A stretch of DNA of 64,000 nt, from positions 186,001 to 250,000 of the forward strand of contig NZ_CP086113.1 of assembly GCF_016806835.2 (NCBI RefSeq). Direction: 5' to 3'. The translations under genes were made by a program, and so were the position numbers. Within the stretch, counting starts at the first letter, position 1. Every line of letters begins with the position of its first letter. The notes below the pieces were generated by a model. The model made no database searches and was not told the origin of the DNA. It was given only the letters and a program-made list of their open reading frames with translations. This document shows positions 1-64,000 of the stretch, in pieces. The stretch is from Skermanella rosea. Lineage in GTDB: Bacteria > Pseudomonadota > Alphaproteobacteria > Azospirillales > Azospirillaceae.

Positions 1-519
1 GCCAACCTGCCGCGGGATGCGACCCGCTCCGCCTTCAAGACCCGGACGTCACCTGACGGGTTCAGCGCCGGCAATGAACTGAGGTTCGAGGATCTTCGTG
101 GATCGGAGCATGTCTACCTCAAGGCGCAGCGCAACCATGTGGTCGACGTGACCAACCTGTACGCGGTGGAGGCCGGCGGAAGCGCTACGATCACGTCGAA
201 GTCCCGCACCGTTCTGGAAGGCGCCATGGTTCCAGGCGGCGCGATGGGCAGCAGGATCGAGGTGACACCGCAAGGAATCGCTTTGCGCGTGACCGGCCCG
301 GCCGGGGTTCAAAGCCTCGTGCTGGGGCCGGACGGAGTCACCCTGGAGGGTCTGACGATCAGGCTGATGTCCAAGGGAATGATCTTCACGTCTCCCGTAC
401 CCCTGCCCCTGCCCCCGTCCATCGCGGCGGCGTTCCAAGCGACCCAGGTCCTTCTGGTCGCGAAAGCCCGGACGGACGCCCAGCTGGATGCCGCCGAGGC
501 CGAGCGCGACCGGACCTGA
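1..519 (+). CDS. vgrG: VgrG C-terminal part (type VI secretion spike), cut by window start
   Basis: The frame is open from base 1 to the stop at 517-519, so the gene enters from outside the window. The first residues read KTRTSPDGFSAGNELRFED, the conserved junction where VgrG passes from the gp5-like OB fold into the beta-prism needle. Alternating short beta segments rich in G, V and T follow (for example HVYLKAQRNHVVDVTN), as expected for the trimeric needle. VgrG trimers cap the Hcp tube of the type VI secretion system and carry effectors. The last 60 residues, with a P-rich stretch and an A/D/E-rich helix, may be an effector-docking tail (inference). The gene is convergent with the toxin gene at 600-1073. 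Only the 3' part can be judged. Confidence 0.85.
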   Translation, partial: ANLPRDATRSAFKTRTSPDGFSAGNELRFEDLRGSEHVYLKAQRNHVVDVTNLYAVEAGGSATITSKSRTVLEGAMVPGGAMGSRIEVTPQGIALRVTGPAGVQSLVLGPDGVTLEGLTIRLMSKGMIFTSPVPLPLPPSIAAAFQATQVLLVAKARTDAQLDAAEAERDRT

Positions 520-563
520 GAACCGCGCACCGGCGCCAGTTTCGGAGCTCGGCATCGGCCGTG

Positions 564-589
564 AAGGCGGCATGGGTCCATGCCGCCTT
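564..589. terminator. Bidirectional hairpin between vgrG and the toxin gene
   Basis: A perfect 12-bp inverted repeat (AAGGCGGCATGG, loop GT, then its complement) lies between two convergent stop codons. It has no clear T-run, so termination in both directions is inferred from position and stem strength. Confidence 0.6.
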
Positions 590-599
590 CCGGCGCCGG

Positions 600-1073
600 C
601 TAGAATGCGTCGACCGGGTAGCAGGTCACGATCTTGTAGCCGCCTTTGCCATCCGTCTCGATGACGGCGGTCAGCGACCGGAGCTTGCCGTTCCGGCATT
701 CCGCGTAAGCGCCTTGAACTCCCATCGTGCCTTCCGCGATCCTGACAGTGATGGACGACGAGCCGACGGATACGTTCGCCAGACTGATCCGCTCCTTCTT
801 CTTCGAGGATTTGATCCGCTCGAGATCGCGCTTGCCACTCGACGTCTTGAAGTAGGCGGAAAGTGCCTCATTCTGGTCGCCGGAAGACTTGAAGGTCGAG
901 AATTTCGTTCCAACCCGGAAATTATTGTTGAAGCGGGCGATCAGTTCGGCATCGCTCTTGTCGGCATGCCGTTCGCGCGAATGCATCGGCGCTCCATGGT
1001 GCGACGGAGCGCCTTCCGACTTGTCGAGCACCCGCTTGGCATCTTTGTTCTTGAAAGTGGTGGATTGCGGCAT
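600..1073 (-). CDS. Stand-alone RNase A-fold toxin domain (CdiA-CT type)
   Basis: A 157-residue protein; start ATG with AGAGGA about 8 nt upstream. The layout matches the bacterial RNase A-like toxin domain known from CdiA C-termini: HADKSDAELIAR near residues 36-47, and a C-terminal GYKIVTCYP at 145-153. In the studied CdiA homologue the active residues are His, Arg 11 residues later, and a late Thr-x-Tyr pair; here H36, R47, T150 and Y152 keep exactly that spacing. The expected activity is cleavage of RNA in a target cell. It lacks the large carrier usually fused to such domains and sits tail-to-tail with vgrG, so delivery as a T6SS cargo effector is plausible (inference). I see no immunity gene beside it; the following 570 bp hold no convincing ORF. 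Confidence 0.65.
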   Translation of the reverse strand: MPQSTTFKNKDAKRVLDKSEGAPSHHGAPMHSRERHADKSDAELIARFNNNFRVGTKFSTFKSSGDQNEALSAYFKTSSGKRDLERIKSSKKKERISLANVSVGSSSITVRIAEGTMGVQGAYAECRNGKLRSLTAVIETDGKGGYKIVTCYPVDAF

Positions 1074-1644
1074 TCCGGTTTTCCTCTGTTCACGATCGCG
1101 GTCATGGGGACTGCAAGCTTGTAACCGCAGGTACTTCGAGGAAGAGCGCCGCCGATGGCATCAAGTCTAATGCGATGCGGAGACTCGCGGATCATGTTTT
1201 CCTCTCCTGCTCCGTTACAGGCGGACAGGATCGGGGACGTTGACTACCGAATGATTTCAAGTTTCAGCAACAGTATTGCAGACGTAATCTTGGCGGTGTC
1301 CGGCCTTATGTAGCATCCGCAGATGGTTACCGAGTTGCCAGGGGTCTTTGACGTGAAACGATGCTCTCGATCGTGTCCCACGGCCTGGCCCGGAACGGGC
1401 TCTCCTGCACCAAGCCATGGGACACGATCCGTTCCCGGAACGGTTTAGGGGATGCCATCGCGGGTGGCCTCCTCGATCACATGCCACCCTGTGCGGGGCC
1501 GGAGGACGCGAAACGACATCTCGGCATTCCGCACGCCAATGCCGAAAAACGCTACCTTGCTCGACCCCAGCGCGTAACACCGGCGGCGTGACCCGGCTGA
1601 ACCGACCGTCGGAGAATCCGGCGCGGCTCGACGATGCGCCGGCG
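1074..1644. other. 571 bp without a convincing gene
   Basis: No ORF here resembles a known family or has a good ribosome site. The stretch contains one notable inverted repeat (1369-1429). It separates the toxin gene from decayed catabolic genes and looks like junction DNA. Confidence 0.5.
1369..1429. repeat. 12-bp inverted repeat with internal direct repeat
   Basis: GATCGTGTCCCA at 1369-1380 is matched by its exact complement at 1418-1429. CCCGGAACGG occurs at 1389-1398 and again at 1434-1443. This could be an old IS end or a regulatory hairpin; no function can be assigned. Confidence 0.5.
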
Positions 1645-1887
1645 TCAGCCCATCCTGCCGACGAACAGCTTCTCCACCCTCATGTCGCGGAACGTGTACG
1701 GTGTTCCCCCGACGCCAAGCCCTGGACTGGCGCAGGCCGGCGAACGGCATCCGTCCACGCGGAACGCCGTGTGATCGTTCACCATGACCGCGGAACCGCC
1801 GAGCCGGGCGTAAGGAAGGGCGTTGGCCCGGCCGATCGCCCCGTCGAGGTCGTCATAGGCGTAGACGCAGACGACGGGGCCGAACAC
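1645..1887 (-). pseudogene. Aldehyde dehydrogenase C-terminal fragment
   Basis: The reading starts FGPVVCVYAYDDLDGAIGRA, the conserved stretch after the catalytic domain in NAD-dependent aldehyde dehydrogenases. It continues through AVMVNDHTAFRVD and ends GTPYTFRDMRVEKLFVG, the oligomerisation tail. Between these the sense jumps frames: MPFAGLRQS is read in another frame (ORF ending 1445), so at least one indel is present. The N-terminal 350-400 residues, with the catalytic Cys and Glu, are missing. It is one of four adjacent minus-strand gene remnants (1645-3425). Confidence 0.75.
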
Positions 1888-1929
1888 TTCGTGGGTGGAC
1901 AGGCGGCAATCGGGCGGCGGTGCCGAAGA

Positions 1930-2226
1930 TCAGCGCGACGCCATGATGGCGGCGCTCTTCGGGTGCAGCGAGATGGCGTGGGTGAACAGGGCCTCCAAGC
2001 TGAAGCCGAAGCGGGCGAGGATCAGGACCGACATCAGGACCGCTCCCGAAAGCAGCAGGACCGCCTTGATGATCTGGACCCAGGCCGTCGCCAGCATTCC
2101 GCCGAAGGTCACGTAGAGCATCATCAGGATGCCGACCGCTCCGACCGCCCTGTGGTAGGGAAGGCCGAACAGCAGCTCGATCAGCTTACTCGCCCCCACT
2201 ATCTGCGCGATCAGGTAGAACCCGTG
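1930..2226 (-). pseudogene. Sodium:solute symporter fragment (ActP-like)
   Basis: About 95 residues, reading [20 protein letters not shown] and then [20 protein letters not shown], match the middle transmembrane segments of SSS-family acetate/monocarboxylate symporters of the ActP type. Both ends are lost: the upstream side runs into the isochorismatase gene's 3' flank and the downstream side into the aldehyde dehydrogenase remnant. The piece has hydrophobic helices but cannot make a transporter. Confidence 0.75.
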
Positions 2227-2265
2227 ACGACCGGTCGTTCCACCATCTCCCCGTCCGCTGAGCGG

Positions 2266-2934
2266 TCAACCGAAGAAGCCGAGCACCTCGTCGAGTTGCA
2301 CGACATGGCAATAGATCATGTTGATGATCTCCAGCTCCCGATGGTGCAGCTCCATCGTCGCGGCGGCGCAGCAGTCGTCGACGACCACGACGCCGTAGCT
2401 CTCGTCCGCGAGGCTCCGCACGGTCGAGGAGATGCACTGGTCGGTGAAGATGCCGGAGACGATGACGTCCTTGATGCCCATGTTGTGCAGCAGGGGACGC
2501 AGGTTCGTCCCGGTCAGCGCGCTGTCGGTCGTCTTCATGACGACGATCTCGTCGCCCTGCGGCGCCAGTTCCGGCACGATCTGCCCGTCCGGACGGTCCT
2601 TGGGCAGCAGGAGGTAGTTGAAGCCGGGTTTCTTCTGGCTCAGCGACCGGTCGCGTCCGTCGTTCTTGAGGCAGGCGATGCGGGCGAAGATCACCTCGAC
2701 GCCGCGCTTCCGGCACTCGGCCAGAAGACGCTGGTTGTTGGGGATCACGGTGTTCCGCATGTGCTCGAAGAACGGACGCTAGCGTTCGGTTTCCTCCGGC
2801 GCTTCCTTGTCTTCCAGGTAGGTCGTCTGGATGTCCACGACCAGGAGCGCGGTCGTGGCCGGATCGAGCCGGATGTCGTCCGGCTCCTCGGCGGTGGCGT
2901 AGTAGAAGGAGCGGTAAGCGGTCTTCCAGCTCAT
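2266..2934 (-). pseudogene. Isochorismatase-family cysteine hydrolase with one in-frame TAG
   Basis: The N-terminal 51 residues (start ATG at 2934; ALLVVDIQTTYL carries the catalytic Asp) run in the same frame as the 164-residue C-terminal part. That part contains the cis-peptide/cysteine region IVSGIFTDQCISSTVRSL with the nucleophilic Cys. Only a TAG at 2781-2779 separates them. The residues around it read ETER-stop-RPFFEHMRNT, where TGG (Trp) is the simplest ancestor. The rest is intact, so this looks like a young nonsense mutation. The ATG overlaps the upstream livM remnant by 4 nt (ATGA), showing a former operon. Family members hydrolyse amide, ureide or enol-ether bonds; the substrate is unknown. 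Stop-codon readthrough is possible but unlikely. Confidence 0.8.
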
Positions 2935-3425
2935 GTCGATGATTCCCGTTTCGCTATGGCTCTCACGATGATGGCGCCGATCTCGCGCGACGGGAACAAG
3001 CCGCCCGGCCGCAGGATCAGGATGCCGATCATGGCGATGGCAAGGACGACCTCGGTAAGGCCGATCACCTGCTCGCTGAAGATCCTGGCGCTGTTCAGGG
3101 CGCCCTCCAGCGACCGCAGCCCCTCGAAGGCGCCCGTCACGAGGAAGGTCCCGACGACGGCTCCGGTCACCGTGTTGGCGCCTCCGATCACCAGCATTCC
3201 CAGGATCACGAAGGTCTCGCGCAGATAGAAGACGTTGGGCGAGAACGAGGTGATGAAGTGCCCCCACAGCGCGCCGCCGATCCCGGCGAACAGCGCCGCC
3301 AGGACGAAGGCGCGCCAGCGCAGGTGCGGGATGTGGACGCCCAGCGCCCCGGCGGCCACCTCGTCGTCGCGGCTCGCCCTCAGCAGGCGGCCGGGGTGAG
3401 CCTCCCCGACCGTCCGCGCGACGTG
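2931..3425 (-). pseudogene. LivM-type branched-chain amino acid ABC permease, C-terminal fragment
   Basis: The reading LLRASRDDEVAAGALGVHIP at the upstream edge is the cytoplasmic loop that docks the ATPase in LivM permeases. WGHFITSFSPNVFYLRETF, GANTVTGAVVGTFLV and the last helix with LILRPGGLF follow. The N-terminal half is missing: sequence identity stops around 3420-3425, directly at the stop codon of the quinone reductase gene, so a recombination joint lies there. Its stop overlaps the isochorismatase start. Confidence 0.8.
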
Positions 3426-4439
3426 TCAGGCGGCTTGCCGGGCCGGGGGCGAGGCGGTCGCCTCGCCCGACACGTCGATCACGACCTTGCCGCGCAGTCC
3501 CCGTGCGGCGCCGTTCTCCAGCAGTTCGTGCGCCTCAGCCATGCGGGCGAGCGGCAGCGTCGCGCCGATCACGGGCTTGACCAAGCCGCGCTCGACGAGG
3601 CTTGTGAGCGCGTCGAGCTTGCCTCGGTTCTGGCGGGTGAACACGAAGTGGTAGGCCGCGTTCTTGCCCCAGGCCTCGACGAGGTTCTGCGGCTGTGCGA
3701 TGTCGACGAGGCTGACCACGCGCCCGAATGCCGCGAGCGTGAGCGGGCTTCGCGTGAGCGTGTCACCGCCGATCGTGTCGAAGACGACGTTCACGCCCTC
3801 TCCCCCGGTCAGCCGGGCGACCGCCTCGACATAGTCTTCGGCGGTGAAGTCGATCGCCTCGTCGGCGCCGAGCGAGTGCACGAAGTCGTGGTCGCGGGCG
3901 CGCGCCGTCGTGATCACCCGCGCGCCGATCGCCTTCGCCACCTGAACCGCGATCGTGCCGACGCCGCCCGCGCCGCCGTGGATGAGGATCGTCTCGCCGA
4001 CCTTCAGCTGCGCGCGCTGGACGAACGCCTCCCAAACCGTGCCGCCAACGAGCGTCAAGCTCGCCGCCTCAAGGTGCGTGAGATTCCGTGGCTTGCGGCC
4101 GACGAGTTCGACGTCGGCGACGTGCTGCTCAGCGTAGGAGCCGGCGTCGCCGAAGATCTTCGGTGTGTAGTAGACTTCATCGCCGACTGCGAACTTGCGA
4201 ACGTCCGAGCCCAATTCCTCGACAACGCCCGAGATGTCATGGCCGATGATTGCGGGCAACGGCACGTAGTCCGTGTAGTCGCCGCGGCGGATTTGGTAAT
4301 CGAGCGGATTGACGGCAGTGGCATGCACCCGCACCCGCACTTGGTGCGGGCCGACCTCCGGCACCGGCACCTCGCGCAGCTCGAACGCGTCCGGCCCGCC
4401 AAAGCGGGTGAGGACGGCTGCTTTCATGGTCTTGGTCAT
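3426..4439 (-). CDS. NADP-dependent quinone reductase / zinc-type alcohol dehydrogenase-like (MDR) oxidoreductase
   Basis: A 337-residue medium-chain dehydrogenase/reductase. The GroES-like N-terminal domain ([20 protein letters not shown]) is followed by a Rossmann fold with [20 protein letters not shown], the NADPH-binding glycine motif of quinone oxidoreductases. I see no structural zinc cysteines, which favours the zinc-free quinone reductase branch. The start ATG at 4439 is chosen because GAGGAAAT lies about 8 nt upstream; a longer in-frame start at 4487 has no ribosome site. It is transcribed divergently from the LysR gene at 4585, which probably controls it. Its stop abuts the truncated livM. 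Confidence 0.88.
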
Positions 4440-4584
4440 CACGATTTCCTCTCGGTAATAGAGGCATAGGCGGGCTCCATGGCCCATGGTCCCCTTGGGA
4501 CTCTGCCTATTTGACTTGTCGTGATTGCTCTCGGTAGCGGGTCTGGCCTAGGATCAGTTTCAACGAAGCTTTGAAAGCGACGCC

Positions 4585-5511
4585 ATGGACGTGAACGACT
4601 TGAACCTGTTCGTGCGCATCGCTCAACTCCGAAGCATCAGCTCTGCAGCCCGCGACTTGGGCCTCACTCCGGCGGGAGCGAGCGCCAGACTGGCGGCGCT
4701 CGAGAGAAAGCTCGGGGCCAGGCTCCTCCACCGAACAACGCGACAGGCGACCTTGACCGAGGACGGCCTCGCCTTTCTGCCGCATGCAGAGCACGTTGTA
4801 CTCGCAGCAGAGTCCGCCCGAGCGGCGCTCGGGCGGGAGCAAGCCGTGCCGCGCGGCACCCTGCGGGTGGCGGCTCCGGCCTCGTTCGCGCGCATGCATA
4901 TCGTGCCAGGTCTGCCCGACTTCTGCAGGCAATATCCCGAGTTGGCCCTCGACTTGCGCATCTCGGACAGCGTTGTCGATCTCGTCGAAGGTGCCTTCGA
5001 TGTGGCGGTTCGCTATGCCGAGCTCAGCGACTCGTCCTTCGTCGCGCGGCGGCTCGCTCCAGATAATCGGGTGCTGGTCGCATCGCCCGAGTACATCGAA
5101 CGGCGCGGGCGGCCGAACACGCCCAACGACCTCGCAGAACACGCCTGCCTCGTTGTCGGTACGCTCGATCTCTGGACCTTCCGAGGAAAGGGTGGAGAGC
5201 TGATCGAGCGGCGTATCGCCCCAGGCCTACGAATCAATGACGGCGGTGCCGTGCGCGATGCGGCCTGTGCGGGGCTCGGCGTCGCTCTGATGGCCACTTG
5301 GTGCGCTGCGGACGAGCTTCGATCTGGCGCCCTCGTACCAGCCCTTCCCGAGTACCCGCTCGTCTCGACACAGACGCTTTGGGTGCTTTACCCAAGTTTG
5401 CGCGAACTGGCACCGAAGGTGAGGGTCTTCATCGACTGGCTTGTCGAGCGATTTGGGCGGCAACCGTACTGGGACCGAGGCCTTGAGAGCATCTTAGGGA
5501 ACAGTCAATGA
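4585..5511 (+). CDS. LysR-family transcriptional regulator
   Basis: A 308-residue protein. The N-terminal winged helix-turn-helix (residues 1-60, FVRIAQLRSISSAARDLGLT then ARLAALERKLGARLLHRTTR) is typical of the CrgA/AaeR-like branch. It is followed by the effector domain from about residue 90 (GTLRVAAPASFARMHIVPGL). It is divergent from the quinone reductase gene with 145 bp between start codons, the usual arrangement for autoregulation and control of the neighbour. The effector cannot be told from sequence. Confidence 0.92.
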   Translation: MDVNDLNLFVRIAQLRSISSAARDLGLTPAGASARLAALERKLGARLLHRTTRQATLTEDGLAFLPHAEHVVLAAESARAALGREQAVPRGTLRVAAPASFARMHIVPGLPDFCRQYPELALDLRISDSVVDLVEGAFDVAVRYAELSDSSFVARRLAPDNRVLVASPEYIERRGRPNTPNDLAEHACLVVGTLDLWTFRGKGGELIERRIAPGLRINDGGAVRDAACAGLGVALMATWCAADELRSGALVPALPEYPLVSTQTLWVLYPSLRELAPKVRVFIDWLVERFGRQPYWDRGLESILGNSQ

Positions 5512-5652
5512 CGCTCGCTCCTGGGCACTCAGATTACTGGGAGATTTTCGTTCACCTTACCTGCCTGATGTTGGTGAGAAACTGCCTACGGCGTTGCCGT
5601 TGCGGGGAGAGCCGGATACAGGGGCAGCCCATCCGCTGCCTCCGAGCCCTGC

Positions 5653-6443
5653 ATGCCCGACGAGGCGAAAGAACCCCGCCGCCACAAGATCCCACGGGCG
5701 CACCACAAGGTTGAGAACTGGGCCGAGTACGACGCGGCGTTGGTTCGGCGAGGCAGCTTGACGGTGTGGGTGTCGCCCGAGGCGCTGGCGGCCTGGACAC
5801 CGCCGAGCACGAGCCGGCGCGGTCGGCCCCAACGCTACTCCGACATCGCCATTGAGGCCGGGCTGATGCTGCGCCTGGCGTTCGGTCGCCGGTGGCGCCA
5901 GACCGAGGGTCTGCTGGGCTCACTCGTGGGCTTGCTCGGCCTGGATCTGCCGGTCCCGGATCACACGACCCTTTCCCGGCGCAGCGCCAACTTGGCCGTC
6001 GCCACGGCGCTGAACAAGGCCAGCGGGCCGGTGACCGTCGTCATCGACTCCACCGGCCTCAAGGTGTTCGGGGCCGGCGAGTGGCAACCGGAGAAGCATG
6101 GCGGCAAGCCGCGCCGGACTTGGCGGAAGCTGCATCTCGCGGTCGATCCCGACACCGGCGGAGCCCGTCAGCCAGACCATTTTCCGCCACTCGCCGCGGT
6201 GATCATCCCGCCCCGGTGGGCCGCCGTGCCAAGGCGACAGGGCGGAAACGGTTCCGACCCGGCGCGACCGGCACATCCTGGTGATCCGGGAGCGCGGCCG
6301 GCTCGGTTGGCAGAAGGCGGTCGGATACGGCAGCCGCTCCCTCTGAGAGGTCGCCATGCTGCGCTACCAGGTCCCCATCGGCCGAAGCCTCCGGACCCGG
6401 ACCCTGCGCGCCCGGAAGGTCGAGGCGACCGTCGGATGCACAG
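5653..6443 (+). pseudogene. IS5-type transposase remnant, internally deleted
   Basis: Residues 1-165 from 5653 match an IS5-family DDE transposase: VENWAEYDAALVRRGSLTVW at the start, LPVPDHTTLSRR, then VVIDSTGLKVFG with the first catalytic Asp and KLHLAVDPDTG. After DPDTGG the frame is lost. The C-terminal part reappears in other frames (LGWQKAVGYG near 6310, then MLRYQVPIGRSLRTRTL and KVEATVGC up to about 6440). At least two indels or a deletion are needed. The end near 6443 coincides with the IS200/IS605 edge, which probably inserted into or beside it. Confidence 0.75.
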
Positions 6444-6600
6444 TGGTGACTACTCTCGGCCCTGAAGGGCCGAGCTTCCGCGCCTCACAACGCAGCGTTC
6501 CTGTTTCCGTCCGGCAGCCCGGCTCGATCCACAGGCCGACACCCGAAGTCCTCGGGCCTTGATAACCTTTGACGCATTGAAATCGGCGTTTTCGTGGTGA
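6444..6600 (-). ncRNA. Candidate omega-RNA (reRNA) of TnpB
   Basis: In this family the guide RNA overlaps the 3' end of tnpB and the right end, and its guide is the DNA just outside. Here the tnpB stop codon (6452-6450) lies immediately beside the 8-bp hairpin 6455-6474, as expected. The guide would then read from about position 6445 leftwards into the IS5 remnant. The 5' limit is arbitrary. Confidence 0.35.
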
Positions 6601-7667
6601 CCGCAAGCGACACACAGAAACTCCGCCTGGGAACGCCGATTGTCGGCATGGATGCAGCCGCAGACGCTGCATTCCCGGCTGGTGTTCGGCGCCGGCGTGG
6701 TCCTGAGTTCTCCGCCGTACCACGCGGCCTTGTACTCCAGCATCAGCCTGATCTGATGGGGCGCCACGTCCAGTATCGACCTGTTCAGCCCTGACTTGGC
6801 CCTGACATTACTCCCCGGCTGCTCGATCGTTCCGGCCGCACTCGCCGTCATGTTCCGCACCTTCAGGTCTTCGACGACAATGACGCCGTGGTTCTTGGCT
6901 ATCGCTGTCGTCGCCTTGTGCGCGGCATCCTTCCGCCGCCGCGCGAGACGGGCCTGGAACCGGGCGACGGCAAGACGCGCCCTGGCCTGATTTCTCGACC
7001 CCTTCGTCTTCCTGGCGACCTTGCGCTGAAGCGTCGCCAGCTTATGCCTTTCCCTGTCCGTGGTTCGCGGAAGCTGGATCACCTGCCCCGTCGACAGCAC
7101 CATCGGCTTCGCGACGCCCATGTCTACCCCGACCGCCGGCCCCAGGTTCGGCATCGGCTCCGGCATCTCGATCTCGCACTGGATGGAGACATACCAGCAG
7201 TCGGCTTCACGACTGACCGTCGCAGTCTTCATCCGGCCTTCCATCGGACGATGCCGGACCCAGGCGACCCATCCAGCCTTGGGCAGGAATATGCGATCCG
7301 CCTCCGGTTTGAACTGCTTGGGATCGGGATACCGGAAACTATCGCGATCTCCCCGCCTGCGAAACCGCGGACAACCGGCGCGGCCTTCGAAGAAGTTCTT
7401 GAAAGCCTTGTCGAGATCGATGATGGCCTGCTGCAACGGATGGTTCGGCACCTCACGCAGCCAGGGCGCCTCGGCCTTCAGCGCCGGCAGTTCAGCGATC
7501 TGGGCGTAAGCGGTCAATCTTCTCGGATGGCTGCGGTGATATTCAAGCTTCCGCTGCTCGAGACACAGGTTGTAGACAAACCCGCACGCCCCCGCTGTCT
7601 GCCTGAACAGGGCCTCCTGCTCGACGGTCGGATACACGCGATAGCGGTATGCCTTGAGCCTGATCAT
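6450..7667 (-). CDS. tnpB: TnpB, RNA-guided DNA endonuclease of IS200/IS605
   Basis: A 405-residue protein of full family length. The N-terminal helical/WED part begins MIRLKAYRYRVYPTVEQEAL. RuvC-I is GVDMG with D182, RuvC-II is VVEDL with E266, and RuvC-III is NADFNAS with D362. A zinc ribbon lies between (C333, C336, C352, C355). All catalytic residues are present, so the nuclease is probably active. TnpB cuts DNA matching the guide next to a short target-adjacent motif and helps keep the element in place. The stop codon sits in the right-end structure. Confidence 0.95.
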   Translation of the reverse strand: MIRLKAYRYRVYPTVEQEALFRQTAGACGFVYNLCLEQRKLEYHRSHPRRLTAYAQIAELPALKAEAPWLREVPNHPLQQAIIDLDKAFKNFFEGRAGCPRFRRRGDRDSFRYPDPKQFKPEADRIFLPKAGWVAWVRHRPMEGRMKTATVSREADCWYVSIQCEIEMPEPMPNLGPAVGVDMGVAKPMVLSTGQVIQLPRTTDRERHKLATLQRKVARKTKGSRNQARARLAVARFQARLARRRKDAAHKATTAIAKNHGVIVVEDLKVRNMTASAAGTIEQPGSNVRAKSGLNRSILDVAPHQIRLMLEYKAAWYGGELRTTPAPNTSRECSVCGCIHADNRRSQAEFLCVACGHHENADFNASKVIKARGLRVSACGSSRAAGRKQERCVVRRGSSALQGRE

Positions 7668-7706
7668 GGCATGAGAGTATTCGGTCTCTCATCAGGAGGC
7701 AAGCTC

Positions 7707-8111
7707 ATGAGTATTGAATATCGCAGAGGTCGTAGCGTCGTTTGTTCTCTGCACGTTCATTTGGTCTTCGTCACGAAGTATCGTCGCGGCGTCCTCAGCG
7801 ACCGCGCCCACGAGGTGCTGCGCGACGTCTTCCTGGGTGTCTGTGCCGAGTTCGGCGCGCGGCTGAAGGAGGCGAACGGCGAGGACGACCACGTCCACCT
7901 GCTGATCGAGTACCCACCCACGGTTCAGCTTTCCAAACTGGTCAACAGCCTCAAGGGTGTATCGAGCCGCCTGCTGCGTCAGCACGACTTCCCTGAAGTG
8001 GCGCAAAGGCTCTGGGGTGGACATCTCTGGAGCCCATCCTACTTCGCGGCATCCTGCGGCGGCGCGCCGTTGGAGATCGTCAAGCAGTACATCGAGCAGC
8101 AGCGCCGGTAG
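7707..8111 (+). CDS. tnpA: TnpA, Y1 HUH transposase of IS200/IS605
   Basis: A 134-residue protein. It begins MSIEYRRGRSVVCSLHVHLV and carries the HUH pair H62-V-H64 in EDDHVHLLIEYPP and the nucleophilic Tyr128 in LEIVKQYIEQQ. Length and motifs are those of a complete Y1 transposase that moves single-stranded DNA. The start at 7707 has AGGAGG 9-14 nt upstream. It diverges from tnpB. Confidence 0.95.
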   Translation: MSIEYRRGRSVVCSLHVHLVFVTKYRRGVLSDRAHEVLRDVFLGVCAEFGARLKEANGEDDHVHLLIEYPPTVQLSKLVNSLKGVSSRLLRQHDFPEVAQRLWGGHLWSPSYFAASCGGAPLEIVKQYIEQQRR

Positions 8112-8179
8112 GACTTCGGCGCGGACGCACCAAGGGCGCCTATCCCGGCCCTGAAGATGCCGGGTTTGCGGCACCAAGT

Positions 8180-8281
8180 AGTGGGATCAATCGACTCCTT
8201 CAAGGTGCCTTCGGAACGCTGAACGCCGTTGATCCAGTTGAAAGCTTTGCGGGTTCCGATGCTGTCGAGCGCCTTTGCCAT
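8180..8281 (-). pseudogene. Aldehyde dehydrogenase N-terminal stub cut at the IS200/IS605 edge
   Basis: The start ATG at 8281 has AGGA about 8 nt upstream. The reading MAKALDSIGTRKAFNWINGV then KESIDPTT is the beginning of a betaine-aldehyde-dehydrogenase-like enzyme. After about 34 residues the sequence becomes the insertion element. It was the third gene of the operon with the GMC dehydrogenase; the break removes the enzyme that would have oxidised the aldehyde product. Confidence 0.75.
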
Positions 8282-8328
8282 AATTCTGTTCCTTGCATGT
8301 TGGCCGCCGTCCAAGGATCGGCGTGAGT

Positions 8329-8577
8329 TCATGGCGCTGATCGCGATCCCCGCCGTAGCCATGCCCGTTCGATTGCTGTAACGGCCGCCTTGACGGCAGG
8401 CTCGGTGATATTGGCGACGATCGGCACGATGATGATTGTCGCGCCCAGCACGCGCAGAGGCAGCGACCAGTCCTTCAACACGTCTCCGACAAGCGAGATC
8501 ACCAGAAGAACGCTCGGATAGACCGCGAGCCAGACCATCGCCGTCTTTTTCAGGCGTTCGAGTATCGCGTGTCGCAC
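8329..8577 (-). CDS. Small inner-membrane protein (82 aa)
   Basis: Two hydrophobic segments (TAMVWLAVYPSVLLVISLVG and VLGATIIIVPIVANI) with a WxLPLR turn between them. The same layout is seen at the C-terminus of membrane-linked antibiotic-biosynthesis-monooxygenase-like proteins, so this may be a stand-alone version (inference). The start is GTG at 8577, 12 bp after the GMC gene, and the aldehyde dehydrogenase stub follows. Its role is unknown. Confidence 0.6.
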   Translation of the reverse strand: MRHAILERLKKTAMVWLAVYPSVLLVISLVGDVLKDWSLPLRVLGATIIIVPIVANITEPAVKAAVTAIERAWLRRGSRSAP

Positions 8578-8589
8578 CCCCGGCCGCTT

Positions 8590-10164
8590 TCACCCTTTGA
8601 GCCATTGACTGACGCGCTCGGCCAGCATGACCACCGTGGGATTGGTGGCGACAGACGGGACGTCGGGGAAAATGGAGGCGTCCGCGACGCGAAGATTTGC
8701 AACGCCGCGCACGCGGCCCTGATAGTCCGTCACGGCATTCGGATCGTCGTCGGCTCCCATCGGCGCGGTGGAGGTTGGGTGATGATAGATGTCGAGCGAC
8801 GCCGGCAGCGACGCCTCCAGTTCCGCCGGCTCGATGATAGAGGGGCCGGGGACCAGTTCCTGCGCGATGATCTCGGAGAGCGGTCCCTGGCTCGCGATCT
8901 TGCGGATCATCTCGATGCCCTCGACCATCAACTCCCGATCTTCGGCTTCGCCCAGGATGTTGAGGTCTATGACGGGCGCGGTCCCGGGATTCCGGTCGCG
9001 AAGTTTCACGGTGCCGGTCGATCTCGGGCGGGTCAGCGCCAGCGCGAGCATGAAGATCGCTCCGGTGGGCGAGTCCGCCGGATTACCATAATGGACAGCG
9101 CTCACATGCAAGTCGCCGTCATCCGGCCCGCCCTTCGAGGACCGCGCCCAGAGGATTGCGCCGACTGGAGGGATCGGTAGCCCCAATCGCTCGGGACGAG
9201 CCGCCCAGACCGTGGAATAGAAGGGATGCTCCTGCAATCGCTGCCCGACCGGCAGATCGGCGACCACAGGAATATTCTGCGCCTGGAGATCGGCGGCAGG
9301 GCCGATCCCAGAACGCAGCAGGATTGCAGGCGATCCATATGCGCCGGCTGACAGGACAATCTCACCGCCGCTGATCCGTTCGCCGTTGGCGAGGATCACC
9401 GCTCGCGCCGCTGCGTTCTCGACTTCGACACGATCGACAAGCGTTTCGCTGCGGATTGTCAGGTTCGCTCGCGCGCGAACGGCGTCTGAAAGGTAGGTCA
9501 TGCCCGTGTTGAGGCGCTGACCCGTGCGATTGTTCATGGGATAAGGGCCGGCTCCGAAAGGTGACTCGCTGTTGAAGTCCTTGACGCGCGCGAATCCCGC
9601 CAACTCTGCCGATGCAATGAACGCCTGCTGCATGTCGGAAATTTCGTCGTCTTGGAGCTGATGAATCGGCTCCGGTCCGGAGCGGCCGTGGCATTGGTCG
9701 GATCCGGATACGGTTCGCTCGCTCGCTTGGAATGCCGGCAGAACATCGCTGATGGACCACTGTGGGAGACCCGCCCTCGTCCAGCGCTCGAAATCGACGG
9801 CCGGAGCGCGCATCCAGACGCCCGCGTTCACGGCGGAAGAACCACCAAGCACCTTGCCGCGTGGAACCGGAAACGACTTATCCCCCCAACTCGGCTCGGA
9901 CGTAAATCCCCAATCATGGTCCGGATCGCCGCCAATGACGGTCTGGAGTCGAACCGCATCGGGGTAAGCGTGCGGCGGATAAGACTTACCCGCCTCGATC
10001 AACAGCACACGACGCGACGCATCTTCGCTGAGGCGATTGGCCAGCACGGCACCAGCAGAACCACCACCGACAATGATGATGTCAAATTCGGGCTTGCCAC
10101 CGGCTACCTCTGAAGGAATAGGGCGATCAATGCTGAAGACCGCCTTCTCATTGTTGTTGGCCAC
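8590..10164 (-). CDS. GMC-family flavin oxidoreductase (choline dehydrogenase-like alcohol dehydrogenase)
   Basis: A 524-residue protein. The FAD-binding beta-alpha-beta motif is FDIIIVGGGSAGAVLANRLS near residues 27-46. GMC signature 1 is VPRGKVLGGSSAVNAGVWMR and signature 2 is LSAGAYGSPAILLRSGIG. The catalytic His is in DIYHHPTSTAPMG and the C-terminal FAD site in VATNPTVVMLAERVS. Family members oxidise an alcohol to an aldehyde and pass electrons to a quinone or oxygen. Operon order is GMC, small membrane protein, then the aldehyde dehydrogenase now cut by the IS. The divergent LysR at 10299 is the likely regulator. The exact alcohol is unknown; BetA itself is not implied. Confidence 0.92.
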   Translation of the reverse strand: MANNNEKAVFSIDRPIPSEVAGGKPEFDIIIVGGGSAGAVLANRLSEDASRRVLLIEAGKSYPPHAYPDAVRLQTVIGGDPDHDWGFTSEPSWGDKSFPVPRGKVLGGSSAVNAGVWMRAPAVDFERWTRAGLPQWSISDVLPAFQASERTVSGSDQCHGRSGPEPIHQLQDDEISDMQQAFIASAELAGFARVKDFNSESPFGAGPYPMNNRTGQRLNTGMTYLSDAVRARANLTIRSETLVDRVEVENAAARAVILANGERISGGEIVLSAGAYGSPAILLRSGIGPAADLQAQNIPVVADLPVGQRLQEHPFYSTVWAARPERLGLPIPPVGAILWARSSKGGPDDGDLHVSAVHYGNPADSPTGAIFMLALALTRPRSTGTVKLRDRNPGTAPVIDLNILGEAEDRELMVEGIEMIRKIASQGPLSEIIAQELVPGPSIIEPAELEASLPASLDIYHHPTSTAPMGADDDPNAVTDYQGRVRGVANLRVADASIFPDVPSVATNPTVVMLAERVSQWLKG

Positions 10165-10298
10165 GAGTGAATTTCCTTTTAGCTCTACCGGATGATCGGC
10201 CAGGATTTACGCCGTCGACTTCGTACAAACTCCGGTGGAAGATCAGGGAAAAATCCATTTGACGGAATAGGTCTGTCGGTCCCATCATACTGGACACA

Positions 10299-11210
10299 AT
10301 GTCCGCAATCCTTTCGATCGAATCGCTTAGCGGCCTTGTGGCGTTTTCGGTCGCTGTGGAGTCTGGTAGTTTTGCGGCCGCGGGGAGGAAGCTCGGATTA
10401 TCCGCTTCGGCCGTTGGCAAAGCCGTGGAGCGACTTGAAGCACGTTTGGGCTTGCGACTGCTGAATCGCACAACCCGATCCCTTGCTCTGACCGGCGAAG
10501 GCGAAGTTCTATACCGATATGTCACCCGCATCCTGAAAGACCTTCAAGATGCAGAGCGGGAGCTTTACCTGGTCCAGAAGACGCCACGAGGCCGACTCAA
10601 GATAAGCGTGCCGACGGTGATAGGGCGAAAGATCGTGATGCCGGCGCTTCGCGACTTCCAGACCTGCTTCCCGGACGTAACGACCGACATCAGCCTCGAT
10701 GACGTGAAAGTGGATATAATTGAGGGTGGCTACGACCTGGTGCTACGGCTGGGTGATTTGGAGGATTCAACCCTACGCGCGCGGAGGATCGGGCCGCATA
10801 CCTTCATGACATGCGCGTCGCCCGAATATCTGGCTCAACATGGCACACCTCAGACACCCTCGGATCTCAGCGATCATTGTTGTATCCATTATCGTTTCCC
10901 CACGACCGGGCGACCGGAAATATGGGGGTTCAAGGGTTCGCCACTGGCGAAGCCGATCAAGCCGGCCATCATTCTGAATGATGGCGAGGCCCTCGGGTCC
11001 GCTGCGCTCGGCGGGCTGGGGATTATTCAGGCACCAAGCTATCTTGTGAAAGAAGACGTTGCGGCGGGACGCCTTCAGCCCGTCCTTGCGGATTATACGG
11101 ACGAACGCGGCAGCGTTTGGCTTGTTTGGCCGCCAATGTCCGCGCAGGTTCCAAAAGTTCGCGCATTTATCGACTTCATCGCCGAGCGAATCTTTGAAAA
11201 GCTATATTGA
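10299..11210 (+). CDS. LysR-family transcriptional regulator
   Basis: A 303-residue protein. The HTH lies at residues 10-65 (FSVAVESGSFAAAGRKLGLS and ERLEARLGLRLLNRTTRSLA), followed by the periplasmic-binding-like effector domain from GRLKISVPTVIGRKIVMPAL. It diverges from the GMC dehydrogenase gene with 134 bp between starts, so regulation of that operon is likely. Similar in build to the LysR at 4585 but not a copy of it. Confidence 0.92.
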   Translation: MSAILSIESLSGLVAFSVAVESGSFAAAGRKLGLSASAVGKAVERLEARLGLRLLNRTTRSLALTGEGEVLYRYVTRILKDLQDAERELYLVQKTPRGRLKISVPTVIGRKIVMPALRDFQTCFPDVTTDISLDDVKVDIIEGGYDLVLRLGDLEDSTLRARRIGPHTFMTCASPEYLAQHGTPQTPSDLSDHCCIHYRFPTTGRPEIWGFKGSPLAKPIKPAIILNDGEALGSAALGGLGIIQAPSYLVKEDVAAGRLQPVLADYTDERGSVWLVWPPMSAQVPKVRAFIDFIAERIFEKLY

Positions 11211-11277
11211 GCCAGCTTGCTAGAGCGGCGAGCGGTACTTGGGGCAAAAGGCCGGGCAGGCATGAGGCGGGCTGGGG

Positions 11278-11679
11278 TTGGTTGTGATCGGCCCTGGTGC
11301 CATCTTTCCTGATGTGTCCGCCCTTGAGAAACTTTCACTTTCCGGCCTGTCGCGCGGCGACCTTGAAGCCCTGACCGAACGCCTGCTGGCAGAGAATGCC
11401 GCGCTGAAGCAGGCGATTGCGGACTTGCGAGCGGAGATCGCCACACTCAAGGGCGTGAAGGGTCGGCCGGTGATCCGGCCGAGCGGCATGGAGCGGAAGA
11501 CCGAGCCTAAGCCGGAGGGCACCGACAGCCGACGCGGGAGGAAGCGCCGTAAGACCGAGCGGCTGGTCATCCACGAGGACCGGATCATCAGGGCTGACGT
11601 ACCGACCGGCTCGCGCTTCAAAGGTTACGAGGACTTCGTCGTCCAGGATCTCGAGCTGCGCCCGCACGTCGTTCGCATC
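11278..11679 (+). pseudogene. Transposase N-terminal fragment, ending at the IS66 left end
   Basis: The reading LLAENAALKQAIADLRAEI (coiled coil), RPVIRPSGMERKTEPKPEG and VPTGSRFKGYEDFVVQDLEL matches the N-terminal region of IS66-like transposases of another lineage. Meaningful sequence stops exactly at 11679, the base before the terminal repeat of the IS66 element. The rest of this gene is not found beyond the far side of the IS66 element. Confidence 0.7.
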
Positions 11680-11786
11680 GTAAACCAGCGACGAAGGCAC
11701 CTACTCGAGCGCCGTCACGCGCGTAAATTCCTGGTCATGGATAAGCGGAAGACTTGCCCACGGATGGGAGCCCTGGCGTGGTTGGA

Positions 11787-13379
11787 TCAGGCGGCAGCGG
11801 CAGCGGTGTGAGGGGCGATGTTCATGCGGCCAGGATCGGCGGGGTTGCCGGCGTCGGGCGGTCGCCAGTTGAACGGCAGCAGGGTATCGAGCGCCTGGAT
11901 CCTGGTCCGTCCGATCCGGCCGATGACGTCGGTCAGGTAGGCTTCCGGGTTGATCCCGTTCAACCGGCAGGTTTCCACCAGGCTGTAGATCACGGCGGCG
12001 ACCTTGCCGGCGGCATCCGAGCCGATCACGTTCCAGTTCTTCCTGCCGACGGCTATGCCGCGCAGCGCCCGCTCGGCCGTCAGGTTGTCGATTTCCAGGA
12101 TGCCGTCGGCGGCGTAGCGGACCAGGGCATCCCACTGTGCGTTCATGTAGCCGAGCGCCTTGGCCAGTTCGCTGCGCGGCGCCACCTGGCTCAGCCGCTC
12201 GGTCAGCCAGATCCGCAGAGCATTGAGCAGCGGCACCGCCTCGCTTTGGCGCACCGCCAGGCGTTCCGCGGGCGGCAACCCGTAGATCCGCCGCTCGATG
12301 CGGTACAGCGCGGCAATCTGCTTCACGCCCTCGGCGGCAACCGGCGAGCCCTTGGCGCGCACCAGATCGACCAGCTTGCGGCGGGCATGGCCAAGGCAGC
12401 CAGCCTCGACCATGGTGCCGCCCCGATACAGGTGATCGAAGCCGGAGAAGGCATCGGCCTGCAGCGTGCCGGTGAAGCCCGCCAGGTGCTGGCCCGGATG
12501 CTTGCCAGCCCGTCCGGCGGAGAAGCGGAACACCGCGATCGAGGGCTCGGCGCTACCGCGCGGCCTTGTGTCGTCGGCGTAGACCCAGAAGCGGCCGTCG
12601 TGAGTACCGGAGCGGCCAGGATTGAGTACGGTCACCGGCGTGTCGTCGGCATGGATTTTGGTCCGCCGGAGCAGCAGTTCGAGCAGGCGGTCGGCAATCG
12701 GCGCCAGATCGCGCGCGGCCGCCTCGACCCAGCCGTACAGCGTGGTGGTGGCGAGCAGAACGCCGAGCCGGGCGTAGTGCGCCGCCTGCCGGTGCAGCAG
12801 CATGTGATTGAGGTACTTGGCGATGACGACCTGAGCAATCGTGCCGGCGGTGGGCAGGCCGCGCTCGATCGGCCGGTCGTCAGGCGCCGGTGCCTGGGCC
12901 AGCTCGCCGCAGGCCCGGCAGGCGAACTTGGGCCGGACGGTGACGTGAACCTCGGCATGGGCCGGCACGAGGTGGAGCTGTTTGCTCTCATCCTGGCCAA
13001 TCCGGGCCATCTCCCGGCTGCAGCACGGGCACTGCGTGCTGGCGGGCAGGATCTCGCGGACCACCTGCGGCAGACTATCGGGCAAAGGACGCCGGCCCCC
13101 GCGATTGCGGCGGCGCCGTCCGGTCGTGTCCGCGCCTGAGGGTTCCGCCTCGCCGGGATCGGCTGGCGCAGGTGCTGCCGTATCGAGCAGGCTGAGCTGG
13201 TCCGGGTTCATCCTTTCCGAGGAACGGCCGAAGATCCTGTGGCGCAGAACCGCCAGGAACGTCTCCAGCCGTTCGTTCTCGCGCGTCAGCACCGCGACCC
13301 GACGTTCCAGCGCGGCGATCCGCTGGAGCGGATCATCCATCGGGTTCGCAGGATTGCTGTCGCGCGGGGCTTCATCCAT
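11787..13379 (-). CDS. tnpC: IS66 transposase TnpC (DDE)
   Basis: 530 residues from ATG 13379; the ORF extends 47 codons further upstream without a plausible start. In order: leucine-rich coiled coil (residues 10-50, RIAALERRVAVLTRENERLE), the IS66 FGRSSERMNPDQL motif, a zinc-binding region (CPCCSREM and CRACGE), then the DDE domain with IHADDTPV (first Asp), QADAFSGFDHLY (second Asp) and DNLTAERALRGIAVGRKNW (Glu). The C-terminal IS66 tail LPFNWRP is present. It appears intact. Confidence 0.95.
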   Translation of the reverse strand: MDEAPRDSNPANPMDDPLQRIAALERRVAVLTRENERLETFLAVLRHRIFGRSSERMNPDQLSLLDTAAPAPADPGEAEPSGADTTGRRRRNRGGRRPLPDSLPQVVREILPASTQCPCCSREMARIGQDESKQLHLVPAHAEVHVTVRPKFACRACGELAQAPAPDDRPIERGLPTAGTIAQVVIAKYLNHMLLHRQAAHYARLGVLLATTTLYGWVEAAARDLAPIADRLLELLLRRTKIHADDTPVTVLNPGRSGTHDGRFWVYADDTRPRGSAEPSIAVFRFSAGRAGKHPGQHLAGFTGTLQADAFSGFDHLYRGGTMVEAGCLGHARRKLVDLVRAKGSPVAAEGVKQIAALYRIERRIYGLPPAERLAVRQSEAVPLLNALRIWLTERLSQVAPRSELAKALGYMNAQWDALVRYAADGILEIDNLTAERALRGIAVGRKNWNVIGSDAAGKVAAVIYSLVETCRLNGINPEAYLTDVIGRIGRTRIQALDTLLPFNWRPPDAGNPADPGRMNIAPHTAAAAA

Positions 13380-13455
13380 GTAAAGAAAGTATCCGCATCG
13401 GCCCTCCTGGTAAACAGCAGCAGAAGCAGTAACATAGAAGTAACGTAACCTCTGT

Positions 13456-13809
13456 TCAGACGATAAAGAGAGGCTTCGCAATGGGCTTTGTCTTGGCGGA
13501 TCGCCAGTCCAGACCGTCAACGAGCAGCGACATCTGGGCCCGGCTGATCGTCACGATGCCATCCGCCGGGCTTGGCCAGATGAACTTTCCCTCGGTCAGG
13601 CGTTTCTGCATCAGCAGAAAGCCGGTGGTGTCGTACATCAGAACCTTGATCGTGTGCGCCGAACGTCCCCGAAAAACGAAAAGATGGCCACTGAAGGGAT
13701 CCTGGAGCAGCACTGTCTGGATCTGTGCGGCCAAGCCGTCGATGCCGCGGCGCAGGTCGGTCCGACCCGCTGCCAGGTAAACACGCACGCCATCCGGCAG
13801 CCCAATCAC
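13456..13809 (-). CDS. IS66 accessory protein TnpB (Orf2)
   Basis: A 117-residue protein with the family core VYLAAGRTDLRRGIDGLAA and FSGHLFVFRGR, then LLMQKRLTEGKFIWP. It is required for IS66 transposition; its biochemical role is not settled. Its start overlaps the tnpA stop by 4 nt (ATGA), giving translational coupling. Confidence 0.95.
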   Translation of the reverse strand: MIGLPDGVRVYLAAGRTDLRRGIDGLAAQIQTVLLQDPFSGHLFVFRGRSAHTIKVLMYDTTGFLLMQKRLTEGKFIWPSPADGIVTISRAQMSLLVDGLDWRSAKTKPIAKPLFIV

Positions 13810-14183
13810 GATCGCCTCTCGACAACATCGAGCAGCCGGTCCAGGGTCATGGCGTCGAAGCCACGCCCAATCCGGAGGACGCTACCCCCCTTCAGAACCA
13901 GTTCGATCCGGTCATCCCGCGGTTCCGGGACACTCACCACCGGTTCGGCGACATGGACCGCCAGAAACGTCGCCGCGGTTTCTGATCCGGCCGATGATGT
14001 CAGGGCGTCGGCGGCCTGCGCTTTGAGCCGGGAGTTCCAGTAGCCCAGCGTGCCCGCCTTCAGCCCATGCTCCTCACTGTACAGCCGCAGCGACAGGCCG
14101 CTGCTCCTCCAGCCCGCCACGTGATCCCGCCAGAACTGCTCCCGGTCTCCCAAGTGCCCGCCATCGGCCATCGCAGCCTCCAT
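13806..14183 (-). CDS. IS66 accessory protein TnpA (Orf1, HTH)
   Basis: A 125-residue protein. The N-terminal helix-turn-helix reads REQFWRDHVAGWRSSGLSLR and HGLKAGTLGYWNSRLK, as in IS66 Orf1 proteins. The start at 14183 has AGGA 7 nt upstream; an upstream ATG at 14216 lacks one. It is followed by tnpB with ATGA overlap. Confidence 0.9.
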   Translation of the reverse strand: MEAAMADGGHLGDREQFWRDHVAGWRSSGLSLRLYSEEHGLKAGTLGYWNSRLKAQAADALTSSAGSETAATFLAVHVAEPVVSVPEPRDDRIELVLKGGSVLRIGRGFDAMTLDRLLDVVERRS

Positions 14184-14253
14184 CGATTTCCTGCCATCAG
14201 GAAAACTCGGCTTCAACAGACCGGTGGAAAAGGTGCCTTCGTCGCTGGTTTAC

Positions 14254-15240
14254 CTTGGTCTTGGACGGACGGCCTCGGATGGAGGCGGCCCGGACTTGCG
14301 GCATGGACCGTCAAACGCTGTGCGACTGGGTTCACCGCTACAATGCCGAAGGGGTTCGGGGCTTGTCCGATCGCAAGCCTCCTGGGGGCATCCCGAAGCT
14401 CACGGCCGGGCAGGAGGCGGAAGTGGCGGAGTGGGTTCGTGCCGGCCCCGATGTGGCGGAGGATGGCGTGATCCGGTGGCGCCGGAAGGATCTGGCGGCG
14501 CGCATCGAGCGGCGGTTCGGGGTCGTGCTGGCCGAGCGCAGCGTCGGCGCGTTGCTCAAGCGCCTGGCTTTCCGGCACGTGTCGGTTCGGCCCGTGCATC
14601 CGCAACAGGACGCGCAAGCCCTTGAAGCGCATAAAAAAACTTCGCCGCCCTGATAGTCAGGGCAGTACCCGAGGCGGCCAGGAGCAAGCCGGTCGAGGTA
14701 TGGTGGCAGGATGGGGCGGAGGGGCCCCATGCCCGTGTCGGCCAGCAAGGCACCTTGACCTATGTCTGGGCCGATCACGGCAGCCGGCCGCGCGTGGCGC
14801 GCGACCTGCGCTATGAATGGACCTACCTGTTCGGGGCCGTCTGTCCCGCCCGGGACGTCGGTGCCGCTCTCGTCCTGCCCCGGGTCAACATCGACGCCAT
14901 GAACCTGCATCTGGCCGAAATCGGCCGGCACGTCGCCAGCGGTCACCATGCGGTAGTGGTGCTCGATGGTGCCGGCTGGCACAAGCCGGGCGACAAGCTG
15001 AAGGTGCCGGACAACATCAGCCTGCTCCATCTGCCGCCCTACTGTCCGGAACTCAATCCGGTTGAGAACATCTGGCAGTTCCTCCGCCAGAACTATCTCA
15101 GTCATCGCGTCTTCGACTCATATGAAGCCATCGTCGATGCCTGCTGCAAGGCTTGGACGGCTCTCACAAGTACTCCGCAGCGCATCCGATCCATCGCAAC
15201 CAGATCATGGGCGAAGGTCGATGTCTAATGCCGTTGGTAT
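14254..15240 (+). mobile_element. IS630-family element, 5' end missing
   Basis: The transposase begins abruptly at the IS66 right terminal repeat, so the left end and about 20-30 N-terminal codons are gone. The right end lies shortly after the stop at 15228; exact repeats could not be paired because the left end is absent. Confidence 0.75.
14255..15228 (+). pseudogene. IS630-family transposase in two frames, N-terminus truncated
   Basis: The first frame (to the TGA at 14651-14653) holds the helix-turn-helix part: MDRQTLCDWVHRYNAEGVRG, LSDRKPPGG, then the winged part ending EAHKKTSPP. The second frame continues KNFAALIVRAVPEAARSKPV, VGQQGTLTYVWADHG, VVVLDGAGWHKPG and CPELNPVENIWQFLR, the DDE region. 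The frames meet at seven A followed by C (14633-14640). A -1 slip there gives HKKNFAAL with no loss of sense. This is either programmed frameshifting or loss of one A. The N-terminal truncation makes the copy inactive either way. Confidence 0.8.
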
Positions 15241-15285
15241 AAGAACAAATCCGCCCAAGAAAAAACAAATCTGAGGGAGAGAGCA

Positions 15286-15510
15286 GTGTACGTTTGCATC
15301 TGCAATGCTTTCACGGAAAAGCAAGTTTGCACGGCGATCCGCAAGGGAATATCAACACCGTCCGGCCTGTTCCGACATCTCGGTTGCGTTCCGCAATGCG
15401 GGAAGTGCGTGCCCACGGTGCGGTACATGGTGAAAGAGACTGACAATCTTTCGAGCGCCTCCGTACATTATGATGAGATTGATCATTTTGGATTGCAGGC
15501 TGCCGGATAA
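15286..15510 (+). CDS. bfd: Bacterioferritin-associated ferredoxin (Bfd-like, [2Fe-2S])
   Basis: A 74-residue protein starting MYVCICNAFTEKQVCTAIRK. The CxC pair (C4, C6) and the later C-x2-C in HLGCVPQCGKCVPTVR form the Bfd [2Fe-2S] site. Bfd reduces bacterioferritin to release stored iron. The start is GTG 15286 with GAGGGAGAG upstream. No bacterioferritin gene is next to it; the left neighbour is the IS630 end. Confidence 0.88.
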   Translation: MYVCICNAFTEKQVCTAIRKGISTPSGLFRHLGCVPQCGKCVPTVRYMVKETDNLSSASVHYDEIDHFGLQAAG

Positions 15511-15661
15511 TGGCCGCAGTTTCCCAATAGTTTCCATAAGCACGGTCCTTGATGACCGGCCTTGGCATGCCGGCGTTCAGTCGGATTACCTGACCGCCGC
15601 GGGATCGGGCGAAGTCTGCCCGCCCGGTGATTTCTGCACCAGCGTCCATCAGATTACTGTG

Positions 15662-15979
15662 TTACCGGATAATTGGATCCGGAGCGATCTCGGAACTTCT
15701 GAAGGCATGAGCCGCGATGTTGCGGCATCCATGTTGCCTCATGTCCTCGAACATCTCGGTGATCGCTGGATTGGTCAACGCGCTGACCGCAGCCTCCGCC
15801 GACACAAGCCTGATCAGGGCCATGGTGTTCGGCGACATGTCAAGCGCGTTCCAGTGAGCGGAGAATTCCTGGAAACCATTGAGTCTGACCAGCTCGGCGA
15901 TCCAGCTCTTGGAACGCTCCCGATAGCCGGTGGCATCGAGATCAGCTGGCCGGTCGAAGAGCAGCAGGTAAAGTGCCAT
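15662..15979 (-). CDS. Hypothetical protein, 105 aa
   Basis: The start ATG at 15979 is chosen for the GGAGGG 5-10 nt upstream; the frame continues to GTG 16075 without one. It reads MALYLLLFDRPADLDATGYR with mixed alpha/beta character, and no signal peptide or known motif. It could be a small dimeric alpha-beta barrel protein by its MALYLLL opening, but this is a guess. It lies convergent with bfd, beside the stress protein gene. Confidence 0.6.
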   Translation of the reverse strand: MALYLLLFDRPADLDATGYRERSKSWIAELVRLNGFQEFSAHWNALDMSPNTMALIRLVSAEAAVSALTNPAITEMFEDMRQHGCRNIAAHAFRSSEIAPDPIIR

Positions 15980-16237
15980 CTCACCCTCCGTGGCCCTCAC
16001 CGCGGTGCGTGGCAAAGGCCGACTATCGGCATTCAGAACAGCGCTACGATATTGAGCCATATTACTTGCCACCACCCGTACAAACGCTTGGATGCCGCCG
16101 CGTCACATACTGGATCCTGTAACCGCCAGCGGCGTCTTGATCAGCGTCCGGAAAAATCCAACTTTCTACCGTCAATCATCAGCTGCCGGTGTCCGGAAAC
16201 AAGGATCTTTCCAGGCGGTTAGCCCTCGATTGTCGCT

Positions 16238-17077
16238 TCAGTGGGCCATGAAGACCGGCACGCTGGCCATGGCCAGGATGTGGCTGGTGGCCCCGCCCAG
16301 TATCATCTGACGCAACCGGCTCTGGGTGTAAGCGCCCTTGATCAGCAGGTCACCACCAAGCTTATCGGTCTGCTCCAGGATGGTCTCACCAATGCCGCGA
16401 TGCTGCGGAACATGAAGGGCGTGCGCCGGGATTCCAGCCCGGACGAGGGCGCGAGTCATCTCGTCCCCGGACGGGCCGGCGACCAGGCTACCCTCGACGG
16501 TAAGCACAATGACCCGGTCGGCTTGCTCAATCAGCGGGCGGGCAAAGGCGACCGTGCGCGCCGTCTCGGTGCTGGCGTTCCAGGCGATCACGATCGTCCT
16601 GCCGATCTGCGAGGGCGATCCGGGCGGCGCCACGAGGACCGGGCGACCGCTGTCGAACAGAAGAGTTTCCAACACAGCCATGCGCGGCGGGGTGGCGCCG
16701 CGGGAGGGCTGGCCCACGACCGTCAGGTCGAACAGCCGGGCATGCTGGCCGATGAACTCGTCACCCGGCGGCGCCTCGGCTCGGAAGGCTGCCCACGGAC
16801 CGCCCGCTTCAGGCTTGGTGTCGACCGGGATCTGACGGTCGCGCAGGTAGACCTCGAAGGTTCTGTGCGCGCGTTGGATACCCTCCCAGTCCTCGCGCCG
16901 GAACTCCTCGATTACGTAGGGCGCGCCGATGCCGCTGGCCGCGATGCTGCCGGCGAAGTCCGGGCGGACGTGCAGCCCTTCCAGGTAGCTGGCGAACCGG
17001 CGCGCCACCAGCACCGCCGATTGCAGGGCCGATGGCAGAAACTCACTCTCTTCGATCGGGATCAGAAGGTTTTTCAT
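16238..17077 (-). CDS. Universal stress protein, tandem UspA domains
   Basis: 279 residues with two UspA folds. Domain 1 (MKNLLIPIEESEFLPSALQS to VVGQPSRG) is followed by domain 2 (RTIVIAWNASTETARTVAFA to the end). Domain 2 carries the ATP-binding pattern G-x2-G-x9-G(S/T) as LLIKGAYTQSRLRQMILGGA followed by TS. Such tandem proteins help cells survive oxidative or nutrient stress. Single gene; start ATG 17077 with AGGGGATG upstream. Confidence 0.92.
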   Translation of the reverse strand: MKNLLIPIEESEFLPSALQSAVLVARRFASYLEGLHVRPDFAGSIAASGIGAPYVIEEFRREDWEGIQRAHRTFEVYLRDRQIPVDTKPEAGGPWAAFRAEAPPGDEFIGQHARLFDLTVVGQPSRGATPPRMAVLETLLFDSGRPVLVAPPGSPSQIGRTIVIAWNASTETARTVAFARPLIEQADRVIVLTVEGSLVAGPSGDEMTRALVRAGIPAHALHVPQHRGIGETILEQTDKLGGDLLIKGAYTQSRLRQMILGGATSHILAMASVPVFMAH

Positions 17078-17358
17078 CGCTTCATCCCCTCTGGATTGGC
17101 TTCAGCCATCCGCCTCGGACCAGCGCGGTACTACAATGACTGCCACTTCCACCATTGCAGCCCCGCCATTGGGTCGGACACCGCGATGCGCAATTGCTTT
17201 CCTTGACGGGCCATCACAGCATTGCAGGAAGGATCAATCCGGATCGACAAGTCGGGCTGGATCCTATCGATATCCGGCCGGTGGAAGAGCCGCCTGGCGA
17301 CCCTGAGCGATTGCGCACCGCAGTCACACCACCTTTCCCCTGACTCCCGGCGGATGAT

Positions 17359-17844
17359 CTACTGCGTCTTCTGACGTGGGTCGTCTTCAGGGTTCACGTA
17401 GTTCAGCCCCCACGGCCCTATGGAACTGATCTGAACAACCGTTTCCTCGTCGGTGTAAGCGAAATGCGTCATACCGGGACTGAAGGCGAAGAAGCTGCCC
17501 GCAGGCAGGGGCTGGGCCTTGTCCTTTTCGGCGGTCTCTCCGCTGCCGAGCTTGAACGTGCCCGATATCACAGTGACGACTTCAGCAACCGGATGCGTGT
17601 GAGGCGAGATGTGATAGTTGCTCGGCAACTTCAGCCGCAGGACGAACGGCTCCGCCTTGCTCGGATCGCCGTACAGCAAGGACGCCTCAGCCCCTTTTGG
17701 AATAACCGGCGGGGCGGCTGACCACTTGATCTCCTGTGGCGTCAGAATCGTATGAACTTCGGGATGCTCCCCTGTCTGAGCGGCTGCGGCACAACCCGTT
17801 CCTATCAGGAAGAGAATGCTTGTTGCTGCCAAGACGGCGTTCAT
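17359..17844 (-). CDS. Secreted cupin-domain protein
   Basis: 161 residues from ATG 17844 (GGGAGGTG upstream). A signal peptide covers residues 1-22 (MNAVLAATSILFLIGTGCAA), possibly with a lipobox-like Cys. The cupin core follows: FVLRLKLPSNYHISPHTHPV (metal His pair), then VISGTFKLGSG and FFAFSPGMTHFAY (third His). The metal and substrate are not predictable. It is probably a periplasmic single-domain cupin. Confidence 0.85.
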   Translation of the reverse strand: MNAVLAATSILFLIGTGCAAAAQTGEHPEVHTILTPQEIKWSAAPPVIPKGAEASLLYGDPSKAEPFVLRLKLPSNYHISPHTHPVAEVVTVISGTFKLGSGETAEKDKAQPLPAGSFFAFSPGMTHFAYTDEETVVQISSIGPWGLNYVNPEDDPRQKTQ

Positions 17845-18193
17845 AATGCACCTCCCTGGATTTCCGAAGCTTTCGTGTCTACGGCGCAGAGTCTCCAGGC
17901 AAGCCATATTGCGCGCTTTTCAAGCGGCACACATTTGCAATAAAGATAGAGCCGCCCTCCGACAGCAGCATTGTATCGCCGCAATTCGGCATACGGTCAT
18001 CCTTTAGCCCACCGTTGGCGTGAAAGACTTGAACCGCAGGGAAGGTGAGAGAGGACATCAAGATCGTGATCCGCTGCAGGATGACACTGCCGTGCCGGCT
18101 GCTCCGATCGTCGAGCAAGAGGTGGAATAGAGGAAGCGGCCATATCATCTCGCTTCTCAACGGTGTGCGAGCCCGCGGAACTGAAATCAATCC
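17845..18193. other. 349 bp without a convincing gene
   Basis: Short ORFs exist on both strands but none has a ribosome site or family resemblance. The region separates the divergent cupin and membrane-protein genes and must hold their promoters; no clear operator was seen. Confidence 0.5.
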
Positions 18194-19210
18194 ATGCCAG
18201 CCGATCCGAGCCTTTCTGAATGTGACAGCAGCCGGAAACCCTTACCGTCCCCGGCGGACTTGGATGCGGTCTACGAGGCGGCGCTCACCCGGTACTTCGC
18301 TGATCGGCACTCCAGGGTCGATGACTTCGTCGGTCGGCATTTCTCCCTCCGGGGCACCTTGAAGATCCACCGCCGGGCGTTGGGCCTGGACATCCTCCGG
18401 GCACCGGTCAACCTGATGTTCACCGTACCGACCGCGACACTCAAGCTCTGCGCGACGCTGGCACGCTGGGCCGGGAAGTCCGACGCCGCTCACTGGCTCG
18501 ACACCCGCAACCTGTTCCTCGAGACCGCGGTATCCCGCCACATCACCGAGTTGATCGAGGGTGAGCTTCTCGCCGGCCCCGGGGACAGGGCAGGACAGCA
18601 AGACCAGAGCGATCCGCTGGCCGAGGCGATGCTCGCCACCCCGGCGATCCGGACACTCCTCGCGCAAGCCGCGACACAGGGGAATGACCGCGGCGCCCAC
18701 GCGTTCGAAACGCGGCTGCGCCAGGCGTTGACCGCCTACGGCGGCGCCCGTACCGCCGCGGGAGAGATCACCACGGCGGCTGTCAGCCTGTCCGTCGGCG
18801 CCATCGTCTTCCACCAGATGACGCCCGGCATGCTCACGCTCGGCCCCAGCATCGCCGCCGTGCTCGCCCACCAGGCAGCCATCGAGGCGTTCCCGCTGGG
18901 CGTCGGCTTGGGTGCGCTGTGGTACTCCTTGCTTCCGGTGTCCCCTTCGACGGAGCTGGTGGTCGGCATCACCGTCGGCCTGGCACTCCTTGGCGCTACC
19001 CTGGCGGCCTTCGCCGGGATCCTTGCCGATCCGATCCAGCGACGCCTCGGCCTGCATCAGGCACGGCTGCACCACCTCCTCGACGTCCTGGAAGCCAACC
19101 TTCGCGGTAGGACGGCGAGCAGCTTGAGAGTGCGGGACCACTATGTTGCCCGCCTGCTGGATGCTCTGGATTATGCCGGTCTGGTTCTGCGCCTGACGCG
19201 CACGGGCTGA
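18194..19210 (+). CDS. Uncharacterised membrane protein, 338 aa
   Basis: The N-terminal half (residues 20-165) is polar and helical: VYEAALTRYFADRHSRVDDF, then RGTLKIHRRALGLDILRAPV. A hydrophobic part follows with about four segments between residues 190 and 280 (ITTAAVSLSVGAIVFHQMT, LTLGPSIAAVLAHQAAIEAF, LVVGITVGLALLGATLAAF). The C-terminal 55 residues are a basic helix pair. I do not recognise the family with confidence. No operon partner. Confidence 0.7.
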   Translation: MPADPSLSECDSSRKPLPSPADLDAVYEAALTRYFADRHSRVDDFVGRHFSLRGTLKIHRRALGLDILRAPVNLMFTVPTATLKLCATLARWAGKSDAAHWLDTRNLFLETAVSRHITELIEGELLAGPGDRAGQQDQSDPLAEAMLATPAIRTLLAQAATQGNDRGAHAFETRLRQALTAYGGARTAAGEITTAAVSLSVGAIVFHQMTPGMLTLGPSIAAVLAHQAAIEAFPLGVGLGALWYSLLPVSPSTELVVGITVGLALLGATLAAFAGILADPIQRRLGLHQARLHHLLDVLEANLRGRTASSLRVRDHYVARLLDALDYAGLVLRLTRTG

Positions 19211-19300
19211 GCATGTCTCGATTTCGATCCTGCTGCTACCACCCGGCCGACACTCCTATGCCGCAACGAATATGCTTAATGCGACAATACTCGTCATGAC

Positions 19301-19603
19301 ATGGCCAAAAAGTCATCAAATGGAAAATACATTGAAGCTTGGGAGAATGGGTCACACAATGAGATCCAACAAGACACAGATGGACAAAGCGCCATGGATC
19401 CCGCTTCGTACCCTGACGTGACGCTCAGAAGCTTTTCCACCAGCGCGAAAGCCGCGGATTACCTCAAGAACGAAGACTTTGTCTTCATGGAGGCTCCTGG
19501 ACGTTGGCTGCGCCTTGAAGAGACAGGGCCGGTATATGCCCGGATCGTGCCAACCGCGGGAACCTTTCAGGTTCGGGTGTGCCGGTTGCAGAGGGGAACG
19601 TAG
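19301..19603 (+). CDS. Hypothetical protein, about 100 aa
   Basis: Starts MAKKSSNGKYIEAWENGSHN; a shorter start at MDPASYPDV (19394) is possible. The C-terminal half has beta character (FMEAPGRWLRLEETGPVYAR, GTFQVRVCRL). No strong ribosome site is seen and the region is less GC-rich than its surroundings. Existence as a gene is uncertain. Confidence 0.4.
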   Translation: MAKKSSNGKYIEAWENGSHNEIQQDTDGQSAMDPASYPDVTLRSFSTSAKAADYLKNEDFVFMEAPGRWLRLEETGPVYARIVPTAGTFQVRVCRLQRGT

Positions 19604-19935
19604 ATCGCGCCCCGCCAACGCATACTCGATCCGGGGAGCCTCCTCATTTGCCTAAGACGCGGCCGATAAGTTGTATTTTCAACCTTCTTCACTGTCCATG
19701 ATGTGACTAGGGACGAGGCAGTACCAGCTGGAGATAGATTCATCTGTTTCTGCCAGCGCTTCATACGGAGAGGTGGCAGACAGGCGCCTACAAGAGTTCT
19801 CACCTTCAACAGCCCGCACGTGCCATGTCCAGCGCGGCCCCCAAACCGACCAATTGCCTAGATCGATTTGGTGGTTGACCGCTTCCAGCGTGGCGGAGTA
19901 TCGGCAGTTTTTGAGCTTTGCCCTGGAGAGTCATC
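19604..19935. other. 332 bp without a gene
   Basis: Lower-GC intergenic DNA leading to the histidine kinase gene. No ORF or terminator that I can defend. Confidence 0.5.
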
Positions 19936-21900
19936 GTGGTGGATGCTTTGCCAGCCGGTCCTGGCTCGGCGCCAGTGTCCAGTGATCGGCGGTTCCAGCT
20001 TCTCGTCGACGCCATCAAGGACTACGCCATCTACATGCTCGATCCGCAGGGGATCGTGAGCAGCTGGAATCCGGGGGCGGAGCGGTTCAAGGGCTACAAG
20101 GCCGAGGAGATCATCGGCCAGCACTTCTCCCGCTTCTACACCGAAGAGGACCGGCAGGCCAGCGTGCCGCGGCAGGCGCTCGCCGCCGCCTCGGATGAGG
20201 GGAAGTACGAGACGGAAGGCTGGCGGGTCCGCAAGGACGGCAGCCAGTTCTGGGCGAGCGTGGTCATCGACCCGATCCGCGGCGAACACGGAGAACTCCT
20301 GGGCTTCGCCAAGATCACCCGCGACATCACCGAGCGCAAGAACGCTCAGGAGGCCCTGCGCCAGAGCCAGGAGCAGTTCCGCCTGCTGGTCCAGGGTGTC
20401 ACCGACTACGCGATCTTCATGCTCGACCCGACCGGGCGCGTCACCAACTGGAACTCGGGCGCGGAGCGGATGAAGGGCTATGCCGCCGCCGAGATCATCG
20501 GCCAGCATTTCTCCCGCTTCTACACCGACGAGGACCGGGCCGCCGATGTTCCGAACCGGGCGCTGCGGACAGCGGGACGGGAGGGGCGGATCGAAATGGA
20601 GGGCTGGCGGGTTCGTCAGGACGGCCGCCGCTTCTGGGCGAATGTCGTCATCGACGCCATTCGCGACGAGACCGGAGGCTTGATCGGCTTCGGCAAGGTG
20701 ACCCGCGACATCACGGAGCAGCGGCAGGCCCAGAAAGCCCTGGAGGAAGCGCGTGAAGCTCTGTTCCAGGCGCAGAAGATGGAGGCGGTGGGCCAGCTGA
20801 CCGGAGGCGTGGCGCACGACTTCAACAATTTGCTCCAGATAATCAGCAGCAGCCTGGAGGCCGTGGAGCAACGGCTCGCGGCCGGACAGATCACCGTGGG
20901 CCAGCACATGGCAGCGGCCCGGACCGCGGTGGATCGGGCCGCGTCGCTGACGCAGCGGTTGCTTGCCTTCGCCCGCCGCCAGCCTCTCAAGCCGGAGTAC
21001 ACGAACCTGAACGCGCTCGTGCCTGGAATGCGGGACCTGGTCCAGAACTCGGTCGGGGAGGCGGTTCAGGTGGAGATGAGGCTGTCCGAAGGGCTCTGGC
21101 CGATCCGGGTCGACGCCAACCAGGTGGAGAGCGCGCTGCTGAACCTGGCGATCAACGCCCGTGATGCCATGCCCGACGGAGGACGGCTTGTCTTCGAGAC
21201 GTCCAACATCCGGATGAGCAAGGCTGATGTGGCGTCGGAATCCGGAGTGGCGCCCGGCGACTACGTCATGCTCGCGGTGACCGATACCGGCAACGGCATG
21301 ACACCCGATGTCCTGTCCCGCGCCTTCGAACCCTTCTTCACGACGAAACCCGTCGGTCAGGGAACCGGCTTGGGGTTGAGCCAAGTTTACGGCTTCGCCC
21401 GGCAGTCGGATGGGTGTGTACGGCTCGAGAGTGAGGTTGGGCGGGGCACCTCGGTGAAGCTGTATCTGCCGCGCTATCATGGGGCGGAGGAAATGAGGTT
21501 GGTTCCCCAATCAGCCCCTGAACCCCAGACGCTGGTGGCAGGGGCTGTTTTGGTGGTGGAGGACGAGGCAATTCTCCGCATGTTGCTGGTGGAAGTCCTG
21601 GAGGAGCAGGGCTACACGGTGCTGGAAGCCGAGAGCGGAAATGCTGCGTTGCCCCTCATCACCTCTGCGGAGCGGATCGACCTTCTGGTGACCGACGTAG
21701 GCCTGCCCGGCATCAACGGCAGGCAACTTGCGGAGATGGCGCGGTCACTGCGGCCTGACCTGAAGGTGCTGTTCCTGACCGGCTACGCCTACACTGCGAT
21801 GGACAGGGAAGTGCTGGGACCGGGCACGGAGCTTCTCAGCAAACCTATTCCCATTGACAGATTCTGTTCCAGGGTGCGTCGCATGCTCCAGGGCAGTTGA
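19936..21900 (+). CDS. Cytosolic hybrid histidine kinase: PAS-PAS-HisKA-HATPase-REC
   Basis: About 654 residues from GTG 19936 (GGAGAG just upstream; the frame is open to TTG 19918). Two near-duplicate PAS domains come first, each with DYAI(Y/F)MLDP, NPGAERFKGYKAEEIIGQHF or NSGAERMKGYAAAEIIGQHF, and the PAC end ITRDITER or VTRDITEQ. The H-box is GGVAHDFNNLLQ (HWE/NtrB-like phospho-His). The ATPase has the N-box NLAINARDAMPDGG, and G-boxes DTGNGMT and GQGTGLGLSQVYGF. The receiver domain has LVVEDEAILRMLL and the phospho-Asp in LLVTDVGLPGING. There is no transmembrane segment, so it is a soluble sensor. No partner response regulator is adjacent. The PAS repeat suggests internal duplication. Confidence 0.93.
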   Translation: MVDALPAGPGSAPVSSDRRFQLLVDAIKDYAIYMLDPQGIVSSWNPGAERFKGYKAEEIIGQHFSRFYTEEDRQASVPRQALAAASDEGKYETEGWRVRKDGSQFWASVVIDPIRGEHGELLGFAKITRDITERKNAQEALRQSQEQFRLLVQGVTDYAIFMLDPTGRVTNWNSGAERMKGYAAAEIIGQHFSRFYTDEDRAADVPNRALRTAGREGRIEMEGWRVRQDGRRFWANVVIDAIRDETGGLIGFGKVTRDITEQRQAQKALEEAREALFQAQKMEAVGQLTGGVAHDFNNLLQIISSSLEAVEQRLAAGQITVGQHMAAARTAVDRAASLTQRLLAFARRQPLKPEYTNLNALVPGMRDLVQNSVGEAVQVEMRLSEGLWPIRVDANQVESALLNLAINARDAMPDGGRLVFETSNIRMSKADVASESGVAPGDYVMLAVTDTGNGMTPDVLSRAFEPFFTTKPVGQGTGLGLSQVYGFARQSDGCVRLESEVGRGTSVKLYLPRYHGAEEMRLVPQSAPEPQTLVAGAVLVVEDEAILRMLLVEVLEEQGYTVLEAESGNAALPLITSAERIDLLVTDVGLPGINGRQLAEMARSLRPDLKVLFLTGYAYTAMDREVLGPGTELLSKPIPIDRFCSRVRRMLQGS

Positions 21901-21961
21901 GATTTCCTGACCTTGCCCCGCCCGACCGGCCCACCCGGCTGGTGAGCGATGACACTGCCCC

Positions 21962-23089
21962 TCACTCCTGCTCGCCTTTTCGGGGTGCAATCAGGAAAGG
22001 CTTGTCGCCCCGGGCGATGCGGTCGAGCAGGCGACGCACCCCGCGGGTCCGCTCGTCGGCCGCCGCGACTAGCCGGTCCAGCGCCTCGAAGTCGAAGCTC
22101 ACCGGCGCCAAGCGCGCGGGTTCGATCAGATCCGCGTCCGGCGCCACCGCGGCTTCCCGGGGCTCAGTCGCCAGTTCCGCGAACGGCGGGGTCAGCGCCC
22201 GCCTGGGCCGGCCGCGCGGTCCGCCCCTGGCCCGGCGCCGGGCGGCGGTTGTCTCGGCCCGAATCGGCAGCAGGTGCTTGAGCCCGTAGAGCCGCCGCGC
22301 CCCCTGTCCGGTCCGGCCGGTCACCTCGGCGGCGCCCTCGAGCCCGACCAGCGCATCGAGCATCCGCGACGCGCCCTCGACCGAGCAGCCCAGTGCCTCG
22401 GCCAGGGCCGAGACGCTGAGCAGCGGCGAGGCGGCCAGCAGGTCGACCGCCGCCGGCAGCCGGGAGTTGGACCGGCCGCCGGCGCGTCGGGCGACCCGGG
22501 CGCGCGCCGCCAGCCATTCCCGCTCCATGGTCAGCAGCAGGTCGCGGCCGTCGGCGGCCTCGCGCCGGACCGCGTCGAGGAAGCGCACCGTGAAGCCGTC
22601 GGGATCGGCCGCACCCGCGCGCAGTGCGTCGCCCCCAGTAACGGCGGCCAGCAGGTGGATCATGGTCCCGTGCTCGCGCAGGTACAGCGGTACGGCGGCG
22701 CGGATCGCCGGCCGGCTGCCCTGCCCGGCCAGCCACTCCAGCATGCCCAGCGCGGCGGCGAACAGGGCCGGCCGGTCGCGGCCGCCGGCCCGCAGGCTGT
22801 CCAGGGCGGCGTCGCGCAGGGCCGCTTGGTCGGCATCGGACGCTGCCAGCCACCCCCGCAGACCGACCGCGTGGTTCAGGCCGGTGGTGTCCCGGCCGCG
22901 GTCGATCGGCGGCGCGGCGGGGTCGGTCCGGAGCGGCAAACCATGCAGGTGGGCGGCCAGACGGAAGGGATTGAACCGCGCCGGATATATCGGAGGCCAT
23001 CTGGCTTGAGTCACGCCGCCATGGCAACGTCCTTGGTTTGTGAACCGCACCGGGTTTGCCGAAGGCTCCGCCTCGCTGTGAGCCGACAC
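21962..23089 (-). CDS. DUF1612/RHE_PE00001-like protein with helix-turn-helix
   Basis: Up to 375 residues; the start is uncertain (GTG 23089 lies inside a repeat, and shorter starts are possible near 23000). The N-terminal part is alpha-helical and Ala/Leu-rich. The diagnostic region reads GGRSNSRLPAAVDLLAASPL, then LSVSALAEALGCSVEGASRM, AAEVTGRTGQGARRLYGLKH: a basic linker, a helix-turn-helix and a wing, as in rhizobial-plasmid RHE_PE00001 family proteins. The C-terminal tail is basic. It may be a DNA-binding maintenance or regulatory protein of the element; the function is not established. Confidence 0.65.
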   Translation of the reverse strand: MSAHSEAEPSANPVRFTNQGRCHGGVTQARWPPIYPARFNPFRLAAHLHGLPLRTDPAAPPIDRGRDTTGLNHAVGLRGWLAASDADQAALRDAALDSLRAGGRDRPALFAAALGMLEWLAGQGSRPAIRAAVPLYLREHGTMIHLLAAVTGGDALRAGAADPDGFTVRFLDAVRREAADGRDLLLTMEREWLAARARVARRAGGRSNSRLPAAVDLLAASPLLSVSALAEALGCSVEGASRMLDALVGLEGAAEVTGRTGQGARRLYGLKHLLPIRAETTAARRRARGGPRGRPRRALTPPFAELATEPREAAVAPDADLIEPARLAPVSFDFEALDRLVAAADERTRGVRRLLDRIARGDKPFLIAPRKGEQE

Positions 23090-23203
23090 CTCCGGGCGTG
23101 TCCCCTCCCAACGGTCGGGGCCAGGCTCTACTCGCTGCGCTCCTCGTGCCGCGCGAGCGCGTCACGGCCCTCCGGGTGACGATCCCTCACGCCGGCTACG
23201 CCC
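23090..23203. repeat. Dispersed repeat, copy A
   Basis: This segment shares with 25790-25900 the blocks CTCCGGGCGTG, GGCTCTACTCGCTGCGCTCC and CGGGTGACGATCCCTCACGC in the same order, orientation and spacing. The centre differs. It lies at the 5' edge of the DUF1612-like gene. Confidence 0.8.
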
Positions 23204-23811
23204 CGACGGCGGCCTGCCCGGCCCGGGTCGCGCGGCCTGGACGGCCGCGCTCCACCGCCGTGCCACGGCCTTGAGCCGCGGCGGCGGGCCGTCCCGCCTC
23301 GGCTCCGCCATCGGCCGGCAGGCGCCTCCCGGCGGCCGCGCTCGCTTGCAGGACGGCCAGCGCCGGCCGCAGGGCTGCCGGCCCGGCTCCACCGGATCCG
23401 CCAAGCCCCGCGTCCGGACGCATGACCGTCCCGCGCGCTCGCTCCGAACCGCTCTCTCGACGCCGGCATCATAACCGAGGGGCCCCCCCGGGCCGTCAAG
23501 GGCGGCGCCATGCTCGGGCAGCGGCACCGCGCGACCCGCAAGGCGGACCCCGATGTCTCCCGCTCCCCGTCCCCTCCGGCCGCCTCGCGGCTCGCGCACC
23601 GCCGCCGCCCTGCGCGTGGCTTGCGGCCTCCGGCCGGAGCTGCGCTCCCCTTGACCGCTCTCCCCCTCGTTCGCCCAAGGCGCGTCGACAGAGGCGCGGC
23701 AGCGCGCCCCGCGACGATGGCGCGCGCCAGATCCCCCCCGCCGACGGCAGGACGGGAAAAAGAGGGAACCCGCGCGACCGGTCAACAACAGCCGAACCCG
23801 GAGTCCAAGCC
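23204..23811. other. 608 bp very GC-rich stretch without a convincing gene
   Basis: Long ORFs occur in several frames because stop codons are rare at this GC content. All read as R/G/A/P-rich sequence with no motif. It follows repeat copy A and leads to the 326-aa gene; it must carry that gene's promoter. Confidence 0.5.
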
Positions 23812-24792
23812 ATGACGCAGACGCACACCCCGCTGAAGCTCACCCTGTCCTCCCACGGCGAAGCCCTGCGCAAGCTGAACGACACGGTCCGCCTCAAACT
23901 CCGCCAGCAGCACGAGGAGGCCAAGCTGCGCGCCGAGGAGCTCACCCGCCAGTCGAAGCTCTGGCTCGAGGCCAGGCGCTACCCGGCCGACGCCCCCGCC
24001 GGCCAGGTCCGGGCCGACGTGCTCGCCGGATCCCACGATGACGCCGCGAGGGGCATCCGGGCGCCCGAGCTGCCGGGCTACATGCACCGGCCGACCGGCT
24101 CCGATGCGACCGCCCGGACGCTCCCCGCCCCGGCCTTCTGGATCGTCTGGCAGGACGGCCGGCCGCAGCCCATGACGCCCGGCGAGATCCACCGCGAGAG
24201 CCTCCGCCTCATCAACCTGCACGACCTGGGGGAGATCCGCCGCTCCGCGCTGAGCGACCGGCTGCGGCGCGAACGCGAGGCGATGGTGCTGACCCTGAAG
24301 CATCACCGCCGCATCACGCCGCTGGTGAAGTACACCGACCTCGACCCCGCCGAGGCGGCCGAGCGCTTCGAGGCCCAGGTCAGGGCCTTCCTGACCGACG
24401 CCAGCTTCGCCGACTGGGACGGGGCGCTCGCCTGGTGCCAAGTCCAGACCGTCTACGGCGCCTGCCTCAACGCCTACTCGAACCTCAACACCACGGCCGA
24501 CCAGATGGGCCGCATCGCTGCCGAGGGGCGCGCCCTGCGGGCCGAGGTCGGCAGCCGCGACGTCGGCGAGGACAATCTCGAGCGCCTGCGCGACCGCTAC
24601 CGCAAGCTCGAGAAGCAGCACGCCTTCTGGGAATGGCGCCTCGAAGCCGCCTGCGAGGCCTACCGGCGGATCGTCGCGACCGTCCAGGTCACCGACAGCG
24701 GCGACATCCCGCTGTTCCGGAACCTGGCCTCGGAATGGACCCCGCCGGCGGGCGGCGCCCGACGGTCCGGACGAAAGCACCGCCCGGCCTGA
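23812..24792 (+). CDS. Hypothetical mobile-element protein, 326 aa
   Basis: ATG 23812. The N-terminal 60 residues are a charged helix (SHGEALRKLNDTVRLKLRQQ). The middle is helical with LINLHDLGEIRRSALSDRLR, and the C-terminal third is again a long helix (NLERLRDRYRKLEKQHAFWE). No signal peptide, membrane span or catalytic motif is seen. The composition suggests a cytoplasmic coiled-coil protein. Family not recognised. It is followed by a strong hairpin (24861-24892). Confidence 0.65.
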   Translation: MTQTHTPLKLTLSSHGEALRKLNDTVRLKLRQQHEEAKLRAEELTRQSKLWLEARRYPADAPAGQVRADVLAGSHDDAARGIRAPELPGYMHRPTGSDATARTLPAPAFWIVWQDGRPQPMTPGEIHRESLRLINLHDLGEIRRSALSDRLRREREAMVLTLKHHRRITPLVKYTDLDPAEAAERFEAQVRAFLTDASFADWDGALAWCQVQTVYGACLNAYSNLNTTADQMGRIAAEGRALRAEVGSRDVGEDNLERLRDRYRKLEKQHAFWEWRLEAACEAYRRIVATVQVTDSGDIPLFRNLASEWTPPAGGARRSGRKHRPA

Positions 24793-24860
24793 CACGGACC
24801 GCCGGGGAGCCGGGATGACGCCCCGGTTCCCCGGTCCCCGATGCCGACCGCCGCCAAGGC

Positions 24861-24892
24861 GGCGCGGGGAGCGCTCCCGCGCTCCCCGCGCC
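24861..24892. terminator. 13-bp perfect hairpin after the 326-aa gene
   Basis: GGCGCGGGGAGCG, loop CTCCCG, then the exact complement. No T-run follows, so it could be a terminator, an mRNA 3' stabiliser or a protein-binding palindrome. Confidence 0.5.
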
Positions 24893-25064
24893 GTTCCCGA
24901 ACCCGTCGCGTCGGCCCGAAACCCGTCGCCACCGCCGCTCCCTGCCTCCCGCCCGCGCGCCGGCACACGGGAAAAGAGGAGCCGGGCGTCCTCGCGAAAC
25001 GAAGGCAGGACATCCCGCCACCCCGCGGCCGGACCGCCGGCCCGGCATCCAGGAGATCGACGCC

Positions 25065-25568
25065 ATGACCACCTTCAACGCTCCCGCCTTCCGCCTGTTC
25101 TTCAACACCGGCAAGCGCTTCATCGAGACCGGCGCCGCCTGGCCCAACCGCGCCGGCACCGGCTTCAACGTCCAGCTCGACAGCCTGTTCGGCTCCCGTC
25201 CGCTGTTCCTGGTCCCCAACCTCGACCGCGACGGCCAGCCGCAAGGCCCGGCCCCCTTCAAGGTGCTCTACCCGACCGGCCGCATCCGCTCCGACGGCAG
25301 CTACCACACCCGGGCGTGCGGCGTCGCCCATGTCAGCCGCGACACCCACGGCTACGACCTCTACATCGCCGATCCCGCCGGCAACATGCGGCTGTTCCTG
25401 CGGCCCGCAACCGATCCGGCGCACGCCGCCAACGATCCGCCCGGCGACGACTCCGCGACCGCCGACGGGATCGGCCACGACCCCGATACCGGCGAGATCC
25501 TCGACGAGGAGACGGCGGTCCCGGACCGGGTCGCCGCCGGTCGCCGGCGCCGGGCCGCGGGGGCCTGA
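25065..25568 (+). CDS. Hypothetical mobile-element protein, 167 aa
   Basis: ATG 25065, with GGAGATCGACGCC upstream. The first 115 residues are beta-rich (FRLFFNTGKRFIETGAAWPN, GFNVQLDSLFGSRPLFLVPN, HVSRDTHGYDLYIADPAGNM). The tail is acidic and then basic (GRRRRAAGA). The build resembles small single-domain proteins of plasmid leading regions but I cannot name the family. Confidence 0.65.
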   Translation: MTTFNAPAFRLFFNTGKRFIETGAAWPNRAGTGFNVQLDSLFGSRPLFLVPNLDRDGQPQGPAPFKVLYPTGRIRSDGSYHTRACGVAHVSRDTHGYDLYIADPAGNMRLFLRPATDPAHAANDPPGDDSATADGIGHDPDTGEILDEETAVPDRVAAGRRRRAAGA

Positions 25569-25720
25569 CCGCCCCGGCCTGCCCAGCACGGCGGCGGGGG
25601 ACCGGCCCCGATCGCCGAAGCCAACCCGGCCGGGCTCCCGCACCGGTGCCCGGCCCTCCCGGAAAAACCCGCCCCGCCGGCCAGCGGCGGTCCGGCGGCG
25701 ATGCCGAAACAGGAGACACC

Positions 25721-26884
25721 ATGAGCACTCTCCAGGACGATCCCGACACGACCAGCCCCCCGGACAGCCTCCGGGCCGGCCGGCCCGGCTCTCCGGGCGT
25801 GCCCCCCTGCGGGGGTCGGGCTCTACTCGCTGCGCTCCCCAAGCCCCCTGGACGGGGTCTTGGCCCTTCGGGTGACGATCCCTCACGCGGTTCCGACGGG
25901 TGCCGCCCGGCGGGCCGCTTCGACCTCGCGCGGCAGGTCACCGACCGCATCATCGCCCAGCTCGAAGCGGTCGACCCCGCCGACTGGCGCTGCCCGTGGA
26001 ACAAGGCCGGGGCATCCCGCCTCCCGGTCAACGGCTTCACCGGCAAGGCCTACACCGGCACCAACACCCTCCTGTTCTGGCTTGAGGCGCGGCGCCACGG
26101 CTACGCCAGCCACCGCTGGCTGACCTTCAACCAGATGCTGAGGCTCGGCGGCCGGCTGTCCGAGGAGACCCTGGCGCGGCCGAAGGGCCGGCGCGACTGC
26201 GTCGGCATCCGCTACGGCACCTTCGAGAAAAAGGTCGCACCCTGGGTCGACCGCGACGGCCACATCCGCGACACCGAGACGGTGCCCTACGCCAAGGCCT
26301 TCCGGGTCTTCAACGTGGACCAGATCACCGGCCTGCCCGACCGGCTCTACGCCGGCCTGCCCGCCGACCACGGCGAGACCACCCGCCGGCGCATCCGGGA
26401 CTTCGTCGTCACCGCCGGGGTCAACCTCAGCCACGGCGGCGACGAGGCCTGGTACCACCCGGCCAGCGACCAGGTCAGGATGCCGTTCCTCTCCCGCTTC
26501 GTCGAGCGGTCCGGCGCCGAGGGGCCGGAACACTACGACGCCACCCTGCTGCACGAGATCGTCCACTGGAGCGGCCATCCCGCCCGCCTCGGCCGGCCCG
26601 ACCTGGCCGCCCCGGACGTGCGGGCCACAGCCCGCGAGGAACTGTGCGCCGAGTTCGGCGCCGCGATCCTGTGCGCCTATTTCGGGGTGGCCGGCCGGCT
26701 CCGGCACCCCGAGTACATCAGCCACTGGCTGGCCCACCTGAGGTCGGACAGCCGCGCCCTGTTCACCGCCACCCGGCAGGCGCGCCTGGCCTTCGAGTTC
26801 CTGCTCGAGCGCGGCGGCCTGCCCAGCCCCGACGAGGAGCCGGCGCCGGCCGGCGACGCCGCCGGGCCGTCCGCCTGGAAATGA
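25721..26884 (+). CDS. ardC: ArdC-like antirestriction protein (ssDNA-binding domain plus zincin metallopeptidase)
   Basis: 387 residues from ATG 25721, with AGGAGA 5-10 nt upstream. Domain 1 (about residues 66-190) is the ArdC N-terminal ssDNA-binding fold: DLARQVTDRIIAQLEA, CPWNK, GKAYTGTNTLLFWLEA. Domain 2 is a zincin-like peptidase with HEIVHWSGH (residues 278-286) and the downstream glutamate in REELCAEFGAA. ArdC-type proteins protect incoming single-stranded plasmid DNA from restriction. Residues about 23-60 are unlike the family: they are encoded by repeat copy B, inserted in frame before the domain. A true terminator follows at 26948. Confidence 0.88.
   Translation: MSTLQDDPDTTSPPDSLRAGRPGSPGVPPCGGRALLAALPKPPGRGLGPSGDDPSRGSDGCRPAGRFDLARQVTDRIIAQLEAVDPADWRCPWNKAGASRLPVNGFTGKAYTGTNTLLFWLEARRHGYASHRWLTFNQMLRLGGRLSEETLARPKGRRDCVGIRYGTFEKKVAPWVDRDGHIRDTETVPYAKAFRVFNVDQITGLPDRLYAGLPADHGETTRRRIRDFVVTAGVNLSHGGDEAWYHPASDQVRMPFLSRFVERSGAEGPEHYDATLLHEIVHWSGHPARLGRPDLAAPDVRATAREELCAEFGAAILCAYFGVAGRLRHPEYISHWLAHLRSDSRALFTATRQARLAFEFLLERGGLPSPDEEPAPAGDAAGPSAWK
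25790..25900. repeat. Dispersed repeat, copy B, inside the ardC coding region
   Basis: Same ordered blocks as copy A at 23090-23203. Here it is read in frame as part of ArdC (GSPGVPPCGGRALLAALPKP and following) without any stop codon. Confidence 0.8.
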
Positions 26885-26947
26885 GAGACGGGGCGGGGTC
26901 CCGACAAGAAGGAGGTGCGACGGACCCGGTGACGCGCCCGACCCCGG

Positions 26948-26973
26948 CCCCCGCCGATCCCGGCGGGGGTTTT
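26948..26973 (+). terminator. Rho-independent terminator after ardC
   Basis: The stem CCCCCGCC/GGCGGGGG (8 bp, loop GATCCC) is followed by TTTT. It sits between the ardC stop (26884) and the parB start (26997). Confidence 0.85.
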
Positions 26974-26996
26974 CGCTTTCCGGAGGATCACGACCG

Positions 26997-28376
26997 ATGC
27001 CAGACTTCCCGCTCAGCATGCTCCGCCACAGCCCGCGCAACATGCGCTCCGTCGGCAAGGACGACGGCCTGGACGAGCTCGCCGCCTCAATGCGCGAGCG
27101 CGTCGCCCGCGGCCAGCCGCCGCTGATCCAGAGTCTGCGCGGCTGCCGGATCAGCCCCAAGAAGATCGAGATCCACGCCGGCGGCCGCCGGCTGTCGGCC
27201 CTGCTCAGGCTCCGCCGCGAGAAGGTCATCCCGGCCTCCCTCCCGGTTCCGGTCGAACTCGACCGCCCCGAGGACGCGGTCGAGATCTCGATGGTCGAGA
27301 ACCAGATGCGGATCCCGCCGCACCCCTACGACCAGGTCGCCGGGTTCCGGAAACTGGCCGAGCAGGGACTCGACCCGGACCGGATCGCCCAGCGCTTCGG
27401 CGCCCGGGCCTTCTGGGTCCGGCAGCGCCTCGCGCTGGCCGGCCTGCACCCGGACCTGCTCGACCTGCTGAAGCGCGACGCGCTGCCGATCGCCTGCGCC
27501 CAGGCGCTGACCCTGACGGCGGACCAGGACCGGCAGCTCGACTGCTGGCGGCAGCTCCCGCCGTGGCAGCGGGACGCGTGGCAGATCCGGCGCATCCTGC
27601 GCGACGCCAGGACGCCGGTGGGCGCCGCCCTGTTCCCGATCGCCGACTACGTCGCCGCCGGCGGCGTCATCGAGCGGGACCTGTTCGACGAGCGCGACCA
27701 GGGCACCATCGGGAGCCCGGCGCTGTTCGCCGCGATGCAGCGGGCCGAGGTCGACCGGCGCATCGCGGCGCTGAAGGCCGAGGGATGGGCCGAGGTCATC
27801 GAGTGCGACCCCGGCCTCGGCTGGAGCCGTCACGCCCGCGACCTGAACCTCGAGGAGATGGCGTGCGCGGGCCAGCGGGGGCTGACCGAGGACGAGGCGG
27901 CCGAGTGCCACCGCCTCCTGGCCTTCATCCGGGAAACCCCCGATCCCGGGGATCCCGCGGAGGAGCGGGACGCCCGCCAGGCCGGGATCGACGCCGAGCG
28001 GCGGCTCGAGGCCCTGGACACGCTGGCCAAGTCCGGGGTCTACAGCCCGGAACAGCGGGCGGCCGGCGTGGTCCTGGTGCTCTACGACCCGCCCGGCAGT
28101 CTCCAGGTCCGGGAAGGCTACGCGCGCCGGGCCGACGGCCCCGCCCCGAGCGCTTGCGCGGACGCGCAGGACAGCCAGCCGGGCGATGCCGGCTCGGGGA
28201 CGCTTCCGCGCCGGGGGATCCCGCCGGGGCCGACGGTGCTCCGGAGGTCCCCGACGGAGGCAGGCCCTACGCCGCCGCGGTGCTGCAATCGCTCGCCGCC
28301 GCCAAGAGCCACGCCCTCCAGGACCTCGTCAGCGGCGATCCCGAGACGGCGGTGCGGATCGCGGTCCACCAGCTGA
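26997..28376 (+). CDS. ParB-family protein (nuclease-fold N-terminus), 3' part frameshifted
   Basis: The ParB domain occupies residues 1-115: PLSMLRHSPRNMRSVGKDDG, IEIHAGGRRLSALLRL, and the box-II-like EISMVENQMRIPPHPYDQVA. A helix-turn-helix follows (LAEQGLDPDRIAQRFGARAF then WVRQRLALAGL). Sense continues to about residue 395, then turns into P/R-rich noise. The expected continuation (GRPYAAAVLQSLAAAKSHAL) is read in another frame from about 28196, and the C-terminal part in a third frame from 28435. Two indels therefore split what should be one protein of about 660 residues. Tn4371-like elements carry a ParB of this kind. Confidence 0.8.
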   Translation: MPDFPLSMLRHSPRNMRSVGKDDGLDELAASMRERVARGQPPLIQSLRGCRISPKKIEIHAGGRRLSALLRLRREKVIPASLPVPVELDRPEDAVEISMVENQMRIPPHPYDQVAGFRKLAEQGLDPDRIAQRFGARAFWVRQRLALAGLHPDLLDLLKRDALPIACAQALTLTADQDRQLDCWRQLPPWQRDAWQIRRILRDARTPVGAALFPIADYVAAGGVIERDLFDERDQGTIGSPALFAAMQRAEVDRRIAALKAEGWAEVIECDPGLGWSRHARDLNLEEMACAGQRGLTEDEAAECHRLLAFIRETPDPGDPAEERDARQAGIDAERRLEALDTLAKSGVYSPEQRAAGVVLVLYDPPGSLQVREGYARRADGPAPSACADAQDSQPGDAGSGTLPRRGIPPGPTVLRRSPTEAGPTPPRCCNRSPPPRATPSRTSSAAIPRRRCGSRSTS

Positions 28377-28434
28377 TCGACGGCGGCTACCGGCTGAACC
28401 CGGGTCCCGCCGGAGCCGACCGCGTCGGCTGCGG

Positions 28435-29010
28435 ATGGTCGAGCACGTTTTCGCGCGGGAGAACCCGGTCCTCGACGACGGCCTCCGGGAGGTGCTGGGC
28501 CGGATCGGGCTGGCCGACACGGCGGTGGTGCCCGCCGCCCGCGACGACGCCTATGCGCGGCGTCATCCCGAGCGGTGGCGCGCCCTCCTGGACGCCCCGT
28601 ACCCGCTGGTGCTCCAGGCCTTCGCCCTGCTGGTGGCGCGCGGCGTGGGAGTCCAGGCCGGGACGATGCGCAGCCCGGAGATCTTCGCTGCAATCGCCCG
28701 GGCCGGTCGGCTGCGCATGGCGGACCGCTGGCGGCCGGACGCCAGGTTCCTGGAGGGCCTGACCAAGGCGCAACTCCACGCGATCCTGACCGGCAACGGG
28801 CTCGGCGCGCTGTCGGAGCGCTGGCGGGAGTGCCGCAAGCCCGAGCTGGTCGAACACATGGCGAAGCTGTTCGGCGGCTGTCCGCCGGTTGGCTGCGGCC
28901 CGGCGCTCCAGGCGGCGTGCCTGGACCTGATCGCCGACTGGGTGCCGGCCGGACTGGACTTCGACGTCCCCGGGCCGGACCCCGGACCCGTCCGGGAGGC
29001 GGCGGAATGA
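28435..29010 (+). pseudogene. Probable C-terminal part of the split ParB-like gene
   Basis: The 191-residue reading MVEHVFARENPVLDDGLREV to FLEGLTKAQLHAILTGNGLG and RKPELVEHMAKLFGG resembles the C-terminus of long ParB-like proteins of mobile elements, which end in two short helical repeats. No ribosome site precedes the ATG. Joining it to parB requires passing through the frame-2 segment 28196-28434. Confidence 0.55.
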
Positions 29011-29071
29011 CGACCGGCCTGGCGCCCGAAGCCCCGGCTTCCGGCCACCGCGGGAACCGGCCGCCCGTCAG

Positions 29072-29115
29072 GCCCACGGCTCTCCCGGCGCCGACGCGGC
29101 GGGAGAGCCGTGGGC
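29072..29115. terminator. 16-bp perfect hairpin
   Basis: GGCCCACGGCTCTCCC... pairs exactly with 29100-29115 across a 12-nt loop. It lies between the ParB C-terminal part and the small ORF at 29168. No T-run follows. Confidence 0.5.
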
Positions 29116-29167
29116 GGAAGCCCGGGCGGAACCCCGCCGGTCCGGCCCGGTCCAGGGAGGCCCCGCC

Positions 29168-29434
29168 ATGACGCCCCACGAGGCGGCGTACGCCGAGCTG
29201 GCCGGCTTCCTCGTCGACCTGGCCGGGCGGCTCGATCAGGAACACCACGACCTGATCTGGGATCGCCTGATCCGGATCGACCTGCGCCTCAGGGCCCTGC
29301 AGGCCGGAGAGCCTCCTCCCCGGTCCGCCGCGCGGTGGCGCCGGCGGCACCGCATCCTTCCCGGCCTGCCGGGACCCGACGGCGCGGCCCCGGCCGCCGC
29401 GAAGCCGGTCCCGGGGCACGGCTCATCCCGCTGA
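29168..29434 (+). CDS. Small hypothetical protein, 88 aa
   Basis: Start ATG with AGGGAGG 9-15 nt upstream. An N-terminal amphipathic helix (EAAYAELAGFLVDLAGRLDQ then HHDLIWDRLIRIDLRLRALQ) is followed by a disordered basic tail. No family recognised. Confidence 0.5.
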   Translation: MTPHEAAYAELAGFLVDLAGRLDQEHHDLIWDRLIRIDLRLRALQAGEPPPRSAARWRRRHRILPGLPGPDGAAPAAAKPVPGHGSSR

Positions 29435-29514
29435 AACCCTCCCTCCACGATCCCCCGCCGCGAGCACGCCCCGGCGGGACCCCACCGTATCCGCCACCAG
29501 ACAGGAGACAGGAC

Positions 29515-30012
29515 ATGCCTTGTTCGCTCACCCGCACCCAGCGCTGGATCCTGGCCGACTGCACCCGCATCGCCCTCACCGGCTGGCTCCTCACCGACCC
29601 GGCGGTCGAGCGGAAAGCCCGCCGCCTCGCGTCCACGGCCACCACCCTGTTCGGCCTTCAGTTCGGCCGCTTCGCTGACCTGGCGATCGCAGAGTTCGGT
29701 GCCGGCTACCAGCCGGGCAGCATCCTGCCCGGCGTCCGCTTCCCGCTCAGCATCGAGGAGGCCGCCGCCCTCGCCAACGACATCGAACTGGAGCTGGCGA
29801 CCGACGACCAGCTGCACGCGGCCGGCCTGATCGCCGCCCACAGCCCGTTCGCCCAGCCGGAAGTCTGCTCGCGCGACTGGCGCACCTACGTCGCCATGCT
29901 GACGGCGCTCGGCCTGTCGATCGACGACGAGACCCGCGGTTGGCGCGACCTGGTCCGCGAGCGGCTGCGCTCCTTCCGGCACGCCGTCTCCGGGGCCGAC
30001 GCGGCGGACTGA
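29515..30012 (+). CDS. Hypothetical protein, 165 aa
   Basis: ATG 29515 with AGGAGACAGGAC upstream. Mostly helical: RTQRWILADCTRIALTGWLL, then ATTLFGLQFGRFADLAIAEF and PLSIEEAAALANDIELELAT. No membrane span or catalytic motif is evident. Part of the co-directional run of small element genes. Confidence 0.6.
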   Translation: MPCSLTRTQRWILADCTRIALTGWLLTDPAVERKARRLASTATTLFGLQFGRFADLAIAEFGAGYQPGSILPGVRFPLSIEEAAALANDIELELATDDQLHAAGLIAAHSPFAQPEVCSRDWRTYVAMLTALGLSIDDETRGWRDLVRERLRSFRHAVSGADAAD

Positions 30013-30054
30013 GCCGCCGGTTCTCGCTCTCCCCCCTGCACGAGGCTTGACGCC

Positions 30055-30279
30055 ATGCACGCTTACCGTCTCTCCCACCACGCCGGGCGGATCACGGACC
30101 CGCCGGAGCCCACCCGGCGCCACACCCTCCAGCCCGGCCCCGAGCCGTCCGGCGGATCGCCGGCGACGCACGGAAGCACTCCGGCCCCCATTCCCGGAAC
30201 CGACGCCGGAATCGCTGCCGGAGGGTGCCGCCGCGCCCGGCCGAACCGGACGGCCCCGACCCGGGGGCCGGCATCATGA
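30055..30279 (+). CDS. Possible small ORF, 74 aa
   Basis: MHAYRLSHHAGRITDPPEPT and a low-complexity P/G/A-rich remainder. Its stop overlaps the next start as ATGA, which suggests coupling but could be chance at this GC content. Confidence 0.3.
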   Translation: MHAYRLSHHAGRITDPPEPTRRHTLQPGPEPSGGSPATHGSTPAPIPGTDAGIAAGGCRRARPNRTAPTRGPAS

Positions 30280-30455
30280 AACGCGTCCTGACCCTGGCGG
30301 AAAGCCTGCGCGCCCGGGCGTTCCTGGTTCGGGCGATGCCGGACGAGATCGATCCCGAGGCGCTGGCGGCACACCTGGAGGAAGCCGCGGACCGGATCGA
30401 GCAGCTCGAACTGCGGCTGGTGGCCCAGCCGACCCGCGTGCTGTGGCTGCACTGA
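30276..30455 (+). CDS. Small helical protein, 59 aa
   Basis: MKRVLTLAESLRARAFLVRA then EALAAHLEEAADRIEQLELR: an amphipathic, probably coiled-coil peptide. The start overlaps the preceding stop (ATGA). Role unknown. Confidence 0.5.
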   Translation: MKRVLTLAESLRARAFLVRAMPDEIDPEALAAHLEEAADRIEQLELRLVAQPTRVLWLH

Positions 30456-30542
30456 CCGGCTTGCCGCAGGCCGGACCGGCGCGATCCCGCGCTTCGCCCG
30501 GCGAGCCATCGCCTTCTTCAACCCGATCGTCCTGGAGTCAGC

Positions 30543-30785
30543 ATGATGAAGAACCGCCATCCCCTGCTCGCTACCGGCCGCGCCGCACGGCCGGGTTGCT
30601 ACGCCGCCCTGCCCGGCACCGGTCCGGCAGGCGCCCGCTGCTCCGGCTGCGTGCTGCTCGTGCCCGAGGGCTCGAAGTTCGTCTGCGCACAGTACCGGCG
30701 CCTGACCGGGCGCAAGGGCAAGCCGATCAGCCCCGACACCGAGGCCTGCCGGTATTTCGAACGGCGCGGGGTCTCGAGCCGCTGA
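30543..30785 (+). CDS. Small cysteine-rich protein, 80 aa
   Basis: Cysteines in CSGCVLLVPEGSKFVCAQY and TEACRYFERRG give a four-cysteine set that could bind zinc or an Fe-S cluster. Such short proteins are common in conjugative elements of this type. Two ATG codons are adjacent at the start; GGAG lies upstream. Confidence 0.6.
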   Translation: MMKNRHPLLATGRAARPGCYAALPGTGPAGARCSGCVLLVPEGSKFVCAQYRRLTGRKGKPISPDTEACRYFERRGVSSR

Positions 30786-30815
30786 TCCGGACCCCCGCGC
30801 CCGGGCTTCGCGCCG

Positions 30816-30853
30816 CCGGGGGAGAGCGGGCCCTCTCGGCCGCGCTCCCCCGG
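30816..30853. terminator. 13-bp hairpin (one mismatch) after the Cys-rich gene
   Basis: CCGGGGGAGAGCG pairs with CGCGCTCCCCCGG. Position 31 bp after the stop codon supports a 3' end role. No T-run. Confidence 0.45.
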
Positions 30854-31309
30854 ATCGCCTCGCCGACGGTTCGCGCCGCCTCCGCGGCGGCAGGCGGTGC
30901 CAGGCGCGGCGGGCCGTCCCTCTCCCCGCCGGCCTTGTCTCGGAATCCCTCGGCGCGCCCCGCTCCGCCGGTCGCGGCCGCACCCCTGCGCTCGCGACGC
31001 GGCACCGCCGAAGCCGGGCCTGTGGACCCGGCCCAGCGGGTCAGCCGCTCCCTTCAGACCGGCATCGTCCCGACAGCGGTCATCCCGGCGACACCGGGAT
31101 CCGGCAGCCGGAAGCCGGACCCCGGAGCATCCGGCGCCAGGATCGGATCAGCACGTCATCCCCGACGGCATCGACAGGGAAGGCACTCCAAAGAGCCCGG
31201 AAGGCCATCGCGGGAAGGAAGACGGTGCCGACGGGACGCCGGTCCGAGGGCTGCCGGCAGTGGCACCCCGGCCGGCACCGGCCGAGGCCCCTGCTCCGCC
31301 AGCAGCCTT
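30854..31309. other. 456 bp without a convincing gene
   Basis: ORFs here are R/P/A-rich readings without motifs. A small hairpin ATCCCGG-CGACA-CCGGGAT is at 31082-31100. The stretch lies downstream of the minus-strand ART-like gene and may hold its terminator. Confidence 0.45.
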
Positions 31310-31864
31310 TCAGGCCTTGACCCGGAACGTGCCCTTGATATTCCCGGGGTTGGCCACGGCGATCTGGATATGGGTCTGCCGCCAGAAACCCGAGGTGCGG
31401 TAGATCCGCTCCCCCTGCGGGAACAGGCCGCGAACGGTGTCATACGGAGACTCGCCGCTGTCCAGCACGAGCCTGTGCAGGTGGTTGATGACGGCGCAAT
31501 CGAGATACCGCCTGGCCTTCACGTTCTTGGGAACCGGCGATCCGGCGGTGGTCGAGGCGTCGATCAACGACGTATAGGCGACCTCGATCGCCTCGGCGCC
31601 GTCACGCGTGGTCGCGTCCAGGCAGTTGCCGAGGTCGATGACGGCGCCGACGACGAACGCCGTCCTGTAATCGCCTTTGCCGACCTTCCACTCGGCCCAC
31701 TCGCGGGCACGGATCGGGTCGGATTCCCAGAAGTAGACCCCGCCGCCCAGCCAGTCGTACCGTTCGACCGACGCGACCATGGTCTCTCCGCCCAGGATCC
31801 GCTCGCCGATCTCCCCGTCGCAGCCGTGATAGCCCAGGACGAACGACGGCTGGAGACGGCTCAT
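31310..31864 (-). CDS. ART-like (ADP-ribosyltransferase-fold) putative toxin, 184 aa
   Basis: The N-terminal FVLGYHGCDGEIGERILGGE and then DWLGGGVYFWESDPIRAREW are laid out like the ART superfamily: a His-Gly on the first strand, and an aromatic/Gly segment before an Ala-rich helix. FVVGAVIDLGNCLD and KARRYLDCAVINHLHRL follow, then IYRTSGFWRQTHIQIAVANP near the end. I know proteins of this build only as uncharacterised small genes; the catalytic residues are not certain. The start overlaps the 93-aa gene stop by 4 nt, so the two are co-translated. This fits a toxin-antitoxin or phage-defence pair carried as cargo (inference). Confidence 0.55.
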   Translation of the reverse strand: MSRLQPSFVLGYHGCDGEIGERILGGETMVASVERYDWLGGGVYFWESDPIRAREWAEWKVGKGDYRTAFVVGAVIDLGNCLDATTRDGAEAIEVAYTSLIDASTTAGSPVPKNVKARRYLDCAVINHLHRLVLDSGESPYDTVRGLFPQGERIYRTSGFWRQTHIQIAVANPGNIKGTFRVKA

Positions 31865-32142
31865 TTGCCTTTGGCGCGCCCGACCGAGCTCCGCGTCGCG
31901 ATCCGTGCCGCCGATCCCTTGAGCGTCGGCCGCCTCGACAGCACGACCGCGGCGCCCCTAGCCGCCGTGTAGAGGTATTCGGCCATCTGCTGCGGGCCCT
32001 TGCTGTACCGCTTCGTCAACGTGCCCTTCGCGGTGAGCACGCCTTCGGCCCGCAGGACATCGCGCGCCCTGCCGGGATCCCCCCCGATATTGTCCTTCAG
32101 GTTCTGGGCTGCCGCCCTGATCTTGCCGACCGCGATGCTCAT
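31861..32142 (-). CDS. Small partner of the ART-like gene (possible antitoxin), 93 aa
   Basis: Highly basic and helical: VGKIRAAAQNLKDNIGGDPG, then VLRAEGVLTAKGTLTKRYSK and a K/R/S tail. The first two helices could form a DNA-binding or toxin-binding unit. It is the upstream gene of a two-gene operon (ATGA overlap), the usual antitoxin position. ATG 32142 is preceded by GGGAGG. Confidence 0.5.
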   Translation of the reverse strand: MSIAVGKIRAAAQNLKDNIGGDPGRARDVLRAEGVLTAKGTLTKRYSKGPQQMAEYLYTAARGAAVVLSRRPTLKGSAARIATRSSVGRAKGK

Positions 32143-32417
32143 CCGCCTGCCTCCCGTTCATCGCGCATCCTACCAAGCGCGTCGGCTCGACCGCAAGAGA
32201 GGCGGCATGCATCGTCAGGTCGGCGCCGGCGCTTCGACCGCCGGCGCCGGCGTGTCGCCCGCAGGGTCGGGACGGCGCAGGAAGGGGACGGTTCCCGCCG
32301 TCCGGATCCCGCCCCCGCCGTCCGAACACGATGCCGACACAAATGGGGGCGTCCCGTTCCGCGATGGCGTCCGGGACATTGCGGTCCGGGTGACCGCCGG
32401 GAGAGCGCCGCCCCCCA

Positions 32418-32894
32418 TCACCGGCCGATCCAGACCGGCGGCAGATCGCAGGCGATCCCCTGCTTTTCCCGGCGTTGGGTCCGGCGGCATTCCTCGGCCA
32501 TCGCCCGCGCGTCGTTGAGGGCGGCGACCTGCGCCAGGAACGCGGCCCCCTGGACCGCGGCGGCGCCCTGCCGCGCCCCGTCCCAGCGCCCGACGCCGTA
32601 ACCGGCGCCGGCCAGCAGCAGGCCGGCCGCAGCCAGCATCGCCCCCGTCGCGAAACCCGACCGGCGCACGATCCGCGCCGCCTCCCGCCGGGTGGCCAGG
32701 CCCGCCGCCTCGGCGACGCGGCGGACCAGCTCGGCCTCGCCCTCCGGCGTCAGGCGCCCGGCCCCGCCCCTGGCCGCCTCCCCGGCGGTCTCCGCCGCCT
32801 CCATGACGGTGAGCAGCGCCAGGCGCAGCGGGCTGTCCTCCTCCATGCCGGCCCTGGCGCAGAAGTCCTCGACGCGCCGCGCCCCGCCGCTCAC
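32418..32894 (-). CDS. TraM-like transfer protein with one membrane segment, 158 aa
   Basis: GTG 32894 overlaps the stop of the P-loop gene (GTGA). A helical N-terminal domain reads EDSPLRLALLTVMEAAETAG and VRRVAEAAGLATRREAARIV. One transmembrane helix follows (FATGAMLAAAGLLLAGAGYG), then a periplasmic-side helix with two Cys. In RP4 the third gene of the leftward traKLM unit is a protein of about this size. The assignment rests on order and size, not on recognised residues. Confidence 0.55.
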   Translation of the reverse strand: MSGGARRVEDFCARAGMEEDSPLRLALLTVMEAAETAGEAARGGAGRLTPEGEAELVRRVAEAAGLATRREAARIVRRSGFATGAMLAAAGLLLAGAGYGVGRWDGARQGAAAVQGAAFLAQVAALNDARAMAEECRRTQRREKQGIACDLPPVWIGR

Positions 32895-33646
32895 GGCAGC
32901 CAGTCCGCCTGGGTCGTCCGCTCGCCCTCGAGGTCGCGCAGCCATTTGCGGACCATGAACGCGTAGGTCGGGTCGAGCGGCCTGCCGTCGCGCCCCTCGG
33001 CGCCGGAGGCGGCGGCGTAGAAGCCGATGCCGGCCCTGCGGACCAGATCCATGCAGGCCAACCGCTTCATCAGGATCGGCACCGCCCCGGCCCGGACCAT
33101 CGCCGCCAGGCCGGGATCGTCCAGCGTCCGCCCGAACGCGCCCGCCATCGTCCTGCCCTCCCGGATCACGCCCTCGTTCATCACCAGGAAGACCCGCCGG
33201 GGACGGAAATACCCCGCCTCCCAGATCGACAGGACGTGCTTGAGGTCCTCCTCCTCCGGCCCGAGGAAGTAGAGCGCCAGCGGCTCGATGCCGTACTCGC
33301 CGCAGAACTCGACCGGCAGCAGGTCGCGGCCGTATTCCTGGAGCACCCGGTCGCCCCCGCCGAGATCGAGGACGGCGGAGCGCCGCTCCGCGACCATCCG
33401 GTTGAGCACGCCGGACAGCCACTGCTTGACGTCGGGCAGTTCGTCGGTCTCCGGGACCAGGGCCTCCGGGAACATGCCGGCGAGCGTCCGGGAGCGCGCG
33501 TCGCCGTCGGCCACGAGGACGTCGCGGCCGCGGTCCCGCGCCCGCCACACCAGCTCGGACAGGCCGGTGGACTTGCCGCCGTACCCGCGCCCCAGCCCGA
33601 CCGCGAGCACCGGAGCGGGGGATGCCCGACCCTCATCCTTCGCCAT
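32891..33646 (-). CDS. ParA/TraL-like P-loop ATPase, 251 aa
   Basis: A deviant Walker A, VGLGRGYGGKSTGLSELVWR, near residues 17-36 is followed by DVLVADGDARSRTLAGMFPE, which carries the MinD/ParA-like switch aspartates. AVLDLGGGDRVL and VFLVMNEG follow. RP4 TraL is an ATP-binding protein of about 240 residues in the same position. It is coupled to both neighbours: TGATG with the upstream gene and GTGA with the downstream one. A role in relaxosome handling is inferred. Confidence 0.7.
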   Translation of the reverse strand: MAKDEGRASPAPVLAVGLGRGYGGKSTGLSELVWRARDRGRDVLVADGDARSRTLAGMFPEALVPETDELPDVKQWLSGVLNRMVAERRSAVLDLGGGDRVLQEYGRDLLPVEFCGEYGIEPLALYFLGPEEEDLKHVLSIWEAGYFRPRRVFLVMNEGVIREGRTMAGAFGRTLDDPGLAAMVRAGAVPILMKRLACMDLVRRAGIGFYAAASGAEGRDGRPLDPTYAFMVRKWLRDLEGERTTQADWLP

Positions 33647-34080
33647 CACGTCCTCCTTCCGGACCGTTCGTTGACCTTCGACCTGAAGCGCGCCAGCACG
33701 TCGTCGGCATCCGGACCCGGCGCCGCACGGTCCGTGACGGGGCTTTCCGGCGCCGCGACGGACGGAGGCCCGGTCCGGACGGCGTCCCGCCGGCAGGCCG
33801 GCGGGACCTCGCGCCGGGACGCGGCAACGTCCCTCCGGACGCGCCACCAGGTGTGGCGGACCGCTTCCGGGGTGAGCGGCCTTCCCTCCGGGGACAGCAG
33901 GCCGAGCCCGGCGAATCCGCCGGCCAGGGCCTGCCAGCCCGGCCGGTCCTCCCGGAACAGCGCCGCGAAGGCGTCGTGCCTGGCGTGGAGCCAGCGGTAC
34001 AGCGGCGAGCGCCGCGACGCAGACCGGGCAATTCCGGCGATGGCCTCCAGCTCCGAATCGGCCTCGGTCCTCATCGCCAC
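33646..34080 (-). CDS. TraK-like small oriT-proximal protein, 144 aa
   Basis: Starts MAMRTEADSELEAIAGIARS; a helical core follows (PLYRWLHARHDAFAALFRED, then RPLTPEAVRHTWWRVRRDVA) with strong basic character, and the tail is Pro/Ala-rich. In RP4, TraK is a basic oriT-binding protein of about 130 residues encoded first in the unit facing away from the relaxase. Position, size and charge agree; sequence identity to TraK was not recognised. Confidence 0.55.
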   Translation of the reverse strand: MAMRTEADSELEAIAGIARSASRRSPLYRWLHARHDAFAALFREDRPGWQALAGGFAGLGLLSPEGRPLTPEAVRHTWWRVRRDVAASRREVPPACRRDAVRTGPPSVAAPESPVTDRAAPGPDADDVLARFRSKVNERSGRRT

Positions 34081-34399
34081 CCCCTCGCACCGGGGCCTTC
34101 CCGCCGGCGGCCGTGGACCGTCCGTTGACCTCGCCGTTGAGGTTCCGTGGACCCTCCGTTGAGCAGGCGCGGAAGCTCCGCGGCCCGGAAAGCAGGCGGC
34201 GCCGAGGCGACCGACCGCCCAGGACCGTCGGCTCCGGTCACCGGCGGCGGAAGGCTATCGCAAGATAAAAGACGCCTCCCCACACCACCCTCCCCACCCC
34301 TTTATTTTCGCGGTTTCCGGTGTCCCCACCCCTTGGCCGATCTCCCCGGCGTGGGGTAGACTACCGCGTTACAGTAGTCTTTTCCGGGAGGGAAGTGAA
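34081..34399. other. oriT: Candidate oriT region (divergent intergenic, 319 bp)
   Basis: It lies between the traK-like and relaxase genes, where RP4-type elements keep oriT. CCGTGGACC(G/C)TCCGTTGA occurs twice in direct orientation (34111-34128 and 34145-34162, one mismatch), with ACCTC/GAGGT between. A long C-rich tract follows (34275-34312). The nick site cannot be identified by eye. Confidence 0.5.
34359..34379. promoter_or_regulatory. Palindrome GACTAC-N9-GTAGTC, site 1
   Basis: Perfect half-sites, flanked by A and T that extend the symmetry. It ends 20 bp before the relaxase start. Identical half-sites and spacing occur at 38157 and 45252, so it is probably the operator of a transfer regulator. 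Confidence 0.8.
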
Positions 34400-35155
34400 G
34401 TGGCTGGCCGGGTTCCCCTCGCCCGGACGCGGGACGGCTTCATCGAGCGGTGGCTGAAGCCCGCGCCCGGAACGGCGCCGCCGACGGGCGGACGCGTTCC
34501 CCTGCCCGGCCTCGGGAAACCTCCCGCCGTCCGGCGCGGCACCGCCCGACTGGCGGGCGGGTCCGGGTCGCCGTACCGCCGGCGCGCGACGGTGATCGTC
34601 TCCTTCCACCGGCTGCGCGGCGCGGGATACGCCAAGCTGCACGCGCACCTCCGCTACGTCGAGCGGCCCGGCGCCGGCGAGCGGGCGGTGGCGGCCGAGC
34701 TGTTCTCCGCCGGGAGCGACGGCGTCCCGGGGCATGAGAGGATCGCGGCGTGGCGGGACGACCGGCACCAGTTCCGGGTCATCCTGGCCCCGGAAGACGG
34801 CCATCGGCTCGACATGACGGCCTACACGCGCGCCTTCATGGCCGAGCTGGAGGCGGCCCTGGGCACCCGGCTCGAGTGGGTCGCCGGCATCCACGAGAAA
34901 GCGGACGCCGCCCACCCGCGGAACCGCCACGCCCACATCGTGATCCGCGGCGTCGACGACACCGGGGCGGACCTGGTGATCGGCCGGGAGTTCATCCGCC
35001 ACGGGATGCGGCGCATCGCCGAGGAGCTGGCGACCCGGCAGCTCGGCCAGATGAGCCAGCGGGAGCTGGACGCCCACCTCGCCCGGCGGGCGGAGCGCGC
35101 CGGGGAGCGGGTCCGCGCCGCCGGCCGGCGCGGGGACGGGCGCGGCCATGACTGA
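34400..35155 (+). CDS. Compact HUH relaxase (DUF3363-related), 251 aa
   Basis: GTG 34400, with GGGAGG about 9 nt upstream. Residues 60-190 carry the relaxase core: HLRYVERPG with the likely nucleophile Tyr86, HQFRVILAPEDGHRLD, and the metal-binding HUH motif HPRNRHAH (H172, H177, H179). DTGADLVIGREFIRHGMRRI follows. These match the Tn4371-type DUF3363 relaxases, but those are about 600-700 residues with a long C-terminal region; here the protein ends right after the core. It nicks oriT and leads the strand into the recipient. Its stop overlaps the VirD4 start by 8 nt. Confidence 0.8.
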   Translation: MAGRVPLARTRDGFIERWLKPAPGTAPPTGGRVPLPGLGKPPAVRRGTARLAGGSGSPYRRRATVIVSFHRLRGAGYAKLHAHLRYVERPGAGERAVAAELFSAGSDGVPGHERIAAWRDDRHQFRVILAPEDGHRLDMTAYTRAFMAELEAALGTRLEWVAGIHEKADAAHPRNRHAHIVIRGVDDTGADLVIGREFIRHGMRRIAEELATRQLGQMSQRELDAHLARRAERAGERVRAAGRRGDGRGHD

Positions 35156-36857
35156 CTTCACCGTCGCCCAGATCATCGCCCACCCGGAGCCGTTCGTGCA
35201 GGCCGCCCGGCTGTGGATATCGTCCAACGCCGCGCTGCTGGCCGGCTGGGCCGCGGGCGCGCTGGCAATCGCCGGGGTGGCCGGGTTCGGGGCCGGCGCG
35301 GTCGCGGACCGGCTGCGCCGGGCGGCCGGGGAGCGGCGCCGGTACGGCGGCCTCCGCGCGGCCCGGAAGGCGGGGCTGCTGCGCAACCCCGGGCTGGAGC
35401 GCTCCGGCATCCCGATCGGCCGGATCGGCCGCAAGCGGCTGTGCTGGGTCGACCAGGAACCGGTGCTGGTCACCGGCGGGACCCGGTCGGGCAAGGGGAC
35501 CGGCGTGATCCGGCCGGCCTGCCTGACCTACGGCGGGCCGATGGTGATGTACGACGGCGGCAAGGGCGAGCTGTTCCGCGACACCTCGGGCTGGCGCGCG
35601 CGCTTCAGCCACGTGCTGAAGCTCGACCTGACCGACCCGGACGGCGTGCACTTCAATTTCCTGGACGAGATCGACCCGGCCAATCCGGTCGCCGGCGCCG
35701 ACAACCTCGCCAAGGCGGTGCCCCGCCCCGACGACGCCGACGGCCATTTCGAGCCGGCGGCCGATCGGCTGATCGCCGCCGTGATCCTGCACGTGCTCCA
35801 CGCCGCGGCGGCCGACCGCCGGAACATGGCCGAGGTCGTGCGCCTGGTCTCCCGGGGCGACGCCGGCATGCGCGACGTCATCCGGAGCGCCGCGCACCCG
35901 GTCGCCGTCGACCGGGTCAACGGGCTGTTCGGCGGGGCCGTGCTCGGCAGCGGCGCCGACGAGGGCATGAAGTACCGGCAGAGCGTCTACAACAGCGCGC
36001 TCGTCCGGCTGTCGGTGTTCGAGGACCCGGTGGTGGCGCGGATCACCGCGCGCTCGGACTTCCGGATGCGGGACCTGTTCCGGCTCAGCCCGCTGCTGCG
36101 GCCGGTGTCGCTGTACCTGACGACGCCGGCGAGCGAGGACGACCGGCTGCGCCCGGCGACCTCGCTGTTCCTGTCGCTGCTGATCGGCGCGATCCTGCGC
36201 GAGCAGCCGGCGCTCGACGGCGAGCCGCGCTGCCTGCTGGTGATCGACGAGTTCGCCAGCCTGCGCATGGAGATCCTGCAGACCGCGATCACCAAGATCG
36301 TCGGGTGCGGCGCCACGATGCTGCTGGGCGCCCAGTCGCTCAACGCGCTGCGCCAGGCGCCCTACGGCCCGTACAACCAGTTCCGGGACAACATCCGCTG
36401 CCACGTCGCGTACGCCGCCAACGACGGCCTGACCCAGCAGGAGATCTCCCGGTCGTGCGGCACGGTCGCGGAGCGGCGCACCTCGGTGAGCCGCGGCCGG
36501 CCGGCCGCGGGCTGGGGCCGGACACACACGGAGACGCGGAGCGAGGTGGAGCGGCCGGTGCTCGACGCCGGCGGGGTCCGGGCGCTGCCCGACCGCGACG
36601 AGCTGATCCTGATCACCGGCCAGCCAGTGATCCGCGCCCGCAAGATCCGCGACTTCAGGGATCCGGTGCTGAGCCGCCGCCTCGGCCTGCCGCCGGCCCC
36701 GATGCGCGGCCGCGACGGGCGCTACCCGGGGCTGCCGCGGTCCCCGGACCCGCAGGGACCGGGGCCGCGCGCGGCGCCCGCCGGGCCGCCGCCCGCGCGG
36801 CCGAAACGCGGGCGCAAGCTGATCGCAGCCCCGAGAGCGACGGATGAGGAAGGTTGA
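35148..36857 (+). CDS. traG: VirD4/TraG-type coupling protein
   Basis: 569 residues. One N-terminal membrane segment (ALLAGWAAGALAIAGVAGFG) is clear. Walker A is GGTRSGKGTG (residues 110-119) and Walker B is CLLVIDEFAS (D367, E368). The last 40 residues are Pro/Arg-rich. It is shorter than most TraG proteins, which have two membrane helices and about 650 residues. This hexameric ATPase links the relaxosome to the type IV channel. It overlaps the genes on both sides. Confidence 0.93.
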   Translation: MTDFTVAQIIAHPEPFVQAARLWISSNAALLAGWAAGALAIAGVAGFGAGAVADRLRRAAGERRRYGGLRAARKAGLLRNPGLERSGIPIGRIGRKRLCWVDQEPVLVTGGTRSGKGTGVIRPACLTYGGPMVMYDGGKGELFRDTSGWRARFSHVLKLDLTDPDGVHFNFLDEIDPANPVAGADNLAKAVPRPDDADGHFEPAADRLIAAVILHVLHAAAADRRNMAEVVRLVSRGDAGMRDVIRSAAHPVAVDRVNGLFGGAVLGSGADEGMKYRQSVYNSALVRLSVFEDPVVARITARSDFRMRDLFRLSPLLRPVSLYLTTPASEDDRLRPATSLFLSLLIGAILREQPALDGEPRCLLVIDEFASLRMEILQTAITKIVGCGATMLLGAQSLNALRQAPYGPYNQFRDNIRCHVAYAANDGLTQQEISRSCGTVAERRTSVSRGRPAAGWGRTHTETRSEVERPVLDAGGVRALPDRDELILITGQPVIRARKIRDFRDPVLSRRLGLPPAPMRGRDGRYPGLPRSPDPQGPGPRAAPAGPPPARPKRGRKLIAAPRATDEEG

Positions 36858-37167
36858 GGTCAAGCTCTACCTGGATCCCGACCTGGCGTCCCGGGTGGCC
36901 GAGGCGACCACACGGTTCCGGTCGGCGGGCCGCAAGGTCAGCCGCAACGACGTGCTGGAGCAGCTGATCGAGGACGGCTTCCGGATGTGGCGCCGCGAGA
37001 CCGAGGCGGTCGGCCGGGTCGAGGCCAGCATCGCCCGGCTGCTCGACCGGTCGGCCCGGCACGACCGGCTGCTGCGCTCGATCCTGCTGACCCTGGCCGA
37101 CGGGGACCAGGCGGAATACCGCAGGGTGGTCGGGATCATCGAGCGGGAGGACGGCGATGCGGCCTGA
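36844..37167 (+). CDS. Ribbon-helix-helix protein of the transfer region, 107 aa
   Basis: It opens with a beta strand and two helices (KVEVKLYLDPDLASRVAEAT and RKVSRNDVLEQLIEDGFRMW), the CopG/MobC-type DNA-binding fold. A long C-terminal helix follows, probably for oligomerisation. The Ti/Tn4371 systems have a comparable small gene between traG and trbB. It overlaps traG by 14 nt and trbB by 11 nt. It could bind the GACTAC palindromes (inference). Confidence 0.8.
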   Translation: MRKVEVKLYLDPDLASRVAEATTRFRSAGRKVSRNDVLEQLIEDGFRMWRRETEAVGRVEASIARLLDRSARHDRLLRSILLTLADGDQAEYRRVVGIIEREDGDAA

Positions 37168-38122
37168 CCCGGCGGTTCCGGACCTGACGGCGGCCAACCG
37201 GGCGGAAAGCCTGCGCCGGCGCCTCGAGGACCTGGAGGACGCCTACGGCCCGACGATCCGCGCGGCGCGGACCCTGGCCGGGTGCACGGACATCGCGGTG
37301 AACGAGGACGGCGCGATCTGGATCACGGTCGGCGGGCAGGACAGGCCGGCCGGCGCCCACCTGTCCGAGCAGGCGGCCCGGCGGATCGTGGCCCTGGTGG
37401 CCGACATCGACAGCCACCCGGTGGAGAAGGCGGCGCTCTCGGCCAACCTGCCGACCGGCGAGCGGTTCGCGGCCCTGCTGCCGCCGACCGTGCGGCGGAT
37501 CGTCTTCTCGATCCGCCTGCCGCCGGGACGGATCTTCACCCTGGAGGACTACATCGCGGCCGGCATCATGGCCGAGGCCCAGGCCGACACGCTGCGCCGC
37601 GCGGTGGCCGAGCGGCGCAACATCCTGATCGTGGGCGGCACCGGGGCGGGCAAGAGCACGCTGGCCAACGCGCTGCTGGCGGAGCCGGACTTCCGGGCGA
37701 GCCGGACCTGCATCATCCAGGACCAGGACGAGCTGAAATGCAGCGGGCCGAACGTGGTGCGCGCCTTCACCGGCCCGATGACGGCGCGCGAGCTGGTGCG
37801 CGAGTTCCTCCGGCACAATCCCGACCGGATCGTGATCGGCGAGATCCGCGACGGCCACACGGCGCTGGAATGGATCTCGGCGAGCAACACCGGCCATCCC
37901 GGCGGGCTGTCGACCGCCCACGCCAACTCGGCGGCGCACGGCCTGTCGCGGATCTCCCGGCTGATCGGGCAGGTCGCCGTCAACGTACCCCACGCCGACA
38001 TCGCCGAGGCGGTGGAGCTGGTCGCCTTCCTCCGGCGGGAGCGGGACGGCTCGAGGCGCTTGGCCGAGATCGTCCGGCCGGCGGGGCACGACGGCGGGCG
38101 GTACCTGACCGAACCCGCGTGA
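37157..38122 (+). CDS. trbB: TrbB/VirB11-type secretion ATPase
   Basis: 321 residues. The N-terminal domain reads LRRRLEDLEDAYGPTIRAAR. The P-loop is GGTGAGKST (residues 160-168). The Asp box DQDELKCSGPN, the Walker B region RIVIGEIRDGHTALEW and the His box GHPGGLSTAHANSA follow in TrbB order. The cytoplasmic hexamer powers pilus assembly and DNA transfer. Last gene of the first unit. Confidence 0.95.
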   Translation: MRPDPAVPDLTAANRAESLRRRLEDLEDAYGPTIRAARTLAGCTDIAVNEDGAIWITVGGQDRPAGAHLSEQAARRIVALVADIDSHPVEKAALSANLPTGERFAALLPPTVRRIVFSIRLPPGRIFTLEDYIAAGIMAEAQADTLRRAVAERRNILIVGGTGAGKSTLANALLAEPDFRASRTCIIQDQDELKCSGPNVVRAFTGPMTARELVREFLRHNPDRIVIGEIRDGHTALEWISASNTGHPGGLSTAHANSAAHGLSRISRLIGQVAVNVPHADIAEAVELVAFLRRERDGSRRLAEIVRPAGHDGGRYLTEPA

Positions 38123-38156
38123 CGGGATTGCGCCCCGCCGCGAAATCTGCCACACT

Positions 38157-38177
38157 GACTACCGCGGATCAGTAGTC
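38157..38177. promoter_or_regulatory. Palindrome GACTAC-N9-GTAGTC, site 2
   Basis: Perfect half-sites with T/A flanks; it ends 21 bp before the trbC start. It lies in the only sizeable gap (76 bp) between trbB and trbC, so it marks a second promoter or operator. Confidence 0.8.
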
Positions 38178-38198
38178 AAAAACTTGGGAGGTAGACCG

Positions 38199-38510
38199 AT
38201 GCGAACCGCTTATCCGTCTGTCACCATCGGGCTGATCGCCGTCCTGGCCACAGCCCCGGCGCTGGCCCAGTTCGCCGGCGGGGGCACCGCGGCACCCTTC
38301 CAGCAGGGCATGAGCACCGTGCTGAACTGGGCCTTCGTCGCCGGCGTCGCGATCGCCCTGTTCAGCTTCCTGCTGGCCTGCGTCTTCCTGTTCATGCGGA
38401 ACCTGATCGGCTTCGCCGGCGGCGTGCTGGGCGTCGTGATCGGCGGCGCGATGATGGCCAACGCGCCGACCCTGGTCCAGTCCCTGACCGGCCTGACCAG
38501 CGCGTTCTGA
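38199..38510 (+). CDS. trbC: TrbC/VirB2-type major pilin
   Basis: 103 residues from ATG 38199 (GGGAGG upstream). The signal peptide ends at ALA-QF (residues 1-24). Two hydrophobic helices follow: TVLNWAFVAGVAIALFSFLL and IGFAGGVLGVVIGGAMMANA. The mature pilin of about 78 residues is typical. Head-to-tail cyclisation, known for TrbC of RP4, cannot be judged; no traF-like peptidase is in the window. Confidence 0.92.
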   Translation: MRTAYPSVTIGLIAVLATAPALAQFAGGGTAAPFQQGMSTVLNWAFVAGVAIALFSFLLACVFLFMRNLIGFAGGVLGVVIGGAMMANAPTLVQSLTGLTSAF

Positions 38511-38513
38511 CCC

Positions 38514-38789
38514 GTGGAGACGGGGCGCACCTACAAGAGCCTGGAGGTGCCGCCGAACTATTTCGGCTGCCACATCCACGTCGCCCTGATCGCCATCCTG
38601 ACGCCGGTGGCGGCGCTCCTGGGGTTCCTGTTCCTGCCCTGGCTGGCGGCCCTGCTGCTGGTCCTGGGCGCCCTGGCGCTGTCGGCGGCGATCTTCGGCA
38701 TCGGTGCCTGGCTGGGCCGCGCCGACCCGTTCTGGGTCGAGGGCGGGCAGCGGCACCTCCTGGACGAGGAGAGCTACCTCGATGTTTAG
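38514..38789 (+). CDS. trbD: TrbD/VirB3-type inner-membrane protein
   Basis: 91 residues from GTG 38514, 3 bp after trbC. One hydrophobic hairpin (VALIAILTPVAALLGFLFLP and AALLLVLGALALSAAIFGIG) is followed by GRADPFWVEG, the conserved TrbD tail. It overlaps trbE by 8 nt. Confidence 0.9.
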   Translation: METGRTYKSLEVPPNYFGCHIHVALIAILTPVAALLGFLFLPWLAALLLVLGALALSAAIFGIGAWLGRADPFWVEGGQRHLLDEESYLDV

Positions 38790-41274
38790 GATCGGCGCCA
38801 GCCGGGGCGCCGCCGCCGTTCCGCTGACCGAGCGGCTGCCGTGGGCCTACTTCGCGGGGCGCGGCATCGTGTTCCTGAAGTTCGGCGGGTTCCAGCGGAC
38901 CCTGCGGTTCCGCGGCGGCGACGCCGCCAGCATGGGCGAGGGCGAACTGGACGCGGCCATGGCGCGGCTGCACGACGCCCTGCGCCGGGTGCGCGGGCAG
39001 ATGAGCCTGCACCTCGAGGCGCGCCGGGTCCGGGCGGCCCCCTATCCCGGGGGAGAGCTGTCCGACCCCGACCGGCGCCGGCAGTGGCCGGACCCGGTCT
39101 CGTTCCTGTTCGACGAGGAGCGGCGGGACGCCTACGACCGGGCCGGCGCCCATTTCGAGACCGAACGCTACGTCACCTTCGTCTGGCGGTGCGCCGCCGC
39201 GGCGGCGCAGCGGGCGCGCTCCCTGTTCGTGACCGGCCGGGGCGGCGGCGGGACCGGCAAGGAGGGAGAGCGGGAGCTCCACGAGTTCGTCCAGGCCAGC
39301 GACACCGTCAAGGGGCTGCTGGACGGGGTCATGAAGGAATGCCGCTGGCTGGACGACGGGGAGACCTTCGACTTCCTGCACAAGGCGGTCTCCACCGGCG
39401 GCCACCCGGTCCGGCCGTCGCACGGCAAGGCGCGGATCGACTACGACGTCGCCGACTGCCGCGTGGTCGGCGGCGCGGAGCCGATGCTGGGCGGCTGCCC
39501 GATGCGGGTGATCTCGGTCAGGAACGCGCCCGACACGGTTCCGGCCGCCCTGGCGGCGCTCGACACCGTGCCCTTCGAGCACCGCTGCACGCTGCGCTGG
39601 ATGGGCCTGGAGCACGGCGAGGGCCTGCGGCGGATCGAGAGCCAGCTGCGGGACTGGGAGATGCTGGGCATCGCCATGGTCCCGATGCTGATCTCGTACC
39701 TGCTGAGGAGCGACCGGCAGAAGACCAGCGAGGCGGCCAACGCCATGGCCGAGGACGCCCGCGAGGCGCTGCACGCCGCCCGGCGGGATGAGCTGACGAT
39801 CGGCTACGCCAACCTCAACGTCGTGCTGTGGGACCGCGACAGGATCGGGCTGGAGGGGCGGATCCGGACGGTGACCGACATCCTGCAGCGGCTGGGGCTG
39901 ACGGTGACGAGCTACGCGGTGGCGCCGGTGGACACCTGGCTCGGCACCCTGCCCGGCCACATCTACGCCGACCTGCGCCGGCCGATCCGGACCAGCGTCA
40001 ACCTGGCCCACTTCGCGCCCTACTCGTCGGTGTGGAGCGGCGACGCGCGCAACGGGCATCTGGGCGGCGCGCCCCTGCTGATCGCCACGACCGACGGCTC
40101 GACGCCGTTCCGGATCAACCTGCACCGGGGCGACCTGGGGCATACCCTGGTCCTGGGACCGTCCGGCGCCGGCAAGACGACCCTGCTGAACGCCCTGTGC
40201 GTCGGGTGGCGCCGCTATAAGCGCGCCAGGGTGTGCATCTTCACGATCAAGGGCGGCGGCGAGATCCTGACCCGGATGCTGGGCGGCGTCTCCTACGATG
40301 TCGGCGCCGTCGGCCGGGACGCCCTCGGCTTCCAGCCGCTGCGCCACGCCGACGACCCCGACGAGCGGATCGAGCTGCTGGACTGGATCCTCGGCCTGCT
40401 GCGCGACCAGGGGGTGGCGGTCGACACCGGGGTGCGCGAGGAGGTCACCGGCGCGCTGGACCTGATCGCCGGCAACCCGCCCCGCCGGCGGACCCTGACC
40501 CACCTGTCGGGATACCTGGGCCGCCCGGCGCTCAAGCGGGCGATCCAGCACTACGCCCTCGACGGCGGGAACTACGGCCGGCTGCTGGACGACGACGAGG
40601 ACCGCATCGCGCTGTCCGACATCCTCAGCCTGGACATGACCGAGCTGCTGAAGAAGTCCGACATCGCGCCGCATGTCCTGGCGCACCTGTTCCGCTACGT
40701 GGAGCGCCGGGTGTTCACGGGCGATCCGGTCCTGCTGGTGGTCGACGAGGCGTGGCGGTTCCTGGGCGACGCGCTGTTCACGGCCAAGTTCGAGGAATGG
40801 CTGCGCGCCGCGCGCTCCAGGAACGTCGTCGTGGTGTTCGCCACCCAGAACATGAAGGATGCCTTCGACGGCACGATCGGCCGGGTCCTGGCCGACGCGG
40901 AGAACGTGCCGAACATCATCCTGCTGCCCAACGACCGGGCGCTCAGCGAGAAGGGCCGGAGGCCCTACGAGCAGCTGGGCTTCAACGAGCGGGACATCGG
41001 GATCGTCGGCCGGGCGTGCCCGAAGCGCCAGTACTACTTCACCTGCCCGGCCGGCCGGCGCCTGTTCGACCTCGAGCTCGGCCAGCTCGGCACGACGCTC
41101 TGCGCCTCGACCTCGACGGAGGACCTGAAGGCCGCCCGCCGGATCCTGGCCGACCAGCCGGACAGGTTCGCCGAGCGGTTCCTGGACGCCAAGGGCGTCG
41201 GCTGGGCCGCCGAGTACATCCGGCAGGAACGGGAGGACCGCGAGGCGGCCGGAACGGACGCCGCCGCCGCATAG
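38782..41274 (+). CDS. trbE: TrbE/VirB4-type conjugation ATPase
   Basis: 830 residues. The N-terminal CagE/TrbE domain reads PWAYFAGRGIVFLKFGGFQR. Walker A is LGPSGAGKTT (from residue 458) and Walker B is LLVVDEAWRFL (D655, E656). FATQNMKDAFDG and NIILLPNDRA, the RAFIT-like region, follow. It is full length for the family. It works with TrbB and TraG at the base of the channel. Confidence 0.95.
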   Translation: MFRIGASRGAAAVPLTERLPWAYFAGRGIVFLKFGGFQRTLRFRGGDAASMGEGELDAAMARLHDALRRVRGQMSLHLEARRVRAAPYPGGELSDPDRRRQWPDPVSFLFDEERRDAYDRAGAHFETERYVTFVWRCAAAAAQRARSLFVTGRGGGGTGKEGERELHEFVQASDTVKGLLDGVMKECRWLDDGETFDFLHKAVSTGGHPVRPSHGKARIDYDVADCRVVGGAEPMLGGCPMRVISVRNAPDTVPAALAALDTVPFEHRCTLRWMGLEHGEGLRRIESQLRDWEMLGIAMVPMLISYLLRSDRQKTSEAANAMAEDAREALHAARRDELTIGYANLNVVLWDRDRIGLEGRIRTVTDILQRLGLTVTSYAVAPVDTWLGTLPGHIYADLRRPIRTSVNLAHFAPYSSVWSGDARNGHLGGAPLLIATTDGSTPFRINLHRGDLGHTLVLGPSGAGKTTLLNALCVGWRRYKRARVCIFTIKGGGEILTRMLGGVSYDVGAVGRDALGFQPLRHADDPDERIELLDWILGLLRDQGVAVDTGVREEVTGALDLIAGNPPRRRTLTHLSGYLGRPALKRAIQHYALDGGNYGRLLDDDEDRIALSDILSLDMTELLKKSDIAPHVLAHLFRYVERRVFTGDPVLLVVDEAWRFLGDALFTAKFEEWLRAARSRNVVVVFATQNMKDAFDGTIGRVLADAENVPNIILLPNDRALSEKGRRPYEQLGFNERDIGIVGRACPKRQYYFTCPAGRRLFDLELGQLGTTLCASTSTEDLKAARRILADQPDRFAERFLDAKGVGWAAEYIRQEREDREAAGTDAAAA

Positions 41275-41289
41275 CAGGAGGATCAAACG

Positions 41290-43185
41290 ATGCGCCGCAT
41301 CACGCTGGTTCTCGCCGGGACGCTTCTCGGCGCACCGGCCCTCGCCGAGACGATCACGATCGGCCCGGGCCAGAGCGTCACCGACGCCGCCCGGCGCCTC
41401 GCGCCCGGCGACACCCTGCTGCTGGCGCCCGGCACGTACAACGAGTCGGTCGACCTCAGCGGCCTGCACGGCAGGGAGGGCGCGCCGATCACGATCCGGG
41501 CCGCGGCCGGCCCGGGAACCGCCGTGATCAACGGAGGCAGGAACACGGCGGCGGTCCAGGCGAACCGCATCAGCCACGTGGCGGTCCGCGACCTGGTCGT
41601 CGTCGCCAACGCCGGGGGAACCGACGACGACGTGGGCGGCTTCAAGATCTGGGGGAGCTGGGACAATCCGGCCCGCCACCTGGAGTTCACCGGCAATACG
41701 ATCACCGGCCGGGGGCAGGACGGCTTCAAGCTGTTCCAGGGCGCCCACGACGTGCTGGTCGCCGGCAACACCCTGGACGGCGACTGGCGCCAGGAAGCGA
41801 TCGACAACGTCTCGGTCCGCGACACCGTCTACGCCGGCAACACGATCGTCGGCCGGGCCGGGTTCTCGGGCCTCACCCTGAAGGCGGGCAGCCGGGACAA
41901 CGTCGTCCGCGACAACCGGATCGACGTCGACGCGCCGACCCAGCTCAGCGTCGGGGGATACGGAAACTCGCGCCTGGACCGGGAGTTCCCGGCGGAGTGG
42001 CAGGGCTTCGAGGCCAGGAACACCACGGTCACCGGCAACGCGATCGACGGCAGCGTGCGCCTGGTCTCGGCGGTGGACAACAGGATCACCGGCAACGCCA
42101 TCACCGGTCCGGTGAGCAGCGGCACCAATGTCCACATGCCGAACTCCGTCAGAAGTTCGGGCAACACCGTGGACGACGGCTCGCGCCTGGAACGGGGCGT
42201 GGACGGGGTCGGGGCGAACATCGGCGACACGGGATCGAACATCTCGGGCTCGGTCGACCGCGGGGCCTACCGCTCCCAGCGACGCCTGGAGGATCTGCTG
42301 TCCGGCGACGGGATCACCCGCCAGGCCAACCGGGCGATCGACGGGGCGACCGGCGCCGTCACCGGCGCGATCGACAGGGCCATCGACGAGACGACCGACA
42401 CGGTGATGCAGCCGGTCGAGGACATGATCGACGGCATCGGCCAGACCCTGTCGTGCAACGTCGCCGGCGCCGCGGTCGCCGGCGCGGCCGGCATCGTCAG
42501 CGGGATCTTCAGCGGCGGCAGGGCGACGCTGGGCGCCCAGCTGGCGCAGCACATGACCCAGATCGCCGGGAACCTGTGCCTGGGCAAGCAGCTCGCGGCC
42601 CAGCGCCGGCAGCTCGAGGTGCAGCGCCGGATGCTCGACCTCGAACGGCGCAACATCGCGGCCGGCACGGCCGACAACGCGGCCGGCCTCGACGGCCTGA
42701 TGGCGAGGACCCTGCCCGGGCTGGACCGGGCGGGGTTCCTGCTGTCCGAACCGCGGATCGAGGATCAGTATCGGCAAACCTATCCCGACATGTTCCCGCC
42801 CCTGCCGCCGGACGGACTGGTCGAGGTCGAGGACGGGTTGCGCCGGCACGAGCGCGACGCGCATCTCCGGTCGCTCGCCCTGCAGAACCGGGCGGTCCAG
42901 GAGCAGGCCGGCACCCTCGGCCGGGCCGTGGACCATGCCGCCGCCGGTCGTGCCGGCCCGGGCCTGCGCTCCGAACTCCAGGCCATGAACGCCATCCAGG
43001 GCGAGACGATCGCGTCGATCAACGTCCTGACCGCGGCCACGGTGGGCCACCAGCGGGCCGTGACCGAGGCACGCCTGCGCGACGAGACCAGGAGAACCGC
43101 CGCCAACGCGACGGCGAAGGAGTTCATGAGCACGCTCGCCGTCTGCGGCAATTGCAACATCAGCCGCCCGTTCCTGGGCGATTAG
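41290..43185 (+). CDS. trbJ: TrbJ/VirB5-like protein fused to an N-terminal parallel beta-helix
   Basis: 631 residues, against about 250 for ordinary TrbJ. The signal peptide is MRRITLVLAGTLLGAPALA. Residues 20-320 are a right-handed beta-helix of NosD/pectate-lyase type: LAPGTYNESVDLSGLHG, then repeated N-x-I-x-G turns (FTGNTITGRGQDGFKLFQGA, YAGNTIVGRAGFSGLTLKAG, VTGNAIDGSVRLVSAVDNRI). Residues 340-420 are a Gly/Ala linker. From about 430 the TrbJ part appears: long helices (KQLAAQRRQLEVQRRMLDLE), YRQTYPDMFPPLPPDG, LQAMNAIQGETIASINVLTA. The last residues are CGNCNISRPFLGD. It occupies the trbJ place between trbE and trbK. VirB5 proteins sit at the pilus tip, so the helix may bind or process surface glycans (inference). 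Confidence 0.8.
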   Translation: MRRITLVLAGTLLGAPALAETITIGPGQSVTDAARRLAPGDTLLLAPGTYNESVDLSGLHGREGAPITIRAAAGPGTAVINGGRNTAAVQANRISHVAVRDLVVVANAGGTDDDVGGFKIWGSWDNPARHLEFTGNTITGRGQDGFKLFQGAHDVLVAGNTLDGDWRQEAIDNVSVRDTVYAGNTIVGRAGFSGLTLKAGSRDNVVRDNRIDVDAPTQLSVGGYGNSRLDREFPAEWQGFEARNTTVTGNAIDGSVRLVSAVDNRITGNAITGPVSSGTNVHMPNSVRSSGNTVDDGSRLERGVDGVGANIGDTGSNISGSVDRGAYRSQRRLEDLLSGDGITRQANRAIDGATGAVTGAIDRAIDETTDTVMQPVEDMIDGIGQTLSCNVAGAAVAGAAGIVSGIFSGGRATLGAQLAQHMTQIAGNLCLGKQLAAQRRQLEVQRRMLDLERRNIAAGTADNAAGLDGLMARTLPGLDRAGFLLSEPRIEDQYRQTYPDMFPPLPPDGLVEVEDGLRRHERDAHLRSLALQNRAVQEQAGTLGRAVDHAAAGRAGPGLRSELQAMNAIQGETIASINVLTAATVGHQRAVTEARLRDETRRTAANATAKEFMSTLAVCGNCNISRPFLGD

Positions 43186-43200
43186 ACAGGAGGCACCATC

Positions 43201-43374
43201 ATGAGACACTTGGCAACGGCTGCACTCGTTCTGGCGGGCCTGACGGTTACCGCATGCTGGGACGATGAGAAAGAGAAAAAATCCTCAGAGTTCATGTCAA
43301 ACTTAACGAAGTGCGAGAACTGCAAGATTGATAAGCCATTTCTTGGCTCAACGGAGAAGATCGATGAACCCTGA
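43201..43374 (+). CDS. trbK: TrbK-like entry-exclusion lipoprotein, 57 aa
   Basis: Lipoprotein signal MRHLATAALVLAGLTVTAC, with Cys19 as the lipid site, then a short charged domain. ATG 43201 follows AGGAGGCACC. Position between trbJ and trbL and size match TrbK, which blocks entry of the same plasmid into the cell. Its tail KCENCKIDKPFLG repeats the end of the upstream TrbJ fusion (CGNCNISRPFLG). Codon use is AT-richer than in its neighbours. The stop overlaps trbL by 11 nt. Confidence 0.75.
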   Translation: MRHLATAALVLAGLTVTACWDDEKEKKSSEFMSNLTKCENCKIDKPFLGSTEKIDEP

Positions 43375-44536
43375 TTATAGCTATGATTACGCTTACCTGA
43401 ACACTGCTATTACTGACATGCTGGGACGTATCACGTCGGTTGGTGGGGTGATTGATGCCGCATTACAGCCGGTATATTTCATTGTTGGCGTGTTGCTCCT
43501 GGTGTTGGCTTGCATCAAGTTCATGTGGCAGCGAGATTTAGCTCCATTGGCCCTTTTTGTAGTCCGATATATTCAGCTGATGGTGCTGATTCTTATCTCA
43601 GGCCAATGGATGCCACTGGCCGATGGTTATGTATCCCAGATGGGTGCCTTTGGAGCCAATGCAGCTGGATTCGATGTTCTTCAGTTGGCACCAGGAACTG
43701 TGATCATCCGCGCTTTGGAAATCGCAAATCGGATGTACACGGAGAATGTATCGTGGATGCGTGTACTATTCGGTTCATCGGAAGATACGATTGCTCATGT
43801 CCTGCTGCTGCTTGGATGCGCTGGCACGATCTTGATGAGCATTTTCATGGCTGCCTGGATCATGCTGTTTTTCGTCGTATTCAAACTGGCGTCGGTTGTT
43901 GCTCTAGTCTTTTTGGCATTTCTAATGTTTGAGGGCACGCGGTTCATGGCAGCGCCCGGTCTTGCCCGCATTTTGGCTTATGGTGTCCAAATGCTGGTGC
44001 TGAGTCTCGCCACAGGCTTGTTCTTTATGACCTTGGATGCACTCGACCTCAGCGGACACCTGCATGTAGGACAATCAGTGGCTCTGCTTGTGGTCATGTT
44101 CTTTTTCGGGCTGCTGTTCAAGTATACGACGGATATCGCCAAGGAACAGGTCACCGGCGTGCCGACCCTGTCGCTGCATGACACCGGCCAGCTTGCAGGC
44201 CGTGCCGCAGCCACTGCCGCATCGATGGTCGGCCACATCGGAACGGTCGGGCTCGGTACGCTGGGAGCCTTGAGGCTGACCGGCGCTGCCACAGCCGGGA
44301 GATACGCCAGCATTCCCACTTCGACCTCGGGCGCCGCCGCATCGTCAGGCATGAGACACGCCGTAGAAGGAGGTGCCGCCGAGGCACCGGCCACAGTTGC
44401 CCGTTTGCTGAACCGCTCGCCGATAGACGCCACATGGACCGAAGCCCGCGACCTCCCCCGGACGGCGGCACGCCTGCTGGAAGCGCGCCGCGCCCTGCCG
44501 CCGCCACCGCGCCAGCTACCCCCACCCCGTTCATGA
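43364..44536 (+). CDS. trbL: TrbL/VirB6-type polytopic channel protein
   Basis: 390 residues from ATG 43364. At least five hydrophobic segments lie in residues 35-265 (PVYFIVGVLLLVLACIKFMW, YIQLMVLILISGQWMPLADG, HVLLLLGCAGTILMSIFMAA, LFFVVFKLASVVALVFLAFL, SVALLVVMFFFGLLFKYTTD). The cytoplasmic tail is Ala/Pro/Arg-rich. The first 780 bases have about half G+C, while the tail from about 44140 returns to the high GC of the operon, so the gene is a mosaic. Confidence 0.9.
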   Translation: MNPDYSYDYAYLNTAITDMLGRITSVGGVIDAALQPVYFIVGVLLLVLACIKFMWQRDLAPLALFVVRYIQLMVLILISGQWMPLADGYVSQMGAFGANAAGFDVLQLAPGTVIIRALEIANRMYTENVSWMRVLFGSSEDTIAHVLLLLGCAGTILMSIFMAAWIMLFFVVFKLASVVALVFLAFLMFEGTRFMAAPGLARILAYGVQMLVLSLATGLFFMTLDALDLSGHLHVGQSVALLVVMFFFGLLFKYTTDIAKEQVTGVPTLSLHDTGQLAGRAAATAASMVGHIGTVGLGTLGALRLTGAATAGRYASIPTSTSGAAASSGMRHAVEGGAAEAPATVARLLNRSPIDATWTEARDLPRTAARLLEARRALPPPPRQLPPPRS

Positions 44537-44548
44537 TCGGAGTTTCCC

Positions 44549-45229
44549 ATGTTCGGATTTAGCCGAAGCAAGTGGAAGGAAGAGGACGAGTACAAGCGGG
44601 CCCGATGGGCCTACGAGGGCCAGGGTGCCGCCGCGACCAAGGCGGCGTGGTTCCTTGGCTTCGGCCTGATCGCCATGACGGGATTCGCCGCCCTGCAGAC
44701 CTGGGACAAGCACCTGTTGGCCAGCCTGGGCGACCTGAAGTTCGCGACCATCGAAACCTCCCGGACGACCGGCGACGTGGTCAGCGTGTCGATCACCGAC
44801 GGCGAGCTGGTGGTCGACGAAACCAAGCGGCGCCAGTTCCTCAAATGGTGGATCCCGCTCTGGAGGGCGGTCCCGGCCGACGCCGTGGCCTACAATCACA
44901 ACTACCTGACGTCCCAGATCTACATGAGCGAACCGGTATACCACCGTGTCGCGGAGTACATGGCGGCGAACCCGGTGGACCAGTTCATCAGGGCGGGCAA
45001 CGCCCGCATGGTGCGCGTCCAGAACGTGACGCCCACCGGCACCGGAACGCGCTACCGGGTGGACTGGATCGAGAGCGTCTACCGCCATTCCCAGCTCGTC
45101 GCGCAGATCCCGATGACGGCCGACATCGACCTGGAGCAGCACACGCCCCGCACCGAGGCGGAGGCCGAGGCCAATATCTTCGGCTTCGTGATAGAAGGCT
45201 TCTACTGGACCCCCTCTCCGGGAACCTGA
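44549..45229 (+). CDS. trbF: TrbF/VirB8-type assembly protein
   Basis: 226 residues. Short cytoplasmic N-terminus, one membrane helix (AAWFLGFGLIAMTGFAALQT), then the periplasmic NTF2-like domain with RRQFLKWWIPLWRAVPAD and YRVDWIESVYRH. It is the assembly factor of the channel. GGAG lies 8 nt before ATG. Last gene of the second unit. Confidence 0.93.
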   Translation: MFGFSRSKWKEEDEYKRARWAYEGQGAAATKAAWFLGFGLIAMTGFAALQTWDKHLLASLGDLKFATIETSRTTGDVVSVSITDGELVVDETKRRQFLKWWIPLWRAVPADAVAYNHNYLTSQIYMSEPVYHRVAEYMAANPVDQFIRAGNARMVRVQNVTPTGTGTRYRVDWIESVYRHSQLVAQIPMTADIDLEQHTPRTEAEAEANIFGFVIEGFYWTPSPGT

Positions 45230-45251
45230 GCCACCTTTTCCGAGTCCGCAT

Positions 45252-45272
45252 GACTACATTAATACGGTAGTC
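45252..45272. promoter_or_regulatory. Palindrome GACTAC-N9-GTAGTC, site 3
   Basis: Perfect half-sites with T/A flanks; it ends 23 bp before the chosen trbG start, in the 66-bp gap after trbF. Confidence 0.8.
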
Positions 45273-45295
45273 AGACCGGAACAGGGATGGTATCG

Positions 45296-46165
45296 ATGAG
45301 ACGCGCCGCCGTTCTTTTGCTGTCCTGCCTCTCGGGAGCCTGTTCGCCCTCACCGGGATACCAGCCTCCCCTGCCCACTCTCCCGTCGGCCGCCGCGTCC
45401 CTGCCGGTCCCGGCGGCCAGACCGCCGCCGCCGGAAACCTTGCCCAAGCTGCCTCCCGAAGACCCCGTCAGGGCGACTGTCACCGCGCTGAGGGAGGGAT
45501 TGGTGAAGCCGCGCCGGGAATGGTTCAAGGGAGTGACCTACGCCCCGCCCTACCATCCCAACCACAGCTACCTGGTCTACATTCCCGAAGGAGCCGTCTC
45601 GACGTTCGAATTCACCCCCGGAGAGAAGCCGCGTCCGGCCTACTGCGGCGACGGCGGCGTGATCCTGTCGCAGTCATGGTCGCACCTGGGCACCGGGCCG
45701 TCGAAGGCGTGGGTCTGGCACGTCAAGGCCAAGATGACCGCACCGCGCCAGACCTGCACGGTCACGACCAGCCGCGGCATCTACCGCGTGGTCATCCAGC
45801 CGACGGCCAGCACGCACATCCCCGCCGTCCACTGGTCCGATCCCTACGGGTTCCTGTCGCCCGCCGATCCCGCGGCGCCGGAGATGATCTGCCAGAAGGC
45901 CGACATCAACTACGCCTTCGCCGGGGATCCCGGCGCCTTCGGCCTGCGCCCCGGCGACGTCTCCAACGACGGGATGCACACCTGCATCCAATTTCCCCAG
46001 TCCGCCGGTTTCGCCACGCCGGCGGTCTGGCTGATCGAGGGTGACCAGGCACGTCCGGCCAGCCCGACCATGATCGACGGCGCATACCTGGTCGACGGCG
46101 TCCCCGCCGTCCTCGAGTTGCGCACCGACACCGCGACACTGCGCATCGAAAGGTCCATCCCATGA
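45296..46165 (+). CDS. trbG: TrbG/VirB9-type outer-membrane-associated lipoprotein
   Basis: 289 residues from ATG 45296 (45287 is also possible). Lipobox LSGAC near residue 17, then a Pro-rich linker. The VirB9 beta domain reads VSTFEFTPGEKPRPAYCGDG, TTSRGIYRVVIQPTA and DINYAFAGDPGAFGLRP. It forms the outer core with TrbI. The stop overlaps trbI (ATGA). Confidence 0.92.
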   Translation: MRRAAVLLLSCLSGACSPSPGYQPPLPTLPSAAASLPVPAARPPPPETLPKLPPEDPVRATVTALREGLVKPRREWFKGVTYAPPYHPNHSYLVYIPEGAVSTFEFTPGEKPRPAYCGDGGVILSQSWSHLGTGPSKAWVWHVKAKMTAPRQTCTVTTSRGIYRVVIQPTASTHIPAVHWSDPYGFLSPADPAAPEMICQKADINYAFAGDPGAFGLRPGDVSNDGMHTCIQFPQSAGFATPAVWLIEGDQARPASPTMIDGAYLVDGVPAVLELRTDTATLRIERSIP

Positions 46166-47229
46166 CTTATGCCGAGCCACCGCGGCCGGTGGACGATCCC
46201 CGCCCGCCGGTCGAAACCCTGCGCAAATGGCCGTTCGTCGTGATGGGGCTCGCCGCCGTCGCGGTCCTCGGCGCCGTCACCATCGGCCCCTCGCTGCTGC
46301 GCGGGGAGCCGGAAAGCAGACGGATTGAGCCGGAGCCCCGGACGAGCACCCCGCGCCCCCTGCAGGGCCTGCCGCTGGACTACACCCAGGTGGTCCAGCA
46401 GCCGCCGCCTCCGGTACCGGAACCGGCGCCGCCGCCGGCCCCCGAACCGGCCGCACAGGCCCCGGCCGCCCCGGCCATCGGAATGGAAGGAATGCGACCG
46501 CAAGGCCCGACCCGGGCCGAATTGCTCAAGGCGGCCCGCATGGCCGATCTCGCGGCGGTGCCGGTCGCCGCCGCCGGCGCGGTCGAGGATACGGAACCGG
46601 GCGGCGGTCCCGCCGCGTCCGGCAGCAGGCTTTACAGCCGCCATTCGCTGACCGATCCGTTCCCCTGCCAGGTCAATGCCGGCGTCAGCATTCCCGCCAT
46701 GACGGAGCAGCGCATCACCAGCGAGTCGCCGGGCACCGTCTCCGCCATCGTCACCCGGGATATCTGGAGCGCCGACAAGACCTGCCTGGCCATGCCCCGC
46801 GGGACGCGCTTCGTCGGCCGGTACCAGACCGCGGTTGCCGAAGGCCAGGCCCGCCTCGGCATCGTGTGGACCGGCCTGACCCGCCCGCCCCCGCGCAACG
46901 ACACGATCGACCTCGACGACACCGTGGCCGGCGATCCGGACGGCACGGCCGGGCTGAGCGGCGAGGTCAACGCCCACTTCTGGCGCAAGCTGGGCTACGT
47001 CGCCGCCGCCTCGATCCTCGACATCACGAAGACCGCCATCACGGCCAGCGGCGAAGGAGGCATGGGGGCAGCCATTGCCGGTATTTTCGCTAATCGCGCG
47101 ACAAACCCTATGGACGAGTGGGCGCGGAGACAGTTAGACATCCCGCCGGTTATAGAGGTGGAGCCCCGCGAGATCACCATCGTCCTCGCCCGGCATGTCC
47201 CTCTGGACGAGTTCAGAACCAGGAGATGA
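46162..47229 (+). CDS. trbI: TrbI/VirB10-type scaffold protein
   Basis: 355 residues. Cytoplasmic N-terminus, one membrane helix (FVVMGLAAVAVLGAVTIGPS), a Pro-rich periplasmic stretch, then the VirB10 beta-barrel: YSRHSLTDPFPCQVNAGVSI, MPRGTRFVGRYQTAVAEGQA, RLGIVWTGLTRP, and the end EITIVLARHVPLDEF. It spans both membranes and senses ATPase energy. Last canonical transfer gene; trbH is not present. Confidence 0.95.
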   Translation: MTYAEPPRPVDDPRPPVETLRKWPFVVMGLAAVAVLGAVTIGPSLLRGEPESRRIEPEPRTSTPRPLQGLPLDYTQVVQQPPPPVPEPAPPPAPEPAAQAPAAPAIGMEGMRPQGPTRAELLKAARMADLAAVPVAAAGAVEDTEPGGGPAASGSRLYSRHSLTDPFPCQVNAGVSIPAMTEQRITSESPGTVSAIVTRDIWSADKTCLAMPRGTRFVGRYQTAVAEGQARLGIVWTGLTRPPPRNDTIDLDDTVAGDPDGTAGLSGEVNAHFWRKLGYVAAASILDITKTAITASGEGGMGAAIAGIFANRATNPMDEWARRQLDIPPVIEVEPREITIVLARHVPLDEFRTRR

Positions 47230-47235
47230 AGCTTC

Positions 47236-47577
47236 ATGCCCCAGCGCGATGATAAGATCGGCGTACACTTCGGAAAGATCTCATCGGCAGTCTGGGACAG
47301 GATAAAGGATCAGCCCGGGGCCATCGTTGAGAACGCGGTGCCCCTGCTGGTCCGGACATACCGAGCCGGCACCCCCATCAACTACCAGCCGGCGATGAAG
47401 GCCGGGTTGTCGAAGAAGCTCTGGCTGACCCCGGAGACGGTGCAGATGCTGAACACGCTCAGCGAGGAAACCGGGCATCGCCGGACAACCCTGATCCTGA
47501 CCGCCCTCGACCTGTATCTTGACGGCATCTACGAAAGCGCTGGGCCAAGGCAGATATCACAAGAACGCCGATGGTGA
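47236..47577 (+). CDS. Ribbon-helix-helix-like regulator candidate, 113 aa
   Basis: It starts 6 bp after trbI. The second half (KLWLTPETVQMLNTLSEETG, HRRTTLILTALDLYLDGI) is a clear ribbon-helix-helix. The first half (VHFGKISSAVWDRIKDQPGA, IVENAVPLLVRTYRAG) could be a degenerate second copy. As the terminal gene of the third unit it is a second candidate for the protein that reads the three palindromes. Confidence 0.65.
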   Translation: MPQRDDKIGVHFGKISSAVWDRIKDQPGAIVENAVPLLVRTYRAGTPINYQPAMKAGLSKKLWLTPETVQMLNTLSEETGHRRTTLILTALDLYLDGIYESAGPRQISQERRW

Positions 47578-47692
47578 TCCAGCCGCCCCAGGCGAAGAAA
47601 GCCGCCTCAAAGGGCGCCAGGGCCCGGTCGATGGCTCCGAACACAATTTCGATGAGCAGCAACAGAGCCAAAGTGGACACATCGCGCTCCAT
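47459..47692 (-). CDS. Possible small membrane protein, 77 aa
   Basis: MERDVSTLALLLLIEIVFGA, then FFAWGGWITIGVLVISALAQ: two hydrophobic stretches. GAGG lies 6 nt before ATG 47692. It overlaps the 3' end of the plus-strand regulator by 119 bp, so at least one gene boundary may be wrong. Confidence 0.4.
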   Translation of the reverse strand: MERDVSTLALLLLIEIVFGAIDRALAPFEAAFFAWGGWITIGVLVISALAQRFRRCRQDTGRGRSGSGLSGDARFPR

Positions 47693-48017
47693 CTCGATCC
47701 TCACAGCCGCCGGGAGCAGGTCTTTCCTTGACGTTCGGTGTTTGCGATCTTGCCGCTGTTTCGTCCAGCTCGCAAGGCGAAGAACCGTTTCGGGAACTCG
47801 GCGGCGCCGTGAAGTCCCTGCAGTCCCGCCGCCCGGATATTGGGCACAGCATTGGAAGGGGGCGTCCCAGGACGGTGTCCACCACCGCCGGAGATCTCCT
47901 GGTCGAGGTCATCGGGCTGCCCAAGGCGGCGGACCACAGGCGCTGCGCAAGGCCGGCCACAGCCATGTCTTCGCGCGCCCGCTCTTTTTCTCCTGCCCTG
48001 GCGCTGTGCGGTCCTGA
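47693..48017. other. 325 bp without a convincing gene
   Basis: ORFs on both strands are motif-free. It lies between the end of the transfer operon and the 3' end of the secreted nuclease gene. Confidence 0.45.
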
Positions 48018-49334
48018 TCAATCCCTGTCGGAGTTGGTCAGATCAACCACTACTGGGCAGTGGTCGGACAGGTGCCGGTAGGCGGCCGGCATCGCGGACC
48101 TGCTTAGCGGCGCGCATCGGGCGACCGCGCAGTACCCCGACACGCGAACCGTCTCCGGTCGCAGTTCAGTCATTGCCCGGGTCGCCACGATATGGTCCAG
48201 CCATCCTCCTGTGCCCTCGAAGTATTCGGTGCATTGCATCTCGGGCTTGAGGTGCCGGAACGCCACGGACTGGCGCCCGAGAACGGCCTCGAGATCGGCG
48301 ATCTCATGACGGTCCGAGATCCCGCCATCCATGCCCATGGTATTCCAGTCACCGAGGATGACGATGTCCTGGTCGGTGCGTGCCAGTTGGGCGGCGACAT
48401 CGGCCACCCGGTCGCGAGCCCGTTCCCGGTGGCCCAGATCGCGCTCCGACCGGCCGGAGTCGGCATGGACGACGATCACGTGGAAATCGGGGCCGCCGCC
48501 AAGGCTGCTGACACGGGCATGGTAGCCGGGCCGGAGGTTTCCGGCACACGGGTTGTTGGCAGAGTGGGCGGCGCCGTTGAGACGCCATTCGTCCCGGGCA
48601 TCCGCGACATGCATGGTCCCGGCATTCCAGAGGAACCCGACATGCTGCGCGGTCGCGCCGCCGCACTGCTGGAATCCGGCCCGCCACGGATGGCCCGTCA
48701 GGTCGCCCAGGCGGCCGAGCAGCGCCGCCAGCGAGGCTTGCGCCTGCCGGGTGTCCAGCATTTCCTCGACCGCGACCAGATCGGTATCCAGCCACGTTAT
48801 CGCGCAGGCCAGCCACTCCATGTCGGTCGGCGTGGCACTGTCCTGCCCGGGAGCGCCGCCGATAGGAAACCAGCGGATGTTCCAAGTCGCGAGACGACGG
48901 CTTCGCGGTTCCGCCTTGGGCAGCCGACCGCCGGCCTGGACGACGTCAAGACAGCCGGTCCGGCTCGCCCACACCCGCGCTTCCTGATCCTGGAGGGCAG
49001 GCCGTTTGGCGGGCACGCTGGGAGACGGTACGACGCGACCGATGTAGCGGGGCACGATCCAGCCGGTCCGGCCGTCCGGCAGGCGAACGTTGAGCCAGTG
49101 CTTGTCCGCGGTGGCACCGATCACCTCCGCGCCGCTGCCATCGGCGATGCGTCCGGTCATGCTCGGGCGCGGTCCCGCATGCAGCGGCACGCCATCGGCA
49201 TGCTCGGCGTTCAGCTCGATCGTATCCCCGACCTGCTGCGCCTCCGCGACCGGTATCGATGCCAGGACGACCAGCATCGCCGCCATGGCGGTGCGGAGGA
49301 GGAACGGCAAGGATACGGACCTGAAGGACTGCAC
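48018..49334 (-). CDS. Secreted SH3-like plus endonuclease/exonuclease/phosphatase (EEP) protein
   Basis: About 438 residues from GTG 49334 (GAGG about 10 nt upstream; ATG 49370 is the alternative). The signal peptide ends near VAEAQ. A bacterial SH3 domain (VPLHAGPRPSMTGRIADGSG, WLNVRLPDGRTGWIVPRYIG) comes first. The EEP nuclease fold follows: LATWNIRW (Asn), VAVEEML (metal Glu), HVIVVHADSG (His), VILGDWNTMG (Asp, Asn) and LSDHCPVVVDL (Asp, His). All DNase I-like catalytic positions are present. It probably cuts nucleic acid or a phosphoester outside the cytoplasm. It lies downstream of the Cys-rich secreted protein on the same strand. Confidence 0.85.
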   Translation of the reverse strand: MQSFRSVSLPFLLRTAMAAMLVVLASIPVAEAQQVGDTIELNAEHADGVPLHAGPRPSMTGRIADGSGAEVIGATADKHWLNVRLPDGRTGWIVPRYIGRVVPSPSVPAKRPALQDQEARVWASRTGCLDVVQAGGRLPKAEPRSRRLATWNIRWFPIGGAPGQDSATPTDMEWLACAITWLDTDLVAVEEMLDTRQAQASLAALLGRLGDLTGHPWRAGFQQCGGATAQHVGFLWNAGTMHVADARDEWRLNGAAHSANNPCAGNLRPGYHARVSSLGGGPDFHVIVVHADSGRSERDLGHRERARDRVADVAAQLARTDQDIVILGDWNTMGMDGGISDRHEIADLEAVLGRQSVAFRHLKPEMQCTEYFEGTGGWLDHIVATRAMTELRPETVRVSGYCAVARCAPLSRSAMPAAYRHLSDHCPVVVDLTNSDRD

Positions 49335-49498
49335 TGGGTGAACCTCGTCTGATGTCGGAAAAAATCTCATCGCGACCGGTATAGGATCATTGTCGGCGCA
49401 CAGGCTGACGGTTCCTTTGCCTGCCGACTGCCTGCCGACTGCCTGCCGACGCGCCATGTGTTCCTGCGCCACACGGGAACGATGGCCGGGAAGGCTCC

Positions 49499-50242
49499 TT
49501 ACCGGCACTCTATCCTGCCGTCGAGATAGGACACCCGTGTTCCCGGAGCGCAGTTCAGCAGCCCGGCCGCCGGTGGCGCCGCGGGTCGATTCTGTCCGGA
49601 TCGGACTGGAACCTCAACGGGCTGACCGGTGATCGCGGCTCGTGCCTGCAATCCCGATAGAACGTCGGCGAAGCTGACAGGCTCGGATCCCGCCTCCTCG
49701 GCCGAAGGTTCAGCCGCGGCTGCCCCGGTCGCCCGAGCAAGCGACTCCTGGGTTCCGACGCAGATGTTCTTGCCGTTCCACCGTGTTGGGGCCGTTCCCG
49801 GCGGGCAGTCATCGGCACCGGCTCCGGCCCGCCGGTCCAGGTTGGAAGCCTCCCCGCCATCGGCAGGTCCCGGTCGCATCCCGATCGCCGGTTCCACGGG
49901 CATTGGCGGTGGCGCCGGTGCCGCCGTCCGCGGTTTCGCCGGCTTGGTCGCCGCCAAGTCCTGGGAATCGGTACTCCTCGCCCGGAATGTCGCTATGTCG
50001 GCTGCGGACACGTCGGAAGGATAGCACAAGGGGGACCCGCCGCCCGGGCGGCTGTAGGCGCTCGATCCACCACACCGGTGACCGTTTCTCTTCGAGTTGT
50101 AGGGGCACGGACAATTGCCGCTGTAGCCCGCAATCGACTGCTCGATCAGCAAACGCCTGATCGCATCGTCGGAGAGGCCTTGTGCGGATGCCTGCGGAAC
50201 GGAGACAAGGAAAAGCCCGAGGAGTGCTACTATAAACTTCAT
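49499..50242 (-). CDS. Secreted conserved Cys-rich protein, 247 aa
   Basis: Signal peptide MKFIVALLGLFLVSVPQASA. A short conserved domain follows: SDDAIRRLLIEQSIAGYSGN, then CPCPYNSKRNGHRCGG, SAYSRPGGGSPLCYPSDVSA, with four Cys. A Pro/Ala linker comes next, then DDCPPGTAPTRWNGKNICV and a final LLNCAPGTRVSYLDGRIECR, two similar Cys pairs. I know the CPCPYN module as a recurrent secreted element of unknown role. Start at ATG 50242; longer in-frame starts lack a signal peptide at the N-terminus. It is followed by the EEP nuclease gene. Confidence 0.7.
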   Translation of the reverse strand: MKFIVALLGLFLVSVPQASAQGLSDDAIRRLLIEQSIAGYSGNCPCPYNSKRNGHRCGGSSAYSRPGGGSPLCYPSDVSAADIATFRARSTDSQDLAATKPAKPRTAAPAPPPMPVEPAIGMRPGPADGGEASNLDRRAGAGADDCPPGTAPTRWNGKNICVGTQESLARATGAAAAEPSAEEAGSEPVSFADVLSGLQARAAITGQPVEVPVRSGQNRPAAPPAAGLLNCAPGTRVSYLDGRIECR

Positions 50243-50464
50243 GAACGGGAGTTCCGCCACAATCAGGGTGCTGCGGCAAGTGCGATCAAGGATATGGTCC
50301 GAGGCGATAAGCAAGTCCTGTGGCTTAATAAGGGCCTCGGTATCGAATAACAGGAAACGCCGTGAGGTGGAAGATGCATACCGGTCCACCGGGCAATGAA
50401 TGATGAAGTGCCGGCCGGACAGCGATCACGCACAGATACTTGGTGCTGTCACGAAGGGGTGCGG

Positions 50465-51741
50465 TCAGGGCTGTTCAGTTCTCGCTATGAGAGGCGATAT
50501 GCGAGCGCATTGTCGAAGTTGAGCGCGTTGACGTAGAGTTCGCGGGCGATGTTCTGGACGCCGTTGGCCCGCAGGATGTTGATCGCGAAGCTGCGGAACC
50601 GGGCGACGTGGGTGGGCTTGACGCGGGTTCGGCTGGCGTCCTCGCCGAACGTGACGTCGCGGACCCAATGGCTCCGGTTTTCAATCGCCCAGTGCCCCCG
50701 GACCGCCCGTCCGAACGCCTCGGCGCCGAGCGCGACCTGGCAGGCGTAGAACGAGACGTCCTCGGTGGCGTGCCACAGGCCTGACCTGGTGTCCTTGTGC
50801 CAGGTCAGGCGGGCGACGCGGGCGGCGCAGACGATTAGGCCGTCCCATTCGGCGTCGAGTTTGCCCCGGACATCGAAGGTCTCGACCGTGCGGGTCTCGT
50901 GGCGGCCGTGGCCCTTGGGATCAACGCTCCTGTGGCTTTCGGCCGGGGGCTGGGTGGCGGCGATGGCCTCGAGCGTGGCCAGCAGGGTCGGCTGGTTGGC
51001 CTTGACCTGGGCGAGCAACGCGTTGCCGGTGTCGCGGGCCGCCTCAAAGGTTTTTTTGACAGTGCAGCGCGTCGGCGGTGAACAGCACGCCGCTCAGGCC
51101 GAGCTCCGCGATCAGGCGCTGGGCCGCCGGGATCTCGTTGCTCTTGTCGTCGATCTCGCTGTGCGCCAGCAGGATCGCCGCCTCCGAGGCGAACGCGCTG
51201 AGCGCCTGGGCCGCCTTGCGGTCGTTGAGGTGGTCGAAGCTGCCCTTGAGCGTCTTGCCGTCGAGCGCGATCGCCGGCATCCCGCCCTCGGGGCGCGCCA
51301 GCAGGCTGGCGGCGTGCCGGCGGAACGCCCGCTCCAGGGCGTCGGCGTCGAGGTCCTGGAGCACGGTGCGCAGGGTGTTGACCGATGGCGCCCGCCTCAG
51401 GGCGACGCCGAACAGCTCGTTGAGCAACTCCCGGCGCTGCTCCAGGAAGACGATGATGCGGCGGTACGAGGTCGCGCCGGACAGCAGCGCCAGCACGGTG
51501 AACAGCAGCAGCGGCGCCAGCGGGTAGCGCTTGCCCGCCGCGCGCCGCGGATCGGGAACCTCGCCCAGGGCCGCGAGAAGCCGGCCGAACGGTACCATGG
51601 CAACCCCCAAGTCCAGGAATTGCCGAGCAAGGATTCACACATTCGCGCGAGATGGTAGACTCTTTCTACGCTGCTTCACACCCCGCCAGGACTCGCTGCG
51701 CGCGAGTCAGGCGCGCAACGGGGAGAACTGAACAGCCCTGA
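50465..51741 (-). mobile_element. ISAs1-family element, 1,277 bp, 19-bp inverted ends
   Basis: TCAGGGCTGTTCAGTTCTC at 50465-50483 is exactly complementary to 51723-51741. No target duplication is visible in the flanks (GGTGCGG against GGATCATC). The right flank lies inside a DUF3883 reading frame. Confidence 0.9.
50485..51598 (-). pseudogene. ISAs1-family transposase with one frameshift
   Basis: The N-terminal part (VPFGRLLAALGEVPDPRRAA, PLLLFTVLALLSGATSYRRI, AIALDGKTLKGSFDHLNDRK) ends ADALHCQKNL. The C-terminal part resumes as MLAQVKANQPTLLATLEAIA, HWAIENRSHWVRDVTFGEDA, RSFAINILRANG. The break is at a run of seven A (about 51053-51059); one extra A would restore QKKTFEAARDTGNALLAQV. A single-base loss in a homopolymer is the simplest cause. 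A -1 slip does not restore the frame. Confidence 0.85.
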
Positions 51742-52285
51742 GGATCATCCCGATCTGTTCGATCAGGTGAAGCAGCACGAATCAATCAAGCTGGGACCGG
51801 ATGTGATCGTTGAGCCTCCCCCGGCCGGTGAGGTCGAAGATACAACACGAGCCAGACGCGCCGTGAAAATCGACTTTGCCACGCGTGAGGCTCGGAACCG
51901 TGAGCTTGGTCGGGCGGGTGAAGAATGGGCCTTGGAGATCCTTCGCGAAGGCCTCCGAGAGGCAGGACGATTCGATTTGGCAGACAAGGTACGCTGGGTG
52001 TCGGATGAGCTAGGTGATGGCCTGGGTTATGACATTGAGGCATATGATCCTGACGGTCAGCCGCTCTACGTCGAAGTGAAAACCACCAACGGGCCGATCT
52101 CTGCACCATTCCTCATATCGGCCAACGAGGTGAGGGCTTCCAATGAAATCGGGAACCAGTATAGCATTTACCGGATTTTCGATTTTGCTGGAGAGCCGCG
52201 TGCTTACGTACTTCGTGGCCCGGTCGAAATTACATGTCGCTTGGTGCCGCAGGTCTATAGAGCAATGCCTTCAGCCGCTGAATGA
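51742..52285 (+). pseudogene. DUF3883 domain protein, N-terminus lost at the ISAs1 end
   Basis: The frame is open from the IS end (EDHPDLFDQVKQHESIKLG) to the stop at 52285. The DUF3883 domain begins at RARRAVKIDFATREARNREL and has the PD-(D/E)xK-like core: VRWVSDELGDGLGYDIEAYD, LYVEVKTTNGPISAPFLISA, YRIFDFAGEPRAYVLRGPV. This domain is usually the C-terminus of larger helicase, kinase-like or nuclease proteins, often in defence loci. The missing upstream part is not found on the other side of the IS, so a deletion accompanied the event. GC is lower than in the transfer genes. Confidence 0.75.
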
Positions 52286-52323
52286 GTTGCGACCATGAAG
52301 GTGGCAATGAAAGCTGAGTCTCA

Positions 52324-53336
52324 GAGTCTGTTTGTAGGCGTCAGGCGCCGATTTCCTGGGGCACAAGGCGCACTAGGCGGCGGGAGAGGATGGAGATGAA
52401 GGCGATTTCGATGAAGGCGACGAGATGCCCCTCGGTCCGCTCGAAAATGGTGTTCAACCGGCGATAGCGGCTAATCCAGCCCAAAGAGCGCTCGACGACC
52501 CACCGAATACCCTCCGGAATGAAGGTTCCGCCATGACCGCCGACGCTGGGTTGGAGGGTAATGCCGTGTGCCTCGCCGGCCTTGGACAACCGCTCGCCCC
52601 GATAGCTGAGATCGCCTGGAGCGGTCCCCTTGAAGCCGCGGCCGGCAAGCTGATGCAGCACCGGGACGATGCCCTTGCTGTCATGCTTGTTGGCCGGTGA
52701 GAGGTTGATCGCCAGCGGGAAGCCATACTTATCGACCGCGAGATGGATCTGATGCCCTTGATCTTCTTGCCGCCGTCGAAACCGCGCCCAAAGCAAGTCG
52801 GTGCCGAATGACAGGACCGGCTGTCGATGATGACGGCACTGGGTACGAGTTTGTCGCCGCAGGCCTGCCGCCAGGCCAGGATCAGTCGGTTGAGCAGGCG
52901 CCGCCACAGGCCGAGCCGGGTCCAGCGGGCGAACAGGGTGTAGAGCGTACCGAACGGGATGTCGCAGAATTGGCCGATGGCACGCCACTGCAGACCGCAG
53001 AAGCAGACGCACCAGATCGCCATGATGGCCTTGCGCAGCGCTGCTCCGGTCAACGGCGACTTGGGCCCGGAACGGGTCGACCGGGTGCCATCCATCGCCA
53101 TGGCCGCGAGTTCCGCCAGCACCGCGTCGACGAAGGCATCGACATCGGAGAACGCATCCCAGGAAGCCGGGGAAGTCTTGGCGGGTCTGACGGCGGTGCC
53201 CATATACGGCTGGTCCGATGACTGTTGGCGACGGCCGAAGTCATAGCCCGCCGCCGTCCCGCGCGTCAGCCCTCATTCACCTCAAAGTAGCATCCCGGTC
53301 AGCACCGGCCGGCACGTCCCGCCTGCGAACAGACTC
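52324..53336 (-). mobile_element. IS5-family (ISL2/IS1031-like) element
   Basis: Ends are GAGTCTGTTTG (52324-52334) and CGAACAGACTC (53326-53336), ten of eleven positions complementary. TCA occurs directly outside each end, fitting the TNA target duplication of this group. Confidence 0.7.
52341..53203 (-). pseudogene. IS5-family transposase with a single-base deletion
   Basis: The first frame runs MGTAVRPAKTSPASWDAFSD, ALRKAIMAIWCVCFCGLQWR, VIIDSRSCHSAPTCFGRGFD (first Asp) to GGKKIKG. The sense then moves to the second frame: HQIHLAVDKYGFPLAINLSP, GDLSYRGERLSKAG and IRWVVERSLGWISRYRRLNT (catalytic Glu). One missing base near 52750 explains the shift. Confidence 0.85.
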
Positions 53337-53617
53337 TCAACCGAATGCTCGACCTCGGACCCCGTCCCCACCGCTTGAAGAACACCGAACCAGGAGAGAA
53401 ATCCGTGCTCTTCGGCCCCCGTGCACCACAGCATCATCATTTCAGAAATCGATCAGCCTTAAATCTCACATCATCCCATTGCTCAGATTGATCTCGTCCT
53501 CACCTCAACACCCTCTGTTTTTCGGAACAGCAGGCCTCTGACGAACCCCCCTGTCTCATTTCCGGGAACCAGCTCATCCGTGAGCGGGCGGTCCTACGAT
53601 ATGAGAGGAGCGGGGTA

Positions 53618-54316
53618 TTACCACGACCTGCACAGGTCCTCGTCGATGCCGCTGCGGCCGGCGGCCCGGATCAAGTGGTAGCGCATGTGGTAGACCGCAC
53701 CCTCGGCGTCGTGCCGCTCCAGCGCGGCCACGATGCTCTCGTGCTCGGCCACCGGTTCGTACAATCGGTCGCGAGCCGTCAGCGGCGCCCGGTGGCTTTC
53801 CAGGATCATCGCCGAAAAGCTCTGGTACATGTCGGTGAAGACCCGGTTTCCCGCCGCCGTCACGATCGCCGTGTGGAAGTGCAGGTCGGTCCGGGCAACG
53901 CCCTCCAATTGACCCTCCTCGAAGCAGGTGCGCATCTCCCCGATCGTCCTGCGCAGTTCATCGACTTCCGATTGGGTGATCCGCGGCGCGGCGAGACCCG
54001 CCGTATAGGCTTCGACGTGAAGACGGACCTGGAACACGTCCTCCTTCGGGATGCGGTTGCCGAAGCGCCAGCCGGGTTGCGAGCCTTCGGCGCAGACGAC
54101 GGCGCCGCGTCCCGGCTCGATCCGGATCGAGCCCAGCGTTTCCAGGACGCTCATGGCTTCGCGGAGCGACGCCCGGCTGATGCTGAAGCGGACGGCGAGG
54201 TCCCGCTGCGAGGGCAGCTTTTCCCCCGGCTTGATCTCGCCGGACTGGATCATGTCCTGGATGCGCCACACGATGGTCTGCGGAACCGGCGCTCGCGCCC
54301 CGTTGAGTGGAGTCAT
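53618..54316 (-). CDS. FadR-type GntR-family regulator
   Basis: 232 residues from ATG 54316; GTG 54340 is also possible, and the ORF is open to 54532. The winged HTH (PQTIVWRIQDMIQSGEIKPG, EKLPSQRDLAVRFSISRASL, REAMSVLETLGSI) is followed by the helical FCD effector domain with the metal-binding His pattern (RTDLHFHTAIVTAAGN, EHESIVAALERHDAEGAVYH). It is divergent from the AllA-like gene; a palindrome lies between. It probably represses the catabolic cluster until the substrate or a product binds. Confidence 0.9.
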   Translation of the reverse strand: MTPLNGARAPVPQTIVWRIQDMIQSGEIKPGEKLPSQRDLAVRFSISRASLREAMSVLETLGSIRIEPGRGAVVCAEGSQPGWRFGNRIPKEDVFQVRLHVEAYTAGLAAPRITQSEVDELRRTIGEMRTCFEEGQLEGVARTDLHFHTAIVTAAGNRVFTDMYQSFSAMILESHRAPLTARDRLYEPVAEHESIVAALERHDAEGAVYHMRYHLIRAAGRSGIDEDLCRSW

Positions 54317-54590
54317 TCCTTCACCGAGCTTGCCTTTCACCGAGCCTGCTATTCCTGATTCCCGTAAAGGGAGAAAGCCATATCGCAAAGCGCGGAACCG
54401 GTACAAGGTTTCTGGACCGGCCGCGTTGATTGGTCTGACCGGTCCGATCTCATGCCGTTCCGCTCGTTTGCCACGATACCGCCTAGAAAATGGACCGCAA
54501 GCGCTATTTACTTGAGCATACTGCAGAAACATTAAGCATGGTGCAGATTTTTATTGCGCCGCATACCGGCATATGATGATGCTATGTGGT

Positions 54591-54602
54591 CTTACCGGTA
54601 AG
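54591..54602. promoter_or_regulatory. Palindrome CTTACCGGTAAG, likely GntR operator
   Basis: Perfect 12-bp symmetry, extended imperfectly on both sides (GGT...GCA), 19 bp before the AllA-like start. Such sites are typical for FadR-type regulators. Confidence 0.6.
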
Positions 54603-54621
54603 GCAAAAGGCCGATTCCGAT

Positions 54622-55137
54622 ATGTTCCAAGATTTCACGACCCGGACTGGCCAGGTTCGGACGGTTACCGCCGAGGCATTCGATCCGTTCGGTGATCTGC
54701 CGGAGGGTCCGGCGGAAACGGGCCGGATCGATCTCGCGACTACATTCAGCAATCTGCGCCCGCAGGCACGGATAAACGTGGCGCTCGTCCGCTGCGACGC
54801 CGTCCCGGCGGAACTGCGGGTATCCGAGATGGAGTGTCATCCGTTCTCGGCCCAAGCGTTCATTCCGCTGGACGCCCGCGACTACATCGTCGTCGTCGCC
54901 CACGATGACGGCACCGGCAAGCCGGACCCGTCGACGCTGACCGCGTTCCGCGTCAGCCATTCGATCGGCATCAGCTATCATGTCGGCGTCTGGCACATCG
55001 GCATGGGGTCGTTCGGGGACTCCGCAACCTCCGTCCTGCTGATCCCCGAGGACGGCACTCCGGACGATTGCCGTTTCCCCGCCGTCGAGCCTTTCGATGT
55101 GGTGGTTTCCCCGGAAACCGCCTCGGGTCCGTCTTGA
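54622..55137 (+). CDS. Ureidoglycolate lyase (AllA)-like protein
   Basis: 171 residues from ATG 54622; an upstream in-frame start at 54586 is in the palindrome region. AllA-like cupin features: VTAEAFDPFGDL near the start, ECHPFSAQAFIPLDARDYIV, then SYHVGVWHIGMG. AllA cleaves ureidoglycolate to glyoxylate and urea; homologues outside purine pathways may act on other ureido acids. It begins the plus-strand cluster and lies 67 bp before the transporter genes. Confidence 0.75.
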   Translation: MFQDFTTRTGQVRTVTAEAFDPFGDLPEGPAETGRIDLATTFSNLRPQARINVALVRCDAVPAELRVSEMECHPFSAQAFIPLDARDYIVVVAHDDGTGKPDPSTLTAFRVSHSIGISYHVGVWHIGMGSFGDSATSVLLIPEDGTPDDCRFPAVEPFDVVVSPETASGPS

Positions 55138-55204
55138 GCGATCGTTCACCGGGCCGCGGCTGGCGCGCCCCGCACCACCACCGAATGACTATAGGGGGAG
55201 CTTC

Positions 55205-56836
55205 ATGAAAAATCTCGGCACCATGTTTGAGTGGCACCCGTCCGCCAAGCTTCTGTCCGGCCTGCTGTTCTCGGCGTCACTGGCGCTCGCGTCGGCGCCC
55301 GCCGCCACCCCCGCCCAGGCGCAGGACGCCAAGTCCACGCTGGTCGTCGCCGGTCCCCGGACGCCGGAATCGCTGGACCAGGAGTATCCGCCGACCGAGG
55401 CGGTCCACGAACTGCGCCGCAATGTCTACGAGCGCCTGCTGGCCTATGCGCCCAAGAAGGGCGAGGACGGCGTCACCTACGAGGATTTCGGCAAGATCGT
55501 CGGCGCCCTGGCGGAGAGCTGGGAGGTCGGGCCGGACATGAAGTCCATCACCTTCCACCTGCGCAAGGGCGTGAAGAGCGCCGCCGGGAACGAGCTGAAC
55601 GCCGACGCCGTGATGTGGTCGTTCGAACGGGGCTGGAACCTCAAGGCGAACTTCCACTGGTACATGACCCAGATCCTTAAGATCACGTCGTTCGAGAGCG
55701 CTTTCTCGAAGGTCGACGACTATACCGTCAAGGTCAGCATTCCCAATTCCTCGCCGCTGATCGAGCGTTTGTGGATCAACAGCGACCTGGGCATGCTGGA
55801 TGCGGTCGAGATCAGGAAGCACGTCACGGCCGACGATCCGTGGGCGCAGCGCTGGCTCGCCACCAACAGCGCGTCCTTCGGCCCTTATCGGGTGACCAAG
55901 TATTCGCCCGGCCAGGAGATCGTCTACGAAGCCAACCCCGACTACTACCGCGGCGCGCCGAAGCTGAAGAGGGTGATCTTCCGCGAGATGCCGACTTCGG
56001 CCAACCGGGTCGCGGCGCTCCAGGCCGGCTCCGTCGACGTCGCCGAATACCTGCTGCCGCGCGAGCTGGCGCTGCTGGAGAAGATGCCGAACGTCAAGGT
56101 CAACAAGGTGTTCGGTAACTACATCCACCGTGTCGAGATGAACAACGACACGCCGCCCTTCAACGACGTCCGGGTGCGGCAGGCGCTCAACTACCTGGTC
56201 CCGCGCGACGACATCCTGAAGGCGGTCTATTTCAACACGGCGCGGCCGACCAGGAGCCCGATTTCCGAGATCTATCCCGGCTTCACCGACCAGTATTTCA
56301 CCTATACCACCGATGTCGAGAAGGCCAAGAGCCTGCTCGCCGAGGCGGGCTTCCCCGACGGCTTCAAAACCGAGCTGGGTTATCGCACCGGCGACCAGCT
56401 CGAAGAGGAGATGGCCGTCATCCTGAAGTCGGCCTTCGCCAGGGCGGGCGTGGACATCACCCTGTCCAAGCTGCCGGCTTCGACCCTGGTCGAGCGCTAC
56501 AGCAAGGGCACGATCCCCATGTACTTCTTCCGCGACATGGCGATCGTTCCCGACGCCGCCTACGTCGCGAACCTGTGGCTCAACAGCGCCTCGCTGATCA
56601 ACTATTCGCACTTCAAGAGCGACGAGGTCGACAAGCTGATCGACCAGGCCCTGATCAGCACCGACGAGCCCAAGCGCCTCGAAGGCATGAAGCGGGTCCA
56701 GCAGATCACGGTGGAGAACGCGCCCTGGGTCTTCCTGGTCAATCCCGGCTATCAGGTCGCGACGCGGTCCAACCTGGGCGGCTATTCCTGGTACACGCCC
56801 AACGGCAACGCCTGGTTCGACTGGACCAAGAACTGA
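55205..56836 (+). CDS. ABC transporter substrate-binding protein (SBP_bac_5, peptide/opine class)
   Basis: 543 residues. Start ATG 55205 with AGGGGGAG upstream. The signal peptide is near residues 15-38 (LSGLLFSASLALASAPAATP). Cluster C motifs: LDQEYPPTEAVHELRRNVYE, TFHLRKGVKSAAGNELNADA, FGPYRVTKYSPGQEIVYEAN, VRVRQALNYLVPRDD-like NDVRVRQALNYLVPRDDILK. It captures the substrate in the periplasm for the permeases that follow. Ligand not predictable; this class also takes opines and sugar-linked amides. Confidence 0.9.
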   Translation: MKNLGTMFEWHPSAKLLSGLLFSASLALASAPAATPAQAQDAKSTLVVAGPRTPESLDQEYPPTEAVHELRRNVYERLLAYAPKKGEDGVTYEDFGKIVGALAESWEVGPDMKSITFHLRKGVKSAAGNELNADAVMWSFERGWNLKANFHWYMTQILKITSFESAFSKVDDYTVKVSIPNSSPLIERLWINSDLGMLDAVEIRKHVTADDPWAQRWLATNSASFGPYRVTKYSPGQEIVYEANPDYYRGAPKLKRVIFREMPTSANRVAALQAGSVDVAEYLLPRELALLEKMPNVKVNKVFGNYIHRVEMNNDTPPFNDVRVRQALNYLVPRDDILKAVYFNTARPTRSPISEIYPGFTDQYFTYTTDVEKAKSLLAEAGFPDGFKTELGYRTGDQLEEEMAVILKSAFARAGVDITLSKLPASTLVERYSKGTIPMYFFRDMAIVPDAAYVANLWLNSASLINYSHFKSDEVDKLIDQALISTDEPKRLEGMKRVQQITVENAPWVFLVNPGYQVATRSNLGGYSWYTPNGNAWFDWTKN

Positions 56837-56911
56837 GCACGGCACACTGATACCGACCCGGCGGAGGCTTGGACCCAGCCTTCGCCTCCCCGCATCCGAG
56901 TTGGCGAACCA

Positions 56912-57952
56912 ATGAACCTTCAAGGCTTCTGGCGTGGCCTGCCGCGTCCCTTGCGCATCGTCGCCACCCGTCTGCCGCTGATCGTGCCGCAGATGTTCGG
57001 CGTGATGCTCGTGACCTTCCTGCTGGTGCGGATGCTGCCGGGTGATCCGGCCCTGCTGATGCTGGGCAACACGGCCACGCCGGACAGCATTGCGGCGCTG
57101 CGCGAACGGCTCGGCCTGGACCGCAGCATCTGGGAGCAATTCATCGCCTACATGGGCAATGTTCTGCACGGTGACCTCGGCGTTTCCCTGTTCACCTCCA
57201 ATCCGGTGACGGTCGACCTGATGGAGCGGGCTCCGGCAACTCTGGAACTCATCACATATGCGATGATCCTTACCGTCATCGTCGGCGTGACGCTCGCCGT
57301 CCTGTCGGTCGTCCACCGCGGCGGAATCGTCGACCGGTTCTCGCAGGTCTACGGCCTCGCGGCGGGGGCCATTCCGGATTTCTGGGTCGGGCTGCTGCTG
57401 ATCTTCTTCCTGTTCTACCTCGCCGGCGCCGTGCCGGCTCCGTTCGGGAGGATCGACGCGATGGTCTCCGCGCCGCCGGGCGTCACCGGCTTCTACACGA
57501 TCGACAGCCTGATCGCGGGCGACTGGACCGCTTTCCAGTCCTCCGCCGGGCGGCTGCTGCTGCCGGTCCTGACGCTGACCATCGTCAATGCCGGCGCGCT
57601 GATGAAGATGACCAAGACCAGCTTCAACGACATCTGGCGAAGCGACTTCATCCGGCACCAGCGGGCGAGCGGCCTGTCCCAGCGCGCCATCGTCCGCAGC
57701 GCCCTGCGCAACAGCCTGCCGCCGGTGATCACCCTGGTCGGTTTCCTGTTCGGCTTCCTTCTCGGCGCCGCCGTGCTGGTCGAGACCATCTTCGCCTGGG
57801 GCGGGCTGGGGCAGTACGCGGTCCAGGCCGTGATCAACAGCGACTATCCGGCGCTCCAGGGCTTCGTGCTGGTCGCGGCCGGCTTCATCCTGATCGTCTA
57901 TCTCGTCGTAGACATCCTCTACGAGCTGGCCGACCCGCGGATCAAGGTGTGA
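56912..57952 (+). CDS. ABC permease, DppB type
   Basis: 346 residues. N-terminal helix VPQMFGVMLVTFLLVRMLPG with the DppB mark PGDPA, then six membrane segments. The EAA-type ATPase contact reads HQRASGLSQRAIVRSALRNS and LPPVITLVGFLFGFLLGAAV. Coupled by position to the DppC-type gene 14 bp downstream. Confidence 0.92.
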   Translation: MNLQGFWRGLPRPLRIVATRLPLIVPQMFGVMLVTFLLVRMLPGDPALLMLGNTATPDSIAALRERLGLDRSIWEQFIAYMGNVLHGDLGVSLFTSNPVTVDLMERAPATLELITYAMILTVIVGVTLAVLSVVHRGGIVDRFSQVYGLAAGAIPDFWVGLLLIFFLFYLAGAVPAPFGRIDAMVSAPPGVTGFYTIDSLIAGDWTAFQSSAGRLLLPVLTLTIVNAGALMKMTKTSFNDIWRSDFIRHQRASGLSQRAIVRSALRNSLPPVITLVGFLFGFLLGAAVLVETIFAWGGLGQYAVQAVINSDYPALQGFVLVAAGFILIVYLVVDILYELADPRIKV

Positions 57953-57966
57953 GGAGAACATCCGCC

Positions 57967-58815
57967 ATGGCTTCCCTCCGCAGCCTTCTCCCCTATCTCA
58001 GGCGCCACCCGGCGGCCCTGGCCGGACTGGTCCTGCTGACCCTGCAGGTCGCCGCCATCGTGTTCGCGCCGGTGCTGTCGACCCACTCGCCGGTCGAGGC
58101 CGACCCGCTCAGTTCGCTCCAGCCGCCGTCGCTGGAACACTGGTTCGGTACCGACGTGTCCGGCATGGACATCTATTCGCGGATCATCCACGCGACGCGG
58201 ATCAACCTGCTGATCAGCATCTCGGCGGTGGCGCTGGCCTTCGTCCTGGGCGTGCCGATGGGCCTGCTGATCGGCTACTACCGGGGAATCGTCAGCTCGC
58301 TGATGATGCGCCTGTTCGACTTCATCCAGTCCTTTCCGGTGTTCGTGCTGGGGATGGCGCTGGTCTCGGTGATGGGGCAGGAGATCTGGAACGTCGCGAT
58401 CGTCCTGGCCGTGCTGTTCACCCCGATGTTCGCCCGGCTGATCCGGGCCGAGGTGCTGTCGCTCCGCGAGCGGCCTTTTATCAGCGCTGCGCGGTGCAGC
58501 GGCGCCACCGACTTCTCGATCATGTTCCAGCATATCCTGCCGAACGCGCTGACCCCGGCCATCGTCCAGGTGTCGATCAGCATCGGCATGGCGATCCTGC
58601 TGACCGCCGGCCTGTCCTTCATCGGCGCCGGGGTGAGGATGCCGACGCCGGAATGGGGCCTGATGGTCTCCAGCGGCGCTCAGCAGATGATCCTGGGCGT
58701 CTGGTGGGTGTCGCTGTTCCCCGGCCTCGCGATCGTGCTTTCCGTCCTGTGCTTCGCCCTGCTGGGCGACGCGGTGAAGGACCTATCGGACCCGACGACG
58801 AGGACCCGCCAATGA
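57967..58815 (+). CDS. ABC permease, DppC type
   Basis: 282 residues from ATG 57967. Begins with a short cytoplasmic part and LAGLVLLTLQVAAIVFAPVL; then HWFGTDVSGMDIYSRIIHAT and the EAA loop SLRERPFISAARCSGATDFS. The stop overlaps the ATPase start (ATGA). Confidence 0.92.
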   Translation: MASLRSLLPYLRRHPAALAGLVLLTLQVAAIVFAPVLSTHSPVEADPLSSLQPPSLEHWFGTDVSGMDIYSRIIHATRINLLISISAVALAFVLGVPMGLLIGYYRGIVSSLMMRLFDFIQSFPVFVLGMALVSVMGQEIWNVAIVLAVLFTPMFARLIRAEVLSLRERPFISAARCSGATDFSIMFQHILPNALTPAIVQVSISIGMAILLTAGLSFIGAGVRMPTPEWGLMVSSGAQQMILGVWWVSLFPGLAIVLSVLCFALLGDAVKDLSDPTTRTRQ

Positions 58816-60464
58816 CCGCCCCCGATTCCAGCGTCCTCCTGGACGTCGAAAAGCTGAGGGTCGCGTTCGGCGACCGGACGGTCCTGAGCGATGTCAGCTT
58901 CACCCTGCGGCGCGACGAGGTGCTCGGCATCGTCGGCGAGACCGGGGCCGGCAAGTCCGTCCTCGCGCGGGCCCTGATCGACCTGCTGCCCGAGGGCGGC
59001 CGGATCGCGGGCGGTGACGTGCGCCTGTCCGGCCGGTCCGTGCCGTCCATGACGCCGCGGGAGAAGCGCGAGCTTCGCGGCGGCCGGATCGCCCTGATCG
59101 GCACCAACGCCAAGGCGCTGCTCGACCCGGTCGAGAAGGTCGGCGCCCAGGTCGCCCGCGTCCTTCGCGCGCACAAGGGCGGCAGCCGCCGGGACGCCTG
59201 GAAGGCGGCGGTCGACCTGTTCGCCAGGGTCGGCATCGTCGATCCGGAACGCCGCGCCCACGCCTATCCGCACGAGCTTTCGGGCGGCATGGCGCAGCGC
59301 GTCGTCATCGCCATGGCGATGATTGCGGAACCGCAGATCGTGCTGGCCGACGACGCGACGCTCGGTCTCGACGCCACGATCCAGGTCCAGGTGCTCGACC
59401 TGCTGGTCAAGCGGTGCCGCGACCTCGGCCTCGGCGCCGTGATCATCACCCACGACCTCGGTGTGGTCGCCAACTACTGCGACCGCATCGCCATCATGCG
59501 CGACGGCCGGATCGTCGAGCTGAAGCCGGCCGGCCGCTTCCTGGAGAAGCCGGAGGCGCAGTACAGCGCCGTGCTGCTCGACGCGGCGCGGGTCCGGCCC
59601 ACTCCGATGGGGGCGTTCGGCACCGCCGCCTCCGCACCGCCAAAGCCGCTGCTCGAGGTCGAGAAGCTGGAGAAGTCCTTCCCCGTCGGCAACGGCAAGC
59701 TCGTCCGGGCGGTGGACGGAATCTCCTTCTCGGTCGCGGCGGGGGAGACGCTGGCCCTGGTCGGCGAGAGCGGCTCCGGCAAGACGACGGCCGGACAGTG
59801 CCTGGTCCGCCTGCTCGACTCCGACGGCGGGCGCATCCTGTTCGACGGAACCGACACCACGACCCTGTCGGAGCGCGGGTTCCGGCCGCTCCGCCGGCGC
59901 ATCCAGATGGTGTTCCAGGAACCCTACGTGGCCCTCAACCCGCGCTGGCCGGTGGAGGACCTGATCGCGGAGCCGCTCGGCCTCAGCCCCGGCATGGACC
60001 GGGCCGCCCGCGCCAGGCGGGTGCGCGAGCTGCTCGACATGGTGCGCCTGCCCGCGTCGCTGGCGGCGGCGTATCCGCACCAGTTGACGGCCGGCGAGCA
60101 GAAGCGGATCGGCATCGCGCGCGCGCTTGCCACCGGTCCCGACTTCGTCGTGTTCGACGAGCCGACGACGGCGCTGGACATCCGGGTCCGCGCCCAGATC
60201 ATCGACCTCGTGCGCGACCTCCAGCGGGACATGGGCCTGTCGGCGCTCTTCATCACCCACGACCTCAACTCCGTCCGGTCGCTGGCCCACTACGTCGCCG
60301 TGATGCGCAACGGCAAGATCGTCGAGCACGGCGAGACGGAGACGATCTTCGCCCGCCCGGCCGAGGACTACACCAAAGCCCTGCTGGCGGCCGAACTTCC
60401 GATCGAACAGAGCGAGGCGCAGCGCACCCGCGCGTTGAGTCGCCACGCGATGGCTCAGGCATGA
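58812..60464 (+). CDS. Fused ABC ATPase (DppD-DppF in one chain)
   Basis: 550 residues with two nucleotide-binding domains. NBD1: Walker A GETGAGKS (42-49), signature HELSGGMAQRVVIAMAM, Walker B IVLADDATLGLD. NBD2: Walker A GESGSGKTT (318-326), Q-loop MVFQEPYVALNPRW, signature HQLTAGEQKRIGIARAL, Walker B FVVFDEPTTALD. NBD1 has Asp-Ala (DDAT) where most have DEPT, so its catalytic Glu is replaced; NBD2 is canonical, and the transporter may hydrolyse ATP mainly at one site (inference). Confidence 0.92.
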   Translation: MTAPDSSVLLDVEKLRVAFGDRTVLSDVSFTLRRDEVLGIVGETGAGKSVLARALIDLLPEGGRIAGGDVRLSGRSVPSMTPREKRELRGGRIALIGTNAKALLDPVEKVGAQVARVLRAHKGGSRRDAWKAAVDLFARVGIVDPERRAHAYPHELSGGMAQRVVIAMAMIAEPQIVLADDATLGLDATIQVQVLDLLVKRCRDLGLGAVIITHDLGVVANYCDRIAIMRDGRIVELKPAGRFLEKPEAQYSAVLLDAARVRPTPMGAFGTAASAPPKPLLEVEKLEKSFPVGNGKLVRAVDGISFSVAAGETLALVGESGSGKTTAGQCLVRLLDSDGGRILFDGTDTTTLSERGFRPLRRRIQMVFQEPYVALNPRWPVEDLIAEPLGLSPGMDRAARARRVRELLDMVRLPASLAAAYPHQLTAGEQKRIGIARALATGPDFVVFDEPTTALDIRVRAQIIDLVRDLQRDMGLSALFITHDLNSVRSLAHYVAVMRNGKIVEHGETETIFARPAEDYTKALLAAELPIEQSEAQRTRALSRHAMAQA

Positions 60465-60493
60465 GGGGCTCAGGCATAAGGAACAAGTACGAC

Positions 60494-61411
60494 ATGAGCG
60501 ACGAGTCCACGATCCTGGTCACCGGCGCCGCCGGCCTGATCGGCAACGCCGTCCGTATCCTTCTCGAAGGCCGGGGCAGCCGCGTCCTGCCGGTCGACCG
60601 CGTGTCCGCAACTTCCGACGGGCTGCCGGTCACGGTCTGCGACGTCGGCGACGTGCACCGCCTGCACGCCCTCGCGGTCGAGAACCGCATCACCGGCATC
60701 GTCCATTGCGGCGCCCATTCCGGCCCCATGGTGGCGCGCGACAACCCGCATTCCATGGTCCAGGTCAACATCGTCGGCACCGCCAACGTGCTGGAGATCG
60801 CGCGCATCCACGGCGCCCGCTTCGTGTTCTGCTCCTCCACCAGCGCCTACGGCGACACGCCGGAGGGCCCGGTACCGGAGGACGTGCCGATGAACCCCGG
60901 CAGCGTCTACGGCGCCAGCAAGGTCGCGGGCGAGCAGCTCGTCTCCACTTACACGAAGCAGTACGGAGTCGACGGCGTCAGCCTGCGGCTGTCCTGGGTC
61001 TACGGGCCGCGCCGGACGACCGACTGCGTCGTACGGACCATGATCACGGACGCGCTCGCCGGCCGTCCGACCCGCATCCCGTTCGGGCGCGACTTCCACC
61101 GCCAGTTCATCCATGTGGAGGACGCGGCCCGGGCGCTGGTCATGGCGCTCGACACGCCGGACCTCCCGCGCCGGACCTACAACGTCACCGGCGGCAGCTA
61201 CCTGACCCTGGCCGAGATCGGCGAGGTCGTCCGCGGCATCCTGCCGGATGCCGACATCGAGCTGGGGGAGGGCGCCGATCCCGTGGACGATGTGCAGCGC
61301 CGCTTCGACATCTCCGCCGTCGAGCGCGATCTCGGCTTCCGGCCGGACATGACATTCGAACAGGGCGTGCGCGCCTATGCGGACTGGCTCCACGGCCGGG
61401 CAACCGCCTGA
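60494..61411 (+). CDS. NAD-dependent sugar epimerase/dehydratase (extended SDR)
   Basis: 305 residues. ATG 60494 with AGGAAC upstream; an in-frame ATG at 60461 overlaps the previous stop. TGAAGLIG at 10-17 binds NAD. The catalytic triad is S115 (CSSTSAYGD), Y139 and K143 (SVYGASKVAG). RRTTDCVVRTMITDALAGRP and FHRQFIHVEDAARALVMALD place it among nucleotide-sugar or sugar-acid epimerases, including uronate/tetronate-type enzymes. Its presence suggests the imported compound has a sugar-like or hydroxy-acid part. Confidence 0.88.
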   Translation: MSDESTILVTGAAGLIGNAVRILLEGRGSRVLPVDRVSATSDGLPVTVCDVGDVHRLHALAVENRITGIVHCGAHSGPMVARDNPHSMVQVNIVGTANVLEIARIHGARFVFCSSTSAYGDTPEGPVPEDVPMNPGSVYGASKVAGEQLVSTYTKQYGVDGVSLRLSWVYGPRRTTDCVVRTMITDALAGRPTRIPFGRDFHRQFIHVEDAARALVMALDTPDLPRRTYNVTGGSYLTLAEIGEVVRGILPDADIELGEGADPVDDVQRRFDISAVERDLGFRPDMTFEQGVRAYADWLHGRATA

Positions 61412-61428
61412 ACAGGAGGAAAAGGGAC

Positions 61429-62187
61429 ATGACGGCCATCTTCAGTCTCGCCGGCCGGAAGGCCCTGGTCACGGGCGGCAGCCGCGGCATCGGCGCCGCC
61501 GTGGTCGAGCTGTTCGCCCGCCACGGTGCCGAGGTGGCGCTGTGCCACTACCGCGACGAGGCCAACGCCGGGGCGCTGGCCGCCCGGCTCGACGGCGAGG
61601 GCTTCACCGTCCACGCAATGCACTGCGACGTCGCGGACGAGGCGGATGTCGCGGCCATGGCTGCCTGGGCGAAGGAGCGGCTGGGGCAGGTGGACATCCT
61701 GGTCAACTGCGCCGGCATCGGCGGCGACAAGCCCTTCACCGGGATCACCGTCGCCGACTGGGACCGCATGATCGGCGTCCACCTGCGCGGCACCTTCCTG
61801 GTCACCCATGCCTTCTTCGGAGGGATGGTTGAACGGTCCTACGGCCGCGTCATCAATTTCGCCTCGCAGCTCGCCTACAAGGGCGCTCCCGGCCTGGCGC
61901 ATTACTGCGCCGCGAAGGCGGGCATCGTCGGCTTCACCCGAGCGCTGTCCTACGAGGGGGCGCCCCACGGCGTTATGGTCAACGCGATCGCTCCCGGCCC
62001 AGTCGAGACGGAGCTGCTGATGGGGCTGACCGAGGAATGGCGCGCCATGAAGAAGGCGCAGCTTCCGATCGGCCGCTTCGGGCAGGTCGAGGAGATCGCC
62101 CCCACCGTACTGCTGCTCGCCTCCCCGGCGGGCGCCTTCTATGCCGGCCAGACGCTGTCGCCCAACGGCGGCGACGTGATGGTCTGA
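61429..62187 (+). CDS. Short-chain dehydrogenase (FabG-like)
   Basis: 252 residues, RBS AGGAGG 12 nt upstream. TGGSRGIG binds NAD(P); NCAGIGG follows; catalytic S145, Y158 and K162 are present (INFASQLAYK, AHYCAAKAG). The C-terminus TLSPNGGDVMV is common in catabolic SDRs. It probably oxidises or reduces a hydroxy/keto intermediate of the pathway. Confidence 0.9.
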   Translation: MTAIFSLAGRKALVTGGSRGIGAAVVELFARHGAEVALCHYRDEANAGALAARLDGEGFTVHAMHCDVADEADVAAMAAWAKERLGQVDILVNCAGIGGDKPFTGITVADWDRMIGVHLRGTFLVTHAFFGGMVERSYGRVINFASQLAYKGAPGLAHYCAAKAGIVGFTRALSYEGAPHGVMVNAIAPGPVETELLMGLTEEWRAMKKAQLPIGRFGQVEEIAPTVLLLASPAGAFYAGQTLSPNGGDVMV

Positions 62188-62217
62188 CGCGGGAACGGGA
62201 CTGAAGGGAGATTCGTG

Positions 62218-63651
62218 ATGAGTGATTTCGATCTGATCATCCGTGGTGGCACCGTCGTGACCGCTGCGGACACGGTCAGGGCCGACGTTGGCATCCGGTC
62301 CGGCCGGATCGCGGCCGTCGCCGACCGGCTGGAGGATGGTGCGGCCCGGGTCGACGCCTCCGGCCTGCTGGTGATGCCGGGCGGCATCGACAGCCACGTC
62401 CACCTGGCCCAGCCGGCGTTCGGCGGCCCCGCCATGGCGGACGGGTTCGAGACCGGCACGCGCTCCGCCATCGCCGGCGGCAACACCACCGTGATCCCCT
62501 TCGCGCTCCAGCCGCGCGGCGCGTCGCTACGCGCCAGCGTCGCCGACTACCACAAGGAGGCCGATGGCAGGAGCTATTGCGATTACGGTTTCCACCTGAT
62601 CATCAGCGACCCGACCGCCAGCGTCCTGGGCCAGGAGCTGCCGGCCCTGGTGGACGACGGCTACACCTCGTTCAAGGTCTTCATGACTTATGATGACCTG
62701 GTGCTGAACGACCGTCAGTTGCTGGAGGTGTTCGACTGCGCGCGGAGCTGCGGCGCGCTGGTCATGGTCCATTGCGAAGGCTACGACGCGATCCGCTTCA
62801 TGACCGAGCGGCTGGAGCAGGCCGGCAGGAAGGCGCCCTACTACCACGCGGTCTCGCGCCCCGAGTCGGTCGAGCGCGAGGCGACGCATCGCGCCATCAG
62901 CCATGCCGAACTGACCGACGTGCCGGTCATGATCGTCCATGTTTCCGGCCGCGAACCGATGGAGCAGATCCGCTGGGCGCAGCACAAGGGCCTGAAGGTC
63001 TATGGCGAGACCTGCCCCCAGTACATCGCGCTGACGGCGGACGACCTGAAGGGTCTCAACATGGACGAGACCGGCGGTAAATACGTCTGTTCCCCGCCGC
63101 CGCGCGACCACGCGAGCTGGGAGGCAATCTGGGAGGGTATCCGCACGGGCGTGTTCCAGACCTTCTCCTCCGACCATTGCCCGTTCTACTACGAGGGCGA
63201 GCAGGGCAAGCTGAATCCCAACGCGCGGACCTCGTTCCGGTGGGTGCCGAACGGCATCCCCGGCGTCGAGACGCGGCTTCCGATCCTGTACTCGAAGGGC
63301 GTGGTCGAGGGACGGATCAGCCTGAACGAGTTCGTGGCGCTCACCTCGACCAACCACGCCAGGATGTACGGGCTCTACCCGCGCAAGGGATCGATCGCGC
63401 CCGGCTTCGACGCCGACCTCGTCCTGTGGGACCCCAACCGCAAGGAAACGATCCGGCAGGAGCTGATGCACCATGGCGCCGACTACACGCCTTACGAGGG
63501 CATGGCGGTCACCGGCTGGCCGGTCGCCACGTATCTCCGCGGCATGCTGGTCGCGGAGGAGGGCCGGATCGTCGGCGAACCGGGCGACGGCGGGTTCCTG
63601 AAACGAGGGTTGTCGCCCTATGCGGTGCCTGCGCATGGCCGTGAAATCTGA
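62218..63651 (+). CDS. D-hydantoinase / dihydropyrimidinase-family amidohydrolase
   Basis: 477 residues. Metal ligands match the D-hydantoinase set: H60 and H62 (GGIDSHVHLAQ), carboxylated K153 (YTSFKVFMTYDD), H185 (MVHCEG), H241 (MIVHVSG) and D319 (FSSDHCPF). It opens cyclic amides such as hydantoins, dihydropyrimidines or related imides. ATG 62218 (GTG 62215 also in frame) with AGGGAG upstream. In this cluster it likely works with the AllA-like enzyme on a ureide. Confidence 0.93.
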   Translation: MSDFDLIIRGGTVVTAADTVRADVGIRSGRIAAVADRLEDGAARVDASGLLVMPGGIDSHVHLAQPAFGGPAMADGFETGTRSAIAGGNTTVIPFALQPRGASLRASVADYHKEADGRSYCDYGFHLIISDPTASVLGQELPALVDDGYTSFKVFMTYDDLVLNDRQLLEVFDCARSCGALVMVHCEGYDAIRFMTERLEQAGRKAPYYHAVSRPESVEREATHRAISHAELTDVPVMIVHVSGREPMEQIRWAQHKGLKVYGETCPQYIALTADDLKGLNMDETGGKYVCSPPPRDHASWEAIWEGIRTGVFQTFSSDHCPFYYEGEQGKLNPNARTSFRWVPNGIPGVETRLPILYSKGVVEGRISLNEFVALTSTNHARMYGLYPRKGSIAPGFDADLVLWDPNRKETIRQELMHHGADYTPYEGMAVTGWPVATYLRGMLVAEEGRIVGEPGDGGFLKRGLSPYAVPAHGREI

Positions 63652-63660
63652 GGTGACATC

Positions 63661-64000
63661 ATGCCGACTGTACTGATAACGGGCGCCGGCATCGGGATAG
63701 GCCGCGCCACGGCGACAGCCTTCGGAGCCGCCGGCTATCATGTCGTCCTGACCGACGTGCTCGACGCCATGGGGGCGGAGGCCGCGGCCGGGATCGTCGC
63801 CTCCGGCGGGCGGGCGGAGTTCCACCGGCTGGACGTGCGCGATACCGCCGGGGCGGAAGCGATCGTCGCCTCGGTCATTGCCGCCCATGGCGGCATCGAC
63901 GTGGTGGTCGCCAATGCCGGCATCGCGCACAAGGTCCCGCTGGCGGACCTGACCGACGAGAAGTGGAACCACACGCTCGACATCGACCTGGGCGGGGTCA
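63661..64000 (+). CDS. Short-chain dehydrogenase, cut by window end
   Basis: The first 113 residues: LITGAGIGIGRATATAFGAA (NAD(P) motif TGAGIGIG), LDVRDT, and VVVANAGIAHK (NAG motif). The catalytic Tyr and Lys lie beyond the window. It follows the hydantoinase gene by 9 bp in the same operon. Confidence 0.88.
   Translation, partial: MPTVLITGAGIGIGRATATAFGAAGYHVVLTDVLDAMGAEAAAGIVASGGRAEFHRLDVRDTAGAEAIVASVIAAHGGIDVVVANAGIAHKVPLADLTDEKWNHTLDIDLGGV

Follow-up and report, generated by a model that had tools for sequence, protein, structure and literature searches.

Within the 64,000-nucleotide stretch of Skermanella rosea DNA analysed here (the window; positions 186001-250000 of the 529-kb contig C3, in a genome of 7.76 Mb), the gene in the trbJ place of a conjugation operon encodes a 631-residue protein that joins a β-helix to a TrbJ/VirB5 domain. 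The best reading, to which we assign a probability of about 0.55 as a whole, is that this is a TrbJ/VirB5 minor pilin with a β-helix acquired just after the signal peptide and ahead of the mature N-terminus, and that the added domain serves at the pilus tip as an exchangeable module for binding, and perhaps cleaving, surface polysaccharide. We infer both the display at the tip and the activity.

The fusion gene (41290..43185, + strand, as are all features below) is an open frame with an ATG start and no internal stop. It begins 16 bases from the last base of trbE, closely preceded by a Shine-Dalgarno sequence of its own (AGGAGG); full-length homologs exist on two other replicons. The product is predicted to be exported: its first 20 residues (MRRITLVLAGTLLGAPALA-E; 41290..41349) read as a signal peptide, with a hydrophobic core (hydropathy window of 1.65 at residues 6-24) and an ALA cleavage motif near residue 20. 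AlphaFold2 models residues 21-288 as strands, for the most part at pLDDT above 90, and residues 325-619 as helices at pLDDT of about 30-72. The former region (41350..42153) is, by this model and by structure matches, a right-handed parallel β-helix. It is followed by a linker (residues 289-388; 42154..42453) modelled as low-confidence helix (pLDDT 23-55) and by a hydrophobic Gly/Ala-rich segment (CNVAGAAVAGAAGIVSGIF, residues 389-407; 42454..42510), recognized from hydropathy (mean 1.67) and alignment, which opens the TrbJ-related part. Residues 433-615 (42586..43134) match TrbJ models by NCBIfam and hhalign, and the C-terminal tail (EFMSTLAVCGNCNISRPFLGD; 43120..43182) was found in a motif search of the genome to be common to the next gene. 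The original prediction of a signal peptide, a NosD/pectate-lyase-type β-helix and a TrbJ part in the trbJ slot is thus confirmed by the open frame, the structure prediction, the profiles and the operon. The fusion itself stands as described, and the domain limits have to be moved: the β-helix ends near residue 288, and the TrbJ-related part starts near 389, not 430. A chance open frame is ruled out by homology along the whole length and by the conserved residues.

The operon around the gene is a complete MPF_T conjugation operon, with the order relaxase, virD4/traG, CopG-like, trbB, C, D, E, fusion, lipoprotein, trbL, F, G and I. It starts with an RlxS-like relaxase domain protein (34400..35155; NCBIfam relax_RlxS, 2e-42, with part of the model covered), a VirD4/TraG coupling protein (35148..36857; Pfam T4SS-DNA_transf, 1.7e-51) and a small CopG-like gene assigned by reading, without a family match. 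The TrbB/VirB11 ATPase (37157..38122; NCBIfam TrbB_P, 7.9e-77) is followed by a TrbC/VirB2 pilin candidate (38184..38510), placed by position and a 78% identical C6 copy, without a family match, and by a TrbD/VirB3 candidate (38514..38789), placed by position and an 82% identical C6 copy. Next to the fusion gene stands the TrbE/VirB4 ATPase (38704..41274; NCBIfam TrbE, 6.3e-207, from residue 40). Downstream, after the small lipoprotein gene, lie TrbL/VirB6 (43328..44536; Pfam TrbL, 7.4e-11), TrbF/VirB8 (44549..45229; Pfam VirB8, 3.3e-16), TrbG/VirB9 (45287..46165; Pfam CagX, 1.4e-17) and TrbI/VirB10 (46162..47229; NCBIfam VirB10, 3.1e-29). The relaxase-like protein (34400-35155) is short, with 251 residues against a model of 654 positions, and is about equally short in the C6 operon.

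Homology of the fused C-terminal part to TrbJ is firm at the level of sequence profiles. By itself the window protein is marginal against PRK13874 (E = 0.054 with the full sequence, 0.011 with its C-terminal part), whereas its full-length, 45% identical homolog on contig C2 matches PRK13874 at 3.4e-11 and TIGR02780 at 1.3e-6 over the C-terminal 200 residues; all of these matches of fusions lie below the curated cut-offs. A profile of four fused C-termini aligned by hhalign with a profile of seven ordinary TrbJs at E = 5.2e-12, a test that is not wholly independent because the seven were first picked with a related profile which also held an unfused TrbJ-slot protein. All seven match PRK13874 strongly in its own search. 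The ordinary TrbJ of the C7 T4SS is matched at 2e-7 by the same profile of fused C-termini and at 2.5e-7 by an HMM in which these C-termini are included. The C2 match and the hhalign result rule out that the C-terminal part is unrelated to TrbJ, so the relationship originally proposed is upheld: marginally for the window protein, significantly for the C2 homolog.

The hydrophobic segment at residues 389-407 recurs in the fusions of C6 and C2, and it lines up with the start of the mature form of an unfused 267-residue TrbJ-slot protein from another Skermanella. Since that protein starts, after its signal peptide, with the post-linker segment, the β-helix and linker sit between the signal peptide and mature TrbJ. 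This Gly/Ala-rich segment (42454-42510), found in all fusions, may correspond to the end of VirB5 for which membrane contact has been proposed.

The fusion recurs within Skermanella. Full-length copies lie on two more replicons, C6 (53.8 kb; 57% identical) and C2 (613 kb), and all three, that of C3 included, stand between trbE/virB4 and trbL/virB6. In S. mucosa, pSM-1 carries a truncated copy in which residues 149-631 are 93% identical and the join is kept; trbE and the upstream T4SS genes are gone. An assembly error at the join is ruled out by its recurrence on three replicons and in S. mucosa, at four loci. A fourth replicon of the genome, C7, has a T4SS with an ordinary TrbJ (TIGR02780, 2.3e-9) and, at the operon end, a separate gene for a secreted β-helix protein of 398 residues that has a signal peptide and is a relative of the fused β-helices: the two parts are thus linked even when unfused. 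The C7 β-helix gene lies at L039:2959-4155 of this 35-kb replicon, where a large transposase-like ORF and a resolvase-like ORF split the operon between trbJ and trbL. What pSM-1 carries (locus L031) is the 3' half of the T4SS found in the window, and an IS5 transposase adjoins the point, near residue 149, at which its fusion gene is cut.

Comparison of these copies shows that the β-helix does not track the machine that carries it. C3 and C6 are sister machines, with TrbB, F, G and I 67-78% identical, and C2 is distant from both (24-44%); the T4SS backbones of C2 and C6 are 29-42% identical. The C2 and C6 fusions, however, are mostly 70-90% identical over residues 126-455 (lowest windows 57% and 67%), linker included (74%), and then drop to 10-30%, a sharp fall that lies inside the TrbJ domain. 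The N-terminal half of the C2 β-helix is closest to that of C7 (72%). The trees show the same discord: TrbB and TrbE each set C3 and C6 apart from the rest (support 100 each), while the β-helix of C6 groups with those of C2 and C7 (support 100), within a group in which the four T4SS β-helices stand apart from free ones (support 97). This disagreement between backbone and β-helix, in identities and in trees, indicates that the module moved between machines by recombination, and the plasmids seem to have swapped the domain among themselves, in the way that phages trade tail-spike domains. With a dN/dS of 0.25, the stretch shared by C2 and C6 is under purifying selection. The companion copies of the fusion, the unfused version on C7 and the exchange of the module together form the strongest evidence for a function.

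Outside Skermanella, no other fusion was found among about 115 TrbJ matches from two overlapping, non-exhaustive genome samples, searched with profiles that do not reach all VirB5 proteins: 385 Alphaproteobacteria genomes with PRK13874, with inspection of long frames, and 398 Pseudomonadota genomes with TIGR02780, with inspection of seven of the longest or oddest frames. None of the inspected long TrbJ frames contained a β-helix; they were long because they extended into DNA upstream, in a frame other than that of the gene there. The exception is one locus (L126, G790:C10) at which a TrbJ-like gene forms one uninterrupted frame with a VirB6-like gene, an in-frame run-on in which the two may be fused or simply neighbors. 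A scan of the genome collection returned free β-helices only, the plasmid collection gave matches with good coverage in Skermanella only, and viral contigs gave no match. The genomes, plasmids and viral contigs searched gave no sign of a widespread architecture. The original prediction that this form of TrbJ is undescribed agrees with these surveys, in which the same fusion recurs within Skermanella and nowhere else.

The β-helix resembles enzymes that act on acidic polysaccharides. Pfam Beta_helix matches residues 117-212 of the fusion (E = 5.6e-5, just under the curated cut-off), and there is weak profile similarity to AlgE4 (2.6e-9), PL6 lyases and PsAly. In Foldseek and VIA-align comparisons PsAly, an alginate lyase (6kfn), ranks first among the structural neighbors, with Z 28.9 and an rmsd of 1.9 over 250 residues. 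Next come an alginate epimerase/lyase at Z 28.0 and, at Z of about 27, AlgE epimerases; other sugar-acting enzymes and tailspikes rank lower. The modelled domain thus has the right-handed β-helix fold of PL31/PL6/AlgE lyases and epimerases, shared with PsAly, PL6 lyases and AlgE A-modules over 250-277 residues at rmsd 1.9-3.0 and about 15-19% identity, but only the fusion sits on a T4SS protein.

Conservation marks out a charged cluster, D144, K147, E169, D172 and K198 (41719..41883), as a candidate binding or active site. Across 27 homologous β-helices, fused and free, D144, K147, D172 and K198 are invariant and E169 is 85% conserved; the other invariant positions are mostly Asn, Gly and Ala, as expected of a β-helix core. 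K147, D172 and K198 are roughly one coil apart (25-26 residues), and from this spacing they would stack on one face. PsAly has a cation site formed by Glu181, Glu216 and Asp219, and Tyr184 and Lys221 also belong to its catalytic residues (PMC6796002). The two proteins have a similar E-x-x-D spacing, which is a likeness of spacing and not a residue-level mapping. The modelled fold neighbors (alginate lyases, epimerases and tailspikes) and the five conserved charged positions make a polysaccharide target more likely. Many β-helix proteins are not enzymes.

Several known systems share parts of this design. Ordinary TrbJs of MPF_T plasmids (PRK13874/NF010448, TIGR02780) and VirB5/TrwJ have the same gene place, a signal peptide and a long helical C-terminal domain. 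Profile-level homology to the fusion extends over about 200 residues, but ordinary TrbJ has about 240 residues against 631, and in the fusion a β-helix and linker are inserted after the signal peptide; the TrbJ part of the fusion scores far below the curated cut-off, and the CxNC tail described below is absent from the ordinary TrbJs looked at. Phage tailspike depolymerases (such as CBA120 TSP2 and Sf6) are a functional analog: they match the β-helix fold (Z about 24-25) and, as the fusion would, they place an exchangeable module where a DNA-delivery machine makes contact. Tailspikes, however, are virion proteins with no detected sequence homology to the fusion, whereas the T4SS version rides on a minor pilin. 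Conjugation systems have other exchangeable recipient-recognition parts in the PilV adhesins of R64 thin pili and TraN of F; these are unrelated proteins, and neither is a VirB5 or has a β-helix lyase fold. The closest free-standing relatives, in Skermanella and Arenibaculum, are RTX-tailed proteins whose β-helices are 42-51% identical to that of the fusion and have the same invariant D/K/D/K, but which end in RTX repeats instead of TrbJ. In Skermanella they lie outside T4SS operons, beside sulfate-activation and sulfotransferase genes. Such a neighborhood, with cysC, cysD and a sulfotransferase gene, occurs in several Skermanella genomes (L040, L032, L060), and its gene content suggests a sulfated-polysaccharide modification island.

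Display of the β-helix at the pilus tip would fit published work on VirB5. A published model has a VirB5 pentamer sitting on VirB6 and terminating at the pilus tip (PMC12857230). In R388 the N-terminal part of VirB5 points outward, and contact with the recipient membrane has been proposed for it (PMC9259494), so a domain fused ahead of the TrbJ N-terminus would lie outermost. On this reading, the fusion protein would be exported to the periplasm, assemble as a tip complex on TrbL/VirB6 and be pushed out on the pilus, with several β-helices forming its outermost part. There they would bind, and possibly depolymerize, acidic capsule or exopolysaccharide. Conjugation is strongly hindered by capsules and slime, most of all where the pili are of the short, rigid MPF_T type (PMC10918111), and the module would let such a pilus engage or penetrate a slime-covered cell. 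As the target polysaccharide varies, the module would be exchanged between co-resident plasmids independently of the machine. Two considerations count against the tip reading: the TrbJ domain is modelled as helices of low to medium pLDDT and gave no significant PDB match, even when searched alone, and several bulky β-helices would need to pass through the outer-membrane core complex.

The genomic context of the free relatives also allows a different target. It is possible, though in our view unlikely, that the module acts on the donor's own exopolysaccharide, clearing slime for the emerging pilus or anchoring the pilus in the matrix. The nearest free relatives in the genus are the RTX-tailed β-helices beside cysC, cysD and a sulfotransferase gene, neighbors that may indicate action on the cell's own polysaccharide and so tell against a recipient target. 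The T4SS-linked β-helices nevertheless form a clade of their own, and own-slime clearing would not require exchange between plasmids of one host.

We consider it improbable that the β-helix is cargo or a processed secreted enzyme, cut from or exported with TrbJ and free in the medium or periplasm. C7, with its separate β-helix gene and signal peptide, is what that would look like, and the low-confidence linker (289-388) could be a cleavage region; against this, three of the four operons retain the fusion, as does S. mucosa, and the linker's identity between C2 and C6 means that it is conserved along with the module. Least probable of the three is a purely structural role, in which the domain would have no carbohydrate to bind and would serve as an inert spacer or shield the surface, for instance from phages that attach to pili. 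β-helices are commonly inert scaffolds, and between C3 and C6 the dN/dS of the β-helix exceeds that of TrbJ (0.71 versus 0.35), which would suit a shield on which selection is relaxed or diversifying. That comparison is not clean, because the β-helices have not descended purely vertically and divergence at synonymous sites is considerable. An inert role is harder to reconcile with the four charged residues that, besides the Asn ladder and glycines, are invariant among the homologs, or with the low dN/dS of the C2-C6 stretch.

If the pilus-tip module is the right reading, a VirB5-family protein with a lyase-fold domain would give conjugation a device for recipient recognition or coat penetration at the tip. 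Phages carry depolymerases (PMC8259999, PMC10918111); in the literature searched, we found no conjugation machine described with one. T4SSs that are distant relatives within a single cell have exchanged the module, and this points to surface specificity as a target of selection. An insertion that nature has made after the signal peptide and ahead of VirB5 also suggests that the tip can accommodate an extra domain of some 270 residues, a point of relevance to VirB5 assembly and extrusion. A broader proposal, which we hold only tentatively and at less than even odds, is that some conjugative pili carry a tip depolymerase: an enzymatic β-helix on TrbJ would open the recipient's coat, and co-resident plasmids would recombine tips and so change which recipients can be reached.

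A further feature concerns the gene after the fusion, which encodes a 57-residue lipoprotein (43201..43374; lipobox LTVTAC) in the slot of trbK (entry exclusion), the known place of which is between trbJ and trbL (PMC8923210). This lipoprotein has no significant family match (EexN model, E = 0.046, under the cut-off). TrbK-type exclusion proteins of IncP plasmids have no known donor partner (PMC8923210). Among other TrbJs and adjoining lipoproteins no common tails were found, with a crude lipoprotein finder for which some reported frames were wrong. In both C3 and C6, a motif EFMS-L-x-C-x-N-C-x-I-x-x-PFLG occurs at the end of the fusion and again near the end of the trbK-slot lipoprotein; a genome search returned these two fusion tails and two lipoproteins and no other occurrence. 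The likeness spans the C-terminal 20-24 or so residues of the fusion, and the same pair is present on pSM-1 of S. mucosa. The trbK-slot lipoprotein may mimic or bind the docking end of TrbJ, and the shared CxNC...PFLG tail is a possible exclusion or decoy peptide.

Follow-up and report, generated by a model that had tools for sequence, protein, structure and literature searches.

TrbK, a putative entry-exclusion lipoprotein, carries a C-terminal tail that copies the one at the C-terminus of its neighbour TrbJ (VirB5, the pilus-tip protein) in the same conjugation system, and the match is well supported by the sequences compared here. The tails of TrbJ and TrbK were shown by alignment to co-vary across divergent MPF_T systems. 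In the 64-kb stretch of Skermanella DNA that was analysed (the window), recombination was found to have replaced the mature part of TrbK and the membrane domain of TrbL together, as judged against a relative with 97% identity outside this tract. The genes trbK and trbL form a pair presumed to keep a cell from taking in the same plasmid a second time. The initial annotation of this DNA had proposed such a swap from the low GC content of trbK and the 5' part of trbL; the stronger clue, which it missed, is the copying of the TrbJ tail by TrbK. The tail rule is of greater value than the swap, and the tail match suggests a testable way for exclusion to work.

Composition of the trb operon

The trb operon of the window lies on the + strand in the order traG, trbB, trbC, trbD, trbE, trbJ, trbK, trbL, trbF, trbG and trbI. 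The same operon was found on C6 of the window genome, with more distantly related operons on C2 and C7, the window copy being that of C3. Protein identity between the C6 and window operons was 54–82%, with 71% for trbL. The features of the region are as follows.

41290..43185, + strand: trbJ (VirB5-like), encoding a right-handed beta-helix domain at the N-terminus, assigned from Beta_helix, PRK13874 and position in the trb operon
43114..43179, + strand: TrbJ C-terminal tail, AKEFMSTLAVCGNCNISRPFLG(D), from the translation and a TrbK profile match in the whole-genome search (E 6e-7)
43186..44536, no strand: full extent of lowered GC3 (whole trbK and trbL)
43201..43374, + strand: trbK-like gene for a predicted entry-exclusion lipoprotein of 57 aa with lipobox Cys19, from the translation and the position between trbJ and trbL
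43265..44105, no strand: exchanged tract (mature TrbK and TrbL residues 1–247), from two-breakpoint maximum likelihood against S. mucosa pSM-1 and from dS
43282..43347, + strand: tail twin inside TrbK, SSEFMSNLTKCENCKIDKPFLG, with 13 of 22 residues identical to the TrbJ tail
43364..44536, + strand: trbL (VirB6-like), from Pfam TrbL PF04610

TrbJ matched the Pfam family Beta_helix at residues 117–212 (E 5.6e-5, with a score under the family cut-off) and gave a weak match to the NCBIfam TrbJ family PRK13874 at residues 433–615 (E 0.054, 12.5 bits against a cut-off of 225), while the TrbJ homologue of the C2 operon matched TIGR02780 with an E of 1.6e-6. The N-terminal right-handed beta-helix (41290–42240 in the window) was also present in the C6 and C2 operons, and could possibly form an adhesin or glycan-binding tip. 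TrbL matched Pfam TrbL PF04610 at residues 43–252 (E 6.8e-11, 42.8 bits against a cut-off of 25.9), and a sequence search of TrbL against solved structures returned no match. AlphaFold2 models of TrbJ and TrbL calculated without an alignment had mean pLDDT values of 46 and 53 respectively and were unusable.

The gene between the virB5-like trbJ and the virB6-like trbL encodes a small lipoprotein with a signal peptide and a lipobox cysteine. The lipobox (...VTAC19) is kept in the Skermanella mucosa copy and reads SGC in the C6 copy. No Pfam family matched this protein at E 0.001, and the best NCBIfam match, Eex_IncN, reached 13.7 bits against a cut-off of 33. Because no curated TrbK or Eex profile matched above its cut-off, the protein is designated TrbK-like by anatomy and not by family. 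The gene order trbJ-trbK-trbL, the small lipoprotein and the P-type T4SS are all shared with the IncP plasmids RP4 and R751. The window differs from IncP in that its TrbK lies under all family cut-offs and its TrbJ carries a beta-helix, and in R751 trbF, trbG and trbI precede trbJ, whereas in the window they come after trbL.

Tail likeness of TrbJ and TrbK

TrbK has, close to its end, a counterpart of the 22 residues that precede the final Asp of TrbJ, as listed above. GC3 was 0.95 in the trbJ copy of the tail compared with 0.64 in the trbK copy and the same codon was used at only 6 of the 13 identical residues, so the likeness does not stem from a recent DNA duplication. In the whole-genome search the TrbK profile matched TrbJ tails with E values of 2e-9 to 8e-7, and the TrbJ profile matched TrbK with E values of 3e-4 to 1e-3. 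The tails of the window group are EFMSTLAVCGNCNISRPFLG in TrbJ and EFMSNLTKCENCKIDKPFLG in TrbK, and share a short C-terminal peptide with a CxNC motif. The C2 operon of the same genome has a tail pair of other sequence (AMQGLGENDAVNVRIPF in TrbJ and AMRDLGKNEHVPVRSPW in TrbK), and the C7 operon has the pair VVVDPWG/RIVDPWG. This one genome (G000) holds four loci of trb/virB type (C2, C3, C6 and C7) with three TrbJ/TrbK tail codes, those of C3 and C6 being alike; by the tail rule the three codes would be different exclusion groups.

The tail match was measured across other MPF_T systems. The loci came from 299 and 398 genomes and were chosen for a match to a TrbJ family, with weaker matches added. 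Across 10 clusters the own-pair tail score was 37.2 compared with 20.6 for permuted pairs; this test kept the loci L061, L092, L099 and L101, at which the mechanically chosen TrbK ORF was wrong. Prospective loci were then added and the ORF choices corrected or dropped, giving 13 groups of TrbJ families with a mean own score of 39.3 against 17.3 permuted, the maximum of 5000 permutations being 28.2. The own TrbK tail outscored every TrbK tail of other groups in 10 of the 13 groups, for all members tested. For ten R751-like loci with differing tails, none of 20000 permutations reached the own-pair sum. The TrbK match ended 30 residues or fewer from the TrbJ C-terminus in 28 of 51 loci, where about 5 were expected. 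R751 gave the same match as the window, and the match was also found in L034, L040, L062 and others.

A prospective check of EexN-family loci gave a tail match in four of the five with an adjacent VirB5-like gene, and an Eex located 10.6 kb from VirB5 matched the TrbJ tail of its own contig. Plasmids with an annotated trbK, also checked prospectively, gave matches such as that of IncC pIP40a (QMRTWTFRPSPADNY in TrbJ and QMRQWEFKPSPKDDY in TrbK); within this set pVb1636 and the truncated first TrbK (K1) of pLBC62 did not outscore unrelated tails. A gonococcal TrbK, for which 'very little homology' to known TrbKs has been published (PMC2848598), gave a score of 41 with its own TrbJ (DILKHPYRR in TrbJ, DVLKRPYKR in TrbK) compared with 26 for the best other TrbK. 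The match was weak in the large TrbJ_Ti group, where 3 of 28 loci beat all other groups and the likeness was mostly an RRFL-type motif, and L123 failed the own-tail test. R46 and R388 were borderline by score and alignable by eye at the extreme C-terminus, the EexN tails ending like those of their own VirB5 (GMPTIQ/GMPKIR in R388, SPSIN/SPKI in R46). The EexN systems of IncN and IncW plasmids resemble the window in the order virB5-eex-virB6 and in the lipoprotein, but outside the lipobox EexN is unrelated to the window TrbK or under the cut-off given above.

No earlier report of the TrbJ/TrbK tail likeness was found in the literature searched, which left out Haase 1996 on RP4 TrbK. At L137 the TrbJ tail (RRRFLGDGTPYTP / RKRFYGDGETPYTP) is matched far more closely by a second Eex-like lipoprotein, encoded 7 kb upstream of trbJ (G476:C2:228183-228398), than by the adjacent TrbK. 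On pLBC62 (L157 2203-2588) the TrbK genes are in tandem, the first stopping just before the tail and the second having a full TrbJ-like tail.

Exchange of the trbK-trbL tract

The GC content of 43190–44139 was 0.496, about the lowest of any 950-nt stretch in the window, the minimum of all 950-nt windows being 0.494 at 43180. The low-GC module that the initial annotation had placed from just before trbK was therefore confirmed, and its onset is sharp, directly behind the trbJ stop (43185). GC3 was 0.95–0.97 from traG to trbJ, with 0.91 in trbC, and 0.61 in trbK. It fell from 0.94 to 0.55 in the membrane part of trbL (135/247 in 43364–44105, against 0.936 in the remaining operon, binomial log10 p approximately -65). 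The trbL tail had a GC3 of 0.73 and recovery was full at trbF (0.90), with 0.86 in trbG/trbI, so that the unit with depressed GC3 is the whole of trbK and trbL (43186–44536). The end of the drop inside trbL, which had been placed at about 44140, was exaggerated in terms of composition: part of it reflects amino-acid content, since GC1 and GC2 are raised by the Ala-rich tail, while tail GC3 is still lowered. A sharp breakpoint within trbL was nevertheless given by a second, independent measure, the divergence from S. mucosa, at 44105. A second and shallower GC dip (approximately 0.56) was seen at 50100–50550 of the window.

The low GC is not intrinsic to trbK and trbL, since the paralogous C6 operon of the same genome has GC3 values of 0.81 and 0.91 for these genes; values in the C2 operon were about 0.80 and 0.84. 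The C6 copy is the closest high-GC relative, and low GC at this position is not common to all relatives. A composition imposed by membrane-protein coding, or a divergence that arose by fast evolution in place without recombination, is accordingly given a very small probability. Hydrophobic segments do depress GC2 (0.36 in the trbL membrane part), but GC3 in the same segment was 0.55 in the window against 0.93 in C6, which ruled out the membrane-protein effect. Fast evolution in place was ruled out by the synonymous sites, at which divergence was saturated inside the tract described below and 0.04–0.12 outside it.

The nearest relative, Skermanella mucosa pSM-1 (L014), was approximately 97% identical to the window over 41747–47595 save for one tract. 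The bounds of this tract, taken as the maximum-likelihood two-breakpoint segment against pSM-1, were 43265–44105, where identity was 74%; differences amounted to 25.7% inside and 2.7% outside, with an LLR of 226 compared with a largest permuted value of 6.8. The first breakpoint falls at TrbK residue 22, shortly after the lipidated Cys19, and the second at TrbL residue 247, where the Pfam TrbL domain ends. dS between the window and S. mucosa was approximately 3 in the trbL membrane part and 0.04–0.12 in trbJ, the trbL tail, trbF, trbG and trbI. Given this contrast in identity and in dS, the tract was replaced by recombination, and the swap of exactly trbK and 5' trbL that had been proposed is supported to within these breakpoints. 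Identity over TrbL residues 1–247 was 0.83 between window and S. mucosa, 0.80 between window and C6 and 0.76 between S. mucosa and C6, making the three alleles nearly equidistant, whereas in the flanks window and S. mucosa are close sisters (0.93–0.99, against 0.55–0.72 in the C6 comparisons). Tract and flank distances disagree, and the tract does not follow the other operon genes. The exchange did not include TrbJ, whose last 314 aa are 93% identical to those of S. mucosa. 

Two alleles of the exclusion pair are present in one backbone, and both are low in GC. We infer two successive events, first the import of a low-GC trbK-trbL and later an exchange within a pool of low-GC alleles. Searches with trbL among genome contigs, viral contigs and plasmids revealed no donor of the tract, returning only S. 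mucosa or nothing, and genome searches at genus, class and order level gave close relatives only in Skermanella. A patch inside the tract (43846–43920) has 95% identity to S. mucosa and is possibly a mosaic or a constrained core.

The 3' half alone of the S. mucosa operon remains, and no TrbE relative was found in that genome. On pSM-1 (L014 8009-11441) IS5-type transposase genes adjoin the 5'-truncated trbJ, the front half of the operon being gone. The S. mucosa operon is a 5'-truncated remnant of doubtful present function, and the exchange may predate the truncation. This truncation fits a neutral exchange, in which chance gene conversion between related operons left exclusion unaffected, as does the low dN/dS of the tract (0.12/3), which indicates purifying and not diversifying selection. 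Such an exchange is somewhat unlikely, in that one breakpoint coincides with the beginning of mature TrbK and the other with the point where the TrbL membrane domain ends, and no other such tract was seen within 41747–47595.

A proposed decoy model of entry exclusion

A paper from 2022 stated that 'the eex mechanism remains unknown' (PMC9825185). VirB5 is mounted on VirB6 and ends up at the pilus tip (PMC9259494, PMC12624023), TrbK exclusion is lost on C-terminal truncation (PMC8923210, citing the same for IncP TrbK), and recipients with trbJ or trbK are protected from the RP4 T4SS (PMC11045733). In the proposed mechanism TrbK would be placed in the recipient inner membrane, facing the periplasm, where its tail would mimic that of TrbJ and fill the site on the incoming machine at which the VirB5 tail must dock. 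This site would most likely be on TrbL/VirB6, which carries VirB5, and its occupation would halt transfer solely for machines that have the same lock. If mature TrbK and the TrbL membrane domain are exchanged jointly, key and lock would still fit each other although exclusion specificity shifts. We consider it slightly more probable than not, as one joint proposition, that in this segment a P-type (MPF_T) conjugation operon acquired an imported allele of its exclusion pair, with a shift of exclusion group, and that the lipoprotein acts as a decoy of the VirB5 tail at the docking site. Whether this extends to a rule for MPF_T systems is evenly balanced: the entry-exclusion lipoproteins (TrbK, EexN and relatives) would each be a membrane-anchored decoy of their own VirB5 C-terminal tail, the tail would be the exclusion specificity code, and exchange of lipoprotein and VirB6 membrane domain would create new exclusion groups.

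TrbL is favoured over TrbJ as the receptor, because its membrane domain was exchanged together with TrbK, although this is not decisive. Counting against the decoy model, the tract exchange left TrbJ in place, even though the TrbK tail is modelled on that of TrbJ. The TrbK tail might instead bind the incoming TrbJ pentamer and jam the pilus tip by displacing a TrbJ tail from an inter-subunit groove, with TrbL exchanged merely as the neighbour of trbK. The copied tail is that of TrbJ, VirB5 is found at the pilus tip as a tight pentamer (PMC12624023) and TrbJ made in the recipient is itself protective (PMC11045733), all of which suit a TrbJ target; this is judged unlikely, given that it was the TrbL membrane domain and not TrbJ that was exchanged with TrbK. 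It is less likely still that the tail shared by the two proteins serves them as a signal for docking or sorting, by which both dock, for example, on TrbL or a periplasmic folding factor, with exclusion residing in another part of TrbK. A short C-terminal peptide that is shared and holds a CxNC motif, as in the window group, could act as a general signal for interaction or folding, but the tails co-vary within closely related systems, which is unexpected for a general host factor, and the loss of exclusion on C-terminal truncation also opposes it.

The pairing of TrbK with TrbL has a parallel in SXT/R391, where allelic exclusion groups are formed by Eex and the VirB6-like TraG, whose trees are congruent in contrast to those of most other core genes (PMC2791158). 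The two systems differ in that TraG is of F type and not P-type, and the exclusion determinants of Eex and TraG are described as cytoplasmic in the title of a reference listed in PMC7690428. No description of a VirB5-tail copy for the SXT/R391 Eex was found in the literature searched.

If the code holds, exclusion specificity would be readable from the C-terminal peptide shared with VirB5. The code would predict which plasmids exclude one another, find exclusion proteins too diverged for profiles, as in the gonococcal case, and point to the binding site. The exchanged tract is a natural example of a TrbK/TrbL pair moving as a unit.

On IncC pIP40a (L161, 220-2395) trbJ-trbK-trbL lie on an F-type (MPF_F) plasmid whose examined stretch has no further trb gene, and on X. 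perforans pLH3.4 (L159, 232-1299) trbJ-trbK adjoin traI on a mobilizable plasmid. The trbJ-trbK-trbL trio may travel as a module.
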